NCBI GenBank assembly: GCA_903907075.1
Contig: CAIVMQ010000067.1
Span: forward strand, 62,001-126,000
DNA from: an uncultured Bacteroidia bacterium
Lineage (GTDB): Bacteria; Bacteroidota; Bacteroidia; Bacteroidales; Prolixibacteraceae
Reading direction: 5' to 3'
DNA length: 64,000 nt
Translations under genes and position numbers: made by a program
Notes under the pieces: generated by a model
The model's input: only the letters and a program-made list of their open reading frames with translations
What the model was told of the DNA's origin: nothing
The model's database searches: none
Shown here: positions 1 through 64,000 of the stretch, piece after piece
Position numbering within the stretch: position 1 is the first letter of the stretch
Layout of the letters: every line of letters starts with the position of its first letter

Positions 1-18
1 AATTATCTTTTTTTAAAG

Positions 19-2382
19 ATGATAGGCCTAGTTGGTTCACTATTTATTTCTCTTTGCTTCTCATCAGTGTATGGACAGACAATCTATAATGCTGCCAACG
101 AGCTTATTGAGGCGAAGATGGGTGTTGAACGGGTGGCAAGATATTACCTTCCTGCTTATTACTCTAGAGCCAATTCGAATAAGGATATCCGATGGGTACA
201 AATTGATCTGGGCAAAGAGAAGAAGATAAGTGCCATAAAACTTCTTCCCGGAGCTCAGGGTTGGGGAGCGGCATCCGGAGGATTCCCATCCCACTTTAAG
301 CTTGAAATTTCTAATGATGAAGATTTTAGGCATTCGATACTGTATGAGGACTGGACGCTAAAAGAGGAATTTCCAAATCCTGAAGATGCCGTCTGCACCT
401 TTGCTTCAAAGGAGGTTTCGGGGAGGTATGTCAGGCTAACGGCCACCACGCTGCGTGATAATAAGCTGGCAATGACTAAGATCAGTGTCCTTTCGGATGG
501 TAAAGATATTGCCCAGGGGTGCAGTGCTTCTGAATCAAATCCTAATAAAGAGTCTAATATAGAATTACTTACACGTACACCTCGTCCGCAGGGTGAATAT
601 GTAGTGACCAATAATCCGGCTAACGTGATGGCTAGTGATCGCTGGAAACCTGTTGCCTATGGTGCTGAATCTCCAATGGGTGGTGTAACGCTGGGTGAGG
701 GACTATTTAAAACTACGATGGAGAACAATATCAGTTATCTGATGAACTCGTTTACCTTCGATCAGCTGGTGCGTAATTTTCGTGTGAAGGGTGGGTTTCC
801 GGTTGAGCCTCTTGAGGAGCGGTTTAAAAATATGTGGTTTCAAATCCTTCCGGGCTCTGAGGCGGCTCGATTCTTAACCGGAGCGGGCACTACGCTACGC
901 TGGAGAGAAGATACCGCTTTGCGCAAACGCATGGATGATATCGTGGATGTTATTGACCAATGCAAGGAGCCCGATGGTTACCTGATGGCATTTCCAAAAC
1001 ATACCATGTTTGATCATGAGAATGGCGCCTATACCCGTTCATGGGTCTCGCAAGGACTTATCGAGGCGGGATATGCGGGAAATAAAAAAGCCTTTCCACT
1101 CCTTCGTGGATTCTACGACTGGTTCGATAAGTGTGAATATCTTCCCGAAATGTTGAGGCGCGTAAGACAGGGGACACAAGGAATAATCCCAATTACCAGA
1201 ACCTACTTCTCTCCGGTTGGTAAACCCAAAGATATTCAGGTCGTTCAACAGTATTTTCAGGAGAACTATTGGATGGAGCAGCTGGCAAAGCGTGATCCCC
1301 AGGCTATATGGTTATATCCCTATGATCGACCTCATAACTATCTGGTTACCGGCATCGAGCCTTATCTGGATATGTACCGCGCGACTGGTGCCAAAAAATA
1401 CCTTGACGCCTCTAAAGGCGGGTGGGATCTCTACCACGATAGCTGGGAGCATATTGGCGGTTCATTGGCTATTAACGAAGGAACCTTTCTCTATGAGCCA
1501 AAATCAAATTATCTGACACACGAGACTGGCGAGCTTTGTGGTAACTCTTTCTGGATTAAGCTTAATCAACGCTTTCATTTATTGTATCCAACAGAAGAGA
1601 AATATGTTGCAGAGATTGAAAAGTCAATTTATAATGTGGCCATAGCCAATCAGTATGGGCAAGAGGGGATTCGTTACTTTGCAAAACTCGTCGATCGGAA
1701 ATATGGCGACCATTCCCCCAACTCACATCACTGTATGAATACCTGTTGTGAAGGTCAAGGAACTCGTGTGTTTGGCTCGCTACCCGAATATATCTTCTCC
1801 ATTGCTACCGATGGAATATATGTCGACTTATTCGCTGCCGCTGAAATAAAATATTCTGTTCAACAAGGGTCCGTGCAACTAAAAATGGAAACTCAGTTTC
1901 CGTATGATCCAAAAGTAACTATTGGTGTATCTGCGAATCAGCCGATACAGCAAAAAATACGAATTCGCGTGCCTGCCTGGGCATCAGAAAATATGCCGCT
2001 ACTGGTTAATAATAACCTCGTGGGTAGTGGAAAGCCCGGGACATATTTTGAGATTGAGAGGGTCTGGGAAAATGGAGATCGTATCTCTTTTACCCTCCCA
2101 ATGGATTTTAAGGTTACCAAATATACAGGGCTCGAAAAAGGGTTTGAACAAGATCATTATGCCCTCGAATACGGACCACTTTTAATGGCTATGGTAGGGG
2201 TGAAGGGGAAAAAGTCTGATTTTGGCGTTAAAGCGACTGCCGGGAATATGAAGAATCTCCTTGTCCCGGTTCCGGGGAAACCACTCCATTTCTCAATTAA
2301 GGGGGATAGTGAATTTGAATACTGGTCATACTTTGAAGTTCAGGAGGAGCCATTCTCATGCTTTCCTGAGTTCTTTCAGTGA
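19..2382 (+). CDS. GH127/DUF1680 family glycoside hydrolase with N-terminal discoidin-like domain
   Basis: Secreted enzyme of the GH127 (DUF1680) group, whose characterised members are beta-L-arabinofuranosidases with a zinc-bound cysteine nucleophile. Residues 1-20 form a signal peptide. Residues ~20-165 look like an F5/8 type C (discoidin) carbohydrate-binding domain (VQIDLGKEKKISAIKLLP). The DUF1680 barrel fills ~200-780. Family zinc/nucleophile residues are visible: Glu505-x-Cys507 in ETGELCG and Cys576-Cys577 in NTCCEGQGTR. The frame stays open to the window edge, so the start could lie upstream, but the signal peptide supports this ATG. The linkage specificity cannot be read from sequence; several DUF1680 proteins have other activities. 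The next gene follows after 140 nt on the same strand and may be co-transcribed. Confidence 0.85.
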   Translation: MIGLVGSLFISLCFSSVYGQTIYNAANELIEAKMGVERVARYYLPAYYSRANSNKDIRWVQIDLGKEKKISAIKLLPGAQGWGAASGGFPSHFKLEISNDEDFRHSILYEDWTLKEEFPNPEDAVCTFASKEVSGRYVRLTATTLRDNKLAMTKISVLSDGKDIAQGCSASESNPNKESNIELLTRTPRPQGEYVVTNNPANVMASDRWKPVAYGAESPMGGVTLGEGLFKTTMENNISYLMNSFTFDQLVRNFRVKGGFPVEPLEERFKNMWFQILPGSEAARFLTGAGTTLRWREDTALRKRMDDIVDVIDQCKEPDGYLMAFPKHTMFDHENGAYTRSWVSQGLIEAGYAGNKKAFPLLRGFYDWFDKCEYLPEMLRRVRQGTQGIIPITRTYFSPVGKPKDIQVVQQYFQENYWMEQLAKRDPQAIWLYPYDRPHNYLVTGIEPYLDMYRATGAKKYLDASKGGWDLYHDSWEHIGGSLAINEGTFLYEPKSNYLTHETGELCGNSFWIKLNQRFHLLYPTEEKYVAEIEKSIYNVAIANQYGQEGIRYFAKLVDRKYGDHSPNSHHCMNTCCEGQGTRVFGSLPEYIFSIATDGIYVDLFAAAEIKYSVQQGSVQLKMETQFPYDPKVTIGVSANQPIQQKIRIRVPAWASENMPLLVNNNLVGSGKPGTYFEIERVWENGDRISFTLPMDFKVTKYTGLEKGFEQDHYALEYGPLLMAMVGVKGKKSDFGVKATAGNMKNLLVPVPGKPLHFSIKGDSEFEYWSYFEVQEEPFSCFPEFFQ

Positions 2383-2522
2383 GAAATTTTATCGGGTTAG
2401 TCCTTATGATCCTATTTTATTCGGGGTAAAACTCGGTTTCCTAAGTTGCATGGGTTTGGGATGCCACATTTAATCAGATTGATGAGGAGTTTAAATTTAA
2501 ATATTACCTAATAGCTTTAACG

Positions 2523-5045
2523 ATGAGACTGAAAGATCTTCTGGCAGCAGCTACTTTTTTCATTGCATTTGCACAAACTCAAGGACAAGAACGGTTTGAG
2601 TTGAAAGTTGGCCCTCAGCCTGACGGGAGCATTCTCGTCCCTTCCAACCAATTGTTGCGCCCTGCAGGTTCTCAGATCTATATGCCCGGCCGCCCCGTTG
2701 ACATAGACCTGATTTCAAACGGTAGGCTATTACTGGTAAAGAATATGAGATCACTTGATCTCATAGATCTCAAGAATAATACGATTATTCAGTCACTTCC
2801 GATTGATAAGGGTGGCTCCTCATTTACGGGTATCTGTAGTTCAAAAGAGAATCGTTCCATTTATCTTTCCGAAGGTTCCACGAAGGTTTTGGTAGCTCAT
2901 TACGATAAAAAGAATACACTAAGCTGGGATAAACCACTAATTATGCCTAATCCGGCGATAGGTGGCGATCCCGGTCCTGGCGGCCTAGCGCTGAATGGTA
3001 AAGGTGATCGGTTACTTGTGACCCTAACCCGCAATAATTCTGTCGCCACAGTTAGCCTCGGAAATAATGCCATCACCGAGATTCCTGTTGGGATGGCTCC
3101 TTATGACATACTATTCGCCAATGATTCAAAGGCTTATGTAACCAACTGGGGCGGGAGAAAACCTCTTCCTGGGGAATCGTCCTATAATTCATCAGGAAGT
3201 CAGGTTCTTGTTGATCCGAAAACAGGTGTTGCCTGTAGCGGTACCGTTTCTGTGCTCGATCTAAATCAGAACAAAGCAATTAAAGAGATCAATGTAGGAT
3301 TGCACCCTTCGGGAATGATATTTAGTCCGGACCACTCTTTACTATATGTGGCTTGCTCGAACAGCGATATGATCTATGTGATCGATACCCGCACAGATAT
3401 GGTTAAGAGTGAGATATCTGTCCATTTATCGAGTGAGACTCTTTTTGGCAGTGCCCCTAATGCATTGGCTGTGTCACCTGATGGGAAATATCTCTATGTT
3501 GCCAATGGCACTGAAAATGCAATTTGCGTTATCGAGACAGGGTCAATAAACCGGATTGTGGGATATATTCCCACCGGATGGTACCCGGGATCTGTAAGCA
3601 TAAATAAAACAGGGACTGAACTGTATGTAGCTAATGTAAAAGGTTCAGGGTCTAGAAATAAAGGGGCCGGCAGAGGAGGATATAATTCACACGACCATAT
3701 GGGGAGCATTTCGATTATTCCCGTTCCTTTACCGAGTGAGCTTTTAAAGATGACAGCTATCGTGATGAATAATAACTCACCATCTAAAATGTTCACCAAA
3801 CAAGTTGCGTGTGAGATAAAACAGAAGGTGGCAATACCCCAAATTCAAGGACAACACTCACCGATTAAACATGTCGTCTACATCATTAAGGAGAACAGAA
3901 CCTACGATCAAGTCTTTGGTGATTTAAAGCAAGGGAATGGAGATACTTCGCTTGTCCATTTTGGTCGTGAGATAACCCCCAATCATCATAAGCTTGCTGA
4001 GAGTTTTGTATTGATGGATAATTTCTATTGCAGTGGCGTGTTAAGTGCTGATGGTCATCAATGGGCTGATGAAGCGTATGTTACTGATTACCTCGAAAAA
4101 TCGTTTGGTGATTTTGCCCGCAGTTATCCCTACGATGGCGATGATGCGTTGGCCTATGCCAAGTCGGGATTTATCTGGGATAATGTGCTCCGAAATGGGT
4201 TGACATTTCGAAACTATGGCGAATTTGTTGATGCCAAAATAGAGCCTGCTACAGCGACTTATTCCGATATCCTGAGTGATTTTCAGCATGGTACGAAGAA
4301 AGTATCCATCAAGGCAAAAGCTAATGTGGCGCAGATAGTACCTTATACATCCCCAACCTTTATCGGATTTCCTATTAATGTTCCCGATGTTTACCGCGCA
4401 GCTGAGTTTATTAAGGAGCTTCATGAATTTGAGAAAGGGGATAATTTTCCGAATTTTGTGATCATGCTCCTGCCGAGCGATCATACCTCGGGAACAAGGC
4501 CCGGATTGCCAACACCGCGCTCTGCAGTCGCCGATAATGATCTCGCGCTGGGTCAGATAGTCGAAGCAATTTCGACGAGTAAATTCTGGAAAGAGACCTC
4601 CATTTTTGTCACGGAGGATGATCCTCAGGCAGGCCTCGATCATGTTGATGGACACCGCACAGTGGGATTGGTAATTAGTCCGTACACAAAACATAAAGAG
4701 GTAGTGTCGACCTATTATTCTCAGATTAATATGGTGCGTACGATGGAGAATATATTGGGTTTGCCTCCAATGAATCAGTTAGATAATGCGGCTGAGCCAA
4801 TGTCTGAATGTTTCTCTGATGTCCCTGATTTCACCCCCTATAAAGCCGAGAAGAGCAATGTGCCACTCGATGAATTGAATCCTCCCCTCGAAGGGTTATC
4901 CGGGAAACAGCTGTCGTGGGCCAAAAAGTCGTTAGAGCAAGATCTGGATGACTATGATCGTATTGATGAAGATACCTTTAACCGAATAATCTGGCATGCT
5001 ATGAAAGGGTACGATCGCCCTTATCCCGAGTTCTCATTGAAATAA
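2523..5045 (+). CDS. YncE-like beta-propeller fused to alkaline-phosphatase-superfamily phosphoesterase
   Basis: Exported bifunctional protein: signal peptide (residues 1-22, ending near QTQGQ), a YncE/SMP-30-like seven-bladed propeller at ~60-420 with repeated blade motifs (ALAVSPDGKYLYVANGTENA, GLHPSGMIFSPDHSLLYVA), then a phosphoesterase-family domain (PF04185-like) at ~450-800. The phosphoesterase shows the ENRTYDQVFG motif at Glu457 and DHVDGHRT at Asp706-His710, both typical of this metal-dependent phosphatase/phospholipase family. This architecture is common in Bacteroidota and Acidobacteria, with no settled substrate. It follows the GH127 gene in the same direction, so it may remove phosphate from a glycan or lipid handled there. 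The domain call is firm; the substrate is unknown. Confidence 0.85.
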   Translation: MRLKDLLAAATFFIAFAQTQGQERFELKVGPQPDGSILVPSNQLLRPAGSQIYMPGRPVDIDLISNGRLLLVKNMRSLDLIDLKNNTIIQSLPIDKGGSSFTGICSSKENRSIYLSEGSTKVLVAHYDKKNTLSWDKPLIMPNPAIGGDPGPGGLALNGKGDRLLVTLTRNNSVATVSLGNNAITEIPVGMAPYDILFANDSKAYVTNWGGRKPLPGESSYNSSGSQVLVDPKTGVACSGTVSVLDLNQNKAIKEINVGLHPSGMIFSPDHSLLYVACSNSDMIYVIDTRTDMVKSEISVHLSSETLFGSAPNALAVSPDGKYLYVANGTENAICVIETGSINRIVGYIPTGWYPGSVSINKTGTELYVANVKGSGSRNKGAGRGGYNSHDHMGSISIIPVPLPSELLKMTAIVMNNNSPSKMFTKQVACEIKQKVAIPQIQGQHSPIKHVVYIIKENRTYDQVFGDLKQGNGDTSLVHFGREITPNHHKLAESFVLMDNFYCSGVLSADGHQWADEAYVTDYLEKSFGDFARSYPYDGDDALAYAKSGFIWDNVLRNGLTFRNYGEFVDAKIEPATATYSDILSDFQHGTKKVSIKAKANVAQIVPYTSPTFIGFPINVPDVYRAAEFIKELHEFEKGDNFPNFVIMLLPSDHTSGTRPGLPTPRSAVADNDLALGQIVEAISTSKFWKETSIFVTEDDPQAGLDHVDGHRTVGLVISPYTKHKEVVSTYYSQINMVRTMENILGLPPMNQLDNAAEPMSECFSDVPDFTPYKAEKSNVPLDELNPPLEGLSGKQLSWAKKSLEQDLDDYDRIDEDTFNRIIWHAMKGYDRPYPEFSLK

Positions 5046-5190
5046 TGGAGGCTATCGATCGGATTGTCACTAAGCGAATTAGCCGATAATGGAAGGATTA
5101 ATCTCCACGAAGCAAAGTAATAAAACAAAATAAACGATCACGAACACAAAAGGTAATAATTGCATGTATTGGCTATTATGTTCGGCTTTA

Positions 5191-5484
5191 TTATATTTTA
5201 TTTTTTAAATCCATGCTTCCATGAAGTATTCTTATGACTTCAATTTCCGTATTTGAAAGTTTCAGGTAGAAAATTAGATGTTCATTTGATTTATATCCTA
5301 AAAGATTTTCGGTAACAATATCGTATTTTTTACCCAAGTCCGGATTTTCGGCTATTTCTTCACAGGAACTTAAAAGCATTAAATAATATTTTTCAGCTTG
5401 CTTTTCAGACCATTCTTCAAAGGTATAACTGTAAATTTCAGCTAAATCTTCAATGGCCTTATTTGTCAAATGGTATTTAGCCAT
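5191..5484 (-). CDS. parE: RelE/ParE-family toxin
   Basis: Ninety-seven-residue plasmid-stabilisation toxin. It has the ParE layout: an N-terminal helical hairpin (AIEDLAEIYSYTFEEWSEKQA), a central strand region (LLGYKSNEHLIFYL) and the C-terminal signature VIRILHGSMDLKN, close to the family consensus RILHxxMD. ParE toxins poison DNA gyrase. The start codon overlaps the end of the antitoxin gene by 8 nt, as expected for translational coupling in a type II module. No other mobile gene flanks it, so it may be a solitary chromosomal module between glycan genes. The family is clear; RelE-like mRNA cleavage rather than gyrase poisoning cannot be excluded. Confidence 0.88.
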   Translation of the reverse strand: MAKYHLTNKAIEDLAEIYSYTFEEWSEKQAEKYYLMLLSSCEEIAENPDLGKKYDIVTENLLGYKSNEHLIFYLKLSNTEIEVIRILHGSMDLKNKI

Positions 5485-5725
5485 TCGATTTTTTTTCTTT
5501 TAAACTTTCAAGATGTTTTTTGGGATCGAAGTTTTCAATTCGACCACTATTAATTCCTTCTTGAATGGCATCTTTTAAAACCAATAAACGACTTTCTTCC
5601 TCTTCCAATAGACGTAATCCAGCTCTAACAACTTCACTGGCATTTGTAAATCTACCTTTTGAAAGACTATTTTCTATAAAGCTTTCAAAATGATTGCCTA
5701 AAGATATTGATGTGTTTTTTCCCAT
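5477..5725 (-). CDS. parD: ParD-like ribbon-helix-helix antitoxin
   Basis: Eighty-two-residue antitoxin upstream of and overlapping the toxin gene. The N-terminus (TSISLGNHFESFIENSLSKG) fits a ribbon-helix-helix DNA-binding domain. It is followed by the ParD/CopG signature RFTNASEVVRAGLRLLEEEE and a charged, probably disordered tail that would wrap the toxin. ParD proteins bind an operator overlapping their own promoter. A perfect 10-bp palindrome starts 12 nt before the start codon, and a second inverted repeat lies just beyond it. This supports autoregulation of a two-gene operon. Confidence 0.9.
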   Translation of the reverse strand: MGKNTSISLGNHFESFIENSLSKGRFTNASEVVRAGLRLLEEEESRLLVLKDAIQEGINSGRIENFDPKKHLESLKEKKSNG

Positions 5726-5736
5726 AGTTCGTTAAA

Positions 5737-5765
5737 TTACATGTAAAGTTACCTATTTTTGGTAA
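5737..5765 (-). promoter_or_regulatory. Candidate parDE operator/promoter
   Basis: Two adjacent inverted repeats sit just upstream of parD: the perfect palindrome TTACATGTAA (5737-5746) and TTACC-7nt-GGTAA (5749-5765). On the minus strand TAACTTTA, between them, matches seven of eight positions of the Bacteroidota -7 consensus TAnnTTTG. Operator and promoter would overlap, as usual for type II antitoxin autorepression. This is pattern-based only. Confidence 0.5.
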
Positions 5766-6041
5766 TGCTATATGTATTTCGGCGATGATTCTTATAATTT
5801 CCATATTATAATTTCATATCCTTAGAATTAATTATCGATCTTACTCGTCTTGCCTTTTTATGGTCCCTGGTTTTACAACGAGGGATGGGTTATCTGAACA
5901 GTCAATGATTACTTTGGGCGGATCGCTGAATTAGATTTAAGTTAACGCTGTTATTTGCTATCGAACAGAGACAAGATATTTAGTAAATCCAAGTCGATAA
6001 TTCCTATCGCAGAAATTCACAGCAATACAATAGGATGAAAT
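5766..6041. other. Intergenic stretch without recognisable gene
   Basis: AT-rich sequence between the antitoxin promoter and the DUF5703 gene stop. I see no convincing ORF, RNA gene, terminator hairpin or repeat. A 24-codon plus-strand frame near 5860-5930 has no recognisable features. Confidence 0.5.
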
Positions 6042-8408
6042 TTATTTTACCGGTTTCCACCCTTTTGCGAGATGAATATCTTTCATCCTCGATTCTGGGA
6101 TGACTTTGAGTGAGACTAATTGCCCGTCTTTTATAACCCCTTCGACCGTTGTATTTAGCATCGCATGCAGCTTGAAATTGACATTCCAGTTTTTAGGCCA
6201 GGCGGGGAGGAGGAGGATTTTTCCGTTATCTTCCTGGATCAGCATCCGCTGAAACGCCGTGGAACCTGAACCAAACTGGTCAAAGTCGGGGCATGAATCG
6301 GGGCCCTCTCGGCCAAAGAGAGGAAAGCGGACCATCGTTGAGGCGATCCGAAACCGGCGAACCAGTCCGTCGGCCGCTTCCTGGGCATTTCCCGCATAGG
6401 CCCAGTCGATCTGATCCTGTGTCCAGCATCCGCCACCCATGGCATCTTTAAGGCTGCGATGTTCCATCGTCCGGTTTACAATGCTGTCTGTTCCGTTAAT
6501 AACGCCAAAGCAGCGGAAGGGAAATACGGGATAGAGCTCCCCATTTTCTGCATTCTCGCGTTTCTCCCATTTATCGGCCGGGGCAATGGCTACATGACCA
6601 TCGATAATCTGCAAGGGAACTGGAGGAATCTCGCTGCGGAATTTTCTCCACTTTTTTTGATCTTCAGCCGTGCCCGCTTTCATTCCAAGTAACTGATCGA
6701 GGCAAAACCGTAAACCGGCAATATCTGGTGAAGGGTTTATGGCTATCCACCACGTCTCGACAACCTGTGCAGGTTCAAGACGGAGCTTGCCGTTAGTTTC
6801 ACGAGGATAGTGCTTATCGAAGAAGAGTAATACCTCACGGGCAAAGGGTAACATCACTTTATCACTGAACCCAAGGTCACCAGTATTATTTACTTGATCG
6901 CACATCATGGCAAGGATTTCGAGGCCGCAAGTGAAATAGTAATCGTGGTACCATCCCACATATTTTTCACCGGGTTTAGTCCTGGGAGGAAGACCCTCGT
7001 TTCCGCAATCATGCTCCGCGCCGTCAGGTTCAATATTTTCGCGGTAATAAGCTCCTTCATGACCAAACCACGCTTTTGTAATGGCCTTTCTGACCCCAAG
7101 CAGGTTAGAGTAATAGTTGAAAAATGGTTTCATCAGATCGTTATCGCCACTTGCCAGGAGTGGCCAATAGAGAAGCCGTTGATTTTGAAATGTATATCTG
7201 CGTCCCCATAACCGGTCATCCTCGTGGGTGAGCCACGAACCATCTTTTTGCGGGATCATACCTGTTCGGTTTTTCAAATCCTGCTCCTTAAATTTCAGCT
7301 GCTGCGTAAATAATCCACCATTGAACTTAGTCTGCACTTTACCTCTGCTTTGGCAAGCCATAAGAAAGCGGAAAACGTTGTAGCTCTGAGAAGTCAGTGC
7401 AGCGCCATCTTCCTCATCACGGACACCTTCACTGTTAGCTTCCCCTTTTAGTACTTCTCGTTTTGCTTCCGGAAGGGTATTGTCTGTGGCAATGATCCAG
7501 CTGCGGTTCCAGAATTCCGACCACCAGCCGGTGTGTTCACTCCACTCTTTTTTTACATCACAGGCACGCGCTGCCTGATGTTCAATGGCGCTGATCCATT
7601 TAGCCGGCTCGGGCGTTTGCATCGTGAGTGCATGAATGCGCACATCGAAGGTCTTTCCTTTGCCCGTAAGAGCCCCATGAAACAAAGAGAGCTGAGGGCT
7701 TTCAAGCAAATTACCAAATGTGTTAAATCGGAATGGGTCAGGGAATTTTGGAGTCATCTGTTCAATGCCATAATAGTTCAGATCGTCTTCATAAATACTC
7801 CGGTCGCCAACCGGAAAGTACCAGAGAATTTTGCCTTTCCTTTCCATTTTTACATCCTGTGCTGGTTCACCTGCCGCCGCAGGGTAGAATTTTATGCCGT
7901 TAAATTCAGCCAGGTTGAAGACTGTACAGTCAATCCGTTTCCATAAGTCGGGTTTTAAAGTTACGGAGATCTCTGTAGGAGAAGAGATTTCTGTATGAAA
8001 AATAGGGCGGTTGGCGTCTGCCCAGATCCGGATGGATACCCCATCAGCTTCGATGCGGATTGAACCGGTTGCCATGTCAAGAGTCTGTTTGAATGGCATT
8101 CCAGTTTTGAACGGATTAGGATTCAGTGAGATGCGTACCCTGCCGGTTTTAAAGATATCGCCCAGATAGTTATAGGCATCGTTTTTTGCCAGAAGCAAAT
8201 AAAGGTCATCATTTTCAATCGCATAAACACCTGCGGCGATGTCTCCGTTTCCGATGGGCATCACGCCCGTGGCATCCTTTGATGGGGTGTTCCAAACAAC
8301 ATTGTAACGGCTAAGGGAAGACTTTATTTCGGTTGCTTGTGCCGTCCAAGTTTGAATGATTAAGGCTATAACAAGCAGTGCTTTCAATGAGGAAATAAGA
8401 GATTTCAT
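6042..8408 (-). CDS. DUF5703-domain, GH95-like (alpha/alpha)6 glycosidase
   Basis: Large secreted protein of the DUF5703 group, which resembles GH95 (alpha-L-fucosidase/galactosidase) in having an N-terminal beta-sandwich followed by a six-hairpin barrel. The first ATG of the frame is 33 nt upstream, but the internal ATG used here gives a clean signal peptide (MKSLISSLKALLVIALIIQT, cleavage near TAQA), so it is preferred; the product is 788 residues. The opening motif RYNVVWNTPSKDATGVMPIG followed by NGDIAAGVY is typical of DUF5703. The catalytic half lies around ETWWIAINPSPDIAGLRFCL and GGGCWTQDQIDWAY. The substrate is unknown. A gntP remnant and the GH30 gene lie upstream on the same strand. 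Confidence 0.75.
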   Translation of the reverse strand: MKSLISSLKALLVIALIIQTWTAQATEIKSSLSRYNVVWNTPSKDATGVMPIGNGDIAAGVYAIENDDLYLLLAKNDAYNYLGDIFKTGRVRISLNPNPFKTGMPFKQTLDMATGSIRIEADGVSIRIWADANRPIFHTEISSPTEISVTLKPDLWKRIDCTVFNLAEFNGIKFYPAAAGEPAQDVKMERKGKILWYFPVGDRSIYEDDLNYYGIEQMTPKFPDPFRFNTFGNLLESPQLSLFHGALTGKGKTFDVRIHALTMQTPEPAKWISAIEHQAARACDVKKEWSEHTGWWSEFWNRSWIIATDNTLPEAKREVLKGEANSEGVRDEEDGAALTSQSYNVFRFLMACQSRGKVQTKFNGGLFTQQLKFKEQDLKNRTGMIPQKDGSWLTHEDDRLWGRRYTFQNQRLLYWPLLASGDNDLMKPFFNYYSNLLGVRKAITKAWFGHEGAYYRENIEPDGAEHDCGNEGLPPRTKPGEKYVGWYHDYYFTCGLEILAMMCDQVNNTGDLGFSDKVMLPFAREVLLFFDKHYPRETNGKLRLEPAQVVETWWIAINPSPDIAGLRFCLDQLLGMKAGTAEDQKKWRKFRSEIPPVPLQIIDGHVAIAPADKWEKRENAENGELYPVFPFRCFGVINGTDSIVNRTMEHRSLKDAMGGGCWTQDQIDWAYAGNAQEAADGLVRRFRIASTMVRFPLFGREGPDSCPDFDQFGSGSTAFQRMLIQEDNGKILLLPAWPKNWNVNFKLHAMLNTTVEGVIKDGQLVSLKVIPESRMKDIHLAKGWKPVK

Positions 8409-8480
8409 AGGTTTAGTTTTAAGCCAAAGGTTAATTATCATGCTTATTCATTCAGATAAAGTCTATTTTACCAACACTAT

Positions 8481-8819
8481 TTAGGATAGAATCAGAGACA
8501 AAATCCATACTGCAGCAAAGGCTGTTATTCCCATCACTGCCGTAGTGGTAGTCCAGACCCGAAGTGTGGCTTTAATTTCCAGATCCGAAAACCGGGTCAC
8601 CACCCAGAAATAGGCATCGTCGGAATGTGAAATAACCATTGATCCGGCTCCCATAGCTAAGGTGGCTAACACAATGCCATTTTCGCTGTTTCGATTTAAA
8701 GCTGTAAGCATAGCAGCAATAATGGATGTCGTAGTCATAATGGATGCTGTTGAAGACCCTTGTGCTGTTTTAAAGAATACCGCAATCAAGAAAGGGACAC
8801 CTATTCCCAGGCCTTTCTG
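8481..8819 (-). pseudogene. 3' remnant of a GntP-family gluconate/sugar-acid permease
   Basis: About 112 codons match the C-terminal end of GntP-family H+ symporters, beginning QKGLGIGVPFLIAVFFKTAQ, continuing through GSSTASIMTTTSI and MGAGSMVISHSDDAYFWVVT, and ending WILSLILS at a normal stop. Members of the family are usually ~440 residues, so roughly the first three quarters are missing. Recognisable GntP sequence begins within a few bases of the GH30 stop codon. This suggests a deletion joined the end of the GH30 gene to the middle of gntP. The remaining frame has no internal stop, so the event may be recent. Without its N-terminal helices or an ATG it cannot make a working transporter. 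Confidence 0.8.
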
Positions 8820-8821
8820 TT

Positions 8822-10288
8822 TTAGATAACAATCGTAATTATGGAGTGAGGCAGACTGATTACGGGTGTTGCATTATTTTCTAAGGCAAGCTTAAATGGG
8901 ATTTTTTCGTCTGTAGTATTGAGCACGATTACAACGATTTTTCCGTCTGGATTTTTGAACGCTGTAGCCTGAATTTTATCGCGGTTTGAGGAGCAACTGA
9001 TGCGTTTAGCCCCGGACTGAATAAATTTAGAAAAATGGCCGATGTAATAGTAGCTATTGGTAAAAAGAAGTTCGCCTGTTTGGGTATTGGCATGGATAGG
9101 GGCGAAGCAGAAATTTCCAACATGATTAGGGCCTCCTGTTTCATCAAGAAGGATATTCCAGTCAGTCCAGGCTACGGTACCACAATTAAAATCATTTAGT
9201 ATCGAGTAGCCATATTTCTCGCCTAATGACCAATCATTAATTCTTTCAAGGGCGAATTTCTCGACACACCCTTCTGTGAAAATTAGGTTCTTATCCGGGA
9301 ATGCCTCCTTAACCCGTCTGAGATTTTCAAATTGCATTCCGCTGCCTGTCCAGGTCTCATACCAATGGAATCCGATTCCCCAGATGTATTTTGCTGATTG
9401 TGGATCATTGAGTAATGTGCTGGCGCGTTGATAGATCAAGTCACGGTTGTGATCCCAGGCAATGAGTTTTTTAGTACCTAGCCCGTTCTTTTGTAATGTC
9501 GGTCCCAGGTAGTTCTTAATAAAATCGCGCTCATCAGTGGCGGTAAAAAGGCACGATTCCCACTTTTGATTTGCCATCGGTTCATTTTGTACCGAAAGGC
9601 CCCAGATGGGAATGCCTAATGCTTCATACGCCCTAATATATTTCACATAATGATTGGCCCATGCTTGGGTGCATTTTGGCAATAGCTTGCCACCATGAAT
9701 AAGGCTATGGTTATCTTTCATCCATGCAGGAGGGCTCCACGGACTCACAAAAAGTGGTAACCGTCCACCAGCAGCTACACTCGCCTTTTTGATAAATGGG
9801 ATTCTAAATTTTTGATCGTGGGCGATATTAAAAGATGCAAGCAAGGTATCATTATCGGCTACGTAGCCGTATGAATCACTTGAGAAATCGCAGCTCGCGA
9901 TATTTGTCCGAGCAAAATTATAGCCGATTCCGCGCTTTGTATCGTAATATGCAGTTAGCAATTTATTCTGATTTTGTAATGTCAGCTTTGCAAAAACTTC
10001 AGCCGAGGCGTCTGTTAAGGCACCTCCTATTCCAATCATGGTTTGAAAGGATTTCGATGGATCGACAAATACGCAAACCTGGGTCTCAAAAGGCTGCCCA
10101 AAGGGTTCAAATATAGCGTCTGATGATTGAGTTAACCGCAAAGCACTATCTTTTGCAGTAATAAATACCTGAGCCTTGCGTGGACTTAGGGACTTCTGCT
10201 GTTTTATAGGAGAGGTGGCAAAAGTGCCGGTCATAAAACACATCATCGCTAACAGGGATAGCGCGAAATAATTTTTACTGATTTTCAT
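8822..10288 (-). CDS. GH30 glycoside hydrolase (glucosylceramidase / beta-1,6-glucanase-like)
   Basis: Secreted retaining glycosidase of family GH30 (488 residues): signal peptide (LSLLAMMCFMTGTFA), (beta/alpha)8 barrel, then the short beta-sandwich that completes GH30 enzymes (NPDGKIVVIVLNTTDEKIPF). The acid/base is Glu236 in SVQNEP and the nucleophile Glu339 in FTEGC. The substrate wall motif FVSPWSPPAWMK and the WTDWNILLDETGGPNH loop resemble glucosylceramidase / beta-1,6-glucanase members (GH30_1/_3) rather than xylanases. A TATCTTTG -7-like box lies 37-44 nt before the start. The stop codon directly touches the gntP remnant, but the reading frame itself looks intact. The subfamily is tentative. 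Confidence 0.88.
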   Translation of the reverse strand: MKISKNYFALSLLAMMCFMTGTFATSPIKQQKSLSPRKAQVFITAKDSALRLTQSSDAIFEPFGQPFETQVCVFVDPSKSFQTMIGIGGALTDASAEVFAKLTLQNQNKLLTAYYDTKRGIGYNFARTNIASCDFSSDSYGYVADNDTLLASFNIAHDQKFRIPFIKKASVAAGGRLPLFVSPWSPPAWMKDNHSLIHGGKLLPKCTQAWANHYVKYIRAYEALGIPIWGLSVQNEPMANQKWESCLFTATDERDFIKNYLGPTLQKNGLGTKKLIAWDHNRDLIYQRASTLLNDPQSAKYIWGIGFHWYETWTGSGMQFENLRRVKEAFPDKNLIFTEGCVEKFALERINDWSLGEKYGYSILNDFNCGTVAWTDWNILLDETGGPNHVGNFCFAPIHANTQTGELLFTNSYYYIGHFSKFIQSGAKRISCSSNRDKIQATAFKNPDGKIVVIVLNTTDEKIPFKLALENNATPVISLPHSIITIVI

Positions 10289-10324
10289 GGCAGACAGCTT
10301 ATAGTGATGGTTACAAAACTATCC

Positions 10325-10332
10325 CAAAGATA
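10325..10332 (-). promoter_or_regulatory. Putative -7 box for the GH30 gene
   Basis: Minus-strand TATCTTTG is an exact match to the Bacteroidota -7 consensus TAnnTTTG, 37 nt upstream of the GH30 start. No convincing -33 TTG element was found, so support is limited. Confidence 0.35.
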
Positions 10333-10333
10333 C

Positions 10334-10768
10334 TTATTCCTCTTTTGTATTGACCATCCAGACGGAGAAAGTATTGAGATAATCCCAGAATGATTGCATC
10401 ACCGATTCAGGTAAATTAAGTTTTGAGAGTACCTCAATGTAGCATTCAAGCCACACGATTCGAGCCTCTTGATTGATTGCAAAGGGCGAATGACGGGCAG
10501 CAAGCATTGGTCTTCCACGGTTCTGGGTATAAAAAGTATGACCGCCACAAATCTGAATAAAGAAGTCTGAGGAGCGCTGTTTTGCTTTATCTAAAGCCTC
10601 CTCAATACGGGGGAAAAGATGACTTACCTCACTTTTACTGAGTAAATCATAATGATCACTAACCATTTTTCGGATACCCTCTTCAGAAAGCAATTTTAAA
10701 AACTCCGGAGAGGGAAGGGAAACCGGAGGCCTTTGGCCAAATTCGTATTGATTGATTGTAAAAACCAT
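10334..10768 (-). CDS. Truncated haemoglobin (group II-like globin)
   Basis: Small haem protein of 144 residues in the bacterial 2-on-2 globin family, which binds O2, NO or peroxide and is often linked to nitrosative or low-oxygen stress. The family core is recognisable: a GG-containing turn (IQICGGHTFYTQNRGRPML), then ARHSPFAI with the likely proximal His93, then the helix EARIVWLECYIEVL. There is no signal peptide, so it should be cytoplasmic. It is transcribed toward the GH30 gene. Nothing nearby explains its role, and co-regulation with the glycosidases is not implied. Confidence 0.85.
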   Translation of the reverse strand: MVFTINQYEFGQRPPVSLPSPEFLKLLSEEGIRKMVSDHYDLLSKSEVSHLFPRIEEALDKAKQRSSDFFIQICGGHTFYTQNRGRPMLAARHSPFAINQEARIVWLECYIEVLSKLNLPESVMQSFWDYLNTFSVWMVNTKEE

Positions 10769-10955
10769 TAATAGTTCAAATTTAACGACCTAAAAAAATG
10801 AAGATTAGTAGATTAGAAAAGGTGCGAGATGTAATTGCCCTCTTCTGGATAAGCTTGAAAATTGCCAACCGATAGAATCAGTATCTGATAATCAAAAATT
10901 ACAACTGTAGAGGCTGTATCAATCAGGCAAAGAAAATAGGATAAGCAAAATACAA

Positions 10956-11312
10956 TTAGATCTCCAGGGTCATCCGTTCACTGGCTACCATATAGTAACG
11001 TGCAAAATTCTCATCATTCATATAATCGTGCAACTTAGTTTGCCATTTCTTGGATCTCTCAGAAAGCAATACAATATTTTTATTATTTTCAACATTCTCA
11101 GGATCAACTTTTTGAACCTTAATTACCTCAATAAATTCATCCATCCATTTCTCATAATGGACCATAAACTCCTTTTGATCCGGGGTGATGTTTATATCCG
11201 ATGATGACTCTCTAATATTGGCAGAGATCAGTGAGGAGGCAGTCAATGTACCACCTAAGGTGAAACCTAATTTGCGTAAAAAGCTTCTTCTTTTATCTTC
11301 GTAACCGTCCAT
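10956..11312 (-). CDS. Small twin-arginine signal protein of unknown function
   Basis: A 118-residue protein I do not recognise by name. The N-terminus KRRSFLRKLGFTLGGTLTAS is a Tat-type signal (RRxFLRK) followed by a hydrophobic stretch. The mature part is short, helical and charged (HYEKWMDEFIEVIKVQKVDP), with no Cys or catalytic motif visible. An exact -7-like box TAACTTTG (11369-11376) lies 57 nt upstream. Similar small Tat-leader proteins occur in Bacteroidota as hypothetical proteins. It is probably exported, with an unknown role. Confidence 0.7.
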   Translation of the reverse strand: MDGYEDKRRSFLRKLGFTLGGTLTASSLISANIRESSSDINITPDQKEFMVHYEKWMDEFIEVIKVQKVDPENVENNKNIVLLSERSKKWQTKLHDYMNDENFARYYMVASERMTLEI

Positions 11313-11368
11313 CTGTATTAAGGTTTTTTAGTAATAACAATGATTATATGATTTTGTTTATTAGGGTA

Positions 11369-11376
11369 CAAAGTTA
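11369..11376 (-). promoter_or_regulatory. Putative -7 box for the small Tat-signal gene
   Basis: Minus-strand TAACTTTG matches TAnnTTTG exactly, 57 nt before the start codon. No -33 element is obvious. Confidence 0.3.
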
Positions 11377-11439
11377 AATCTGTTCTCCGAAATTGCTACA
11401 TACTATTCTAAATTTATACTATTCTAGTTTGATTTTTTT

Positions 11440-12132
11440 TTACGGATTTTTCATACAACGAACCGAATAGCCATCTCGCATAGCAACATAGCTATTTACT
11501 GCGCCGTGACCAAAGCTTATATAATGGCCCCAGACACTACATTGATTCCACTCTGCGGAGGCCCACCAATGACAATAACTACCTGATTTACTAAATGATC
11601 CATCGTAATTTCGGGAGCCTCCTGCGAGAAATACAAAGCCACTCTTATTAATTGTCCCGTCAGGATTGATCCAGGATGCCGTTCCATCTGCTTCAGCTTT
11701 TCCTCCAGGTTCAATGGTCAATGATCGTTGAGCTATACCCATCAAGGTTGTTAATTTCCCGAATTCAGAATCGGCAGGCACATGCCATCCTTCGGGGCAT
11801 AATTTGCCTGTACTCACTGTATACCAGTTGTATAGTGCGCCATAGGTGTTTTTTGAAGCTGTTTCATCATTCGTATACCAGCAATATCCTGGGGTATAAA
11901 GCCCTTTCCACTCCTTGGCATCAGTAACCAATGGAATTGGTGTGCCATCGTTATATTTGGTCGATCTTAAATTCTCAGTCATCCAAACCTGTGTTCCAAT
12001 TGTGACCGTATGATAAAAATTTCCTTCGGTATCTTTCACAATCAACTCTTTTCCTTCAGGATTTTCCTGTTGGGCAAATAGCTGTAGCGTAAATAATAGT
12101 AGGATGATTAAATTTATAGTTCTGAATACCAT
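11440..12132 (-). CDS. Fib_succ_major (TIGR02145) domain protein
   Basis: Exported 230-residue protein with a signal peptide (NLIILLLFTLQLFAQ) and one Fibrobacter succinogenes major paralogous domain. Diagnostic blocks are GTQVWMTENLRSTKYNDG, ALYNWYTVSTGKLCPEGWHV followed by PADSEFGKL, and the end GYSVRCMKN. The conserved tryptophans and paired cysteines fit this C-type-lectin-like fold. The biochemical role of the family is unknown; surface or cell-envelope location is common. It sits alone, transcribed away from the GH78 gene's 3' side across a hairpin-rich gap. Confidence 0.85.
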   Translation of the reverse strand: MVFRTINLIILLLFTLQLFAQQENPEGKELIVKDTEGNFYHTVTIGTQVWMTENLRSTKYNDGTPIPLVTDAKEWKGLYTPGYCWYTNDETASKNTYGALYNWYTVSTGKLCPEGWHVPADSEFGKLTTLMGIAQRSLTIEPGGKAEADGTASWINPDGTINKSGFVFLAGGSRNYDGSFSKSGSYCHWWASAEWNQCSVWGHYISFGHGAVNSYVAMRDGYSVRCMKNP

Positions 12133-12247
12133 TTGTTTCGTTTTTTTACGTGTTGATAAATAGGTTGTTGTTAAATTCTAAAGATGATAAATTCATAATA
12201 ATTACTGGCCGTTAAAATAAATTCGTATTGTAATTATCAAATATTTC

Positions 12248-12388
12248 GCCACGACGTGGCTTGTTTTTCATTTTATCCGTAATTCTACAAAGATTTGGGT
12301 AGCTCCGAAGCCCGTTCATTGCTACGTAGTTGATATCTTTGTAGTCAGTTAAATGACAATTACAAAACTTCAAAAGCAACGGAGTTGC
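12248..12388. repeat. Intergenic palindromic element (nested and tandem hairpins)
   Basis: This gap holds several perfect inverted repeats: GCCAC-GAC-GTGGC (12248-12260); TACAAAGAT (12286-12294) with ATCTTTGTA (12335-12343) enclosing GTAGC (12299-12303) and GCTAC (12321-12325); and GCAAC-GGA-GTTGC (12376-12388). Five-base stems with three-base loops recur in the hairpin chain between iolE and iolG, which suggests a related dispersed non-coding element. None is followed by a clear U-tract in the right place to be a simple terminator. Confidence 0.6.
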
Positions 12389-12442
12389 GTCATCTTAATT
12401 GGTCCTTATTTTAAACGAACATTACTAATGCGCAATAAATTT

Positions 12443-15310
12443 TTATCTCAGTTTTGGAATTGAAAACGTATAATGGCCTGAGCCGATTTTAAAAATGGAT
12501 ATATTGCCCTTAACCTCTGAGGAAATAACCCCTTTTGCTTTATTGGTTGGTTGACTGTTTATGCTCACTGTCTGCTTGTTCTTGTAAGGGAGCTGCACGG
12601 ATGCATTGGTATTGGCCGGAATGGAAACCTCCAGCGTGAGGATATTATTTTTCACTCGCCAGGAAGATAATACCTCCCCACGAATCGTGTTGATCCCTGC
12701 TGATACCCAATCCAGATCCTTTGGTATATAAGGCTTAATAATGATATTTTCAAAAGCCGGGTTAGCCTCATCAATTTGTATCCCTGCGAGGGAGGTATAA
12801 AACCACGAGTCAATGGCGGCAGTGAGTACGATATGGTTAAATGACCCTCCATTCCAGCCTTCGGGGACTGTTGTGCGCCCCCGGAGCATGTCGCTCCAGC
12901 TTGGGAATCCGTCAAGTTGAGTGAGGTGCCAGAGGACATCGTCCCTTCCTGTTATGGAGAGAGCATCGATTAGCGACTTTGTTCCTGGGTATCCCGTAGT
13001 AAGATGGCCATCATGTTTTTTATACATGTCGTCAAGCAATGTTTGCAATACGCCATCTTGATGCCCTTCAGGGACAAGACCTAATGAAAGGGCATAGGCC
13101 TGAGGGGCCTGAGTCCCGTTGTCGTAACTGTTTGTGGATGCGTCAAAAAATCGGTTGTTAAAGGCGTCTTTAATCTTATCTGCGGTATCATTAAATTTTT
13201 TAAGGTCCTCTTTCTTGTTTAGAATTCCGGCTATTTGGGCCATAATTCGGTTCTCTGTAAAGTAGAATGCGGTTGTAATCGAGAGCGGAAGATTTCTGTT
13301 TCCTTTGAATCCCTCGGCGAGTGAGAGGTGATCTCCCCATACGGATGTCTGAAGGTATCCGGGATTTAGCGGTTTCTTGCGTGGGAAATCTAAAAAGGGG
13401 GAACTGATCAACCGGGGTGCTACATCGCTTTCTCCCTGATCTGCAAGATAATCCATATATTTAACGAGTGAAGCGTAGTGCTCATCGAGAATTCGTTTAT
13501 CCCCATAGTGCAGGTATTGATACCAGGGAATCATAATATAGGCCGCACTCCAGATGAGGTCCTCTTCGATGCCGGAACGTGGAGCTATCATACCAATCAA
13601 TCCGGATGGTAATTGCTCGTCGTGAAAATCACGGACCCACTTGTCATAGAATCGTGGGGTGTCGAAATTAAGCATAGCCTCCTGAGCTGAAAGCCAGCCA
13701 TCGGCACCCCATCCCTGGCGCTCTGCCCGCTGAGGGCAATCGGTAGGAACGCCCATCTGGAAATTGCAACGTTGTGACTGCACCGTGCAAAAATGGATTC
13801 TATTTATAATTTCGTTTCCGCATTCAAAGAATCCTGCCGGTTTGATGCCGTTATGAATAAATTGTCCTTCCAGATCTTTCAGCGTCGGGACACCGGGATA
13901 TCCCGAAATTTCGACGTATTGAAAACCATGGTAGGTGAAGTGTGGTTCATAGGTTTCGGACCCCTCTCCTTTGAGGATAAAATTATCTTCAGTCCTAGTA
14001 GGTCCAAGAGAGTTTCGGTTGAGGGTACCATCCGGCATTAGCGTCTCCGCGAATCGTATTTTAATCGTGGTTCCTTTGGGCCCTTGAGCTCGGATACGAG
14101 CCCATCCGGAGAAGTTACGACCCATATCGAAAATAGATACTCCCGGCTTGGGCTGCGCAACGGTCAGAGGATGGATGGTTTCTGTAGCAACCTCAGGCTC
14201 TACCGAGTTGGATAGTAGTATTCCGCCAGGAGATGGTACGGTATTGGCCTTATCCCATTGGCTATCGTTAAATTCCTTCTTATCCCACCCGGTTTGTTCA
14301 AGCCTCGAATCGTAATCCTCACCGTCATAAATGCAGCTAAATGTTACTGGTCCTAACGCAGACTTCCAGCTTTCGTCTGATATGATCGTGGCGGTTGAGC
14401 CATCTTTATAGGTTATCTCCAGTTGAAGAATCAGACGTGGTAAGCCATACCACTGCATCCGCCATCCCCACCATTTTTCAGGTGTATTGAACCATCCATT
14501 TCCAAGCATCACACCAATGGCATTTTCACCGTTATGAAGCTCCTTGCTTACATCATAGGTGTCGTAAAAAACCCTTTTTTGATAATTTGTCTTTCCAGGG
14601 GTAAGCACCCGATTTCCCACTTTACCTCCATTCAGGTGAGCCTCATAAAGCCCCAGCCCTGCCACAAAAAGCTTTGCCCGAGCCACCGGCCGTTCGATTG
14701 TGAATTCCTTCCGAAATATGGGTGACCTGAGATCTGCCGCTGTTTGCTTGATTGTGGGCGAAACTCTCAAGTCCACATTCGGTACAGTTTCGTCGGGACT
14801 TCCTCTTCCAATCCATTTGGCTTTCCAATCAGATGGTTCAAGAAAGGCTGTGCTGAATTTTTCGAACTTAGAATAAGAATGAAACTTACCAGACTCATCA
14901 CATACCCTGACCCTCCAGAAATAATCACTGTTGGACTTCAGCGGCTGGCCCTTGTAGGTAACTAGCGTGGATTGTTCCGATGTTACACTGCCGGAGTCCC
15001 ACATATCGGCTTTCCCCGTGTTAAGTAGTTCGGCTGATGAGGCAACCTGTATTTGGTAAGCCGTTTGACTCCTACCTTGCCCGTCAAGTTTTACGATCCA
15101 CGAAAATCGAGGATCTTTGATATCAATGGCATCGGCAGCCGGGTTAAATTCTACCAGATAGTCAGGCGTCTTGCGGGTTGCGATCCATTTATGGTAATCA
15201 CCTTTCATTTGTTCAAGCTGGAAATTATCAGGCTCTGATTGAGCGTAACCCATGCTTAAACTGAAAAAGGGAAACAACAGAATTAAAAATTTCAGGAGAT
15301 TATACTTCAT
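12443..15310 (-). CDS. GH78 alpha-L-rhamnosidase
   Basis: Secreted inverting rhamnosidase (955 residues) that would release terminal alpha-L-rhamnose from pectin side chains, gums or bacterial polysaccharides. Order: signal peptide (1-24), Fn3-like domain (~60-150), rhamnosidase N domain (~190-350), jelly-roll (~370-480), (alpha/alpha)6 barrel (~490-850), C-terminal beta-sandwich. The catalytic block TDCPQRAERQGWGAD keeps the three family acids Asp524, Glu530 (general acid) and Asp537 at the usual 6/7 spacing, although the common QRDER is QRAER here. The probable base is Glu817 in TVPEGWNGGSFNH. It appears to be a single-gene unit; a TATATTTG -7-like box lies 72 nt upstream. Confidence 0.93.
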   Translation of the reverse strand: MKYNLLKFLILLFPFFSLSMGYAQSEPDNFQLEQMKGDYHKWIATRKTPDYLVEFNPAADAIDIKDPRFSWIVKLDGQGRSQTAYQIQVASSAELLNTGKADMWDSGSVTSEQSTLVTYKGQPLKSNSDYFWRVRVCDESGKFHSYSKFEKFSTAFLEPSDWKAKWIGRGSPDETVPNVDLRVSPTIKQTAADLRSPIFRKEFTIERPVARAKLFVAGLGLYEAHLNGGKVGNRVLTPGKTNYQKRVFYDTYDVSKELHNGENAIGVMLGNGWFNTPEKWWGWRMQWYGLPRLILQLEITYKDGSTATIISDESWKSALGPVTFSCIYDGEDYDSRLEQTGWDKKEFNDSQWDKANTVPSPGGILLSNSVEPEVATETIHPLTVAQPKPGVSIFDMGRNFSGWARIRAQGPKGTTIKIRFAETLMPDGTLNRNSLGPTRTEDNFILKGEGSETYEPHFTYHGFQYVEISGYPGVPTLKDLEGQFIHNGIKPAGFFECGNEIINRIHFCTVQSQRCNFQMGVPTDCPQRAERQGWGADGWLSAQEAMLNFDTPRFYDKWVRDFHDEQLPSGLIGMIAPRSGIEEDLIWSAAYIMIPWYQYLHYGDKRILDEHYASLVKYMDYLADQGESDVAPRLISSPFLDFPRKKPLNPGYLQTSVWGDHLSLAEGFKGNRNLPLSITTAFYFTENRIMAQIAGILNKKEDLKKFNDTADKIKDAFNNRFFDASTNSYDNGTQAPQAYALSLGLVPEGHQDGVLQTLLDDMYKKHDGHLTTGYPGTKSLIDALSITGRDDVLWHLTQLDGFPSWSDMLRGRTTVPEGWNGGSFNHIVLTAAIDSWFYTSLAGIQIDEANPAFENIIIKPYIPKDLDWVSAGINTIRGEVLSSWRVKNNILTLEVSIPANTNASVQLPYKNKQTVSINSQPTNKAKGVISSEVKGNISIFKIGSGHYTFSIPKLR

Positions 15311-15381
15311 ATCATCTGGTTCATTTATCGTAATGGATCTTTGGTCTTTAATCCGGGATTTTATTGAAAATTTCAGAAGGA

Positions 15382-15389
15382 CAAATATA
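15382..15389 (-). promoter_or_regulatory. Putative -7 box for the GH78 gene
   Basis: Minus-strand TATATTTG is an exact TAnnTTTG match, 72 nt before the GH78 start. No -33 TTG lies at the expected 19-21 bp spacing, so support is limited. Confidence 0.35.
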
Positions 15390-15440
15390 TTTAGGAATCT
15401 AATAGTACACGATTAAAATCAAGAGCTAATGGTTGTTTTT

Positions 15441-17447
15441 TTATTGAATGATCTCTAGTGTATTATGGATTAGGATTTTAGGAATTATGACTTCAGTTCG
15501 TCCGTCAACAGTTTTAAATTTCAACGCTGTTCCGTCTGGTTGAAGGATCACCGATGTCGGTTTGCTCTTGGTCAGTACCGACACTTTCAGATCGGATATA
15601 GGTGGTATTTCATCAATTCCCTTCACCCCTCCATTGGAATGATCGCCTGAAGTGTTTATGAATTGAATCAGTATCTTCCCATTTTTTGTCGTGGGAACAA
15701 TAGTTACTTTATGTGTCCCTTCGACAGAGACGATAGGATTTGGAAGTAATCGGGTCATAATTTTGGAGAATAAGTCCCGAATCACCGGCGATGAACTATC
15801 GAGATACGGTTCGCCCAGCGAGACATAGATCCCGGCGATTTTTCCTTTACCACAATCCCGAATGGTGGCTGCAACCTCGTAAGGGGAGTCTAGATTATCC
15901 AACGAAAATACCTTGCTTAACGGCGTTGTGCCTGACAATGGTTCAATTGTTCTGGTTTCTGTATCTATTTCAGTAAATCGATCTTCTAAATTTAAGTAGG
16001 TTCGTTTCACTTCCGCACTTTTTACTTGTCTTACCCCTAGCAGGTCATCAAAGCGGGCGGTAGCAGTTGCTCCGACAACAAGTAATTTGCCCCCCTCGTT
16101 AACATATTTTCGTAAGGCGGTTTCTATCTCGGGTTCGATGATCTGCCATTCCGGGACAACCACGACAGGGAATTCATTTAATCTTTTTAGCATCTGGTGC
16201 GTCATAATTACCTCCACGGCATGCTGGCCATCAAGCAAGGTTTTCAGAATCCCTCGCATCTTCTCTGTTTTTGCAGATTGATAAACCACATCGACACTCT
16301 GTTTCCATGCGGCAACAGAATAGAGTAGAGCTATCTGAGGTGTTATCGTGATCCCTTTACAATACTCTCTGCGGGGTATGATAAAGTCCGCCACCTCTTT
16401 AATGATCCGGAAGTCTTTTCGGTTAAAGGAGATATCTGCCGTTTGATTAAAATAGATTTGGACTCCGCCACCCAGGCTTATCACCGGAGCTAACTCCTGG
16501 CACAATTGAAGTGATGTCTTAGGACTCCTCATGTCGTTGCTATAATCATACGTAAAGCTCCAGGCCATCAAATCAAAGGGTATTCCCTGCCCGGCTAATG
16601 TTCTGGCATGCCAATTCGCCTGGTTTACAGAGTTGTCTGCCTCGTTGTCGCCTGAGTAGAAATCTAATCCGATATCTTCAGGTATGGGTTCAGGCATCAT
16701 TCCGCTAAACGCCCAATTGGAGCAAAGCTGAAAAGCTGGTGCAGCCTGATGGATCTCTTTGGCGTAGTGTTTGACATATCGTATAAAAGCCTGACGGTAG
16801 AATTCTAAAAATTCCTTGTAGTATAAATCGCCTGGTTTTTTGGGTATCGAATCAATTCCTGTTGTTTTTTTAAATTCGGCCAATGCCGCCGGTTGATAAT
16901 CGGGTTGAACAGCCCATGCTTCTCCGTCGAGCCAGGCTCCGTCAACTTTATATTTCAAGGCAATCTCCTTGAGTTGAGGGATCAGCAATTTATCGGAATA
17001 ATCTCCCCAAAAACTTATCCTGGCATGATCAGCAATTCCGTCTGGTTGAATTCGTGCTTGTCCAGGATGTAATCGCAAATAATTGACATCATTAACCCCC
17101 GTAAAATGTACAAATAAACTTACGTGATGTCTTTCGGTAACTTTCCGAATTAAAGCCAGCGGATCTTTATCGAAGCTAATAGCTGGCTGACCCACCTCCG
17201 TTGGATAGGATGAAACTCCGGGATAACCCTTGCAGTCGACCTGAATAAAATCGAGGCGCCCTAAATTAAGCAAAGTGTCAACCATCCCTTCGGTCAATTT
17301 TGCACCTATAAGACTATCGGATAAACTGATATGCTTGTCGAAATGGAGCCCCCAAAATGAATCGGTACGCAATAGTTTGGTTTTATTCTGCCCTGAGACT
17401 AAAAATAGTGGGAGAATCAGGAGTATGAATAGAATGGTTTTTTTCAT
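15441..17447 (-). CDS. Putative alpha-L-fucosidase-like glycosidase (TIM barrel plus GATase-like domain)
   Basis: Exported 668-residue protein with a signal peptide ending near VSGQ. The N-terminal two thirds look like a TIM-barrel glycosidase: FWGLHFDKHISLSDSLIGAK, the block VDCKGYPGVSSYPTEVG, FVHFTGVND, and VDGAWLDGEAWAVQP with candidate catalytic acids. Residues ~390-500 (ALLYSVAAWKQS, FPVVVVPEWQIIEPEIETAL, EGGKLLVVGATA) resemble the glutamine-amidotransferase-like trimerisation domain of GH42-type enzymes. That architecture recalls GH151/GH29-related alpha-L-fucosidases. Family assignment is uncertain and the catalytic residues are not proven. It sits directly upstream of the rhamnosidase on the same strand, which fits attack on a fucose/rhamnose-bearing glycan. 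Confidence 0.6.
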   Translation of the reverse strand: MKKTILFILLILPLFLVSGQNKTKLLRTDSFWGLHFDKHISLSDSLIGAKLTEGMVDTLLNLGRLDFIQVDCKGYPGVSSYPTEVGQPAISFDKDPLALIRKVTERHHVSLFVHFTGVNDVNYLRLHPGQARIQPDGIADHARISFWGDYSDKLLIPQLKEIALKYKVDGAWLDGEAWAVQPDYQPAALAEFKKTTGIDSIPKKPGDLYYKEFLEFYRQAFIRYVKHYAKEIHQAAPAFQLCSNWAFSGMMPEPIPEDIGLDFYSGDNEADNSVNQANWHARTLAGQGIPFDLMAWSFTYDYSNDMRSPKTSLQLCQELAPVISLGGGVQIYFNQTADISFNRKDFRIIKEVADFIIPRREYCKGITITPQIALLYSVAAWKQSVDVVYQSAKTEKMRGILKTLLDGQHAVEVIMTHQMLKRLNEFPVVVVPEWQIIEPEIETALRKYVNEGGKLLVVGATATARFDDLLGVRQVKSAEVKRTYLNLEDRFTEIDTETRTIEPLSGTTPLSKVFSLDNLDSPYEVAATIRDCGKGKIAGIYVSLGEPYLDSSSPVIRDLFSKIMTRLLPNPIVSVEGTHKVTIVPTTKNGKILIQFINTSGDHSNGGVKGIDEIPPISDLKVSVLTKSKPTSVILQPDGTALKFKTVDGRTEVIIPKILIHNTLEIIQ

Positions 17448-17635
17448 GAATTGGTTGTTAATTTATTTGCATTATTACTTACTATTTATCAGTTGGTGAA
17501 ATTTATCTGAAAATGTACAAACTAAATTCAGAAAGAAAGATTCTTAAAGGGATGTTTGTCATTTGTAAAAATCACCTTAGAGGCTTCTTTTAGTATTTAA
17601 AAATCAATTGGTTAAACTTTAATATCGCTATTCCC

Positions 17636-18055
17636 TTATGGTTGAAGTTGTGAAATCTTTGTCTTAAGCATTGTTATCCGCTCTTCTCGTTTTGCCGACC
17701 ACGTTTTGTCCTCGGTTTCGAGAAACTCGAGTAAGATCAACGACTTTTCATAGCAGATAAGGCTGTAAGCCAACTTTTGCTGAGCTTCGCTTAAGGTCGC
17801 TTCCGCAAAGAATAATTCGGCAAGAATCTCGAGATGGCCATGTTCGTAATTATGTTCTTCAATAAGTAATGTTGTGAGCTGATCCTTAGGTATTACCTGA
17901 AAAAAAGCGGCCTCTTTTCTTAGGAGTTCGATATAACCCCTCTCTAGAATCTTTTCGGCCTGCTTAAGATCTCCCTTCTTGATTAATCCGAGTAACGTGG
18001 CAATCAAATCACCGATCATTTCGATCATGCGTAAAATATAGTCCTTCTGAAACAT
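17636..18055 (-). CDS. DUF6483-like helical protein
   Basis: A 139-residue cytoplasmic, all-helical protein without a signal peptide. The opening MFQKDYILRMIEMIGDLIAT is typical of the DUF6483 group, which is of unknown function. The rest is amphipathic helix resembling TPR-type packing (KKGDLKQAEKILERGYIELL; HLEILAELFFAEATLSEA). No catalytic motif is visible. It lies 82 nt downstream of the GH32 stop, separated by a perfect 20-bp palindrome, so it is probably a separate transcript. Confidence 0.65.
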   Translation of the reverse strand: MFQKDYILRMIEMIGDLIATLLGLIKKGDLKQAEKILERGYIELLRKEAAFFQVIPKDQLTTLLIEEHNYEHGHLEILAELFFAEATLSEAQQKLAYSLICYEKSLILLEFLETEDKTWSAKREERITMLKTKISQLQP

Positions 18056-18099
18056 AGTAGTATAAAATTTTGTAATTGGGGTTTGGGGATTTGGTATAG

Positions 18100-18119
18100 A
18101 AACGCACAGCTGTGCGTTT
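18100..18119 (-). terminator. Perfect 20-bp palindrome between GH32 and the DUF6483-like gene
   Basis: AAACGCACAG followed by its exact complement CTGTGCGTTT makes a 20-bp perfect dyad. It lies 18 nt after the GH32 stop and 45 nt before the next start. It could fold as a terminator hairpin with an AGCT loop, but the following U-tract is poor. It could equally be an operator for the downstream gene. Confidence 0.45.
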
Positions 18120-18137
18120 GTGCTTATATTATACAGA

Positions 18138-19820
18138 TCATTCTGTGTCGTCCCAGATCGATTTCATCTCATAAACTTCGAGCTGATTAATTGTTTGCCC
18201 ATCCTTTTCAGATTCAACTTTAAGTCCATCGTTATTCCTTCCGGCAGGTAGGTTTTGAACCCGATAGCGGGCTCCGTTATTGATAAATATTTCAGCTACT
18301 GTTTTATCGAGAAGAATCTCGAGGGTGTTTTCACCATCTAATAGGTCGTGCGAAACGAGATTTATCAGCTCATTACCCTGGTAAATAAAACGGATTGCAT
18401 TGTCCTTGTTAAGGGTAAAGTGTAATTTGACATGAAGTGGACCGGGTTTGATTCTGGTCAGTTCCTGATTTGCTGATTCGATTGTTACCGATTTCCATTC
18501 ATGTGATTTTTGATGCAATCGTTCGATCTCTTTAACCGGATTGGCGACAAGTCTTATCCCGTTTGGAGTACTTTTTAATGTGAATTCTGTGGGGAACAAG
18601 ATCATTTGTGTAAACGGCATATTCGGATGCTCAATTCTTCCCCAGGCCATCTGAACGCGTCTATTATCAGGCATGTTGGCGAATGATTGTGAAGCATAAA
18701 GGAGATCGCCCTGATCCTCGTTTGTTTCTTCGCAATAGCGCAGTTTTGCAGATTCTGGGGTAAACTTCTCACCGTCGAAGGTGCCGATCATATATTCTGG
18801 CGAGCCGCCATGCAACACCCATTTTTTATTTTGGTTATCTCCGTCAACAGCAAGTTCAAAGAAATCGGGGCACTCCCAGAGCCCTTTGAAGTGGCTCTGT
18901 TTTACCCATTTCTTTAGATCCGTAGAGTTATAAAACGACATCCCATCTTTCTCAAGCAATACCATAATCCAGTGTTTGGATGGTTCGTGCCAGAAAATAT
19001 GAGGGTCGCGCGTGTCGTTGGATTGCATCTCCCAATTGCTGTCGATTATAGGATTGCCGCTATAGCGTTTAAACGTTGTGGCATTATCGGTGCTGTAAGC
19101 AATGCACTGAACCTGCTTATTGGAAACTCTGTCGTAAGCAGTGTAAAAGAGTAACATGGCATCTTTCCCAAATCCTGCGTCATTATTTTTATCGATTACC
19201 GATGAGCCTGACCACGGCGATCCAATGCTGTCGAGCATTAGCGCGGATGGGAGTTCTTTCCAATGGAGCAAATCCGTACTCACCGCATGGCCCCAATACA
19301 TAAATCCGGTATTCCACGAGAGTCCAAAAGGGAAGGCCTGCCAGAAAAGATGGTATTGATTCTTGTAATAGATTGGTCCATTCACATCGTTGCTCCACCC
19401 ACGCTTTACCGTAAAATGGAATTGCGGACGGTTGCTCTCCTTATAAAGACTATCTGCACCGTTGATCTGATCAGCCTGGTAAATTCGATTTAACGATTCG
19501 GATGTCGCAGGGGTGGTTATGGAAATGGTTTTTCCCTTAAATTCAGTGACATCACTATAAATCCAATAATTTATGGAGTCCTCCGCTAACTGAACAGGAA
19601 ATTCGCGGTGCATTTTGCCGTTTACTTTTATTTCCACTAATTTCATACGGGCTTTATATCCTACCGGGATATTGAGGTACTGATGGGTGATTTTTAATTT
19701 CCGTTCATTTGAAAAAACGGTCATCGATATGATCATAAAAATTAAGGTTAACCAACGTGGAAACTTTATTTTTATCTTATTTGTTGATACTATAAATCGG
19801 TGTAGTTTTATGATAAACAT
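18138..19820 (-). CDS. GH32 fructan hydrolase (levanase/exo-inulinase-like)
   Basis: Exported retaining beta-fructosidase of 560 residues. The N-terminal hydrophobic segment (WLTLIFMIISMTVFS) follows a basic stretch, so the true start could be one of several. An extra N-terminal beta-domain (~45-125) precedes the five-bladed propeller, followed by the usual C-terminal beta-sandwich. The three GH32 acids are present: nucleophile Asp145 in GWSNDVNGP, Asp272 in TRDPH, acid/base Glu316 in WECPDFFEL. The first block is unusual because the canonical proline of WxNDPNG is valine. The gene is divergent from the amidase gene, 81 nt apart. No SusCD or fructokinase is adjacent, so its role in a fructan pathway is unclear. 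Confidence 0.9.
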   Translation of the reverse strand: MFIIKLHRFIVSTNKIKIKFPRWLTLIFMIISMTVFSNERKLKITHQYLNIPVGYKARMKLVEIKVNGKMHREFPVQLAEDSINYWIYSDVTEFKGKTISITTPATSESLNRIYQADQINGADSLYKESNRPQFHFTVKRGWSNDVNGPIYYKNQYHLFWQAFPFGLSWNTGFMYWGHAVSTDLLHWKELPSALMLDSIGSPWSGSSVIDKNNDAGFGKDAMLLFYTAYDRVSNKQVQCIAYSTDNATTFKRYSGNPIIDSNWEMQSNDTRDPHIFWHEPSKHWIMVLLEKDGMSFYNSTDLKKWVKQSHFKGLWECPDFFELAVDGDNQNKKWVLHGGSPEYMIGTFDGEKFTPESAKLRYCEETNEDQGDLLYASQSFANMPDNRRVQMAWGRIEHPNMPFTQMILFPTEFTLKSTPNGIRLVANPVKEIERLHQKSHEWKSVTIESANQELTRIKPGPLHVKLHFTLNKDNAIRFIYQGNELINLVSHDLLDGENTLEILLDKTVAEIFINNGARYRVQNLPAGRNNDGLKVESEKDGQTINQLEVYEMKSIWDDTE

Positions 19821-19901
19821 ATCAGTGATTTTAAATAGTCAGTCAACTGACGGATGGTGGCAATTGTTTTATTTTGTATTAACTGCTTAATTCATATCGT
19901 T

Positions 19902-21509
19902 ATGAAAATGTATTTGAAAAGTAAAGATAAATCATTATTCGGTTCAATCAGTGTGATTATTCTTTTAATCGTTACTGTTTCATGTCAACCCAAGCCCGTA
20001 ACAGTAACTCTAGCACCTTCTGGTAGCGTTCAGACTGAAGAGCAGGATATTGTTCAGATTCAGCAAGGGTATCAAGATAGCAGGTTTACTGTTAGGGAGG
20101 TGGTTCAGGCATACCTCGATAGAATTGAGAAGATCGATAAAGGAGAATCGGGATTACATTCGATTATTACACTTAATCCTGATGCGATTCAGATCGCCCA
20201 GGAGTTGGATCGGGAACTTAAAGCGGGCAAAAATCGGGGACCACTTTTTGGTATTCCGTTAATCCTTAAAGACAATATCGACACGCACGATAAGATGGCA
20301 ACAACAGCAGGGTCGAGGGCATTGCTCCATTCGTTTCCGTTGAAAGATAGCTTTATCGCCAGCAGACTTAGGGCTGCCGGTGCGGTAATACTTGGGAAAG
20401 CCAATCTAAGTGAGTGGGCAAATTTCCGCGGACAACTATCCACCAGTGGCTGGAGTGGCGTTGGCGGTCAAACGAGGAATCCGTATGATTTGAGCCGGAA
20501 TCCGTGCGGTTCAAGCTCCGGGTCTGCCGTTGCTGTGGCCGCAAACCTAACGATGGTAGCCATTGGTACCGAGACTAACGGATCAATTGTTTGCCCGGCT
20601 CAAACCAATGGTATCGTTGGGATTAAACCTACGGTAGGTTTATTAAGCCGCTCGGGGATAATACCGATTTCAGTTACCCAGGACACCCCCGGGCCGATGG
20701 GTAGAACAGTCAGTGATGCTGCAATCTGCCTTGGGGCTTTGGTAGGTGTCGATTCTACAGATGAAAAAACGCTGGCAAGCAAGGGGCAGTTTTATGCTGA
20801 TTATACCCGGTTTTTAAATAAGGATGGGTTAAAAGGGAAGCGGATTGGACTTGATAAATCTGCTTTAGGGATCAACTATAAGGTTGACTCCTTATTTTCA
20901 CATGCTGTAACGTATCTAAAAGATCAGGGTGCTACGGTGGTTGAGATTGGTTCGCTTGATAATAGGGAGGTGGCTAATGCTTCAAACGAGATTATGCTTT
21001 TTGAGTTTAAGGACGGTTTGAATACTTATTTTAAATCACTGGGTCCGAATGCGCCCATAAAAAGTGTGGAGGATCTCATTGCCTTTAATGAAAAAGATTC
21101 TGTTGAACTCAACTATTTCAATCAAAAGTACCTTGAACTTGCTCAGCAGAAGGGGGCACTAACCACAGCGGAATATCGCAGCGCGTTAGCTAAACTGATG
21201 AAGGGCAGCCGCGAAGAGGGGATGGACCGGGTGATGAACAGTAACGACCTTGATGCTATTATTGCCCCCACAGGAGGCCCAGCATGGAAGACGGATTTGA
21301 TTAATGGGGATAGTTTTCAGATCGGCAGCTCCTCAGCAGCAGCTCAGGCGGGCTATCCAAGTATTACAGTTCCCATGGGATTTGTTGATCATTTGCCTGT
21401 AGGAATCTCCTTCTTTGGCCGTGGCTGGAGCGAACCTATTCTGATTGAGATGGCTTATGCCTATGAGAACGGAACGAAATTCAGAAGGGCACCTAAGTTT
21501 TTGAAATAG
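19902..21509 (+). CDS. Lipoprotein amidase (amidase-signature family)
   Basis: Amidase-signature Ser-cisSer-Lys hydrolase anchored as a lipoprotein. An upstream in-frame start exists, but the ATG used here begins a clear lipoprotein signal with lipobox IVTVSC and Cys28. The triad is visible: Lys123 in LILKDNID, the glycine/serine loop CGSSSGSAVAVAAN, and the nucleophile Ser228 in TETNGSIVCPAQ. The product is 535 residues, and the C-terminal SITVPMGFVDHLPVGISFFG is typical. Amidases of this group hydrolyse diverse amides; the substrate is not predictable. It is divergently transcribed from GH32, and the 81-nt spacer holds GTCAG-TCAA-CTGAC (19838-19851). Confidence 0.9.
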   Translation: MKMYLKSKDKSLFGSISVIILLIVTVSCQPKPVTVTLAPSGSVQTEEQDIVQIQQGYQDSRFTVREVVQAYLDRIEKIDKGESGLHSIITLNPDAIQIAQELDRELKAGKNRGPLFGIPLILKDNIDTHDKMATTAGSRALLHSFPLKDSFIASRLRAAGAVILGKANLSEWANFRGQLSTSGWSGVGGQTRNPYDLSRNPCGSSSGSAVAVAANLTMVAIGTETNGSIVCPAQTNGIVGIKPTVGLLSRSGIIPISVTQDTPGPMGRTVSDAAICLGALVGVDSTDEKTLASKGQFYADYTRFLNKDGLKGKRIGLDKSALGINYKVDSLFSHAVTYLKDQGATVVEIGSLDNREVANASNEIMLFEFKDGLNTYFKSLGPNAPIKSVEDLIAFNEKDSVELNYFNQKYLELAQQKGALTTAEYRSALAKLMKGSREEGMDRVMNSNDLDAIIAPTGGPAWKTDLINGDSFQIGSSSAAAQAGYPSITVPMGFVDHLPVGISFFGRGWSEPILIEMAYAYENGTKFRRAPKFLK

Positions 21510-21641
21510 AAATTCAAGTATGTTTGAAAAAAGTATAAAACAGTCGAAAAATTCAACTAAACTTTAAAGTTGGTGTAATTGAGCACCAAAGTTTTTGAGG
21601 TTAAATTAAGGGTCGCTTTTTTAACAGGTTTATTCAATTGA

Positions 21642-21801
21642 AAATCCCCCCTGCCCCCCTTTTTCTAAGGGGGAAGGGAAGGTCATTACCCCGAGCTTTT
21701 CATTCCGAATTTTGATATTTTCCAGGATGCAATTTTTCGTTAAAATATTGCTTCTGCCTTAAAGCTATCCCCCTTATTAAAAGGGGGATCAAGGGGGATT
21801 T
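21642..21801. repeat. C-rich inverted-repeat intergenic element
   Basis: A 160-bp element bounded by perfect 9-bp inverted ends, AAATCCCCC and GGGGGATTT. Each end contains an inner hairpin (CCCCCC-TTTTTCTAA-GGGGG at the left, CCCCCTT-ATTA-AAGGGGG at the right). It has no coding potential. The structure resembles small non-autonomous or REP-like elements found between genes in Bacteroidota and cyanobacteria. It lies in the 408-nt gap between convergent genes. Confidence 0.55.
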
Positions 21802-21862
21802 CTGCTGTGCTATGTTTAGATAACAATGTTCCTTAAAGAGCAAGGTATACGCGTAAAAAAAG

Positions 21863-21894
21863 CGCTCCCACTTTGAATGAACAAAGTGGGAGCG
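21863..21894 (-). terminator. Intrinsic terminator of the iol-susCD operon
   Basis: A perfect 13-bp stem (CGCTCCCACTTTG paired with CAAAGTGGGAGCG) with a 6-nt loop is followed on the minus strand by a run of seven T. It lies 23 nt beyond the SusD stop, a textbook Rho-independent terminator closing the operon. Confidence 0.93.
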
Positions 21895-21917
21895 GACTAT
21901 TTTATTTAGAATAATGG

Positions 21918-23420
21918 TTATTTACCACCTGAATAGCCTGGGTTCTGTTTGATAGAGCCTCCGCTGTTATCTATTTCATTCTGAAGATATGGCATTAAAC
22001 GATGTTTAGCCTGCACATAGGTACGTTTTGGTTTATAGTTACCCTCTGCAGGAAGGTTATTATATACCTCCTCAGCTAAACCCCAGCGTACAAGGTCAAC
22101 GTGACGATCTCCACCTTCAAAGGCAAGCTCCATACGACGTTCGTACATCAGATCATTAAATGTTGGAGATGCGATAGAAGGAAGTCCTGCACGGTTACGA
22201 ACAAGATTTAAATCTGCCGCAGCTGCTGCCACCCCTGTCGTTCTGCTTGTAGGTCCACCGCCATTTTGCATCATGATAGCTTCAGCACGAATTAACAAAA
22301 TATCAGCTAATCGTAATGCAGGTACGTTTAACCCGGATGCCCAACCGGTATATTTCTCCTTGTAAGGCGCATTATATTTAACACAAACCACGGGAGAGAG
22401 GTTGTTTGGAGCCTGAAGGATTGCAGTAAGACCGTTATAAGTAACCACATCGACACCACGTTGTGCCACGGTAGCTGCTTTTCTTAAGTCACCCGGCTGA
22501 TACGAATTGTAGAAAGAAAGTGTTGCACTTACTAATCTCCAACCCTCACCTTTGGGTTCGTCTGGCTGAAGGTCTCCCCAGAAATTATTGGGTAACATCA
22601 GAACAGAGGTAATTGGGTAGTTATTAAAACGAGCGCCTAAGCCGAAGAGAATTTCACTATCATTCTCGTGAGCAATAGTGAATAGATCAGCATAGTTTGA
22701 GGTAAGTGATGCTCCTGTTCCAATAGCTTGGGTGGCTGCATTTTGTGCTTCTGACCATTTCCCTTCGTGAGCATAAGCTTTTGCAAGTAAACCCCATGCT
22801 GCACCAAGACCCGGACGACCCTCTTCGTGTGTTGCTGATAACTGAGTAGTAGCTTCTTTTAAGCCATTCTCAATAGCAGTCCAGGTCTCAGCCTCTGTTG
22901 TCCGTGTTAAAGCAGTAGAAGGATCTGTTGAGCTGTAGATTGGAAGACCCCCCCAACGGATTGCAAGCTCATAATAGCCAAGGCTCAAAATGAAGTTTGC
23001 TTCTCCAAGAATCCTTTTCTGCTGAGCTGCATCCATCTTTATATTGGGAACGTTAGTCAATACGTCAGTAGCCCTTTTAATGGATTGATAATATTCATTA
23101 TAGGCAAGTCCGCAAAGGTCACCTGTCATAGTGTTTTGGTTTGCCCTAAATTCAGAGAGCGCAACATAATCACCATAACCATTGTCGTTCAAGTAGGCAT
23201 TATCGCTGAAACATTCGAAAGCGCACCAGTCTTCTCCGCCTAGAGCCTCTTCGTTTTGTAGCGGGCTATAGGCTCCGGCAAGAGCCGTTTCAGCCTGTGT
23301 TGCATTTTTCCAGAATAACGCATCTGTAAAGAAGGCCGGTTGCTTATTGAGGAAGTCTTTCCCGCACGAAGCAAGTACCACGAGTAATAAGAGTGGAATA
23401 TATTTTTTCATGATATTCAT
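21918..23420 (-). CDS. SusD/RagB outer-membrane lipoprotein
   Basis: Surface glycan-binding lipoprotein partner of the SusC immediately upstream (12-nt gap). A lipoprotein signal (LLLLVVLASCGK, Cys19) is present; Met4 is an equally good start. The 500 residues match RagB/SusD: TPR-like helices (AQKRILGEANFILSLGYYEL), then the conserved C-terminal region DLNLVRNRAGLPSI, MYERRMELAFEGGDRHVDLV and LMPYLQNEID. SusD caps the SusC channel and helps choose the ligand. Because the pair closes an inositol catabolic operon, the ligand is inferred to be an inositol-containing compound, but sequence alone does not show this. Confidence 0.93.
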   Translation of the reverse strand: MNIMKKYIPLLLLVVLASCGKDFLNKQPAFFTDALFWKNATQAETALAGAYSPLQNEEALGGEDWCAFECFSDNAYLNDNGYGDYVALSEFRANQNTMTGDLCGLAYNEYYQSIKRATDVLTNVPNIKMDAAQQKRILGEANFILSLGYYELAIRWGGLPIYSSTDPSTALTRTTEAETWTAIENGLKEATTQLSATHEEGRPGLGAAWGLLAKAYAHEGKWSEAQNAATQAIGTGASLTSNYADLFTIAHENDSEILFGLGARFNNYPITSVLMLPNNFWGDLQPDEPKGEGWRLVSATLSFYNSYQPGDLRKAATVAQRGVDVVTYNGLTAILQAPNNLSPVVCVKYNAPYKEKYTGWASGLNVPALRLADILLIRAEAIMMQNGGGPTSRTTGVAAAAADLNLVRNRAGLPSIASPTFNDLMYERRMELAFEGGDRHVDLVRWGLAEEVYNNLPAEGNYKPKRTYVQAKHRLMPYLQNEIDNSGGSIKQNPGYSGGK

Positions 23421-23432
23421 TATTTAATAGAA

Positions 23433-26400
23433 TTAGAAATTAAAGTTAAGGCCTAGCATAAATACCTTTGCCTGTGGATATGCACCAGAGTCAATTCCAA
23501 ATATATTGCCGCTAAAAGCACCTGTAGTATTTCCAATTTCAGGATCAAATCCTGAATATTTGGTTATAGTCAAGAGGTTTTGAGCAGTTACATAAAGACG
23601 AAGTTTTTGAATCTTATCACCGATCATACTTTTATTAAAGGTATAACCAATAGTAAGGTATTTCAAACGCGCATAACCTCCATCTTCAATATAAAGGGTG
23701 CTATATTGCTTGTTATTATTAAGGTCGTTAACGGTAACACGTGGAACGGTTGCATTTGGATTCTGTGGAGTCCAGCGGTTAAGAATGGCAGGACTGTTGT
23801 TGTAGCTTGTCCCTTGCATAAATTCACCACCCAGTTTAAGACCATTAAAGATCTTATTGCCTTGACTTCCAATAAATAGCATGCTAAAGTCAAATCCTTT
23901 ATATTCTGCATTAAGATTCAATGAACCAGTAAGAGCAGGGAAACTGTTACCTGCATTGAAACGGTCATTTCCACTAATTTCACCATCGCCATTTCTGTCT
24001 TCGAACTTAACGTCTCCTGCCACTGCATAAGGCTGTATTTTTTGTCCGCCCTTTGTGTAGCTGTCTACTTCACTTTGAGATTTAAATAATCCCAATGCAT
24101 TGAGGACAAAGAAATGGCCGATAGGTTCACCTTCTGTGATTCGTCCAACGTTGCCATTTTTGTACCACCCGGAGAAGATCTCCTTATCGCCCGCGACACC
24201 AAATGATACAAACTTGTTGTTTACTTTAGCAACATTTGCCGTTACCGACCATTTAAGTTCATGATCATGGTTGCGGTAGGTTACACCCATATCAAAACCT
24301 TTGTTCGATACTTGTCCTGCATTACGGAAAGGTGCAGAACCTACGCCTAATGAATTTACTAAAGGAACCTGAACCAAGACATTAGTTGTTTCTTTATCAT
24401 AGATGTCAGCAGTTACGGTAAGACGGTCATTCAAGAAGTTAGCGTCAATACCAAGATCACTCTGTGTAGTTACCTCCCATTGAATACTTGGATTTGCAAA
24501 GTTGGATTGAGCTACCGCTGGATATTCTTTTCCTCCAAGTGTTGGAGGCTCGGCATTTCCCATTGTACTATAATACTGGTATCCTGGAATTTTGTCATTA
24601 CCTAACTGACCCCAGCTACCACGAATTTTTAAGTCAGAGACAGTGTTTGTAAGTCCGCTAAAGAAGTCCTCTTTAGAAATTCTCCATCCTCCTGAAACAG
24701 AAGGGAAAACGCCCCAACGTTTTGATTGTGCAAATTTTGAAGAACCATCAGCACGAATGTTGGCAGCCAAAAGATATTTATCAGAGAACTCATAACTTAA
24801 ACGACCAAAATAGGACATTAATGAATTATCACCAGCGCCTCCATTTGCATGATTTTGGAAGGTATTTGCATTATTTAGATAACGTAAGGAGGGGCTTGAA
24901 TTAGTAAAGTCTTGACCGCCAGCACTCAAATCTTCATAATGATCTGCCTCCATAGACGTACCGGCTAAAGCTGCAATATGATGTTTGTCGATCTTTTTAT
25001 CAAATGAAAGTGTGTTATTCCATTCATAAGAATAGCTATTACTAAAACTTTCACCTAAACCGTTTCGTAACATCAATCCACGTCCCGCTCCTGGGGCAAT
25101 ATCATTGAACCCTTTCCCATGACCATAACCATTAGAGTAGCCAATATCAGATTTTAAGGTAAGAACTTTAAAGATCTTATATTCAAGATACATATCGCCA
25201 CTAATTGAAGTTCCTTTACCCCTATTGTCCTTTAAATTTAAAGAGGCCACCGGATTTGGAATATCTCCTGAAGGCAATCCGTAAGTATTATTGGCTTTAT
25301 CAGCCCAAACTGGAGTATTGCGCATGTTGAACATAGCTGCCTGCATAACACCATCATAACCGCCTCGCGTGTCAGCACCTCTTGACTCGGTCATGAGGAT
25401 AGACAAATTCTCGCCAAAAGTAAGGTTCTTTGCAATATCGTGTTGGCTATTAAACCTAACGTTATACCTTTTATAGTAGGTGTTAAGTACAATACCTTTA
25501 TTATCGAGATAACCTAAACTCAATAAGAAATTTGATTTATCGCTACCGCCCGAGATACTAAAGTCCTGAGTCGAGATATTAGCAGGTTTTAGAACCTCCT
25601 TGAACCAATCGGTACGTGTAACCGCATTTTGTGGATCGTTGTAATAGTTCCAGATCGTTTCGCTTGGATTAGTTCCATCGTTGGTTAATGCCTCTTTATG
25701 GATCATATTACGTTGTGCCGCATCAAGTGCAGAAGGCATTTTCCATACTGATTGAATACCCTGGGTTGTGTTGAAAGAGACCATAGTTTTCTGATTTCTT
25801 TTCCCTTTTTTGGTGGTTACGATCACAACTCCGTTTGCACCACGCGATCCGTAGATCGCAGCCGATGCAGCATCTTTAAGTACGGTCATGCTCTCAATAT
25901 CCGCTGGATTAAGTCCGCCGATTCCACCTACAATACCATCTACTACATACAATGGACTGTTGTCGTTGATTGAGCCTGCACCCCGGATCCTGATTTCGAC
26001 GCCGCCACCCGGCTCTCCTGAATTCTGGATTACGGTAACACCGGCTGCTTGTCCTTGTAAGGCATGAGCAACAGACTGGTTAGCCCCCTGATTTAATTTC
26101 TCAGGTGCAATAGTCGAAACAGCGCCTGTTAGGTCGGCTTTCTTAATTGAGCCGTAACCGATAACAACCACATCATCCAACTTTCTAACGTCTTCTGAAA
26201 GCGTTACATTAATTACTTGCTGGCTTGCTGGCTTCTCGATGGTTGTAAATCCAACAAAAGAAAAAGCAAGAACTGCTTTGCTGTCTGATGCTTCAATTGA
26301 AAACGCACCATCTGCATTGGTTATAGTACCGGTGGTAGTCCCTTTTACTACAACAGTTACACCAGGTAGTGCATTTCCACTCGCATCGGCCACCTTACCG

Positions 26401-26546
26401 GTGATCTTTACGGGAGCTGCGCTAACCGGATTACCGGAGTTGCTTTGCCCTGCACGAGCAAAAGCAGAGGCTCCGGGGGAGAATACGACAGCTCCTACAA
26501 TAAGTAGTAAAACTGCCTGCTTTTTAAAAACTGATTTCCATTTCAT
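23433..26546 (-). CDS. SusC/RagA TonB-dependent transporter
   Basis: Outer-membrane TonB-dependent importer (1037 residues). Order: signal peptide (~1-31), carboxypeptidase-D-like regulatory domain (~46-125; GKVADASGNALPGVTVVVKG), plug (VVVIGYGSIKKADLTGAVST, then MTVLKDAASAAIYGSRGANG), and a 22-strand barrel ending in the aromatic residue of MLGLNFNF. It has no STN domain, so it is unlikely to signal to an anti-sigma factor; regulation probably comes from the AraC protein at the operon head. It follows iolG by 89 nt on the same strand, so it reads as the distal part of the inositol operon. Confidence 0.94.
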   Translation of the reverse strand: MKWKSVFKKQAVLLLIVGAVVFSPGASAFARAGQSNSGNPVSAAPVKITGKVADASGNALPGVTVVVKGTTTGTITNADGAFSIEASDSKAVLAFSFVGFTTIEKPASQQVINVTLSEDVRKLDDVVVIGYGSIKKADLTGAVSTIAPEKLNQGANQSVAHALQGQAAGVTVIQNSGEPGGGVEIRIRGAGSINDNSPLYVVDGIVGGIGGLNPADIESMTVLKDAASAAIYGSRGANGVVIVTTKKGKRNQKTMVSFNTTQGIQSVWKMPSALDAAQRNMIHKEALTNDGTNPSETIWNYYNDPQNAVTRTDWFKEVLKPANISTQDFSISGGSDKSNFLLSLGYLDNKGIVLNTYYKRYNVRFNSQHDIAKNLTFGENLSILMTESRGADTRGGYDGVMQAAMFNMRNTPVWADKANNTYGLPSGDIPNPVASLNLKDNRGKGTSISGDMYLEYKIFKVLTLKSDIGYSNGYGHGKGFNDIAPGAGRGLMLRNGLGESFSNSYSYEWNNTLSFDKKIDKHHIAALAGTSMEADHYEDLSAGGQDFTNSSPSLRYLNNANTFQNHANGGAGDNSLMSYFGRLSYEFSDKYLLAANIRADGSSKFAQSKRWGVFPSVSGGWRISKEDFFSGLTNTVSDLKIRGSWGQLGNDKIPGYQYYSTMGNAEPPTLGGKEYPAVAQSNFANPSIQWEVTTQSDLGIDANFLNDRLTVTADIYDKETTNVLVQVPLVNSLGVGSAPFRNAGQVSNKGFDMGVTYRNHDHELKWSVTANVAKVNNKFVSFGVAGDKEIFSGWYKNGNVGRITEGEPIGHFFVLNALGLFKSQSEVDSYTKGGQKIQPYAVAGDVKFEDRNGDGEISGNDRFNAGNSFPALTGSLNLNAEYKGFDFSMLFIGSQGNKIFNGLKLGGEFMQGTSYNNSPAILNRWTPQNPNATVPRVTVNDLNNNKQYSTLYIEDGGYARLKYLTIGYTFNKSMIGDKIQKLRLYVTAQNLLTITKYSGFDPEIGNTTGAFSGNIFGIDSGAYPQAKVFMLGLNFNF

Positions 26547-26635
26547 GTTAATTAAACTTAGTGATTAATAAATAGTAATAGTGATTGCAAAATATAGTTA
26601 GGAAATGCATAAACATTAAAAGTTGTAAATATAAA

Positions 26636-27664
26636 CTAAATAACGTTCAGTACTTCAGAAAGTTTAACAGGACGGTGTTCTAAATAAGATTTCTTTGCAG
26701 CAAGAGCTATTGCGACCGATTGTAATCCATCGATACCCGTTACAGGGAGCGATAAGTTGTTCACTACGGCAGTGCAAAAAATCTTCATCTCATTGGCATA
26801 AGACTCGAGATAACGTTCCATAAAGAAGTTCAGAGGTAATGATCCATGAACGCCATCAGCGCCAAAGAAGCGATGGTTTTCTGGATAATTATTATCGGCA
26901 CTGGCCATCCCCTTTGAGCCAAATATTTCGATCCGCTGGTCATAACCATAAACCGCTTTTCGACTGTTGTCAATAACTCCCATGGCTCCATTGGCGAAAG
27001 TTAGGGTTATAATGGCTGTGTCAACATCACCGGCTGCGCCTATCGCAGGGTCTACCAAAACAGCAGCATTGGTATATACTTCAGTTACCTCACTGCCTAC
27101 AATATACCTGGCCATATCGAAGTCGTGGATCGTCATATCCATAAACATACCCCCCGAGACTGCACTATATTCGGCAGGTGGTGGGGCAGGATCACGTGAA
27201 GTAATCTTGAGGATATGGGGATCGCCAATATTTCCTGCTTCTACCAGTTGTTTGATTTTTATGAAATTAGGATCAAAACGTCGGTTGAAGCCGACCATAA
27301 GTTTTACGCCTGCTTTTTTTACCGCTTCCAATGCACCTTGAATGACTTCCAGAGAGAGATCCACTGGTTTCTCGCAAAAGATATGCTTACCTGCCTGGGC
27401 TATCTCGATGATATATTGGGCGTGGGTATCAGTAGGCGAGCAGATTACGACTGCTTCGACATCAGGGTGGTTGATCACATCCTGGTAATTTGTAAATACG
27501 GTTGTTATTCCAAATGATGCGGCAACCTCTTGGGCCCCTTTAAGATTTATGTCGGCTACTGCCACTACTTCAGCCTGCGCTACACTTTGGACTAAGGTGG
27601 CAATATGGACTTTCCCAATCCTGCCTGTTCCTATAACTCCAAGTTTTAATTTCTTCATTTTCAA
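26636..27664 (-). CDS. iolG: myo-Inositol 2-dehydrogenase
   Basis: NAD-dependent Gfo/Idh/MocA oxidoreductase (342 residues) that oxidises myo-inositol to 2-keto-myo-inositol (scyllo-inosose), the first step of inositol catabolism. It has a Rossmann motif GVIGTGRIGKVH (9-20), the family EKP motif with Lys99 in HIFCEKPVDL, and DMTIHDFDMARY with Asp176 and His180, the catalytic pair spaced as in Bacillus IolG. Met3 is a possible alternative start. It is separated from iolE by a 293-nt gap full of hairpins, so its expression may be partly independent of the upstream genes. The neighbouring iol genes support the assignment. Confidence 0.9.
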   Translation of the reverse strand: MKMKKLKLGVIGTGRIGKVHIATLVQSVAQAEVVAVADINLKGAQEVAASFGITTVFTNYQDVINHPDVEAVVICSPTDTHAQYIIEIAQAGKHIFCEKPVDLSLEVIQGALEAVKKAGVKLMVGFNRRFDPNFIKIKQLVEAGNIGDPHILKITSRDPAPPPAEYSAVSGGMFMDMTIHDFDMARYIVGSEVTEVYTNAAVLVDPAIGAAGDVDTAIITLTFANGAMGVIDNSRKAVYGYDQRIEIFGSKGMASADNNYPENHRFFGADGVHGSLPLNFFMERYLESYANEMKIFCTAVVNNLSLPVTGIDGLQSVAIALAAKKSYLEHRPVKLSEVLNVI

Positions 27665-27733
27665 TTTTTTATTTTAATTATGAATTCTATAGTATCATAT
27701 TTGACGTCAACTAATTCAAGACTTTCACTTTTA

Positions 27734-27917
27734 GAGCCATCGGCTCGGATCATTTTTTACCTACGGATTTTTATCCGTAACAGAGACTATACTTTAAGCA
27801 AGAAGTGCCTTAGGCACGGCCCATTTTAAATGGGTCGAACTTACAGTTCTCCTGTTATTTTTTGTTTGGTCAACGGATTAAAATCCGTTGATACCATACT
27901 TTGCGAGGCTACGCCTC
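27734..27917. repeat. Chain of six perfect hairpins between iolE and iolG
   Basis: Six consecutive perfect inverted repeats occur in 184 nt: GAGCC-ATC-GGCTC (27734-27746), TACGGAT-TTTT-ATCCGTA (27762-27779), GTGCC-TTA-GGCAC (27805-27817), CCCATTT-T-AAATGGG (27820-27834), TCAACGGATT-AA-AATCCGTTGA (27870-27891) and GAGGC-TAC-GCCTC (27905-27917). Spacers are irregular and stems differ in sequence, so this is neither a CRISPR array nor a simple tandem repeat. No ORF is present. It interrupts the inositol operon and resembles palindromic dispersed elements. It might also stabilise or attenuate the iol transcript. Confidence 0.75.
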
Positions 27918-27957
27918 TAATGTCGAAAGCTCAAATAATCCCCAAATTCTAATCTAT

Positions 27958-28857
27958 TTATAATCCAAGCGATCTGATGAAATCCCTGTTTCGCTGCGCG
28001 CAAACTTTCGGATTACCCATCCCCGGAAGAACATCTTGTTCAACAACTATCCAACCGGAATAATTTTGGTTCGATAACTCTTCAACAATGGCAGGGAAAT
28101 CAACTCCACCTTTCCCCAGTTCACAAAATACGCCGTGACCTACAGATTGAAAGTAATCCCACCCTTCGGTACGTGATTGAGCGGCAATATCGGGTTGGCA
28201 ATCTTTAAAATGGATATGCCAGATGCGGTTTTTATGTTTTTTTAATGCTTCTAATGGATTGCCTCCTCCGAAGAGGTAATGGCCCATATCGAGCACTAGT
28301 CCTACCAGTGAAGGATCGGTAAGGGCCAAAAGCTGATCGATCTCTTGTGGTGTTTCAACATAACCGGCGCAATGGTGATGGAAAACGGTACGCAAGCCTG
28401 TTTTTGCTTTTACTTCACTGGCAACAAGATTAGCACCGGTAGCAAAGATTTGCCATTCCGATGCTGAAAGTCCAAGATCAGCAGTTACCCTTCCGGCATT
28501 TAACGTGCGTTCCTGTACACTTCCATTATCGTCGGCAAGGACAATAAAGGCATTGGTATAACCTGCATCTACCATAAGCTTGGCCGTCTTAACTGCTAAT
28601 TCGGCTCCCGCTGCATGTTTGGACGCGTCTTTAAGAAACACAGGAACAAAAGCACCTACCATAGCCAAGTCTCGTTGATCCAGTGCTGCTTTTAATTCCT
28701 TTGGCGTTGAAGGCATAAATCCCCAGTCTCCCAGTTCACTCCCTTCGTAACCAGTCTCCTGGATCTCGTTGAGAACCTGCTCATATCCGGCTGCTTGGCC
28801 TGACAAGTCAAACTCCAGAACTCCCCAGGAACAAGGTGCATTTGCAATTTTTATCAT
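27958..28857 (-). CDS. iolE: Inosose dehydratase (IolE-like TIM-barrel protein)
   Basis: A 299-residue xylose-isomerase-like TIM barrel expected to dehydrate scyllo-inosose to the diketone used by IolD. The opening IKIANAPCSWGVLEF matches the NAPCSWG start of inosose dehydratase/isomerase proteins. Metal-site stretches are SELGDWGF, TVFHHHCAGYVETPQEID, LVLDMGHYLFGGG, HIHFKDCQPD and GWIVVEQD. It lies 38 nt downstream of iolA. Since every other step of the pathway is present and the dehydratase is otherwise missing, IolE is the best fit. The related isomerase IolI is the main alternative. Confidence 0.8.
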   Translation of the reverse strand: MIKIANAPCSWGVLEFDLSGQAAGYEQVLNEIQETGYEGSELGDWGFMPSTPKELKAALDQRDLAMVGAFVPVFLKDASKHAAGAELAVKTAKLMVDAGYTNAFIVLADDNGSVQERTLNAGRVTADLGLSASEWQIFATGANLVASEVKAKTGLRTVFHHHCAGYVETPQEIDQLLALTDPSLVGLVLDMGHYLFGGGNPLEALKKHKNRIWHIHFKDCQPDIAAQSRTEGWDYFQSVGHGVFCELGKGGVDFPAIVEELSNQNYSGWIVVEQDVLPGMGNPKVCAQRNRDFIRSLGL

Positions 28858-28895
28858 TGTGTAAAAATTATACGGTTCGTTTCAGTATTTCTAAC

Positions 28896-30368
28896 TTAGA
28901 ATTTTCGTGACCACTCCTCATTCCACCGTTCGATAACCACCTTTGTCTGGGTGTAAAACTCTACAGCATGAGAGGATTGACCATGTAAATCGCCGAAGAA
29001 ACTCTCTTTCCATCCGCTGAACGGGAAGAAGGCCATTGGCGCGGCAACGCCAATATTAACGCCGATATTTCCGGCCATGGTATTGTGTCGAAATTTGCGT
29101 GCTGCAGCACCACTGCGGGTGAAGATACACGCAGAATTTCCGTAACGGTTTCTGTTAATCAGCGCTATGGCCTCCTCAAGGGTTTTCACATTGATAATGC
29201 TGAGCACAGGTCCGAAGATCTCCGTTTTATAGACTTCACTCTCCTCAACTACATTACCGAGTATGGTTGGGCCGATAAAGTTTCCATTTTCATGTCCTGA
29301 TACTTTTACGGCTCTTCCATCAAGCAGTAGATCAGCTCCCTGATCGATCCCTTGCTGAATAAGTTTCTCAATTCGGACTTTGCTCTCTGCACTAATCACC
29401 GGACCCATATCGGCAGAGGAGTCCATTCCGTCTCCGGTTTTCTTCGATAAAGCAAGAGCGATAATTTTTGGTGTGATATGCTCTGCCGCTTCCCCTACGG
29501 TAATCACCACCGATGCTGCGAGACAGCGCTGACCGGCGCATCCAAATGCACTGTCAACGATTATTTTTACGGTTGTTTCAGGTTCTGCATCGGGCATAAC
29601 CACGACAGCATTTTTTGCGCCACCCTGAGCTTGCACCCGTTTCCCATTTAGCGTTCCTGTTTGATAGACATGGCGTGCAACAGGTGTCGAGCCAACGAAG
29701 CTGATAGCCGGAATAAACGGATGTTCCAATATAGCATCCACGGTTTCTCTACCGCCATGCACCATGTTGAGCACTCCTTTCGGAAGGTTTAATGTTTCGA
29801 AGAGTTCGAAGATGCGTGTCATTGTCATTGGGACTTTCTCCGATGGCTTAACGATATAGGTATTTCCACAGGCTATGGCATAAGGCATAAACCAGAATGG
29901 GATCATGATCGGGAAGTTAAACGGGGAGATACAAGCTCCCACACCCAATGGTTGACGGATTACAAACTCATCCACACCGGTAGCAATATCTTCCGAAAAC
30001 ACACTCTGCATTAAGGTTGGAATTCCGCATGCTACTTCAATATTCTCCACGGCACGGGTCATCTCAGCTTTCGATTCTGCATAGGTTTTGCCGCACTCTA
30101 GGGTGCAAATTGCTGCAATCTCATCGGTATGCGATTCAAGCAGTGCCTTCATCTTATAAAGATACTGAACACGTTGAGTCGCCGGTGTATTTCTCCACCC
30201 CTCCCATGCCTGGTTAGCTGATTCGGCAGCATCCACAATGTCTGCCTTACAGCCTGAGGGGACTTTCCCTACGGATAATCCGGTAGAGGGATTAATCACA
30301 TCAAGCATTGAATTGCTCTTGCTCTCAACCCATTGACCGTTGATATAGTTTTTTAATGATTTAGACAT
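28896..30368 (-). CDS. iolA: CoA-acylating methylmalonate-semialdehyde dehydrogenase
   Basis: Aldehyde dehydrogenase (490 residues; mmsA/iolA type) that converts malonic semialdehyde to acetyl-CoA, CO2 and NADH at the end of inositol breakdown. Visible features are FNFPIMIPFWFMPYAIACGN, the NAD-binding SFVGSTPVARHVY, and the nucleophile Cys282 in GCAGQRCLAAS. The general-base Glu of ordinary ALDHs is replaced in the QGGAKNAVVVMPDAE stretch, as expected for CoA-dependent members. It starts 4 nt after iolD ends, so the two are translationally close. The same family serves valine degradation; the neighbours favour the inositol role. Confidence 0.92.
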   Translation of the reverse strand: MSKSLKNYINGQWVESKSNSMLDVINPSTGLSVGKVPSGCKADIVDAAESANQAWEGWRNTPATQRVQYLYKMKALLESHTDEIAAICTLECGKTYAESKAEMTRAVENIEVACGIPTLMQSVFSEDIATGVDEFVIRQPLGVGACISPFNFPIMIPFWFMPYAIACGNTYIVKPSEKVPMTMTRIFELFETLNLPKGVLNMVHGGRETVDAILEHPFIPAISFVGSTPVARHVYQTGTLNGKRVQAQGGAKNAVVVMPDAEPETTVKIIVDSAFGCAGQRCLAASVVITVGEAAEHITPKIIALALSKKTGDGMDSSADMGPVISAESKVRIEKLIQQGIDQGADLLLDGRAVKVSGHENGNFIGPTILGNVVEESEVYKTEIFGPVLSIINVKTLEEAIALINRNRYGNSACIFTRSGAAARKFRHNTMAGNIGVNIGVAAPMAFFPFSGWKESFFGDLHGQSSHAVEFYTQTKVVIERWNEEWSRKF

Positions 30369-30372
30369 AATT

Positions 30373-32232
30373 TTATAAAAAATAACGTTGTTTCTTTTTC
30401 TTCTCCTCGTAATTGGTACGCGCCCGTTTCACCGACTCAATTTCTGAGACTTCGGCGATTGGCACTTCCCACCAGGCATACCCGGGTACCCCTTTTGTAA
30501 GACTAGTCTCAATAGTTATTACGGTTGTCTTTGTTTGTTTTTTAGCCTCACGAAGTGCAGTTTTAAACGTATCAATATCATGACTCTCGATGACATGAGC
30601 ACCCAAGCTGCGTGCGTTTTGGGCAAAATCAACGGGAAGAATATCGCCTGTCAGGAGTCCTGTATTCTGATCCCTATAGCGGTAGTTGGTTCCAAAACGC
30701 CCTGATCCAATCGATTCGGATAATCCGCCGATGCTCGCAAAGCCATTGTTATTCAATAATATAATGGTGAATTTAATCCCCTCTTGTATTGCCGTGACAA
30801 TTTCGTTATTCATCATCAGGTAGTTGCCATCGCCGACCATCACATAGATCTCCCGGTCTGGACAAGCTATTTTAGCTCCGATGCCCGCAGCAATTTCATA
30901 CCCCATTGTGGAGTATCCATATTCGAGGTGAAAACCTTTTGGATCACGTGTTCTCCATAGCTTATGCAGATCGCCGGGTAAGCTTCCTGCGGCACACAGC
31001 ACTACATCGCGTGGTTCTGAAAAATCATTGACCACACCAACCACCTCGGCTTGACCCACTGGAAGATTCCCCGTGATAGTATAAAATTCGCTAACTTGCT
31101 GGTCCCATGCCTGTCCTAATTCGGCAATATGCATTCTATAATCAACTGCAACCTGGTAGTCGGATAATAGCTCCAGCAACTCATCGAGGGTCGCTTTTGC
31201 GTCTCCCGTAAGTGGCAGCCCACTATGTTTTGCTGCATCAAATTCGGCAATATTGATATTGATAAATTTGACGTTTGGATTTTGAAACGCCGATTTTGAG
31301 GCGGTGGTGAAATCGCTATATCGTGTTCCTATGCCAATAACCAGATCTGCGATATCGGTAATTTCATTTGCTCCAGGTGTTCCTGTAGCACCTACAGCAC
31401 CTAGATTTGAGGGGTGATCGAATGAGATAGATCCCTTTCCTGCAAAGGTCTCAGCAACAGGGATGCCTGTTTTTTCAATAAATTGCTTTAAAATTTCGGA
31501 AGCACCGCTATATATCGTTCCTCCTCCGGCTATAATTAATGGATTTTTTGAATTTTTAATTAATGCTGCGGCCTCTTGCAACGAGTTAATATCAGGCCTT
31601 GGACGGGTGATTTTCCATACCCGTTTGCGAAAAAGCTCTTCTGGAAAGTCAAAGGCTTCGGCTTGCACATCCTGAGGCAGGCATAGTGTTACAGTTCCAG
31701 TTTCAGATGGAGAGGTAAGCACACGCATCACTTCGGGTAAGGAGGTCATGAGCTGTTCGGCACGGTTAATTCTGTCCCAGTATTTCGAAACCGGCTTAAA
31801 GCAGTCGTTAACAGATATGTCTTGTGTTGTTTGTGATTCGAGTTGCTGTAATACGGGAGCTACATTACGGCGGGCAAAAATATCACCCGGGATAATGAGC
31901 ACGGGCAGTCGGTTGATTGTTGCACAGGCAGCACCTGTAAGCATATTGGTTGCTCCTGGTCCGATAGAGGAGATACAGGCAAAAGTCCCCATGCGATTTT
32001 TCATCTTCGCATAGGCCATAGCGATATGCACCGACGACTGTTCGTTTCGGGTCATGATATATGGGAAGTCTGTATTTTGTGTTAAACCCTGACCAATACC
32101 GGCAATATTCCCATGGCCCAGTATCCCAACACAACCTGCAAAAAATGGGTTCTCGATCCCATCACGTTCCACATGTTGATTTTTAAGGAACTTCACTACT
32201 GCCTGTCCGACTGTTAATCGTTCTGTTTTCAT
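30373..32232 (-). CDS. iolD: 3D-(3,5/4)-trihydroxycyclohexane-1,2-dione acylhydrolase
   Basis: Thiamine-diphosphate-dependent ring-opening enzyme (619 residues) that hydrolyses the cyclic diketone to 5-deoxy-glucuronate. N-terminal pyrimidine-binding domain (TRNEQSSVHIAMAYAKMKNR, with the expected Glu), central domain (PLIIAGGGTIYSGA) and C-terminal diphosphate-binding domain with GDGNYLMMNNEIV and ILLNNNGFASIGG. Length and the closing PGYAWWEVPIAEVSE agree with IolD rather than with acetolactate synthase. It is translated within an operon (18 nt after iolC, 4 nt before iolA). Confidence 0.94.
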   Translation of the reverse strand: MKTERLTVGQAVVKFLKNQHVERDGIENPFFAGCVGILGHGNIAGIGQGLTQNTDFPYIMTRNEQSSVHIAMAYAKMKNRMGTFACISSIGPGATNMLTGAACATINRLPVLIIPGDIFARRNVAPVLQQLESQTTQDISVNDCFKPVSKYWDRINRAEQLMTSLPEVMRVLTSPSETGTVTLCLPQDVQAEAFDFPEELFRKRVWKITRPRPDINSLQEAAALIKNSKNPLIIAGGGTIYSGASEILKQFIEKTGIPVAETFAGKGSISFDHPSNLGAVGATGTPGANEITDIADLVIGIGTRYSDFTTASKSAFQNPNVKFININIAEFDAAKHSGLPLTGDAKATLDELLELLSDYQVAVDYRMHIAELGQAWDQQVSEFYTITGNLPVGQAEVVGVVNDFSEPRDVVLCAAGSLPGDLHKLWRTRDPKGFHLEYGYSTMGYEIAAGIGAKIACPDREIYVMVGDGNYLMMNNEIVTAIQEGIKFTIILLNNNGFASIGGLSESIGSGRFGTNYRYRDQNTGLLTGDILPVDFAQNARSLGAHVIESHDIDTFKTALREAKKQTKTTVITIETSLTKGVPGYAWWEVPIAEVSEIESVKRARTNYEEKKKKQRYFL

Positions 32233-32250
32233 TTTGTCTGCCTGTATAAT

Positions 32251-33267
32251 TTAAAATCCGCCATAGTTTTCGATGAATTTCAGTGCCTCAGCGAGGGTAG
32301 GATTAAAATTAGAACATCCCGGTTTGGTAACTAAAATAGCACCACATGCATTTCCCATTCTACAGCTTTTATACCAATCCCAACCTTTGAGATAGCCATA
32401 AATAAAGCCGCTTGCAAAAGCGTCGCCTGCCCCAAGAACATTCATAACCTCTACGGGAAAGCCCGGAACATCAATAATCTCACCGCTTTTGAGAAATACC
32501 GTTGATCCTTTAGCACCTCGCTTCACGATTAATGCCTCTACCCCTAATGCTCTGATCTTTGCAATAGCAGCATCTACATTACCGCGTATCTCAGGAGCCG
32601 ATATTTGTTGATTTGTAATTTTTATTTGGTCGGGATCACTAAGCATCGTTGCCAGAATCTCCTCCTCTGTTCCCAAGGCGATCGTGCAATTCTGCAGATA
32701 GGCGCGGGTGGTGACACCAAAAGAGCGCGGATCGTGCCATTGGTCTGCGCGAAAGTCTAAGTCAATAAGGATAGGAACGTTATTTTTAACAGCCTCTTCA
32801 GCTGCAAAGAAACCTGCAGATCGTGATGGCTCAACATTAAGGGCAGTTGCCGATATCTCAAATAAGCGGGAATCTCCAATATTGGCACTTATCACATCAT
32901 CAATGGTAACCTTTGAATCGGCACAGTTCTCGCGGTAATAAACCAATGGAAAATTATCGGGAGGTTGTATCCCAAGTACCACCGCGCTGGTTCGGAAACC
33001 GGGTTTACGCTGAATGAATTTCGTTTCTACTCCCTCTTTATTCAGAAAGTTTAATAGAAAATCTCCGATCTGATCCTGGCCAATCCCTGTGATCAACGCA
33101 GAGCGAAGTCCCAGCCGTTTTGTTCCAACAGCCATATTTAGCGGCGAGCCACCGACATAGGCATTAAAAGACTGTATGTCGACAAAATCGGCTCCGATAT
33201 TGGCTGAATACAGATCAATTGATGACCGTCCATAGGTGATTACATCGTACGTTTTTTCACTCATCAC
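32251..33267 (-). CDS. iolC: 5-Dehydro-2-deoxygluconokinase
   Basis: PfkB-family sugar kinase (338 residues) that phosphorylates 2-deoxy-5-keto-gluconate. It has the N-terminal ribokinase signature (AYVGGSPLNMAVGTKRLGLR) and the C-terminal ATP/catalytic motif NVLGAGDAFASGFIYG with base Asp282. The opening YDVITYGRSSIDLYS is characteristic of IolC. It sits between iolB and iolD. The 66-nt gap before it carries an 11-bp inverted repeat and a near-perfect 15-bp direct repeat, which could affect read-through. Confidence 0.93.
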   Translation of the reverse strand: MMSEKTYDVITYGRSSIDLYSANIGADFVDIQSFNAYVGGSPLNMAVGTKRLGLRSALITGIGQDQIGDFLLNFLNKEGVETKFIQRKPGFRTSAVVLGIQPPDNFPLVYYRENCADSKVTIDDVISANIGDSRLFEISATALNVEPSRSAGFFAAEEAVKNNVPILIDLDFRADQWHDPRSFGVTTRAYLQNCTIALGTEEEILATMLSDPDQIKITNQQISAPEIRGNVDAAIAKIRALGVEALIVKRGAKGSTVFLKSGEIIDVPGFPVEVMNVLGAGDAFASGFIYGYLKGWDWYKSCRMGNACGAILVTKPGCSNFNPTLAEALKFIENYGGF

Positions 33268-33272
33268 AGCGG

Positions 33273-33327
33273 TTTTTTAATGCTCAATTTTTTAATGTTC
33301 AATGGTTATTGTTCAGTGAACATTAAA
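33273..33327. repeat. Direct and inverted repeats in the iolB-iolC gap
   Basis: Two adjacent 15-mers, TTTTTTAATGCTCAA and TTTTTTAATGTTCAA (33273-33302), differ at one base. The second overlaps a perfect 11-bp inverted repeat, TTTAATGTTCA (33291-33301) with TGAACATTAAA (33317-33327). On the minus strand the stem is followed by A/T-rich sequence. It could be a weak intra-operon attenuator or mRNA-processing site, or just low-complexity intergenic sequence. Confidence 0.5.
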
Positions 33328-33333
33328 TATTTT

Positions 33334-34227
33334 TTATTTATCGTTCATTTCTCTTGTGACCATTGGAATCCTGGGGTCCATCCCTTTCCAGGTGCCATAA
33401 ATCCATTTGTGATCCGGATCATCAGTGCTTGTTAGGCTCTGATCGCTGCCTGCCAGAAAGTTCAGGTAATAGACATTATATCCATGTCCCGCAATAACCG
33501 GATGATACCCTTTGGGAATTAACACCACATCATTTGTATGTGCTTCGGCGATCTCATCTAATTTCCGATCACTGGTATAAACTTTTTGCAGGGCAAAACC
33601 CTGCGGCTTATCGATCTTGTAAAAATAAATCTCCTCTAATTTTGCTTCGAGCAGTTGACCCGATATCGGATCGACGCGTCGTTCATCATGCTTATGGGCA
33701 GGAAAGGAGCTCCAGTTTCCTGAAGGGGTGTAAACTTCCACGCAGACCAATTTATGACACGCTGATCCCGGAGGAAGAAGCCTGTTAATTTGTCGGCTGG
33801 CATTGTCGCCACCACGATGTTCGATCCCCATCTTTTCAACATCATCGGGTGTAATAAACGAAGCTGGATGATTCTGATCTGACACTACCCAGCTGCAGGC
33901 AATATCGAGTATTTCGCTCTCCGCAGTGAGGGTAAATGAGGTATTTGGAGGAAGGTATAAACCATGCGGGAAACCACTAAACACATCTTTGCGTCCATTC
34001 ACCGTTTGCCAGCTCTGTTTTTCAGTCAGGGCAGAGAAATTACCACCTAGCAAAACGATCAGTAATTCATGGTTCCCCGTGTTATGCGACCATTGTTCAC
34101 CTTTTTTAAGGATGCGGGCCTCAAAATTTAAATATTCCCACCCCGCATCAGAGCTGCTAATGCTTTGATAAATCGAGCTTCCAGTCGATGGCTTGGCTAT
34201 AAGGGGACATTTAGTATCTCTGTTCAT
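33334..34227 (-). CDS. iolB: 5-Deoxy-glucuronate isomerase
   Basis: Cupin-fold isomerase (297 residues, usual IolB length ~270) that converts 5-deoxy-glucuronate to 2-deoxy-5-keto-gluconate. Family blocks are SSFPAHKHDERR (metal-binding His), KLEEIYFYKI, GFALQKVYTSDR and HPVIAGHGYNVYYLNFLAG. It lies 8 nt downstream of the aldolase gene, which argues for one transcript. It has no signal peptide and is cytoplasmic, as for the rest of the pathway. Confidence 0.93.
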   Translation of the reverse strand: MNRDTKCPLIAKPSTGSSIYQSISSSDAGWEYLNFEARILKKGEQWSHNTGNHELLIVLLGGNFSALTEKQSWQTVNGRKDVFSGFPHGLYLPPNTSFTLTAESEILDIACSWVVSDQNHPASFITPDDVEKMGIEHRGGDNASRQINRLLPPGSACHKLVCVEVYTPSGNWSSFPAHKHDERRVDPISGQLLEAKLEEIYFYKIDKPQGFALQKVYTSDRKLDEIAEAHTNDVVLIPKGYHPVIAGHGYNVYYLNFLAGSDQSLTSTDDPDHKWIYGTWKGMDPRIPMVTREMNDK

Positions 34228-34235
34228 CGCTAATT

Positions 34236-35156
34236 TTAAGTATTAGATTTTAGGAATGTACATTTTTGAGCTACAAAAGCTTCGAGTGCATTCATATATA
34301 ACCTCCCCGGTATAACCATGTCAAATAATTCGGGGGTATCGCGAAAGAACTCACGATGAATACGTGTCCAAAGAAGACGCATATCCGTGGCGATATTCAC
34401 TTTACAAATACCGTAGCTGATGGCTTCAAGTAATTCCGAATCATCGGCACCTTTTGCATCTTCATTGATCTTTCCTCCGGCAAAGTTAATTTTTCTCACC
34501 TCTTCGAGAGGAACGGCCGAGGCACCATGGAGTACCAACGGAAATAGAGGAAGTAACTGCTGTATCTCCTGAATTATCGCGAGTTGCAATCCCTGTCCGC
34601 CGGAAAATTTATAAGCGCCATGACTTGTTCCTACAGCTACCGCTAAGCTATCGCATCCACTTCGTTGAACAAATTCCTGAGCTTGCTGCGGATTGGTATA
34701 GCGAGCATGCTTTTCGTCAATTGAGATATCATCTTCAACGCCACTGAGGATGCCGAGTTCTGCTTCTACTGCGATCCCTTTCTGATGTGCCCGATCAGCA
34801 ATCTCACGCGTGATGCGGATATTTTCGTCAAAGGCTTCGTGCGATGCGTCGATCATAATCGAATTATAAACCCCCGATTCAATCGCTTGAATACAATGAG
34901 CGTAGTTTCCATGATCGAGATGCACCGTAAAGGTAACCTCGGGATAGATCGATTGCGCAGCAGCTAAGATCCCTTCGAGCATTATCGGGTTCATGTATTC
35001 GCGGGCAACTGGTGTAAGTTGAATAATTATAGGTGCATTTGCTTGTGAGGCCCCTCGAAATACACCATGCACCTGCTCCGCATTGAAGACATTAAATGCC
35101 CCGATGCCATAATTGCCGTATGCGTGGTGGTATAAATCCTGTATTGGAACCCTCAT
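34236..35156 (-). CDS. iolJ: Class II aldolase for 2-deoxy-5-keto-gluconate-6-phosphate (IolJ-like)
   Basis: Zinc-dependent fructose-bisphosphate-type aldolase (306 residues). In this context it should split 6-phospho-5-dehydro-2-deoxygluconate into dihydroxyacetone phosphate and malonic semialdehyde. It has HLDHG with Asp81 and zinc ligand His82, SIMIDASHEAFDENI, VEAELGILSG, LVLHGAS and the phosphate-binding ICKVNIATDMRL. Sequence alone cannot separate IolJ from FbaA; the assignment rests on its place between the symporter gene and iolB. A housekeeping aldolase role cannot be ruled out. Confidence 0.85.
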   Translation of the reverse strand: MRVPIQDLYHHAYGNYGIGAFNVFNAEQVHGVFRGASQANAPIIIQLTPVAREYMNPIMLEGILAAAQSIYPEVTFTVHLDHGNYAHCIQAIESGVYNSIMIDASHEAFDENIRITREIADRAHQKGIAVEAELGILSGVEDDISIDEKHARYTNPQQAQEFVQRSGCDSLAVAVGTSHGAYKFSGGQGLQLAIIQEIQQLLPLFPLVLHGASAVPLEEVRKINFAGGKINEDAKGADDSELLEAISYGICKVNIATDMRLLWTRIHREFFRDTPELFDMVIPGRLYMNALEAFVAQKCTFLKSNT

Positions 35157-35243
35157 TTTAATTTATTCTGTGTCTTTACAATAAGATTTTCTGACCACTA
35201 ACTAGCAGTAAAAAAATGGACTAATTTTTTTATTTCGAATTTA

Positions 35244-35341
35244 AGACCCCTCTAAATCTCCTCCAAGGGGAGACTTCCGGGCCGTATTCTGAGCAAATTT
35301 TCCTATCCCCCCTTCTCATTTATAGTGGCTTGCAGGGGTCT
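35244..35341. repeat. Short inverted-repeat element between the symporter and aldolase genes
   Basis: A 98-bp non-coding element with perfect 8-bp inverted ends (AGACCCCT and AGGGGTCT) and an inner hairpin around TCTCC-TCCAA-GGGGAGA. It fills much of a 252-nt gap inside the otherwise compact inositol operon. It resembles the C-rich element after the amidase gene in having C-runs at its ends. Confidence 0.5.
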
Positions 35342-35408
35342 GTCATACTTTATAAAGTAGCTTCCACATAAAATTTAGTATTAATAGCCTTTTCTATCTA
35401 TTGTTTTC

Positions 35409-37220
35409 CTACCAGAAGAATCCGTATAAAACGGCGAGTATTCCACAAATTCCTATTGCTGCAATATTGAAGGTATCGGTGGTTTTGAATATCGAACGAT
35501 CAATGACTAATCCTTTTTCGTCCATCGTTTGACTACTAGCATTTAATATCAGTATTGTTCCGATCAGGATAAATCCAAAAACTAATACATAAATTGCCTC
35601 GATAGCCAGATTTTGAAGTGGAATGACAAAAAATGCCACTACAACACCAACAAATACAGAAATAGCAATCATTCTCCATCCAAGCTTAATCGATTTATTT
35701 TTGGTGGCATCATCTGGAAGTTGGTTTTTTACTTCATGTGATTTATCCAAGAGACTTAATCCCACCATCACGACAGTAAGAATCATAAATACATATCCAA
35801 TTCTAAGGATGAACGGTAGTTCTGGGCTGATAAATTTAAATATCATCCCAACAGGAATGGTAAGTAAGGCAATCCAAACGGCAGCTGTCGCAGTGGCTTT
35901 GCGCCAGAATAATCCGCAGAAGAAGATTATAAACTCGCCGGGATAGATAAACCCTGTATATTCTTGAATGTATTGGTAAGCCTGATCGAGCGTTCTTAGC
36001 TGCGGGGCAACGCAGGTTGCAATTATCAACGCAACTAAAGCAACAACGCGACCTACTACAACCAGCTTTCTGTCTTCAGTATCTTTGCTTAAATGGGCTT
36101 TGTAAATATCCATTGTAAAAACGGTAGAGACACTATTTACGATTGAGCTCAATGCGGAGACTGCGGCGGCTGCAATTGCAGAGAATGCAAGTCCTTTTAT
36201 TCCAACAGGAACGATATTGCTTAACAACCAAGGATAAGCTTCATCCGATTTTACCAAATCGGCTCCGAGGGCAAAAGCTGCAATACCGGGAACGACAACA
36301 AGCAGAGGTATTAGCAATTTAAGATAGCCGGCAAAGACTACACCATATTGCGCCTCTTTAAGGCTTTTTCCTGCAAGTCCACGCTGAATGATATATTGGT
36401 TAAATCCCCAGAATGCAAAATTGGTGAGCCACATTGATCCTAGAACAACACCTAGTCCGGGGAGATCTGAGAATGCATCTTTCTTCCCTCCTGAACCATC
36501 GGGGACAAATATGGTTGCTTTCTCGATAATCATATGAAATTTATGGGGTGCCTTATGGATTAGTTCCACAAATCCGGATATAAAACCATGGTCAATACCC
36601 AGTGCGCTTACGGCCAAAAATGTAGTAAGTAAACCGCCAAAAATCAATACAATTACATTGATAACGTCAGTCCAGGCAATCGCTTTCATTCCGCCCCACA
36701 AGGAGTAAACTGCCGAAAAGAACGAAAATCCGATGATGCCATATACCATAGGAACACCAATAATTTTCTCCATCGCCAGTGCTCCAAGGTATAGTACTGC
36801 GGTCATATTCACGAAGATATAGACCAATACCCAGAAAACTGCCATTATCGTGGCTACCCGTTTGTCGAAGCGCTGCGCCAGAAACTGAGGCATGGTATAG
36901 ATTCCTTTACTAATAAATACCGGTAGGAAATATTTGGCAACAAAAATTAGGACTATAGCGGCAATCCATTCGTAGGCTGCAATGGCTAATCCGATTGCAT
37001 AGCCAGACCCCGACATGGCAATAAAATGTTCTGCAGAAATATTCGCAGCTAGCAAGGCGGCACCAATGGTCCACCAAGGAAGTGAACGGCCTGCAAGGAA
37101 ATAGTCAGAGGTTGTTTTTTGCTCCCCTTTCTTTGATCGGGAGACCCATAATCCCGTAAAAACAATGATTGAGGCATAGCCTAAAAAGACGATCCAGTCA
37201 ATCGTTTCAAATCCTTTCAT
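35409..37220 (-). CDS. Sodium:solute symporter (SSS/SLC5 family), probable myo-inositol transporter
   Basis: Integral inner-membrane Na+-coupled transporter of 603 residues with about 13-14 hydrophobic helices. SSS marks are DYFLAGRSLPWWTIGAALLA followed by ANISAEHFI, ALGADLVKSDEAYPWLL, and the Na+/substrate helix GLAFSAIAAAAVSALSSIVN. It is the first gene of the inositol operon and faces the AraC regulator. By context it should bring myo-inositol (or a close relative) into the cytoplasm for IolG. SglT-type glucose/galactose symporters look similar, so the substrate is inferred from neighbours. Confidence 0.88.
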   Translation of the reverse strand: MKGFETIDWIVFLGYASIIVFTGLWVSRSKKGEQKTTSDYFLAGRSLPWWTIGAALLAANISAEHFIAMSGSGYAIGLAIAAYEWIAAIVLIFVAKYFLPVFISKGIYTMPQFLAQRFDKRVATIMAVFWVLVYIFVNMTAVLYLGALAMEKIIGVPMVYGIIGFSFFSAVYSLWGGMKAIAWTDVINVIVLIFGGLLTTFLAVSALGIDHGFISGFVELIHKAPHKFHMIIEKATIFVPDGSGGKKDAFSDLPGLGVVLGSMWLTNFAFWGFNQYIIQRGLAGKSLKEAQYGVVFAGYLKLLIPLLVVVPGIAAFALGADLVKSDEAYPWLLSNIVPVGIKGLAFSAIAAAAVSALSSIVNSVSTVFTMDIYKAHLSKDTEDRKLVVVGRVVALVALIIATCVAPQLRTLDQAYQYIQEYTGFIYPGEFIIFFCGLFWRKATATAAVWIALLTIPVGMIFKFISPELPFILRIGYVFMILTVVMVGLSLLDKSHEVKNQLPDDATKNKSIKLGWRMIAISVFVGVVVAFFVIPLQNLAIEAIYVLVFGFILIGTILILNASSQTMDEKGLVIDRSIFKTTDTFNIAAIGICGILAVLYGFFW

Positions 37221-37251
37221 AAAATTAGTTTCAAAGTTTAATTAGTCTCAA

Positions 37252-37259
37252 CAAACATA
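37252..37259 (-). promoter_or_regulatory. Putative -7 box of the inositol operon
   Basis: Minus-strand TATGTTTG matches TAnnTTTG exactly, 31 nt before the symporter start and inside the divergent region. A matching -33 element is not evident, in keeping with a promoter that needs an activator. Confidence 0.45.
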
Positions 37260-37302
37260 GCATTGATTTTTTCATTGCGATTTTACATTTTTATCCATAT
37301 GT

Positions 37303-37341
37303 AATGCTATTTTAGCATTTTTAAATCAGAAACTCTGATTT
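37303..37341. promoter_or_regulatory. Two perfect inverted repeats in the AraC/symporter divergent region
   Basis: AATGCTA-TTT-TAGCATT (37303-37319) and AAATCAGA-AAC-TCTGATTT (37323-37341) lie side by side, 20 nt before the regulator's start codon. They are good candidates for operator sites of the AraC protein or another inositol-responsive factor. Evidence is the symmetry and position only. Confidence 0.55.
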
Positions 37342-37360
37342 ATGTTAATTGTTAAAGATT

Positions 37361-38302
37361 ATGAAGCCATTTTATCAGAAACTTGCCGCCTTAACTTCCG
37401 AATCTGTTATCTTCTTTGATGAGGAGCGTCCTCATTTTGCTGTTCCCTGGCATTTTCATCCCGAGATAGAAATTCTTTTTGTGGTTAAAAGTTCGGGTAC
37501 CAGTTATGTAGGTGATGGAATACACCGTTTTACCGATGGCGAGATTAGTATTATAGGGGAGAATGTGCCCCATTGGTGGAAGAGTGACCGTAAATATTCG
37601 GATGGGACCGATAACTCCGGAATAAAGGCGCTGATTATTCAGTTTAGGAAGGAGATTTTTGAGTCTAATTTTATCAACCTTCCCGAGATGGCTGCCATAG
37701 GGGAGTTTCTCAAGAAGTCGCAGCGCGGGGTGCAGTTTTTAGGGAAAAGCCGGAAAATCCTGGGGGACCAGATTACTAAAATCTTTCAGCTTTCGGGGAT
37801 TAACAGGATAACCGAATTAATCTTATTATTGGATATGATGGCCAATACCAAGGATTATAAGTATCACTCGAGTATCGGCTATTCAAAGACTGTTAATACG
37901 TATGATTTTTATCGGTTTAACAAGATTCATGAGCATATCATCCTGAATTTTAATAAACCAATCAAACTAGAGGATGTTGCAAATACGGTGAATATCTCTC
38001 CGACGGCTTTTTGTCGCTATTTCAAAAAACATACGGGTAAGACTTTTCTTTCATTCCTCAATGAGATGAGAATTGGTCATGCGTGTAAGTTGATGATTGA
38101 TGGAAAATTACCTGTTGCACTGGCAAGTATGGAGAGTGGGTTTAACAACCTGTCTCATTTTAATGCGCAATTTAAACGCGTGATGAAATTAACGCCAACG
38201 GAATACCAATTGGCGTTTAAAAAGGAGCTAGAACTAGATGAAAAGATTATAGCCAAAGACCAACTAATTGAGCAGGAATTGGTTCATGCAGTCGAAGCAT
38301 AA
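37361..38302 (+). CDS. AraC-family transcriptional regulator
   Basis: Regulator of 313 residues. A TTG frame start lies 12 nt upstream, but the ATG beginning MKPFYQKLAAL is preferred. The N-terminal cupin-like sensor (~15-100; HFAVPWHFHPEIEILFVVKS) would bind a small ligand. The C-terminal double helix-turn-helix (~190-285) shows KLEDVANTVNISPTAFCRYF and FNNLSHFNAQFKRVMKLTPT followed by EYQ. It is divergent from the symporter, with two inverted repeats between them, so it most likely controls the inositol operon in response to inositol or an intermediate. Its only plus-strand neighbours are far away. Confidence 0.9.
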   Translation: MKPFYQKLAALTSESVIFFDEERPHFAVPWHFHPEIEILFVVKSSGTSYVGDGIHRFTDGEISIIGENVPHWWKSDRKYSDGTDNSGIKALIIQFRKEIFESNFINLPEMAAIGEFLKKSQRGVQFLGKSRKILGDQITKIFQLSGINRITELILLLDMMANTKDYKYHSSIGYSKTVNTYDFYRFNKIHEHIILNFNKPIKLEDVANTVNISPTAFCRYFKKHTGKTFLSFLNEMRIGHACKLMIDGKLPVALASMESGFNNLSHFNAQFKRVMKLTPTEYQLAFKKELELDEKIIAKDQLIEQELVHAVEA

Positions 38303-38316
38303 CCGATATTGGGCTA

Positions 38317-40494
38317 CTATTTTTGAGCTGTAGTGAATAATTTGGCGATTTTTTTCTCCCTGAGGTCCCCATTTTCGGAATATCTTGCCATTTTCTTAAT
38401 AAATCCGTTGTACATAGTCAGGGCAGTTTTCTCATAAAACTGATTAATCCCTTCTTTGCGTTCAGCTGTAATTGTTCTGTAATAGCCCGGGCCCGGATCG
38501 ATGGACAGGCGTGCCTGGCACTCCTCGATTGCCTTTATTGCCGTTGAGACAAAAGCCCGTTCACCCTCTGCACCTGATTCATTGGTTAATGAACTGCTCA
38601 TTGCTGAAAGCACTGCCATAGGCTTCTTTAGTGATTCGGGCAATTCTTTTGCCGGCTCAGCGTTGTTTCCCTTCTTGGGGACAAGCGATGGTTTAACCGG
38701 ATAGATAGTTACTGAAGCAGCATCGGGCCATCCCCCTTCTGTTGTGATATCAATTTTTGCAGACTCAGGCAACTGATCATAGTACAAAACCACTTCGTCA
38801 GAGGTTCCACTGATGATTACTTTCCCATTGACTTCCACCGCGGTTATTTTGGGTCCTCCATTGCGGCACGAGAGATAGAGTTGTTTTGAACCAAATCGGA
38901 CCGGATCTTTTTGGGTATATTGCGTTATCGATCCCGGTATCCGTGGCCGCAGTATGAGACGGTCTGCACGGTAATCAAAATCGAATAATCCACGTATCGT
39001 GGCTGCCGGAATCGCAAAATTATCAACCATAACGGCAACGCCACCGACCTTAAATTTTCCAGAGTCGGACCATGGATTAGTTACGTTTTCACCCTGTTGT
39101 GACCATGGGGCATCCATTCTAAAATCTTTTGCCCAGCGCATTGCTCGTGTAGCGGAACGTCTGACATCTTCAAATTTTCCCATCCGGTAATACATCAGAA
39201 TAGCCCTCCCTTCAACAGTACCCCATACTCCTCCATTTACCCAGTCTCCGAAGGTATAGAAACCTGCAAGGTCTTTACTGGTGCGACTCCCATAGCTTAC
39301 ATAGGTATCGTCTAGGCCGGGTGCATTGGTGAGCAGAAAGTCAAAGGGACGAATGGGGCCATAACCTTCAATGGTAGAGTAGATGGATTCTGCAGTATGA
39401 TCATCCACAACTCTTAGAGCTACAGCATCGGCATTGGCAACACCTTCGAGGTAGTTAAATTCTTTTTGACCTATAATGCCATGTTTTATCCCTCCTGGTT
39501 CGACTGACTTAACAAGATAGCCGTTGGGAGCCATAAGCAGGGATAATGACTCCCGCGTAATTTTTTGACGTTGTTCTGCAATTGCTAGTTTGGCTTTGTC
39601 ACCGTTGAATTTATAGAGTTCTACCATTCGGTCGAGTGCGGCAAGGTAGGTTATGGATAATCCGGTAAGATAGCCTTTTCCAAAAGTTCCATCAGGTTGT
39701 TTAACACCTCCGTAGCTTGGGGCTAAAAGGTTGGATGCAGGACCGACCAAAAAGAGGTTGTTTTTGGGATCTCGTGTTTTCTCGATAAACTCGCAGGCAC
39801 GCTCCATCTTAGGAAGATAATGATCGAGTGCTTTTGTATCGCGATTAGTTAATAATATTTCGGATTGCATTACCAATGCAGCTGCGGCTGCTTCATAGAA
39901 CCAGTCGTGCATATCAACATCGCCATCTCCTTGTTTGAAAATGATTTTTCCCGGGGCTGCTGCATCTCCAAGGCTGCCATCAGGAGCAACCATTTCTGAA
40001 AGTTTATCGGGGTTTCCGTCACCCCATTGCCCCTTACGTTTTCCATCGCCCTGGTTATCCCAAAACAGATCCCACGACCGCTGAAGAATGGAAGCCCATG
40101 GCTCCTGTAAAAATGGGGTAGAGGCGTACGAAAAGCCGTAGCTGTTTTGAATCCACCATCCTCCCCATCCGGCTCCTTCAGCAAAGGTATCCCATTCGGC
40201 ATTGTAGATCATCGAAAGATTTGGAACGACAGGATTAGGATGGAAAAAGGCAAATGACTCATCTATAAGTCTAAGAAAACTGATATCGCCTGCTCCGGAG
40301 CAGTATTTGCCCTGATATTCAAATGTTTTAAGCGTAACTTTAAGTGGTGCTTGTCGGGACTTGCCTGTCCCTTTTCTATGAGTAGACTGTACTTTATGTA
40401 CCCCTTTTTTATGCGCGGGTTGTACCTTTTGTGATGCGTTTGAATTCACACTTAAGCTTAGTATGGCAAATAGAAGAACTATTATTTTTTTCAT
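38317..40494 (-). CDS. MGH1/GH63-like (alpha/alpha)6 glycosidase
   Basis: Secreted 725-residue protein: signal peptide (1-20), then a basic segment with a duplicated motif (KVQPAHKKG, KVQSTHRKG) at ~22-42, then a six-hairpin glycosidase domain of the mannosylglycerate-hydrolase/GH63 superfamily type (~55-560). Barrel features are EWDTFAEGAGWGGWWIQNSY, DMHDWFYEAAAAALVMQSE, GLDDTYVSYGSRTSKDLAGF and NGGVWGTVEGRAI. Residues ~600-725 form an extra C-terminal region (ESLKKPMAVLSAMSSSL) not known to me. The exact GH family is uncertain. It is the last gene of the mannosidase locus, so it may act on the same glycan. Confidence 0.65.
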   Translation of the reverse strand: MKKIIVLLFAILSLSVNSNASQKVQPAHKKGVHKVQSTHRKGTGKSRQAPLKVTLKTFEYQGKYCSGAGDISFLRLIDESFAFFHPNPVVPNLSMIYNAEWDTFAEGAGWGGWWIQNSYGFSYASTPFLQEPWASILQRSWDLFWDNQGDGKRKGQWGDGNPDKLSEMVAPDGSLGDAAAPGKIIFKQGDGDVDMHDWFYEAAAAALVMQSEILLTNRDTKALDHYLPKMERACEFIEKTRDPKNNLFLVGPASNLLAPSYGGVKQPDGTFGKGYLTGLSITYLAALDRMVELYKFNGDKAKLAIAEQRQKITRESLSLLMAPNGYLVKSVEPGGIKHGIIGQKEFNYLEGVANADAVALRVVDDHTAESIYSTIEGYGPIRPFDFLLTNAPGLDDTYVSYGSRTSKDLAGFYTFGDWVNGGVWGTVEGRAILMYYRMGKFEDVRRSATRAMRWAKDFRMDAPWSQQGENVTNPWSDSGKFKVGGVAVMVDNFAIPAATIRGLFDFDYRADRLILRPRIPGSITQYTQKDPVRFGSKQLYLSCRNGGPKITAVEVNGKVIISGTSDEVVLYYDQLPESAKIDITTEGGWPDAASVTIYPVKPSLVPKKGNNAEPAKELPESLKKPMAVLSAMSSSLTNESGAEGERAFVSTAIKAIEECQARLSIDPGPGYYRTITAERKEGINQFYEKTALTMYNGFIKKMARYSENGDLREKKIAKLFTTAQK

Positions 40495-40737
40495 ATTTTA
40501 TAGTTTGAAAGCTGAGTATATAAAGCTATTCTCTTCATTTTAAAGTGATAAACTTAAGTTGACAATACTATTTTAGTCAAGCTAAAGAGAAGATTTTTTT
40601 TTAATTACACAATAATGGTATTTAATACTCCGGATAAAAAGAGTTAAATGCATGTCAATTAATAGCATTGTAAAATTAGGTGTTTAATTTGAAATCTTTC
40701 GCAGGTTGCCGCTTTGGCGTTACATCACTATTTCACC

Positions 40738-41889
40738 TTAATCTTTCTTGAGCTTTAACAACTGCACGATTTTATTAAAAATCTCGGTATTCTCATAAAT
40801 ACCGGTGAAATTTTTTGCCCCCGGACCATAGGCATATACCGGTATCATAATTCCGGAATGACCATTGGTCGAGAAATTTCCTGAAACAGTACCACTCTTG
40901 ATGTTTCCGTCTAGCAATGTAAATCCGCCTGTTTCGTGGTCTGCAAGGATAATGACAAGGGTTTGGCCATCTTTCTCTGCCCATTGCATTATTTTTCCGA
41001 TCGTTTGATCGAAATCGAACATCTCTTCCATTAAACGTGGAAGGTTATTTTCATGTCCGAAGTCGTCAATTCTCGATCCCTCGAACATTGCAAAAAAACC
41101 TTTCTTAGATTGATTAAGTATACTCAGTGCATGGAGCGTTGATCTCCCAAATATATCTCCCCGTTCAGTAGCGGGCCCTAATTGCCCCTCCGAAAGCGTT
41201 GAAAATACCTTGCCTTCTTTGATCTTACTTGTCTCATCCCATGAGGTGCATACCTGGTATCCTTTTCCCTTTAACTCATTTAGAAGATCTCTTTTGTCGG
41301 TGCGTTTCGTAAATTTCTCGCGCCCAGCACCAAAGAGGTAATCAACATTGCAATTAAGGTAATCGGCAGCAATCTCCTCCTCCTTATCTCGGTCAATATT
41401 ATGAGCACAAAAGACAGATGGAGTTGCGTCTGGAAGATTGCAGACCACAACAACTCCGGTTTTTAGACCTCGCTCATGAGCAAGATCGGTTAATGAAACC
41501 AGGGATCTTCCAAGAGTATCGACGGCGACACAATGATAGTTCGTTTTAATCCCCGTTGCCATCGCAGTTCCCGCAGCTCCTGAATCGGTAATTAGTTTGT
41601 TCGTACACCAAGTTCTGGTAAATCCGGTATAGGTGCAATTATCGATATTTAATTTGCCATGATTAGCGACCCATGCTGCCGAGACCTGCACCAGTCCCAT
41701 CCCATCACCAATCATAAGAATAACATTTTTTACTTTATCCCCTTTTATCGCCTCTACCTTTATCGTCTCGTATGGCGTATTATTGGTGTAGGAGACAGAT
41801 TTTGCGTAAGCCGATGGCTTATTTTGCCCATTAAGTGGGATCGTATAAAATAGGATACCAAAGATAAATAGGGCTAGAATAGTTTTCAT
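40738..41889 (-). CDS. Secreted alkaline phosphatase (PhoA family)
   Basis: Exported phosphomonoesterase of 383 residues. The upstream ATG gives 12 extra residues without signal character, so the start before MKTILALFIFGILFYTI is preferred. Catalytic features are NVILMIGDGMGL (metal Asp), TDSGAAGTAMATG with nucleophile Ser103, VVCNLPDATPSVFCAHN, FAMFEGSRIDDFGHEN and ILADHETGGFT. It lies between the GH125 and MGH1-like genes on the same strand. The location suggests it removes phosphate from a phosphorylated glycan or from inositol/mannose phosphate released in the periplasm, rather than serving a general phosphate-starvation response. Confidence 0.92.
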   Translation of the reverse strand: MKTILALFIFGILFYTIPLNGQNKPSAYAKSVSYTNNTPYETIKVEAIKGDKVKNVILMIGDGMGLVQVSAAWVANHGKLNIDNCTYTGFTRTWCTNKLITDSGAAGTAMATGIKTNYHCVAVDTLGRSLVSLTDLAHERGLKTGVVVVCNLPDATPSVFCAHNIDRDKEEEIAADYLNCNVDYLFGAGREKFTKRTDKRDLLNELKGKGYQVCTSWDETSKIKEGKVFSTLSEGQLGPATERGDIFGRSTLHALSILNQSKKGFFAMFEGSRIDDFGHENNLPRLMEEMFDFDQTIGKIMQWAEKDGQTLVIILADHETGGFTLLDGNIKSGTVSGNFSTNGHSGIMIPVYAYGPGAKNFTGIYENTEIFNKIVQLLKLKKD

Positions 41890-42017
41890 AATAGATGTTT
41901 TACTGGCACCCATTAAAGGAACCATAGTCTGTGAATTATTGATTTTAATCTCCTAAGACGAGATAGTGCATTACGTATATTATTGTTTATACTTCGTCAT
42001 CGATGAAATGACAACAG

Positions 42018-43442
42018 TTAAAATATCTGATTTAGAATATGCTTACGCTCCTGATGAATTTTTGAGATCAGCTCACCAAAGAGGGTATTAGCCCATGCAA
42101 ACCACGAGCGGGTGAAATTCTCGGGATTATCCTGGTGAAAGGTCTCATGCATAAAGCCGGTGCCGGCATGAGTAATCTTCAGCCATTTAAGACATTGAAT
42201 AATCTCCTGGTCATTTGTTGAGGTCATGGCCCTCATAATTATACTCATTGGCCAGATCATCTCGGCTCCTACATGGGGACCTCCAATCCCGGAAGCTACT
42301 TTACCCTCAAAAAACCAAGGGTTGTCTTTACTTAAGATAAATTTGCGCGTGTTTATATATAGCTCATTATCAGCCTTAATAGTCCCCAGGTAAGGCATTC
42401 CTAAAAGACTGGGGATATTGGCATCATCCATAAATAATCGATTCCCGAAGCCGTCAATCTCGAAGGCTATTGTCTTCCCATAGGAGAGGTGATTTGCCAC
42501 TGCATAATTATGCAGTGCTTTTTCAACAGTATCTGCCAACATGTTACATCTAGATGCAAAAGGGATGTCTTTGAATATGGAGGTTGCCATTTCTCCCATC
42601 TGGCGCAACGAAACCACGGCAAAATAGTTCGATGGAATAAGGAATAAAAAGTTCGTTGCATCGTCAGAAGGTCTGAAGGTGGAGCAGATTAAACCAGTTG
42701 GTTTTATTGGATTTCCATATCCTGCACCACAAACAGTGTCGGTTTGTTTTTCGGTAAGACGCATAAAATGGTATGGCCCATTGCCCGTGAGGCGCTGCTG
42801 CTCCTCGAAGGTCTTGACAATTGATTTAGCCGCATTTAGCCAATTGGGATTGAAAGGGGTTTTATCTTCGGTTTTTTTCCAATAATGGTAGCTTAGTCGA
42901 ATTGGGTAACAGAGCGAATCGATTTCCCATTTGCGTTCATGCAATTCGGGTTTCATATCTGTAAGGTCACTCTTCCATTCGCTTCCCGTAGGGCCAAAAT
43001 TAAACGCATTGGCATAGGGGTCAATCAAGATGCATTTGGCTTGTCTGTTAATCACTCCGACAAAGAGCTTTTTCAGTTGAGGGTCCTGATTGACCAGATG
43101 GAGATAGGGCCAAACTTGTGCCGTTGAGTCACGAAGCCACATCGCATTGATATCGCCTGTGATGATAAATGAGTCTGCTTCTCCTTTCTCCTCAGAGAAA
43201 TGAACAGTAGTATCGAGCGTATTGGGATAACAATTTTCAAATAACCATGCTAGCTCAGGGTCTGCAATATCTTTTTTTATTTTGATGATCTCGGCCTCTA
43301 CGGCCTCACTTTTAAACAGCCGTTTTGAGCTATCGGGACGCATCGAATTTTTTTGCGAAGAGGAAGCTGAGAGGATATTTGGTACTGCAGTAAGTGCTCC
43401 TGCGGTGAGTATGGAGTTGTTAATAAAGGTCCTGCGTTTCAT
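42018..43442 (-). CDS. GH125 exo-alpha-1,6-mannosidase
   Basis: Metal-independent inverting alpha-mannosidase family; characterised members cleave non-reducing alpha-1,6-mannose. The 474 residues begin with a twin-arginine-type leader ([20 protein letters not shown]). GH125 blocks are [20 protein letters not shown] (91-110), [52 protein letters not shown], and the C-terminal [13 protein letters not shown] with [20 protein letters not shown]. It is 133 nt from the trehalase-like gene and in line with the GH92 and phosphatase genes. With GH92 it would strip an alpha-mannan-type chain. Confidence 0.93.
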
Positions 43443-43575
43443 AAGAATAAGGTATTTAAAAATTAATTCCTGAATTTGTGATTTGTTGTTTTTCCCTCTC
43501 CTTCCCCCTTGTAGGATATATCAAGGGCATTTTTTCACGTATATTGACTTCTGAAATAGACCACCAATTGAAATC

Positions 43576-45210
43576 TTAGATTTTGTTGAGCCCTGGTTTT
43601 AGCTGAATGGTCTCTGAACCACCCTCCCAGCTAAGAAGTAGTTTTAATTCTAATGTTGAGTTAATCTCAATGGAGGGACGCTCCTTTACGGAACTTCGTG
43701 CTCCACATTTAAATGAGAGCGTTCCATCAGGGCCGATTGGATAGCGGTCTATTCCATGCTCATCGGTAAGGTTAACATGCCACTCAATCGTCTTTTTTAG
43801 AAAGTTCGGGTTGATTCCGAAAATCGATTCGAAAAGTATGGAGACAGGGACGAGTCCGGTCCAGCCAACAAACTCAGGACGGGCAAGCAGTCCGGGTTCT
43901 GATGCTTCGGGTGCGTAATATTCGAAGAAGGTGTTTGTTTTTTTAAATACTTCACCTACCTGTTGGTGGTGCTTTAAGGCGAGATCAAATGCTTGCTTAT
44001 AGAGTCCATTTCGCTGAAGTCCCTTGATTATCATGTAGTTTGTCGGTGCCCATACTCCGCCTTCCCAATATCTGCCATCGGCCTGGTACTTCTCATGATT
44101 AGCCGGCATCGATGGAATTGGATGTTTGCGGTAAAAAGTTGCCGGGTCGAAGAGGTGACCGACGAAGGCTTTTAACTCTTCCTTGGTAAGGATATCACTC
44201 CAAAGGGCCCAGTAGGCTCCGATGCTCATTAAGGTACCTTGACTGCCATCTGCATATTTATCGTAGAAGAAAGATGTTTTAGGATTCCACAATTTCTCGC
44301 GGATTAGTTTTTTCAACGATTTTGTCTCATCCTCAATCTCCTCGATCTCTTGCCAGCGCTCCACGTAAAAACCAAATTCGACAAGTAGTTTACCGATAAA
44401 TAGCTGTTGCAGACAGGTATCGAGCCAAGTCATATGGCCATGAGAGAAGATCGGATTATAGTTCTTCCCAACCCGGGGTTGATTATCCATCCCGGTGCCC
44501 CAGCCACTTGACCAGTAAGAGCCATCCTGCCAGGTACGATTTAATTTAAGCCATTGGTAGTAAGCCACCAGGACCGGGAAAATTTTATTAATCCTGTCCC
44601 ATTCACCAAAGTGCTCGAAATAGACCATTTCGCTCCAGGGGATCACATTCGGACCTGTGCTTGTTGGATCGTATCGGTTAAAACAATCTTCACCCGTATT
44701 TCCCCATATCTCGCGACAGATGAACCCGTCGGGATGTTGCTTGGCGTAAAAATTATCAAGCGTTTTTTGAAACGGATAAGCGCGGGAACCATATCGTGCA
44801 AACAGGGTGATAAAATTGGAATCCCACATAAAGATATTGCCGTTGTATGCTGTATCGATATAAGAGGTGATAAATCCGGATGCCGGGGCAGGATCTTTGA
44901 TGTTTTTAAAGGCAATTTCCCATGTTTTCCAATACATTTCAATTGCAGTTTCGTTCCCTTTCCAATAGGGCACAGGGAGTATCTCCTTTGCTTTTTGAAA
45001 TCCCGGCGAGGCGATAATATTGGGGCGGGCATTTCGAAATTCATTTTCCGTGACAAAAACATTCTTGATGTAGGTGTTTTTATAGGGTAATTTGCCCGTT
45101 GTTGTGGCTATAGTCTGAACAGGATCTTGAGCCAGCACTTTTACTCCGGGTAGCGCTGTGGCTCCGGCTATCAATGCACCTTTGAGAAAAAATTCGCGTC
45201 TGGAGGTCAT
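43576..45210 (-). CDS. Trehalase-like / MGH1-type (alpha/alpha)6 glycosidase with Tat leader
   Basis: Exported 544-residue glycosidase. The leader MTSRREFFLKGALIAGATAL is Tat-like. The body is a six-hairpin barrel of the GH37/GH63 superfamily: TAYNGNIFMWDSNFITLFA, QHPDGFICREIWGNTGEDCF, WQDGSYWSSGWGTGMDNQPR, GRYWEGGVWAPTNYMIIKGL and GFVGWTGL-like EFVGWTGLVPVSILFE. The acidic residues in MWDSNF and GTGMDN are candidate catalytic or binding groups. Whether the substrate is trehalose, mannosylglycerate or a mannan fragment cannot be told. It starts 4 nt after the phosphodiesterase-like gene ends, so the two are tightly coupled. Confidence 0.7.
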   Translation of the reverse strand: MTSRREFFLKGALIAGATALPGVKVLAQDPVQTIATTTGKLPYKNTYIKNVFVTENEFRNARPNIIASPGFQKAKEILPVPYWKGNETAIEMYWKTWEIAFKNIKDPAPASGFITSYIDTAYNGNIFMWDSNFITLFARYGSRAYPFQKTLDNFYAKQHPDGFICREIWGNTGEDCFNRYDPTSTGPNVIPWSEMVYFEHFGEWDRINKIFPVLVAYYQWLKLNRTWQDGSYWSSGWGTGMDNQPRVGKNYNPIFSHGHMTWLDTCLQQLFIGKLLVEFGFYVERWQEIEEIEDETKSLKKLIREKLWNPKTSFFYDKYADGSQGTLMSIGAYWALWSDILTKEELKAFVGHLFDPATFYRKHPIPSMPANHEKYQADGRYWEGGVWAPTNYMIIKGLQRNGLYKQAFDLALKHHQQVGEVFKKTNTFFEYYAPEASEPGLLARPEFVGWTGLVPVSILFESIFGINPNFLKKTIEWHVNLTDEHGIDRYPIGPDGTLSFKCGARSSVKERPSIEINSTLELKLLLSWEGGSETIQLKPGLNKI

Positions 45211-45214
45211 TTTG

Positions 45215-45997
45215 TTAGTTTTTATGTGTTTCTAAATAGGTTGCTAACTCTTTTATGTGATCTGTATTCACATAATCGACTCTTAATTTCATAAGCTGGC
45301 CCCAGGCAAAACGGGTGTCTGGAGCGTTCCAGAACCGGATTTTTTTTTGTAATCCATGTACAGAATCGATGATCTGAGTCAGTTTAAGTTGCTCATCTCT
45401 TGAAATGGCTTCCTTCCCTCTCCAGTGAACAAAATCTGCTAGGTTTCCACTAAATAGCGCCACCCGTTTTAATTGAGACTGCTCGTAGTGAAGGGTAGTA
45501 TTGGCATCAAAAGAGATGTTATTGGGATATTTATTAAATTCGGATGGCATCGGTCGGTTACCAGTTATCACTACAGCAATGGCATTTTTATTGCGGTCTG
45601 AATCAAAAATCCCCGGATATTTCTTTAGTAACTCAACAAGCAGCGACAAGGTAGGTTCTGTTGCAGTCTTCAAATCAATTAGCAATTGGAATGTTGATGG
45701 GTTGTCTATCCACGCTTTGCCGCCAGCTTTCTTATATAATTCTGCAATAGGCTTTAAGTAAAGAGACTCTAGTGTCTGTGAAGGGGTAATATCCGAACTG
45801 TCGTGCGCGACGAATAAAGTTCCGTTGACCGCCCAGATATCTGCTTCGATAGAACCAAAATGGGCATTGTAGGCAAGAAAAAAAGGTCTCTTCTGGGCAT
45901 AGTCATTATGCGAATGGGCATTTAGCGTGGTGTACTGACCCTGCACGGATACATTGATACATAGAATGAACAGAAGTATAGCGAGTATTTTTTTCAT
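45215..45997 (-). CDS. Secreted PI-PLC/GDPD-like phosphodiesterase
   Basis: Exported 260-residue TIM-barrel phosphodiesterase of the PI-PLC/glycerophosphodiester-phosphodiesterase superfamily (AIM6-like branch). Signal peptide 1-21. Active-site features: LNAHSHNDYAQKRPF (His28, His30, Asn31), IEADIW with metal ligands Glu51 and Asp53, and FVAHDSS with His65. The later stretches LLIDLKTATEP and IRFWNAPDTRFAW complete the fold. Relatives cleave glycerophosphodiesters or phosphatidylinositol; the exact bond is unknown. It is coupled to a glycosidase in the mannosidase locus and lies some 8 kb from the inositol operon, which makes an inositol-phosphate diester a tempting substrate. Confidence 0.75.
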   Translation of the reverse strand: MKKILAILLFILCINVSVQGQYTTLNAHSHNDYAQKRPFFLAYNAHFGSIEADIWAVNGTLFVAHDSSDITPSQTLESLYLKPIAELYKKAGGKAWIDNPSTFQLLIDLKTATEPTLSLLVELLKKYPGIFDSDRNKNAIAVVITGNRPMPSEFNKYPNNISFDANTTLHYEQSQLKRVALFSGNLADFVHWRGKEAISRDEQLKLTQIIDSVHGLQKKIRFWNAPDTRFAWGQLMKLRVDYVNTDHIKELATYLETHKN

Positions 45998-46198
45998 TGC
46001 ATTTCGAAATTTAAATTATAGGTATCTTAATTTCCAGTTATTAAATGTCTTTTTTATTTTTTAATAATTATGCGAGCCGATGTATACCCCCTTTAAATTT
46101 TGTGCTCCCGCTAGATTTAACAGGATAAAGTTAGAAATCAAAAGAGAATCTTTACGGTTTAACTCATTTAAGAATACAAAAGGTACTTAATTCCAATC

Positions 46199-49100
46199 TT
46201 ACAACTCAGACTTCGGATTATCCTTGATCATCTCGACTTTAATCTCATCCTCTGTTAGCGGTTCAACAAAGATCTTAAAATGATTGACAAACCCATAAAA
46301 AAAGCGTTGGTCAGGGAATTCTTCATTCCGACCAATCATCCATCTTGCTTTTGAAGAGAGATTAACACTTGGATCGATTGTTCTGCTCCCCGCCTCGATA
46401 CCATCAATAAAGATCTTCAGTGTTTTGCCCTCTGAGACCCCTGCGATATGGTGCCAGTTGTTGATCCAGTTAGCCGGTAATTTGGCTGAAACATTTCCTC
46501 TTCCCCATCCTCCCGCAAACCACGAGAGAGTATAGGATCCATGAGTTTGCAAGGAGATAAAATCCCCCTTGGTAAGAATATCTGATATCTGATGACGACC
46601 GTGAGCGGGCCTTACCCATGCCATTACGGTAATTTTCTCATCGAACTTATCAAGACTTTCTGAATTTGGAAACTCTACAAAGGTATTTAAATCGGTTTTG
46701 ATATTTTTTATCTCAGGGTTATCTGCAGAAGATTTATGGCGTAAAATTCCATTGTTCCTTAATCCTGATTGATCTGTAATTGTATCTCCCGCCTCGAAAC
46801 TTTCTGGATTAATATCAATTACTCTTGCATCTGTATTTTGGGAATAGATCTTAATTGGGCTAGTTTTAGAACCAATTGTCAGCGTGTGAAACCCCGCTCT
46901 TTTGAAGTTTATTTGCCCTGTTAACTGTTTTCGCTCTCCTGGTTTTAAGGAAATACTACTAGTTGTAAATAGGGTATCATCCGCAAAAGTCGTTATGACG
47001 GCACTCTCGGATATACCCCCTTTGTTTTGAACCAGGTAGCTGTATTTAAGTGGGCTATCTATTTTCGAAATTGTTTTGCTTGTGATTTCAGTAACCCAAA
47101 TAGCTGTTGCTGTCGAAACTTTAGATTTTATAACTTCTACTACTTGATCCTTTCCCTGGTCAATATGGATCTTTCTTTTACCGAATGGATAGAGCCGGCA
47201 TGCGATAGAATCTACTGCGAATGAGTCCTTTTCGAGAAAAATATTTTTCGTGCTAAATTTTTCTCCGTCAACAAACAGGCGTAGAATTTTAGTCCCTGAA
47301 CTTCCCCTATTTTGGAGATTAAAGTGGACAAAGAATTCTTGATCAGGTGCGACTTGTTTCAGCGGGAATACTGGATTGGAGATAACAAAATCTGAAATTT
47401 GTTTTGTCTGAGATGGGGCTATATAATCAGTATCCTGCTTTGATGTCGTAGCGGCTGTTTTACTCATCTCAAAAGAGATTACACCGCCCTTTAAAATAGT
47501 GTCATTCGAAAGCCATAGTTTCTTATAGGGTTGTCCGTTGAGGGCAATGGTTTTTACATATGGATGATCTTCTCCATTGTTTTGGGAATTCATAACCCAT
47601 TTTTTCCCATTTGAAAGATTTATAGTTACTGATTTAAAGATTGGAGATCCCAGATCAAATAAAGCTCGCCCGGGACATTGTGGAAAAACCCCCATTGCAC
47701 TGAAAACATACCAGCTCGACATGGCACCATGATCATCATTACCGGGCAACCCAAATGGCTGATTGGTATAGTGTGTTTTCATAAGCTTTCTCGCCCATTG
47801 CTGCGTAAGATCAGCGCGGTGAGCATAATTAAAAAGATAAGGAACATGAAGCACCGGTTCATTGTCAAATAGAATAAGCTGATTCTTTAACGCACTATCC
47901 AGATGGAGTGCAAACTCATTATCACCACCAAAAAGGTTTATTAATCCTCGGGGATCGTGAGGGACGAACATCGAATAGCTCCATTGATCGCCCTCTTTAT
48001 ACCCAATATTGGCCGGCTCAATGATGTATTGATCCCCATTGCGAGGAACTAAACCCATGGCTTGGGCATTGAAATTATGCTGATAATTATAACTTCGATT
48101 TAATAGGAGGGTATGCCCATCGGGATCACCAATAACTTTCTCTGCAAATTGCGATAATACCCAGTCATCATAGGCAAATTCAACACTCTTGGTGACTGAT
48201 TCAGAGTGTATGGCAGGGACATATCCCAGCTCTTGGTAGTCCGCAAAATCTTTGGAGACAGCCGCTTTCGTGAGAGAGGCCTTCATGGCATTATAGGCCA
48301 AGATGGGATCGAAATTCACAATTCCTTTAAAATAGGAATCGACGATAATGGGGATGATATGATTCCCTGTCATTGGGCCATCGGGAAGTGATCCAACTTG
48401 TTCAAAATAATCAAGCAGTGAATTGAGCATATCCTGCTGCCGGTCAGGAGCAATTAGGGTAAGCAGCGGATGCAGAGATCGGAAGGTATCCCAGGCAGAA
48501 AAACCACTATATTGATGGTTCCCTTTTGCTTTATGAATCAGTCTATCTGCCCCTTTATAATTGCCCTCAACATCAGAAATTATCCATGGCATGAGCATCG
48601 AGTGATACAGGGCGGTATAAAATATCGTCTTGTTAATCTTCGAGGTGTCATCGACTGTTATCACAGAGAGAGCATCGGTCCACTTCTGTTGGTTTTGCTC
48701 CTTAAACTGATCGAAATGCCACCCGCTGGTCTCCGCCTCAAGGTTATTTTCTGAACTTTCACGATCAATTAGGGAGACTCCGATTTTGAGTATTATGCTA
48801 GATTCTCCGTGTACGACTGCAGGAAAGGTGAGGATGCATCCACCAGGGATTTTCTCTTTGTCGCTATAATCAGTGCTAAAGGAGAGTACTGTATGGCAAA
48901 TGGTATCTGCGATAAGGATACTATTCGATCGGCTTTCCAACTTGCCTAAATCTGTTAGCCGAATTTTAGGGATTACATTTGCCGGGAATGTAAACCGAAA
49001 CATCCCGGTGTGTTCAGCTGCCGAGACTTCTATACGGGTGCCATTATCTCGGAATAATACGGTGTAATAGCCAGGTGTTGCCTGTTCGTCAGAATGGGTA

Positions 49101-49477
49101 TAAGATCGTTTATAGTTAATGCTTTCCAAACTGTCTTGACCGTCTACCGGCATAATATGTATTCTCCCGGACGAACCGTTGGGATAACCCGTGGAGTGCC
49201 TGATACAGCTAAAGAAATAGATTGTAGAGTCCTGAAAATCATACCCTTTAGAACTCCCTATGCCTGTTTCAGGTGTTAGCTGAACAAATCCAAAAGGAGC
49301 CACTGCTCCGGGATAGGTACCCCCTTCACTTCCCCATAACGAAGGTGTGCGGGTATCTGATGTTCCGATCCACGGATTTACAAGCTTAAGAATAGACTCA
49401 TTTTGCCCATAAATTAGCGTAGTGTTTAGAATCAAACAAACGATTAGTGTGAGATATTTTCTGGGCGGGAGAGTCAT
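46199..49477 (-). CDS. GH92 alpha-mannosidase with C-terminal CARDB-like and LamG-like domains
   Basis: Secreted calcium-dependent exo-alpha-mannosidase family member, unusually long at 1092 residues (typical ~750). Signal peptide 1-25; GH92 core ~28-690 with NPWIGTS, GGTYPGAVAPFGFVQLTPET, the acid-bearing EGDQWSYSMFVPHDPRGL (Glu495), NEPVLHVPYLFNY and GLPGNDDHGAMSSWYVFSA (Asp581-Asp582). The common family forms GNEPxHHxxYLY and GNDDxGQMSAWY differ here, so linkage preference is uncertain. Residues ~715-900 look like CARDB/Ig-type repeats, and ~920-1085 like a LamG/concanavalin domain (EKITVMAWVRPAHGRHQISD, WHHIAGVSEGKTLKIFIDG). It ends 17 nt after the DUF3863 gene, in one operon. Confidence 0.92.
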   Translation of the reverse strand: MTLPPRKYLTLIVCLILNTTLIYGQNESILKLVNPWIGTSDTRTPSLWGSEGGTYPGAVAPFGFVQLTPETGIGSSKGYDFQDSTIYFFSCIRHSTGYPNGSSGRIHIMPVDGQDSLESINYKRSYTHSDEQATPGYYTVLFRDNGTRIEVSAAEHTGMFRFTFPANVIPKIRLTDLGKLESRSNSILIADTICHTVLSFSTDYSDKEKIPGGCILTFPAVVHGESSIILKIGVSLIDRESSENNLEAETSGWHFDQFKEQNQQKWTDALSVITVDDTSKINKTIFYTALYHSMLMPWIISDVEGNYKGADRLIHKAKGNHQYSGFSAWDTFRSLHPLLTLIAPDRQQDMLNSLLDYFEQVGSLPDGPMTGNHIIPIIVDSYFKGIVNFDPILAYNAMKASLTKAAVSKDFADYQELGYVPAIHSESVTKSVEFAYDDWVLSQFAEKVIGDPDGHTLLLNRSYNYQHNFNAQAMGLVPRNGDQYIIEPANIGYKEGDQWSYSMFVPHDPRGLINLFGGDNEFALHLDSALKNQLILFDNEPVLHVPYLFNYAHRADLTQQWARKLMKTHYTNQPFGLPGNDDHGAMSSWYVFSAMGVFPQCPGRALFDLGSPIFKSVTINLSNGKKWVMNSQNNGEDHPYVKTIALNGQPYKKLWLSNDTILKGGVISFEMSKTAATTSKQDTDYIAPSQTKQISDFVISNPVFPLKQVAPDQEFFVHFNLQNRGSSGTKILRLFVDGEKFSTKNIFLEKDSFAVDSIACRLYPFGKRKIHIDQGKDQVVEVIKSKVSTATAIWVTEITSKTISKIDSPLKYSYLVQNKGGISESAVITTFADDTLFTTSSISLKPGERKQLTGQINFKRAGFHTLTIGSKTSPIKIYSQNTDARVIDINPESFEAGDTITDQSGLRNNGILRHKSSADNPEIKNIKTDLNTFVEFPNSESLDKFDEKITVMAWVRPAHGRHQISDILTKGDFISLQTHGSYTLSWFAGGWGRGNVSAKLPANWINNWHHIAGVSEGKTLKIFIDGIEAGSRTIDPSVNLSSKARWMIGRNEEFPDQRFFYGFVNHFKIFVEPLTEDEIKVEMIKDNPKSEL

Positions 49478-49494
49478 TTGCAGGATTAGGGCGA

Positions 49495-50934
49495 TTAGTT
49501 AGATGTAAATAGATCTGGGTAATAGGTTGCAATTAGATCCTGATCCTCTTTTTTTAGGTCGTGAAGTAAGATTGGCTTGTCTTGTTTTCGCAACCCTTTT
49601 TGGTTAATACGGTTCATCAGACTCCAGTCCTTATTGGGTTTTTCGGGTGAAGGGTCAGCCGGTTCCTGGGCAGGAAGGTCGTAGCGGGTGAAGTCATATA
49701 CCAAAGCTGGGGTATCTTGTTGCCAATTTCGGACTGTCGCCAGACGAAAGCTTTTGTTCATGTACCATTTGATATCCTCATCACCCCATGAATTTCCGAT
49801 TCCAAGCCCCTTCTCTTCAAAACGGTAATTCCACTTTTCGTTATCCGGATAGTGCTTACGCCACATCTCGCCATATTCACCAAAGGTGACAAACTGAACA
49901 TCGGGCCACCGTTTTTTGGTGTCGCCAACCCATCTGGCCATGGCTTCGAGGATAAATGTTTCTCCCCAGTCTTTGCGTTCAGGACGCTTTACCAATGCAG
50001 CTTCCCAGATATTGGGAATCCATCCGAATCCATTTAATTCAACACCGCGGTCAAAGTGTATGGACTGGGTATGCATTACCGATAAGTTTCCGATCTCTAA
50101 TCCCCAATCGCAGTAAGTTTCAATAGGGCCAACTCCTCTGCGACTCGAGGCACTGTTGAAGACGGTTGTTCCACCGATACCGCCGCTTATGCGTGCACAC
50201 TGGAAATCAACGCTCCATCCGTCAAGATTCACACAGTCGATAAAATCTTTTTTCTCTTGCGCGGGTTTGCAAAAATGTTCTTTAGATGGGTAATAGGGGT
50301 ATGAGGGAGAGCCGTCGGCACCACCTCCATCAACAGCATGCTGGCTCCAAATCATTCCATGTGCGACATGGATATTCTCTTTCTCGGCGAGATAGCGCAT
50401 ATTTTCTGCCGAGAGAAATCCACCCATAATGGATTGAGGTCGGTATCCTGCTCCGACAAGCTCTGAGATCAACTGAATGGCTTCACTCATCTCGCGGTTT
50501 ACCCGCTCACGTGGCAGATATAAAGCCGGAAAGTAACCCGGGAAATAGGATACTTCATCGCCAAATCTTTGCTGACATTCGACAACATATTTTCTAATAT
50601 CTTGGTAGTTTGAACGTTTATCTTCTAAAGCATTTAGGGTAAATCCCCAGGTTAATCGCCCCTGCGGATTATTTTTGGCAAAAGCCTCGCGCAGATCCTG
50701 AACTACTTTTAGGGTGTGGTATGGCGACTCATCCTCATCGATCAGCTTGACATCGCGCGACACTTCCCATGGTGTAGTTCGGATCATAATACATAAGGTA
50801 ACAAACCGGCCTCCCCAAAGAGGCTGCGACTTACTGTTGGGCATTGATTGATTGTTAGCTATTGAAAGCGTTGATGCTCCCAACACTACAGCTCCACTTA
50901 ACACTGTTTTTTGAATAAAATTACGACGTTCCAT
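49495..50934 (-). CDS. DUF3863-family protein with Tat leader
   Basis: A 479-residue exported protein of the DUF3863 group known from Bacteroidota glycan loci, with no assigned activity. The leader MERRNFIQKTVLSGAVVLGA is Tat-like. Recurrent family blocks are GGRFVTLCIMIRTTPWEVSR, YFPGYFPALYLPRERVNREM, GGFLSAENMRYLAEKENIHV, HGMIWSQHAVDGGGADGSPS and FVTFGEYGEMWRKHYPDNEK. The layout suggests a (beta/alpha) barrel resembling polysaccharide deacetylases or retaining glycosidases, with conserved acids and histidines (SQHAVD, GEYGE). It opens the enzyme part of the mannosidase locus after the SusD terminator and is 17 nt upstream of GH92. Confidence 0.7.
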   Translation of the reverse strand: MERRNFIQKTVLSGAVVLGASTLSIANNQSMPNSKSQPLWGGRFVTLCIMIRTTPWEVSRDVKLIDEDESPYHTLKVVQDLREAFAKNNPQGRLTWGFTLNALEDKRSNYQDIRKYVVECQQRFGDEVSYFPGYFPALYLPRERVNREMSEAIQLISELVGAGYRPQSIMGGFLSAENMRYLAEKENIHVAHGMIWSQHAVDGGGADGSPSYPYYPSKEHFCKPAQEKKDFIDCVNLDGWSVDFQCARISGGIGGTTVFNSASSRRGVGPIETYCDWGLEIGNLSVMHTQSIHFDRGVELNGFGWIPNIWEAALVKRPERKDWGETFILEAMARWVGDTKKRWPDVQFVTFGEYGEMWRKHYPDNEKWNYRFEEKGLGIGNSWGDEDIKWYMNKSFRLATVRNWQQDTPALVYDFTRYDLPAQEPADPSPEKPNKDWSLMNRINQKGLRKQDKPILLHDLKKEDQDLIATYYPDLFTSN

Positions 50935-51133
50935 TCAGGTTCTAGTTTATGAATTTTATAGTATCACTTCACTATTTGATTGTTTTGGATTATGCGGAAT
51001 CTCTGTAAAGTCTTTTTTATATTATTTACTGCTACTATCAGAGATTTTTTTGGATAAAGATAAACGCATTTTACTTTTTTAATCGTGACGCTAAGTATTT
51101 AAGATAATGAGTTGTTAGTGCGAACAAAAAGCA

Positions 51134-51153
51134 AGGGCCGGAGAACCGGCCCT
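51134..51153 (-). terminator. Intrinsic terminator after susD of the mannosidase locus
   Basis: The perfect stem AGGGCCGG-AGAA-CCGGCCCT is followed on the minus strand by TGCTTTTTG. It lies 90 nt beyond the SusD stop and would separate susCD from the DUF3863-GH92 transcript. Confidence 0.85.
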
Positions 51154-51186
51154 AACTAATTAAATCGAAGAATCGATAATACTTTT

Positions 51187-51226
51187 AAAGTGAACTCTCA
51201 AAAAAATTATCATGAGAGTTCACTTT
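51187..51226 (-). promoter_or_regulatory. Perfect 14-bp inverted repeat just after susD
   Basis: AAAGTGAACTCTCA and TGAGAGTTCACTTT form a perfect 14-bp stem around a 12-nt A/T-rich loop, 17 nt past the SusD stop. With the GC-rich terminator downstream it makes two tandem 3' hairpins. It may protect the susCD mRNA from decay or act as a first terminator. Confidence 0.65.
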
Positions 51227-51242
51227 GAAGTTACTTGATAAA

Positions 51243-52829
51243 TTACCAACCCGGATTTTGTTTGTACGCTCCGTTTGAACGTGATATTTCATCCGGATTA
51301 TATGGCCATGCGATAGCTTTTGCAGGATCATAAGATCTTGTTTTCCAAATCTGTACAATTGTGTATGGAGAATCCGGATTTGTTTTGTCGGCATGCTGGC
51401 GGCCGTGTAGTGCCATTTGAATTTTATCGACATCACCCCAACGTTTGAGGTCATGAAAACGGTCTGTCCACTCGCAGGCAAGTTCGCAGCGGCGTTCGTG
51501 TTTTAGGTCAGCCATGGCAGGTAGAGCAATGGCGGGAAGTCCAACGCGATCTCTCACTTCGTTAAGAGGTGCTGCAGCATCAGCGGCTCTGTTTAGATTG
51601 AGCAGCGCTTCGGCCTTAAAGAGGAGAATTTCGGAGTAACGCATCAATGGTAGATTTAACTTGGTAGTTGGGTAATCCCCGTTTTGATTGATCATTGCAT
51701 TTGTTCCGGAATTACCACCTGTGCCATAGCTATAAGGTTCCATATATTTATTCATCTGGAATCCTGATAAGCTATTGGTAGAATTATATCTTTTACTTTC
51801 ACCGAAATACGTGAATTGATCACCGAATTTTAGGATCGTAACCTCACGACGTGGGTCGCTCGCCTCATATTCTTCATACAACTCTTCCGTAGGCTGGAAA
51901 TAACCCCATCCATTGTATTTACCCCATCCTTTATTTTCAAGAACAACACCAGGAAATTCACTTCCATCAGTAGTACCCGAAGTTACAGACCACATATATT
52001 CTGATCCCCAGTTTTGTGCGATGGTGAAAACATTTCGGAAACTAGCTGTAGGATCGCCAGAAACTTTTACAAGAGAACGACCTCCTTCATTTTTAATCTT
52101 GTCGCATAAGTCAGGAATTAAAGACCATTTTGTATTGTCAAAAGCTGCCCAATACGCATACGTTTTAACCATATAACCCCAAGCTGCTGCTTTATGAGCA
52201 CGACCTTGATCTGCACTGCCATATGTTTGGAATAATGGGAGAAGCTCAGCTGCCTTTGTAAGGTCCGCAATAACCTGTGCGTAATTGTCCTTTACAGAAG
52301 CAAGTTGTGGAGGTATCCTTTTTTGGTATTCCGGATTTTCTGGTCCATCATAAGGAACTCCCTGATCTACGCGACCCCAAAGATATGCAATCCAGAAGTG
52401 GACAAATCCGCGAACAAAATAGGCCTCACCTTTTGCACGTGTTCTAATGGATTCAGTAACATTCTTTGCATTATCGATATTTGCAAGTAGCTGATTAGCT
52501 TTGTCCAGCATCCAGTAAAGGTCGTTCCATCCGCCGGTCATATACCCTTCACGGCCTGAGGCGATGAAATTTTTGATGTTTTCAGCGTCTGCCTTTGACC
52601 GTCCAACAACGAGGTCATCACTGGAAACCTGAACCCAGAAAAGGTTACGACCCCATGTTGATTCATATCGAAAAGGGACGTACATTGCAGATACTGCTTT
52701 GTTAATATCCTCATCACTTTGCCAGAAATAGGCGGTAGTCGGTAACCCGTAAGGTTTTGTGTCGACCCACTCTTTTGCACACGAAGTGGAAAGGATAAGG
52801 GTTAATAGTATGAAATATATCTTTTTCAT
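51243..52829 (-). CDS. SusD/RagB outer-membrane lipoprotein
   Basis: Surface ligand-binding lipoprotein (528 residues) paired with the SusC upstream (18-nt gap). Lipobox LILSTSCAKEW, Cys17. SusD features: AMYVPFRYESTWGRNLFWVQ, ESIRTRAKGEAYFVRGFVHF (TPR helix), LPLMRYSEILLFKAEALLNL, LNEVRDRVGLPAIALPAM, and ERRCELACEWTDRFHDLKRW near the C-terminus. It ends AYKQNPGW, a form shared by many SusD proteins. Together with an STN-type SusC and a sigma/FecR pair, it marks a regulated glycan-uptake locus whose enzymes suggest an alpha-mannose-containing ligand. Confidence 0.94.
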   Translation of the reverse strand: MKKIYFILLTLILSTSCAKEWVDTKPYGLPTTAYFWQSDEDINKAVSAMYVPFRYESTWGRNLFWVQVSSDDLVVGRSKADAENIKNFIASGREGYMTGGWNDLYWMLDKANQLLANIDNAKNVTESIRTRAKGEAYFVRGFVHFWIAYLWGRVDQGVPYDGPENPEYQKRIPPQLASVKDNYAQVIADLTKAAELLPLFQTYGSADQGRAHKAAAWGYMVKTYAYWAAFDNTKWSLIPDLCDKIKNEGGRSLVKVSGDPTASFRNVFTIAQNWGSEYMWSVTSGTTDGSEFPGVVLENKGWGKYNGWGYFQPTEELYEEYEASDPRREVTILKFGDQFTYFGESKRYNSTNSLSGFQMNKYMEPYSYGTGGNSGTNAMINQNGDYPTTKLNLPLMRYSEILLFKAEALLNLNRAADAAAPLNEVRDRVGLPAIALPAMADLKHERRCELACEWTDRFHDLKRWGDVDKIQMALHGRQHADKTNPDSPYTIVQIWKTRSYDPAKAIAWPYNPDEISRSNGAYKQNPGW

Positions 52830-52847
52830 TTTTTCTGATATTTAGAA

Positions 52848-55800
52848 TTAGAAATTAATTTTGGCACCAAATGAGAGGGCTCTGGAGACCGGATATTGAC
52901 CACCATCAAGACCTACACCACCAACTTCAGGATCCATGCCAGAATATTTGGTGAATGTCAATAGGTTTTCACCGCTGAAATACAACCTTAGAGAACCGCT
53001 CCATGGAACATTCTTAAAGGTATATCCTACGAGTAAGTTTTTCAAACGGAGATAATCGCCATTTTCAAGATACCAGTCTGATATAGTTCCAAAGTTTTTA
53101 TTTGGGTCATTTGATCTGATCATCGGAATATTGGATCCGGTGTTTGTTGGAGACCACGCATCTAAGATTTTGTCCCAACGGTTGTAACCTTGCTCAGAAC
53201 CGTTAAGCGTCGACTCTTTGAATGCGTTGAATAATTTAACCCCACTAACACCCTGGAAGAATACACTTAAGTCCCAATTTTTCCAGTTTACATTTGCAGT
53301 AAAACCATAGGTCATCTTAGGGAATGCATTGCCCATGTAAACACGGTCTGCATCACTAATTTTACCATCCTTATTTTCATCTACGAACCGAAGATCCCCG
53401 GCTACAGCATTAGGCTGTATCTTAGTGCCATCTTTAGAATGAGCTGTTACCTCCTCGTTGGTCTGGAAGATACCATCCGATTTAATTAACCAATAAGAGT
53501 AATAAGGCTGTCCTACTGTTGAGCGGAATGGGGAGAGTATACCTCTCCAAGCATCCCCATGAGCCCAATAAGAGGTTGTATTTTGGTCAATAAAGGTAAC
53601 CTTGTTTTGCAAAGTTGCAAAATTCATACCTACATTATAGTCAAAATCACCTGCTTTATCTGAATAGTTTGCAGCAAACTCAAAACCTTTATTCGAGATT
53701 TCTCCTTCATTAATCAACGGTGCACTTACCCCATAGGTATTGGTCCATTTGGTGTCCTGTTGTTTAATCAGATCAAATGTTTTTTTGTTGAAATAGTCAG
53801 CGGTAATGCTAAGTTTTTTATTTAATAGCAAAACATCTACCCCATAATCGGTCTGCTCTGAAGTTTCCCATGATAAATCGGCGTTGTATGCACTGCTAAC
53901 AAAAGCGGCACTACTGTTAGGGGCACCATTGCCGGCCTGATGAGCGTGGTCACCGGATAAACTAGGATAGCCATAATACATTCCAATGGAACCTAAGTTT
54001 CCAATTTTACCCCAGCTGGCACGAAGTTTTAACAGATTCACCATTGGAAGGTTGAACCATGGCTCAGAAGATATTTTCCAGGCACCTGTAATCCCAGGAT
54101 AATCTTTTGATCTGTTTCCGACGGCCAGACGGCCTGCAATATCAGTACGGTAACTTCCGGTTGCAAAGTAACGGTCGGCATAACTGTAGGCGACACGTCC
54201 AACATACGAAAGGTTACGATCTTCAAATTGTCCGTCATAAGGACGATCTTCTGTGGTTGTCTTCGCATTGACCAGAAATTGCGCCCAATCGGCTTCACGG
54301 GCAAAATCACGAGCCGTTAATCCAAAGTTTCTGCCACCATTTTCCTTCGAGGTTGTCGAAGCCATTAAACCCAGGTTATGTTTGCCAAAAACGCGACTAT
54401 AGTTAAGGGTATTTTCCCAGGTCCAATTGTAGTAGCGGCCTGTTGAATAACTTAAGGCATTACGATTATTTGGTTTCCCTGGTTCAGGACGTAAATATCC
54501 AAAGTCTTTATTGAAAGAAGTATTCGCGCGATAAGCAAAACGTGAAGTAAATTCTAACCCTTTGATCACATCGGTGATATTCAGCTGAGAGGTAGAAAGG
54601 ATATCGCTGCTGCGTCCAAAGCTTTGGTTTCTTAGCAATGAAGCAACCGGATTCACAGCATCTCCATGTATTCCAAGATATGGAGAATCAACGGGTCCAA
54701 CACCTCCGAATTTGCCATCTGCATAATAGGGAGTCGCTGAACTTGGCATGTAAATTGCAGAAAGAATGGAACCGGTGTATCCACTTTGAGTATCTGTTCC
54801 ACGCCCTTCGTTATTATTCCAGAAAAGCTCTTCCTTTATTTTAACATACTTATTGATCTTGTAGATCGAATTGTACCGAAGAGAGATATTCTTGTTGTAG
54901 GTATTGATAAGCGTTCCATCTTCGTTTTCGTATCTGGCCTGGAAGAGTGTTGTTAGTTTATCTGTACCCCCATTTACAGAGATATTATGTCGCTGAACAG
55001 CTGCAGTACGGAATATTTCATTTACCCAATCGGTGCGCGTAACTTGTGCATATGGGTTTTTAGTGATATCCCATCCTGAAAGAGGCGTTGATCCGGCATT
55101 GGTATATGCCAGGTTTGAAACCTTCGCTTCGTCTGAAGCATTAAGTGCATGAGGAAGTTTCCAGGCAGATTTTACACCGTAAAAACCGCTGTACTCAACC
55201 GATGGTTTGCCCATTTTTGATTGACGGGTAGTAATTAAGATTACCCCTGCAGCTCCGGCATGTGCACCGTAAATAGCGGCAGAAGCAGCATCTTTAAGAA
55301 CGGTTACTGATTCAACATCAGACGGATTAAATGGAGCATCCGGAACACCATCAACAACATACAATACGCTCTCTGACTTAGAACCGGTACCGCGAATCGT
55401 TACCTGAGGACCTGCACCCGGCTGACCACCCTGATTAACAACAGTAACTCCAGGAACAAGACCCTGTATCATCCCTGCTACTGTTAATACCGGAGTCTCC
55501 TTTAGCCTGTCCATATTCTGAATCACCGCAACAGCAGCTGAAAGATCCTGCTTTTTGGTTGTGCCATATCCAATCGCTACTACCTCTTCAAGACCAATAG
55601 TCTCTTGTTTTAAGGAGATATTCAGGGTGCTTCTCCCTTGTATTTCAACCTCTTGTCCTTGCATTCCGATGAATGAGAATGCTAACGTCTGTGCATTGGC
55701 CGGTGTCGATAAGGTGAAATTACCATCTGTATCGGTGGTAATACCGATTGTTGTCCCTTTTATGACAACAGTAACTCCAGGGAGTGGAGCACCCGACTGA

Positions 55801-56222
55801 TCGGTTACCTTACCTGAAATCTTCTTGCCATCTTGCTGCGCATCAGAAGGGTTAGTAAGATCTGAAGATTTAACGATGATGTTTTTTCCTATGATCTCAT
55901 AGCTAACCGCATTCTTTCCGAATACTGTTGCCAAAACGTCATCAATTTTACTGTTTTCCAAATCAACGGATACCTTACGCTGGTCGTCGATTTGTCCTTT
56001 ATTGTAAAAGAAGAAGAAATCCGATTGCTTTTCAACGGCATCAAAAACCTCGGCAATAGTTGCATTCTCCATTCTCAGGCTTAAACGGGCAGTCTGTGAG
56101 TACACACTTGCCGTCGCCTGCGTGATCGTAATCACTAAAATAGCTAGGAATAGTTTCATAATTCGAGACATTTTTTCAAACAGAAGCTCTCGCCCTCTGT
56201 TTAGATTGGGTTTTTTTTTCAT
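52848..56222 (-). CDS. SusC/RagA TonB-dependent transporter with STN signalling domain
   Basis: Outer-membrane importer and sensor of 1124 residues. Signal region ends near SVYSQ (Met18 or Met22 are possible starts). The STN domain (~46-102; LSLRMENATIAEVFDAVEKQ) contacts the FecR anti-sigma factor encoded upstream. Then come a carboxypeptidase-D-like domain (~135-215; GKVTDQSGAPLPGVTVVIKG), the plug (EEVVAIGYGTTKKQDLSAAV; VTVLKDAASAAIYGAHAGAA) and the barrel, ending RALSFGAKINF. The STN domain and the adjacent FecR/sigma genes imply ligand-induced trans-envelope autoregulation. Confidence 0.95.
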   Translation of the reverse strand: MKKKPNLNRGRELLFEKMSRIMKLFLAILVITITQATASVYSQTARLSLRMENATIAEVFDAVEKQSDFFFFYNKGQIDDQRKVSVDLENSKIDDVLATVFGKNAVSYEIIGKNIIVKSSDLTNPSDAQQDGKKISGKVTDQSGAPLPGVTVVIKGTTIGITTDTDGNFTLSTPANAQTLAFSFIGMQGQEVEIQGRSTLNISLKQETIGLEEVVAIGYGTTKKQDLSAAVAVIQNMDRLKETPVLTVAGMIQGLVPGVTVVNQGGQPGAGPQVTIRGTGSKSESVLYVVDGVPDAPFNPSDVESVTVLKDAASAAIYGAHAGAAGVILITTRQSKMGKPSVEYSGFYGVKSAWKLPHALNASDEAKVSNLAYTNAGSTPLSGWDITKNPYAQVTRTDWVNEIFRTAAVQRHNISVNGGTDKLTTLFQARYENEDGTLINTYNKNISLRYNSIYKINKYVKIKEELFWNNNEGRGTDTQSGYTGSILSAIYMPSSATPYYADGKFGGVGPVDSPYLGIHGDAVNPVASLLRNQSFGRSSDILSTSQLNITDVIKGLEFTSRFAYRANTSFNKDFGYLRPEPGKPNNRNALSYSTGRYYNWTWENTLNYSRVFGKHNLGLMASTTSKENGGRNFGLTARDFAREADWAQFLVNAKTTTEDRPYDGQFEDRNLSYVGRVAYSYADRYFATGSYRTDIAGRLAVGNRSKDYPGITGAWKISSEPWFNLPMVNLLKLRASWGKIGNLGSIGMYYGYPSLSGDHAHQAGNGAPNSSAAFVSSAYNADLSWETSEQTDYGVDVLLLNKKLSITADYFNKKTFDLIKQQDTKWTNTYGVSAPLINEGEISNKGFEFAANYSDKAGDFDYNVGMNFATLQNKVTFIDQNTTSYWAHGDAWRGILSPFRSTVGQPYYSYWLIKSDGIFQTNEEVTAHSKDGTKIQPNAVAGDLRFVDENKDGKISDADRVYMGNAFPKMTYGFTANVNWKNWDLSVFFQGVSGVKLFNAFKESTLNGSEQGYNRWDKILDAWSPTNTGSNIPMIRSNDPNKNFGTISDWYLENGDYLRLKNLLVGYTFKNVPWSGSLRLYFSGENLLTFTKYSGMDPEVGGVGLDGGQYPVSRALSFGAKINF

Positions 56223-56265
56223 ACTTTTGAATGTTTTTAATTAAATAAAATGATTTATCATTTTT

Positions 56266-56317
56266 CGCCCCCAAAGGCGTTTTTTAGCAACGGGAATAGG
56301 TGAGACTATTTCCGTTG
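56266..56317. promoter_or_regulatory. Two leader hairpins between fecR and susC
   Basis: The short CGCC-CCCAAA-GGCG stem followed by T6 on the plus strand (56266-56285) adjoins a 12-bp near-perfect stem, CAACGGGAATAG paired with CTATTTCCGTTG (56288-56317, one G-T pair). They lie 44-95 nt before the SusC start, in the likely 5' leader or just past the fecR transcript end. They may act as an attenuator, an sRNA target or a terminator; the sequence does not decide. Confidence 0.5.
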
Positions 56318-56509
56318 TTTTTTTATTAATTTTCTTCCTCTCTCATCCTCTCATAGGCTACATTATATTTAGATTAGTTAAGGTATTTATTTTAGTATTA
56401 ACATAATTTTAGGCAAAAATCGGTTTTTAATATTTCGTTACAATTACATTCGTGTTACAATGAGTTCACCTATGGCAAAAAGTAAAATCCGAGGGTTTAG
56501 AATCGCCCT

Positions 56510-57508
56510 TTATTCGAGCCATACTTCACGGTCTTTAATGGTATAGTTAAGTTTTACACTCCTCTTTAATGTTTCAAAGGCATCTAAAAGGTCTTGATCA
56601 TAACTGAACATTCCCCTAAAACGAAGATTCTCGAGTTTCGGATTTACAATATGTATTTTAATATCATAAAGTCTCTCTAATTCGGTTAAAATTGTTTTTA
56701 GATCAGCATCTTTAAACAAGAATTTCTCATTTCTCCAGGCACTAAATCTTGTTGCATCTACTTTATTAATAGTAGTTTCACCGCTGTTTAGTTTATAAAT
56801 AGCTTGTTCGCCGGGATGCAGTAAATAAGGTGTTTTTGCTCCGTTTGGAGCTGTTAAGTCAATAGATCCCTCTTCGAGTGTAGTTGTTATTTGCTGCTCT
56901 TCGGCATACGCTTTAATATTAAATGAAGTGCCAAGAACCCTGACAGTAGTGTTTTGAGTTGTTACGTAAAAAGGTTTGTTTATATCCTTGGTGACTTTAA
57001 AATATCCTTCTCCGTTTAGCTTTACCTCTCTTTTATCTATAAGGTTTACAGATGGATAACTCAGCGTGGTACCTGCATTAAGCCAGATCTCAGTACCATC
57101 GGCGAGAGTAAAAATCGCAATATGCTTACGGGGTGCTGTGATTGTATTCCAGGTTATGGGTTGTGTTTGAAGATGGGTGCTTCCCAAATACCAACCAATA
57201 GCAAGCAGGGCCGGTCCAATAAAAATAGCAGCCATACGAAGGAGTCTGAACCTTTTTTTGACTCTTTCTTCCTTAATTGCACGCTGAAAAATTAGTGATC
57301 TGTTAATTGCTAATTTATCTTGTTCAATCTCCTCTTTACTTAATTTTGAAGAGCTACCTTTCCATGCTTTTACAGCGGCATTAAATATCTGGCTGTTTTC
57401 ATCCGAAAGATTCTGCCAATCTTGAAGTGCTTTTATCTCCGAAGAACTAATGTTTCCGGAAAGAAAAGCGGCTATTTGCACTTCATAATCTGGTAATTGT
57501 TGTTCCAT
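56510..57508 (-). CDS. FecR-family anti-sigma factor
   Basis: Inner-membrane anti-sigma factor (332 residues). The cytoplasmic N-terminal domain (~1-80; IAAFLSGNISSSEIKALQDW) binds the ECF sigma factor. One membrane helix lies at ~86-105 (LRMAAIFIGPALLAIGWYLG). The periplasmic FecR domain (~120-225; IFTLADGTEIWLNAGTTLSY, VKLNGEGYFKVTKDINKPFY) and a C-terminal DUF4974-type domain (FLFKDADLKTILTELERLYD) would meet the STN domain of SusC. It is 46 nt downstream of the sigma gene. The order sigma, FecR, SusC, SusD is the standard Bacteroidota arrangement. Confidence 0.94.
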   Translation of the reverse strand: MEQQLPDYEVQIAAFLSGNISSSEIKALQDWQNLSDENSQIFNAAVKAWKGSSSKLSKEEIEQDKLAINRSLIFQRAIKEERVKKRFRLLRMAAIFIGPALLAIGWYLGSTHLQTQPITWNTITAPRKHIAIFTLADGTEIWLNAGTTLSYPSVNLIDKREVKLNGEGYFKVTKDINKPFYVTTQNTTVRVLGTSFNIKAYAEEQQITTTLEEGSIDLTAPNGAKTPYLLHPGEQAIYKLNSGETTINKVDATRFSAWRNEKFLFKDADLKTILTELERLYDIKIHIVNPKLENLRFRGMFSYDQDLLDAFETLKRSVKLNYTIKDREVWLE

Positions 57509-57554
57509 CTTCTCCTTCTCCTAGATTTGGTATGCATCTAAGACGACAAGCAAT

Positions 57555-58145
57555 TCAATTACCCTGTAAGCAAGGGCGATTATTTTTGAAAAAAAGATGA
57601 AGTAGTATTTGAATGTGCTGATTGGGAGATAGTTTTGTTCTTAATTTTTTTAATGCAATACCCATTTGCATCTCAACAGTTTTGACTGATATTTCAAGTC
57701 TGCTTGCGATCTCACTATAACGAAGCTCCTCGAACCGGCAGAGGATAAAGATTTCCCTGCATTTTTCAGGTAATTCATTTATTGCCGAATTAATTCGTGC
57801 ATTTAGTTCAGCCTCCTCGATTAAGTCAGGGTCGCTTACTGCTTCAGCGAAAGGATGCTCATTCTCATACTTAAGTTCAATCGCTTTATGTTTAAGATAA
57901 TCACGAGCCTTATTGTGTGCTGACTTGAAAAGATAAGCCTTTAACGATTGATTTATCTGTAGGCTATTTCTTTTTATCCATATATCGATAAATATCTCTT
58001 GGATAAGAGATCTAGATTCATCAAGATCATGAATATATTTATTGGTATAGAAGCAAAGTGACGGATAATAACAATCAAATAGTGTGGTAAATGATTCCTC
58101 ATGGCCTTGACTTATTTTCTCCATTAACTCTGAATCGTTGTTCAT
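57555..58145 (-). CDS. ECF RNA polymerase sigma-70 factor (Bacteroides expansion type)
   Basis: ECF sigma factor of 196 residues with region 2 (~10-80; EESFTTLFDCYYPSLCFYTN, SLIQEIFIDIWIKRNSL) and region 4 (~118-178; LPEKCREIFILCRFEELRYS, EIASRLEISVKTVEMQMGIA). It should be released when FecR is signalled by ligand-loaded SusC and then drive the susCD-mannosidase locus. An exact -7-like box TATATTTG lies 52-59 nt upstream. It is transcribed divergently from the nuo operon. Confidence 0.95.
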   Translation of the reverse strand: MNNDSELMEKISQGHEESFTTLFDCYYPSLCFYTNKYIHDLDESRSLIQEIFIDIWIKRNSLQINQSLKAYLFKSAHNKARDYLKHKAIELKYENEHPFAEAVSDPDLIEEAELNARINSAINELPEKCREIFILCRFEELRYSEIASRLEISVKTVEMQMGIALKKLRTKLSPNQHIQILLHLFFKNNRPCLQGN

Positions 58146-58196
58146 AAAGTTAGTTTGGTATTCAATGCAAATCGTTTGACGTTAATTTAATTGCAG

Positions 58197-58204
58197 CAAA
58201 TATA
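58197..58204 (-). promoter_or_regulatory. Putative -7 box for the ECF sigma gene
   Basis: Minus-strand TATATTTG matches TAnnTTTG exactly, 52 nt before the sigma start. No -33 TTG is seen at the expected spacing. Confidence 0.35.
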
Positions 58205-58684
58205 AAAGATTTAAGGGATTAATTTTAACATTTTTTAAGGATTATTTCCCCCTATTCTTAGCATGAACACTTAGAATTTCAGTTATAAGGATATTAATTT
58301 CACTTTTTTTGAGGTCTAGATTGAGTTTCAAGCATGGCTTGTGTGATTTTAGGACTTTTTTTAATGTTTCTAAATCGATTAAATTTAATCTTATTTAGAA
58401 TGGATTTTCATAATTAACTTAAATTTAATTAATCGAATAAGAAATTGATTTTTCTAATTAAATCGTATTATTTCACTGGGGTCTAGGACTTAAAAAAATA
58501 ATTTATTTCAGATTTTCAGGGTAAATTTAGGCACTAGAAGTCAAAAACGCAAGAAAATGAGGAATTATGCCTTTATCAGCTGTTTATGAAGGCCCTTTTT
58601 TACTAATTTTACGAACAAAATACGATCTAACTTGTTTAATTGAGTATTGTAAACTTAATATTTAATAATCAGTTCATTTTTAAG
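58205..58684. other. AT-rich divergent intergenic region (sigma/nuoA)
   Basis: No gene is recognisable in these ~480 nt. The stretch contains the perfect palindrome GATTAAATTTAATC (58377-58390) and an imperfect hairpin GCCTTTATCAGCTGTTTATG-AAGGC followed by T6 (about 58569-58600), which might be a terminator or leader attenuator for the nuo transcript. The nuo promoter must lie here, but I cannot place it. Confidence 0.5.
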
Positions 58685-59047
58685 ATGCCACAAGATTATA
58701 TTCCAGTCCTTATTCAGATATTAATAGCGCTTGGTTTTGTTGTGACAACCATGCTTGCCACACATTTCCTCGGTCCTAAGCGCTTTTCACGTGCAAAACT
58801 TGAAAATTTCGAATGTGGAATAGAAGGATTGGGAAATGCAAGAAGTCCTTTTTCTGTAAAATATTTCCTAATCGCCATATTATTTGTCCTTTTCGATGTT
58901 GAGGTGATCTTTATGTATCCCTGGGCGGTTAATTTCAAGGACCTTGGGAAGGCGGGTTTCTTGGATATGTTTTTATTTATGATCCTCGTCCTTGCAGGGT
59001 TTATTTATATTATTCTCAAAGGGGCATTTAAATGGGATAGGCATTAA
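58685..59047 (+). CDS. nuoA: NADH-quinone oxidoreductase subunit A
   Basis: Small membrane subunit of respiratory complex I (120 residues from the ATG; a TTG start 45 nt upstream is unlikely). Three hydrophobic helices are visible: VLIQILIALGFVVTTMLATH, YFLIAILFVLFDVEVIFMYP and LDMFLFMILVLAGFIYIILK. The conserved loop KLENFECGIEGLGNARSPFS, with its Cys, and the DVEVIFMYPWA signature are typical of NuoA/ND3. It is the first gene of the nuo operon; nuoB begins 19 nt later. Confidence 0.95.
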   Translation: MPQDYIPVLIQILIALGFVVTTMLATHFLGPKRFSRAKLENFECGIEGLGNARSPFSVKYFLIAILFVLFDVEVIFMYPWAVNFKDLGKAGFLDMFLFMILVLAGFIYIILKGAFKWDRH

Positions 59048-59066
59048 GTAAGAAAATAGTTTATTC

Positions 59067-59630
59067 ATGATCGACAAAAAAAATATCATCTTAGCTCCAA
59101 CAATAGCTGAAACACCAGAAGGGATTTCAGGACAGGGATTTTTTGCCACATCCATGGAGAAAGCAGTGGGTCTTGCGCGAAAAAATTCGCTTTGGCCACT
59201 TCCATTTGCGACCTCATGCTGTGGGATCGAATTTATGGCTACCATGGGTTCACATTATGATCTGGCTCGCTTTGGATCTGAACGGTTAAGCTTCTCTCCA
59301 CGTCAGAGTGATCTGTTGATGGTGATGGGGACCGTAGCAAAAAAAATGGGACCCGTATTGCGCGAAGTATATATTCAAATGGCTGAGCCTAAATGGGTTA
59401 TTGCGGTTGGAGCCTGTGCTTCAAGTGGTGGAATATTCGATACCTATAGCGTTTTGCAAGGCATTGATCGGATTATTCCTGTCGATGTTTACGTCCCAGG
59501 CTGTCCACCTCGCCCTGAACAAATTATTGACGGCATCATAAAAATACAAGAACTTGTAGGAAACGAATCGCTTCGCAGAAGAAATTCGCAAGCGTACGAA
59601 GATCTTATGAAATCATACAATATTGAGTAA
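59067..59630 (+). CDS. nuoB: NADH-quinone oxidoreductase subunit B
   Basis: Peripheral-arm subunit (187 residues) carrying the [4Fe-4S] cluster N2, which passes electrons to quinone. Cluster cysteines appear in FATSCCGIEF, VGACASSGG and PGCPPRPEQI. The body RQSDLLMVMGTVAKKMGPVL and the short C-terminal helix are normal for NuoB. The next gene starts 75 nt later at GTG. Confidence 0.97.
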   Translation: MIDKKNIILAPTIAETPEGISGQGFFATSMEKAVGLARKNSLWPLPFATSCCGIEFMATMGSHYDLARFGSERLSFSPRQSDLLMVMGTVAKKMGPVLREVYIQMAEPKWVIAVGACASSGGIFDTYSVLQGIDRIIPVDVYVPGCPPRPEQIIDGIIKIQELVGNESLRRRNSQAYEDLMKSYNIE

Positions 59631-59705
59631 GCATGAATCGATTTTACCTGGTGAAGAAAAAGCCAATGAATCGGTTTAGGTAAGTTCATACTAAAATCTA
59701 ATTGA

Positions 59706-60215
59706 GTGTTTGAGATCATTCCAGAAAAAGACCAGTTAACAGTTGCAAAATTAACAAGCAGTTTTGCCAACTCGATTGATCATCATGAATTGATGAAAGA
59801 TATGTTGTGCATAACTGTGAAAAAAGAGTCTATTGGTGATATTTTACTTTTTCTAAGAGACGATAGGGAGTTGCAATTTAACTTCTTAACCACCTTATGT
59901 GGGATGCATTATCCTGAAAAAGATCAGTTAGGTGTGGTATACCATTTGCATAGCTTTGTAAATAATCATCGGATACGCTTAAAAACGTCAACTCCAATCA
60001 GTGATCCAACGATTCCTTCAGCGACTTCAATTTGGCCTACTGCCAACTGGATGGAACGCGAGACATACGATTTTTTTGGAATTCAGTTTGTTGGTCATCC
60101 TAATCTTACCCGGATATTAAATGTCGATGACATGGTTGATTTTCCGCTTCGGAAGGAGTTTCCGCTTGAAGATCAGACAAGGGACGATAAGGATGATAGT
60201 CAATTTGGTCGATAA
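59706..60215 (+). CDS. nuoC: NADH-quinone oxidoreductase subunit C
   Basis: The 30-kDa complex I subunit (169 residues), separate from NuoD here rather than fused as in Escherichia coli. It has the signature NWMERETYDFFGIQFVGHPN and RKEFPLEDQ near the C-terminus. The first available start is GTG (a stop lies just upstream in frame), so the N-terminus is the least certain part. It has no cofactor of its own and supports NuoD. Confidence 0.93.
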   Translation: MFEIIPEKDQLTVAKLTSSFANSIDHHELMKDMLCITVKKESIGDILLFLRDDRELQFNFLTTLCGMHYPEKDQLGVVYHLHSFVNNHRIRLKTSTPISDPTIPSATSIWPTANWMERETYDFFGIQFVGHPNLTRILNVDDMVDFPLRKEFPLEDQTRDDKDDSQFGR

Positions 60216-60260
60216 ATAGTAGCACGATATCGAATAGCATAGCGAATATAGATTTTATAG

Positions 60261-61496
60261 ATGGCAAAAGAAGTTAATTCAGATTATTGGGATAAGGATA
60301 GAGTTAAAGCAGAAGAGCCGAAAGAATATAATACGCTCAACGTTGGTCCAACCCATCCTGCAACACATGGCGTATTTCAAAATGTGATGCTTATGGACGG
60401 CGAATATATTGTCAGTACTGAGCAGACCATTGGATATATCCACCGTGCATTTGAAAAAATTGCTGAAAGGCGCCCATTTTATCAGATTACTCCCTTAACA
60501 GATCGTTTGAACTATTGCTCCGCTCCATTGAATAATATGGGGTGGCATATGACCGTTGAGAAACTATTAGGTATCGAAACCCCTAAACGTGTCGACTACT
60601 TGCGCATTGTTATTATGGAACTTGCCCGTATTGCGGATCATGTTATCTGCAACAGCGTTATTGGTGTCGATAGTGGCGCCTTGACAGGCTTTACGTATAT
60701 GTTTCAAGATCGTGAATTTATTTATGAGATCTATGAAGAGATCTGTGGCTCACGACTGACCACCAACATGGGTCGAATAGGTGGATTTGAACGTAATTTT
60801 AGTCCGAAAGCTTGGGAGAAAATTAAGTATTTCTTGGAATTTTTCCCCGCTAAACTTAAAGAGTTTGAGACACTCCTTATGCGCAATCGTATTTTCATGG
60901 ACCGTACTATCAACGTCGGTGCATTCCCATTAGATAGAGCATTGGCATATGGTTTTACCGGTCCTAACTTACGCGCTTGTGGACTTGATTATGACGTTCG
61001 AGTGATGAATCCTTATTGTTCATATGAAGAGTTTGAGTTTACTATTCCAGTTGGCCAAAATGGCGATACCTACGATCGCTTTATGGTTCGACAAGCAGAG
61101 ATGAAACAAAGCTTATCAATTATACAACAAGCACTAGATAAGTTAGATGCACTAGAAGATAAAGAGACTTATTATGCCTGTGATCCTCGTTTTGTCCTTC
61201 CTCCCAAAGAGAAAGTTTACAATAACATGGAAGCACTAATTTGGCATTTTAAAATTGTAATGGGAGAGACCGATATTCCTGTAGGCGAAGTCTACCACTG
61301 CATAGAAGGTGCTAATGGAGAGCTAGGCTTCTACTTAATTAGTGATGGCGGTCGTACGGCCTCAAGATTACATTTTAGAAGGCCTGGATTTATATACTAC
61401 CAAGCCTATCCGGAGATGGTTCAGGGGACGATGTTGTCGGATGCCATCTTGACGATGAGCTCCATGAATGTTATTGCTGGAGAATTAGATGCATAA
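60261..61496 (+). CDS. nuoD: NADH-quinone oxidoreductase subunit D
   Basis: The 49-kDa subunit (411 residues) that forms the quinone-binding cavity with NuoB. Markers are LNVGPTHPATHGVFQNVMLM (26-45; quinone-site histidine), GYIHRAFEKIAERRPFYQIT, RIADHVICNSVIGVDSGALT, NMGRIGGFERNF, and ANGELGFYLISDGGRTASRL with the closing MSSMNVIAGELDA. Length and ends are normal, so the gene is complete. Confidence 0.97.
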   Translation: MAKEVNSDYWDKDRVKAEEPKEYNTLNVGPTHPATHGVFQNVMLMDGEYIVSTEQTIGYIHRAFEKIAERRPFYQITPLTDRLNYCSAPLNNMGWHMTVEKLLGIETPKRVDYLRIVIMELARIADHVICNSVIGVDSGALTGFTYMFQDREFIYEIYEEICGSRLTTNMGRIGGFERNFSPKAWEKIKYFLEFFPAKLKEFETLLMRNRIFMDRTINVGAFPLDRALAYGFTGPNLRACGLDYDVRVMNPYCSYEEFEFTIPVGQNGDTYDRFMVRQAEMKQSLSIIQQALDKLDALEDKETYYACDPRFVLPPKEKVYNNMEALIWHFKIVMGETDIPVGEVYHCIEGANGELGFYLISDGGRTASRLHFRRPGFIYYQAYPEMVQGTMLSDAILTMSSMNVIAGELDA

Positions 61497-61516
61497 AAGA
61501 TAAAAATAGAATAATC

Positions 61517-62050
61517 ATGCAGGAAAATAATAAAGTGCCTGAATTTAATAGTGAAACGCTAGATCTGATCGCTCAGCTTATCAAACGGTATCCTGAAGGG
61601 AGACAAAAGTCTGCCTTATTGCCTGTTTTGCATATCGCACAAGCTGAAAATCAAGGATGGCTGAGTCCTGGCATGATGGATTACGTGGCCTTGTTGTTGC
61701 ACATTGAGCCGATTGAAGTGTATGAGGTGGCGTCGTTCTATAGTATGTATAACTTAAAGCCTGTAGGAAACTGTGTCATTGAGGTTTGTCAAACTGGACC
61801 GTGCTGGCTGAAGGGCGCTGAAAATATTGTGGCTCATTTTGAGTCCCGCTTGGGAATTAAATCAGGTGAGACAACGGCTGATGGTAAATTTACCCTTAAG
61901 ACTGTTGAGTGTCTTGCCGCTTGTGGTACTGCACCAGTTATTCAGGTGGGTACCGAATATCATGAAAATCTTACACCTGAAAAGATCGATCAGCTTCTGG
62001 ATCAATGGAATGCAGAAAATAAAATCTCCCATACAAATCCTTACCTGTAA
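61517..62050 (+). CDS. nuoE: NADH-quinone oxidoreductase subunit E
   Basis: The 24-kDa thioredoxin-like subunit (177 residues) with a [2Fe-2S] cluster next to the flavin. The four cysteines are Cys91 and Cys96 in VCQTGPCWLKG and Cys132 and Cys136 in ECLAACGTAP. Helices before the domain (RYPEGRQKSALLPVLHIAQA) are typical. It starts 20 nt after nuoD and ends 2 nt before nuoF. Having E, F and G indicates a full NADH-dehydrogenase module. Confidence 0.96.
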   Translation: MQENNKVPEFNSETLDLIAQLIKRYPEGRQKSALLPVLHIAQAENQGWLSPGMMDYVALLLHIEPIEVYEVASFYSMYNLKPVGNCVIEVCQTGPCWLKGAENIVAHFESRLGIKSGETTADGKFTLKTVECLAACGTAPVIQVGTEYHENLTPEKIDQLLDQWNAENKISHTNPYL

Positions 62051-62052
62051 TA

Positions 62053-63354
62053 ATGGCAACACAGATATTACTCAAAAATATTGACGTACCCGGTCTTACA
62101 GACATTCATGTTTACAAGGGATTAGGTGGATATAGCGCCTTGGAGAAGGCTTTGAAGAACTTTACCCCCGATCAGGTCACCGAGGAAGTGAAAAAATCCG
62201 GATTGCGGGGACGGGGAGGAGCCGGTTTTCCTACCGGTATGAAGTGGGGATTTATCGATAAGCAAAGTGAAAAACCACGCTATCTCGTGTGTAATTACGA
62301 CGAGAGTGAGCCTGGAACATTTAAAGACAGATATATTGGAGAACTTAATCCGCATCAACTTATTGAAGGTATGATCATTGGCTCCTATGCATTGGGTGCT
62401 AAATCTGCTTATATCTATATTCGTGGAGAGCTCTTTTATGTGATTAAGATTATTGAAAAGGCGATTCAGGAAGCATATAAAAACGGACTCTTGGGGAATA
62501 ATATATTGGGTTCTGATTATTCCCTTGACCTATATTGCCATCCTGGAGCGGGTGCTTATATCTGTGGTGAGGAGACTGCTTTACTCGAATCGCTCGAAGG
62601 GAAGAGGGGTAATCCAAGAATTAAACCCCCATTCCCTGCAATAGTTGGATTGTATGACTGTCCAACGGTGGTTAATAATGTTGAAACAATTGCCGCTTTG
62701 CCATGGATAATTACAAATGGAAGCGCAGCCTATTCAGCTATTGGAATTGGAAACAGTAAGGGGACTAAGCTTATTTCGGCTTGCGGACATATTAATAAGC
62801 CTGGGATATACGAGATTGAGCTCGGTCTTCCAGTCGAAGAATTTATCTATAGTGACGAGTATTGCGGAGGAATCATAAATGGGAATAAGCTCAAAGCAGT
62901 TGTTGCCGGAGGTTCATCTGTGCCTATCCTACCTGCCGAATTGATCTTAAAAACTGCTGCTGGCGAGCCCCGTTTAATGAGCTATGAATCATTGGCAGAG
63001 GGTGGATTTAAAACTGGAACGATGATGGGTTCTGGTGGATTTATTGTGATGGATCATACCACCTGTATCGTTAAAAATCTACTCACGTTCGCCCGTTTTT
63101 ACCGACACGAATCATGTGGCCAATGTAGCCCATGTCGCGAAGGGACGAGTTGGATGGAGAAAATATTAATGCGCATTGAGGGCGGACAAGGGACGATGAA
63201 AGATATCGACTTGCTGGTTAACATTGCAAAACATGTAGAAGGAAATACTATTTGTCCACTTGGCGATGCTGCTGCATGGCCCGTTGCTAGTGCGATACTT
63301 CATTTCCGTGAAGAATTTGAAGAACACGTAAAATTACAAAAATGCCCCTTTTAA
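62053..63354 (+). CDS. nuoF: NADH-quinone oxidoreductase subunit F
   Basis: The 51-kDa catalytic subunit (433 residues) that binds NADH and FMN. It has the glycine-rich nucleotide motif SGLRGRGGAGFPTGMKW, CNYDESEPGTFKDRY (FMN site), GAGAYICGEETALLESLEGK, and the [4Fe-4S] N3 cysteines in ESCGQCSPCREGTSWM and NTICPLGDAA. It overlaps the start of nuoG by 13 nt, implying coupled translation. Confidence 0.97.
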   Translation: MATQILLKNIDVPGLTDIHVYKGLGGYSALEKALKNFTPDQVTEEVKKSGLRGRGGAGFPTGMKWGFIDKQSEKPRYLVCNYDESEPGTFKDRYIGELNPHQLIEGMIIGSYALGAKSAYIYIRGELFYVIKIIEKAIQEAYKNGLLGNNILGSDYSLDLYCHPGAGAYICGEETALLESLEGKRGNPRIKPPFPAIVGLYDCPTVVNNVETIAALPWIITNGSAAYSAIGIGNSKGTKLISACGHINKPGIYEIELGLPVEEFIYSDEYCGGIINGNKLKAVVAGGSSVPILPAELILKTAAGEPRLMSYESLAEGGFKTGTMMGSGGFIVMDHTTCIVKNLLTFARFYRHESCGQCSPCREGTSWMEKILMRIEGGQGTMKDIDLLVNIAKHVEGNTICPLGDAAAWPVASAILHFREEFEEHVKLQKCPF

Positions 63355-64000
63355 AGGTAACCATCGACAATGTTGAGATTGAAGTAGAAGCTGGAACAAC
63401 CATCATGAATGCAGCCCGTCAGGTTGGTGGGCATATTGTACCTCCAGCGATGTGCTATTATTCTAAACTTGAAGGTAGTGGAGGTAAATGTCGTACCTGT
63501 CTGGTAAGAGTTGCACAAGGATCTGCCAAAGACCCACGTCCAATGCCTAAGCTAGTGGCCTCGTGCCGTACCTTAGTTCAAGATGGTATGGTAGTTGAAA
63601 ATACAACCTCTCCCGAAGCGATGGATAGTCGCCAGGCGATAACTGAATTTTTATTGATTAACCACCCATTGGATTGCCCAGTTTGCGATCAGGCTGGCGA
63701 ATGTCATCTGCAAGATCTTTCCTATGTTCACGGACTCGAAGAGACACGCACCGTGGAAGAACGTCGGGTATTTAAACCGATTGATATTGGCGATAAGATA
63801 AAACTTCATATGAACCGGTGTATCTTATGCTATCGTTGTGTGATGGTGGCCGATCAGATCACCGATAAAAGGGTTCATGGCGTATTAGGTCGCGGCGATC
63901 ACTCTGAAATTAGTACCCATATTCAGCAAGCGGTGGATAACGATTTCTCAGGTAACATGATCGATGTTTGTCCTGTAGGAGCATTGACCGACAACACCTT
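63342..64000 (+). CDS. nuoG: NADH-quinone oxidoreductase subunit G (5' part, runs off the window)
   Basis: The first 219 codons of the large iron-sulphur subunit, starting ATG CCC CTT inside the nuoF 3' end. The N-terminal ferredoxin domain binds [2Fe-2S] via Cys38, Cys50, Cys53 and Cys75 (SGGKCRTCLV, LVASCRTLV). Next come NHPLDCPVCDQAGECHLQDL (His/Cys cluster N5) and MNRCILCYRCVMV with MIDVCPVGALTDN (ferredoxin-type cluster). The sequence is cut before the molybdopterin-like domain. The frame has no stop before the window edge. Confidence 0.95.
   Translation, partial: MPLLKVTIDNVEIEVEAGTTIMNAARQVGGHIVPPAMCYYSKLEGSGGKCRTCLVRVAQGSAKDPRPMPKLVASCRTLVQDGMVVENTTSPEAMDSRQAITEFLLINHPLDCPVCDQAGECHLQDLSYVHGLEETRTVEERRVFKPIDIGDKIKLHMNRCILCYRCVMVADQITDKRVHGVLGRGDHSEISTHIQQAVDNDFSGNMIDVCPVGALTDNT

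Follow-up and report, generated by a model that had tools for sequence, protein, structure and literature searches.

A hairpin chain in a Bacteroidota inositol operon is probably a REP-like element partnered by one clade of TnpA_Y1 transposases

Introduction

Most of what is known about REP sequences and the domesticated transposases that go with them comes from Proteobacteria, where the hairpins carry a GTAG foot. For IS608, the rejoining of DNA is known.

According to the survey of PMC6006769, the motif Y---Q--HH is the signature of TnpA_Y1 subclass 1.2, which occurs mostly in Cyanobacteria and Bacteroidetes, and Table 1 of the survey has the entry 'no' for this subclass where other subclasses give a REP type. 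The same source reports specific nuclease activity for E. coli TnpA_REP. In the open-access literature searched, nothing recognisable was found on arrays of the kind described here or on hairpins tied to subclass 1.2, and no mention of 'Bacteroid' or 'subclass' was found in PMC8266576. Here we describe a chain of hairpins in an operon of a Bacteroidota genome, its relatives in other genomes and the transposase genes that lie beside them.

Results

Location of the chain

The chain lies in a gap between two genes of the window (the whole 64-kb stretch of DNA that was analysed):

27665..27957 (293 nt): gap of the inositol operon with the hairpin chain; Gfo/Idh/MocA downstream and AP_endonuc_2 upstream, both on the minus strand
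26636..27664, minus strand: Gfo/Idh/MocA oxidoreductase gene (IolG-like), downstream of the chain
27958..28857, minus strand: AP_endonuc_2 TIM barrel gene (IolE/IolI-like), upstream of the chain

The operon, all on the minus strand, encodes an SSF transporter, a class II aldolase, KduI/IolB, PfkB, a TPP enzyme, an aldehyde dehydrogenase, AP_endonuc_2, Gfo/Idh/MocA and SusC-like and SusD-like proteins. This gene set of the myo-inositol type fits the label of inositol operon used in the preliminary description of the locus, which had also taken the chain to be non-coding; no ORF of at least 100 aa was found to overlap 27665-27957. Rfam had nothing on the element; up to E 1, its sole match in 26500-29000 lay beyond the element at 28267-28340, where a miRNA family scored E 0.38.

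Anatomy of the chain

The chain and its parts are as follows.

27734..27917, no strand: the complete chain, in which two copies of a 47-nt unit, inverted relative to each other, enclose a middle part, in a BIME/REPIN-like layout
27871..27917, plus strand: unit copy 1, with hairpin CAACGGATT-aa-AATCCGTTG, 14-nt linker and triloop hairpin GAGGC-tac-GCCTC (covariance model R1, E 7.9e-14, 62.5 bits)
27734..27780, minus strand: unit copy 2, inverted and more degenerate (R1, E 1.7e-6, 36 bits)
27734..27746, minus strand: triloop hairpin GAGCC-atc-GGCTC
27762..27779, minus strand: 7-bp hairpin TACGGAT-tttt-ATCCGTA
27805..27817, minus strand: triloop hairpin GTGCC-tta-GGCAC
27820..27834, no strand: hairpin CCCATT-tta-AATGGG, in the linker between two facing triloop hairpins
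27837..27849, plus strand: triloop hairpin GAACT-tac-AGTTC, 21 nt ahead of the CAACGG stem
27870..27891, plus strand: 10-bp hairpin TCAACGGATT-aa-AATCCGTTGA
27891..27904, plus strand: 14-nt linker ATACCATACTTTGC (family consensus near [C/T]TACAA-AT)
27905..27917, plus strand: triloop hairpin GAGGC-tac-GCCTC

Three parts thus make up the 47-nt unit: a hairpin of 9-10 bp, a linker of 14 nt close to [C/T]TACAA-AT and a hairpin with a 5-bp stem and a loop of 3 nt. On the opposite strand, the inner end of the linker forms a foot of four bases under the long stem, which reads GTAT in the window. Unit copy 1 (27871..27917) is itself a row of model R1, and copy 2 (27734..27780) was kept out of model building. 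Six perfect hairpins had been counted previously; seven were found here, GAACT-tac-AGTTC (27837-27849) having been overlooked or merged.

Across 2000 dinucleotide shuffles, the number of disjoint hairpins averaged 0.29 and never exceeded 3, against the seven counted here in 201 nt. The chain was the densest hairpin spot of the window, where the best sliding 201-nt count elsewhere was 3. Its folding energy corresponded to z -5.6 on the plus strand and z -5.1 on the minus strand, and none of 200 shuffles was as low on either strand. Lone perfect palindromes with arms of 8-10 bp, unlike the chain, were seen in the window at 2744-2765, 18100-18119, 42498-42517 and 51134-51153 and are possibly terminators or operator sites.

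Recurrence of the chain in Bacteroidota

When the window's genome (3.59 Mb, 133 contigs) was searched at the DNA level with the whole chain, the chain itself and 14 matches of at most 31 bits were returned, with no close second copy. Since the stems vary while the architecture persists, DNA similarity by itself misses the family. A generic hairpin pattern gave mostly chance-like matches in this genome, yet led to a second locus on contig C35. By use of model R1, four matches at E <= 0.1 were among those listed for the genome, two in the window and two elsewhere, one of the latter at C35:22826-22866 (E 4.2e-4). At the same threshold and among the matches listed, G012 had 51 copies, G017 had 22 and G009 had 14, and at least 20 copies were found in each of G266 and G305 (20 candidates scored). 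A genome of another family, G060, had 29 weak R1 matches (best E 0.004) among those listed, which may represent a related yet distinct hairpin family.

A pattern combining linker and stem was then run over one genome per GTDB species. It matched at least 116 stretches, of which 80 were looked at and contained 102 matches. Where the titles of these 80 stretches named a group, it was nearly always Bacteroidota, with one Ignavibacteriae record in addition; Algoriphagus, Ferruginibacter, Chitinophagaceae and others were among the groups with a pattern match, and the chain with its parts in the same order was seen in Flavobacterium, Mucilaginibacter, Sediminibacterium, a Mariniphaga MAG and others. 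A perfect 5-bp hairpin was present 5-24 nt downstream of the long hairpin in 82 of the 102 matches (one being an N run), and it stood at exactly 14 nt, the spacing of the window, in 73, compared to 5.7 of 102 at any distance of 5-24 nt in shuffles. Upstream, a triloop hairpin accompanied 65 of the 102 matches, in 62 cases at 20-28 nt (21 nt in the window). A Mucilaginibacter locus (L107) agreed by eye with window positions 27805-27917 part by part. The outcome that the preliminary description had named as refuting its reading, a sequence confined to this site, is thus not borne out: the hairpin chain is neither a product of chance nor unique. The exact stem pattern had no match in viral contigs. 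A first linker pattern had matches in 10 of 296 genomes, in six of which (G186, G095, G272, G310, G203 and G314) no hairpin chain was visible around the match.

Clusters of the element lay outside ORFs of at least 100 aa in 73 of 79 cases, in DNA that is 81% coding (those named loci within L077-L156 that are 6 kb or longer). Intergenic copies had no significant bias in orientation relative to genes (p 0.27), and neighbouring copies at most 250 nt apart were inverted in 77 of 129 pairs in the named loci, a modest excess. Degenerate units were also seen in tandem runs, in L153 (Flavobacterium tegetincola, 35 nhmmer matches) and in L313 upstream of tnpA; these look as if the unit also grows via tandem duplication.

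Covariation, linker and foot

The stems covaried in both of two alignments, so that a lack of covariation, likewise named in the preliminary description as a refuting outcome, is not borne out. Alignment A1 consisted of 50 units: the unit of the window, and 49 out of 97 unique segments, for the most part those in register. Since the other 48 of the 97, including ones visibly off the 14-nt register, were omitted, covariation in A1 leans towards structure; with this bias, standard pairs filled 98.4% of pair cells versus 83.2% when shuffled and double-change cells numbered 91 versus 31, while one of five covariation measures, pairs with double change, was not above shuffles (6 versus 5.4). Alignment A2 was composed of 109 distinct copies from the flanks of transposase genes (without L313 and L324), which were picked by the model rather than by the pattern and fitted to the model. 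In A2, pairing was 93.2% compared to 70.7% when shuffled, with 277 versus 80 double-change cells and a covariation score of 0.474 versus 0.122. The unpaired linker was near [C/T]TACAA-AT with its main positions 92-99% conserved, a conservation that serves as supporting evidence only because the model favours the linker. The foot of the 109 distinct flank copies was GTAG in 65, GTAA in 31, GTAT in 2 and other in 11. The REP foot GT[AG]G is therefore unmatched in the window, whose GTAT is one of the rare variants.

One transposase clade is flanked by the unit

Y1 transposases were detected in 51 of 61 genomes (the window's own and 60 relatives) among the matches listed. At 60 Y1 loci, R1 exceeded 30 bits beside the gene only at L253 (G012) and L286 (G020), the proteins of which (P0002 and P0003, respectively) are 72% identical; L301 (G038) reached 26 bits, and eight others were weak at 14-20 bits. 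A search with P0002 of 24 genomes chosen for carrying the element gave, among the matches listed, 16 genes at 59-80% identity (L313-L328), a single gene per genome, and 14 further loci of the best 30 provided a comparison of lower identity. R1 matches were found in the flanks (up to 1.5 kb) of all 16 clade genes and of none of the 14 lower-identity loci (Fisher p 7e-9, among the matches listed). Seven of the 14 unflanked TnpA loci come from genomes that also hold a clade gene.

A sample of 296 genomes of the phylum was chosen irrespective of the element. P0002 had a match at E 1e-30 in 81 of them, and 30 loci were taken. Among these best 30 loci, seven of eight clade genes were flanked (two of the eight shared with the earlier 16) compared to none of 22 others. 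R1 matched at E <= 1e-4 in six of eight genomes with a clade gene versus 18 of 288 without, a difference to which the flank copies add.

In a tree of 85 proteins, from which three of 88 TnpA loci were omitted as short or duplicate (L371 among them), the flanked genes fell in one clade with a support of 97/98; 23 of 24 genes were flanked within the clade versus 1 of 61 outside. The flank label, positive from 21 bits of R1 and thus negative for L359 (18.2 bits), changed 3 times on the tree compared to 21.1 times with shuffled labels. The exceptions were the clade gene L376, with no R1 match, and L349, which lies outside the clade and is flanked at 26 bits. The truncated gene L371 (59% identity over 93 aa, off the tree) had no R1 match. 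Another P0002-like gene (54% identity), at C5:92878-93327 of G326, had R1 matches within 1.2 kb. Taken together, the REP-like unit is linked closely to one TnpA clade.

A matching transposase, which the preliminary description had proposed to look for, was found in other genomes, as a clade flanked by the unit, and was not detected in the window's genome. P0002 had no match at E 1e-20 among those listed for this genome, and as the assembly is 92% complete, absence of a clade TnpA gene is likely rather than certain. Genomes with many copies and no clade gene found among the matches listed included G017 (22 copies, 78% complete) and G009 (14 copies, 98% complete). The only Y1 transposase of the window's genome, on C111, was weighed as a partner and dismissed, since DNA next to the 9 genes of its group (YIQNQEQYHW) holds a single triloop hairpin in 2741 nt.

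Class of the partner

The motifs of P0002 are DHVH, FEWQ and YIANQEEHH. Assigned by motifs against PMC6006769, the protein carries the subclass 1.2 signature together with DH[IV]H and WQ. The NCBIfam model for IS200/IS605 transposases scored 70.8 bits (cut-off 55) and that for REP transposases, NF047646, 26.3 bits (cut-off 80), while the closest solved structures by sequence are IS608-type TnpA. By anatomy P0002 thus resembles a REP partner, yet it lies outside the recognised REP transposase class, as the NCBIfam REP model stays below its cut-off.

Hairpin arrays beside other transposase clades

Hairpins of the 5-3-5 type with at least 3 G/C per arm were counted next to 133 non-identical Y1 genes. 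The R1 clade had 7.5 hairpins per kb (24 genes). Beside 74 other P0002-like genes, 279 hairpins were counted in 45,085 nt of adjacent DNA (6.2 per kb), with two or more at 55 of the 74; other gaps of these loci had 1 hairpin in 3,591 nt, a small background that makes the ratio rough. The LSQVYVH group (16 genes) had 5.7 per kb, and its other gaps were equally rich (4 in 525 nt). The QYHW group, the type of the window's genome, had 0.36 per kb (9 genes), the SYVKIW group (6 genes) had none, and of two small groups, one of 3 genes had 2 hairpins in 1778 nt and the other, a lone gene, had 0 in 375 nt. Stems vary by clade, including ACCGC-gta-GCGGT, GCCTC-gta-GAGGC and ACCCC-aga-GGGGT. The flanks of L342, L348, L357, L359, L331 and others were seen to hold triloop-hairpin arrays of their own, with different stems.

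History of the iolE-iolG gap

The iolE-iolG gap was readable in nine congeners besides the window's genome (G000). In six of the nine (G002, G006, G013, G008, G011 and G015) it was about 30 bp long and free of hairpins. A shorter chain in G009 shared the end hairpins GAGGC-gta-GCCTC and gatcc-GAGCC-NNN-GGCTC with the window, and G012 (L038:1258-1498) had unrelated direct repeats of the ccagttgccag type instead of hairpins. A different chain, of three hairpins, was present in G010 (L034:1218-1501), and it was 87-94% identical over 31-62 nt to DNA flanking the TnpA gene that G010 itself carries on C412 (L293:507-568, 1316-1440 and 2073-2103). Since this gene (tree copy L358) falls outside the R1 clade, the iolE-iolG gap has taken in elements of two TnpA clades.

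A tree of two neighbouring genes placed G000 with G006 and G009 with G002, and the gaps of G006 and G002 are empty. Between G000 and G009, the right flank aligned with a score of 39, reached by 0 of 2000 shuffles, or by 21 of 2000 without the last 35 nt; similarity of the left flank was chance-like (422 of 2000 shuffles as high). Comparison of the G000 and G009 flanks leans towards one older insertion with later losses, and two insertions are possible.

Discussion

We consider it highly probable that the chain is a non-autonomous REP-like (BIME/REPIN-like) element, built of hairpins able to fold as single strands and belonging to a Bacteroidota family whose partner is a single clade of TnpA_Y1 HuH transposases bearing the signature of subclass 1.2. 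The preliminary idea of a REP/MITE-like mobile element of Bacteroidota was thus right in kind, as borne out by the many genomes with the family, the covarying stems, the filled and empty states of the site and the flanked clade. Points against a REP reading include the low number of R1 matches in the window's genome, four among those listed at E <= 0.1 when REPs usually number more than 100 copies per genome, the lack of a detected clade TnpA gene there, and the genomes with many copies in which no clade gene was found.

The location of the chain would also suit a cis-acting RNA that tunes IolG and SusCD relative to the upstream enzymes via mRNA processing, stability or attenuation: the chain stands between same-strand genes of an apparent operon, RNA of the operon strand is unusually stable (z -5.1), two terminator-like sites occur versus 0.4 expected, and a part in termination and in stabilising mRNA has been hypothesised for REPs (PMC3733652). 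We regard such an RNA as improbable, because six of nine readable congener gaps are about 30 bp long and hairpin-free, including those of the tree neighbours of both chain-carrying genomes, because the element has no Rfam match, and because the 47-nt unit occurs in many other gaps with no significant gene-orientation bias (p 0.27). A regulatory side effect of the chain in the operon is possible; a role as operon-tuning RNA is not needed.

Quite improbable as well is a MITE or decayed ordinary IS200/IS605 element, the hairpins being subterminal ends of a deleted IS. The partner protein does score 70.8 bits against a cut-off of 55 and resembles IS608 TnpA, but each of 16 genomes had a single clade gene among the matches listed, units are dispersed without the gene, and several units in both orientations, rather than one left and one right end, lie beside it. 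That the chain is a stack of intrinsic terminators, to which the two terminator-like matches might point, or a set of palindromes clustered by chance is scarcely credible and was refuted as a full explanation: none of 2000 shuffles had more than 3 hairpins, five of the seven hairpins were not called terminator-like, and the same ordered chain recurs, with covariation, in other genera.

For the REP-like element that we favour, a mechanism may be proposed by analogy with TnpA_REP and IS608 TnpA. The TnpA would bind the unit as a folded single strand with linker and stem as its guide, and could cut and rejoin the folded unit. The unpaired linker, which on the opposite strand forms the GTA[G/A] foot under the long stem, would be a natural guide. 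Past cutting and rejoining may have spread copies, one of them into the iolE-iolG gap. The copy in the window would now be an orphan that is probably decaying, because its genome has no detectable clade TnpA gene and a single Y1 gene of another group. If the chain affects iol mRNA at all, it would do so secondarily.

On balance, we favour the broader view that subclass 1.2 is a Bacteroidota-wide group of REP partners, each clade of which has its own code of 5-bp triloop and linker, and that these families have repeatedly invaded intergenic DNA; in the iolE-iolG gap, the window's genome and G009 would then hold the family that goes with one clade, and G010 that of another. A separate transposase subclass of many Bacteroidota appears to own a composite hairpin system, in which the stems are specific to each clade and the linker is conserved. 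Such a system would offer many natural pairs of protein and DNA on which the reading of single-stranded hairpins by HuH enzymes could be tested, and it would account for puzzling clusters of palindromes in the intergenic DNA of Bacteroidota. Palindrome clusters of this kind in operons should accordingly not be taken for riboswitches or attenuators without caution.

Several described systems resemble the one presented here. REP, BIME and REPIN elements with TnpA_REP (RAYT) of class 2 (E. coli, Pseudomonas and Stenotrophomonas; PMC6006769) share with it short foldable palindromes, mostly intergenic and in inverted pairs, and a HuH transposase gene with repeats of its own family on its flanks. 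By contrast, the partner here has Y---Q--HH, the unit is multi-hairpin with 5-bp triloop stems, and the feet are GTAG, GTAA and GTAT. IS200/IS605 elements (IS608, ISDra2) belong to the same Y1 family by sequence, with hairpin recognition likely, but no complete multi-copy IS was seen here and many units are dispersed without the gene. CGTC-tagged palindromic repeats (PMC3733652) likewise form repeat families, in five phyla including Bacteroidetes; by their description, the CGTC tag sets them apart from the GTA[G/A/T] foot. Subclass 1.2 itself (PMC6006769) shares with the partner protein the DH[IV]H, WQ and Y---Q--HH motifs, a length of about 150 aa, occurrence in Bacteroidetes and low copy number; the survey gives no REP for it and describes it as generally without IS200 ends, whereas the genes here are flanked by triloop-hairpin arrays. 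Among the published statements found, the nearest is that of PMC6006769 on subclass 2.6, with its 'atypical secondary structures': it too occurs in Bacteroidetes and has unusual hairpins at the transposase gene and copies elsewhere in the genome. The motif YIH[QN]NP of subclass 2.6 sets it apart from YI-NQ--HH here, while the type of hairpin could overlap.
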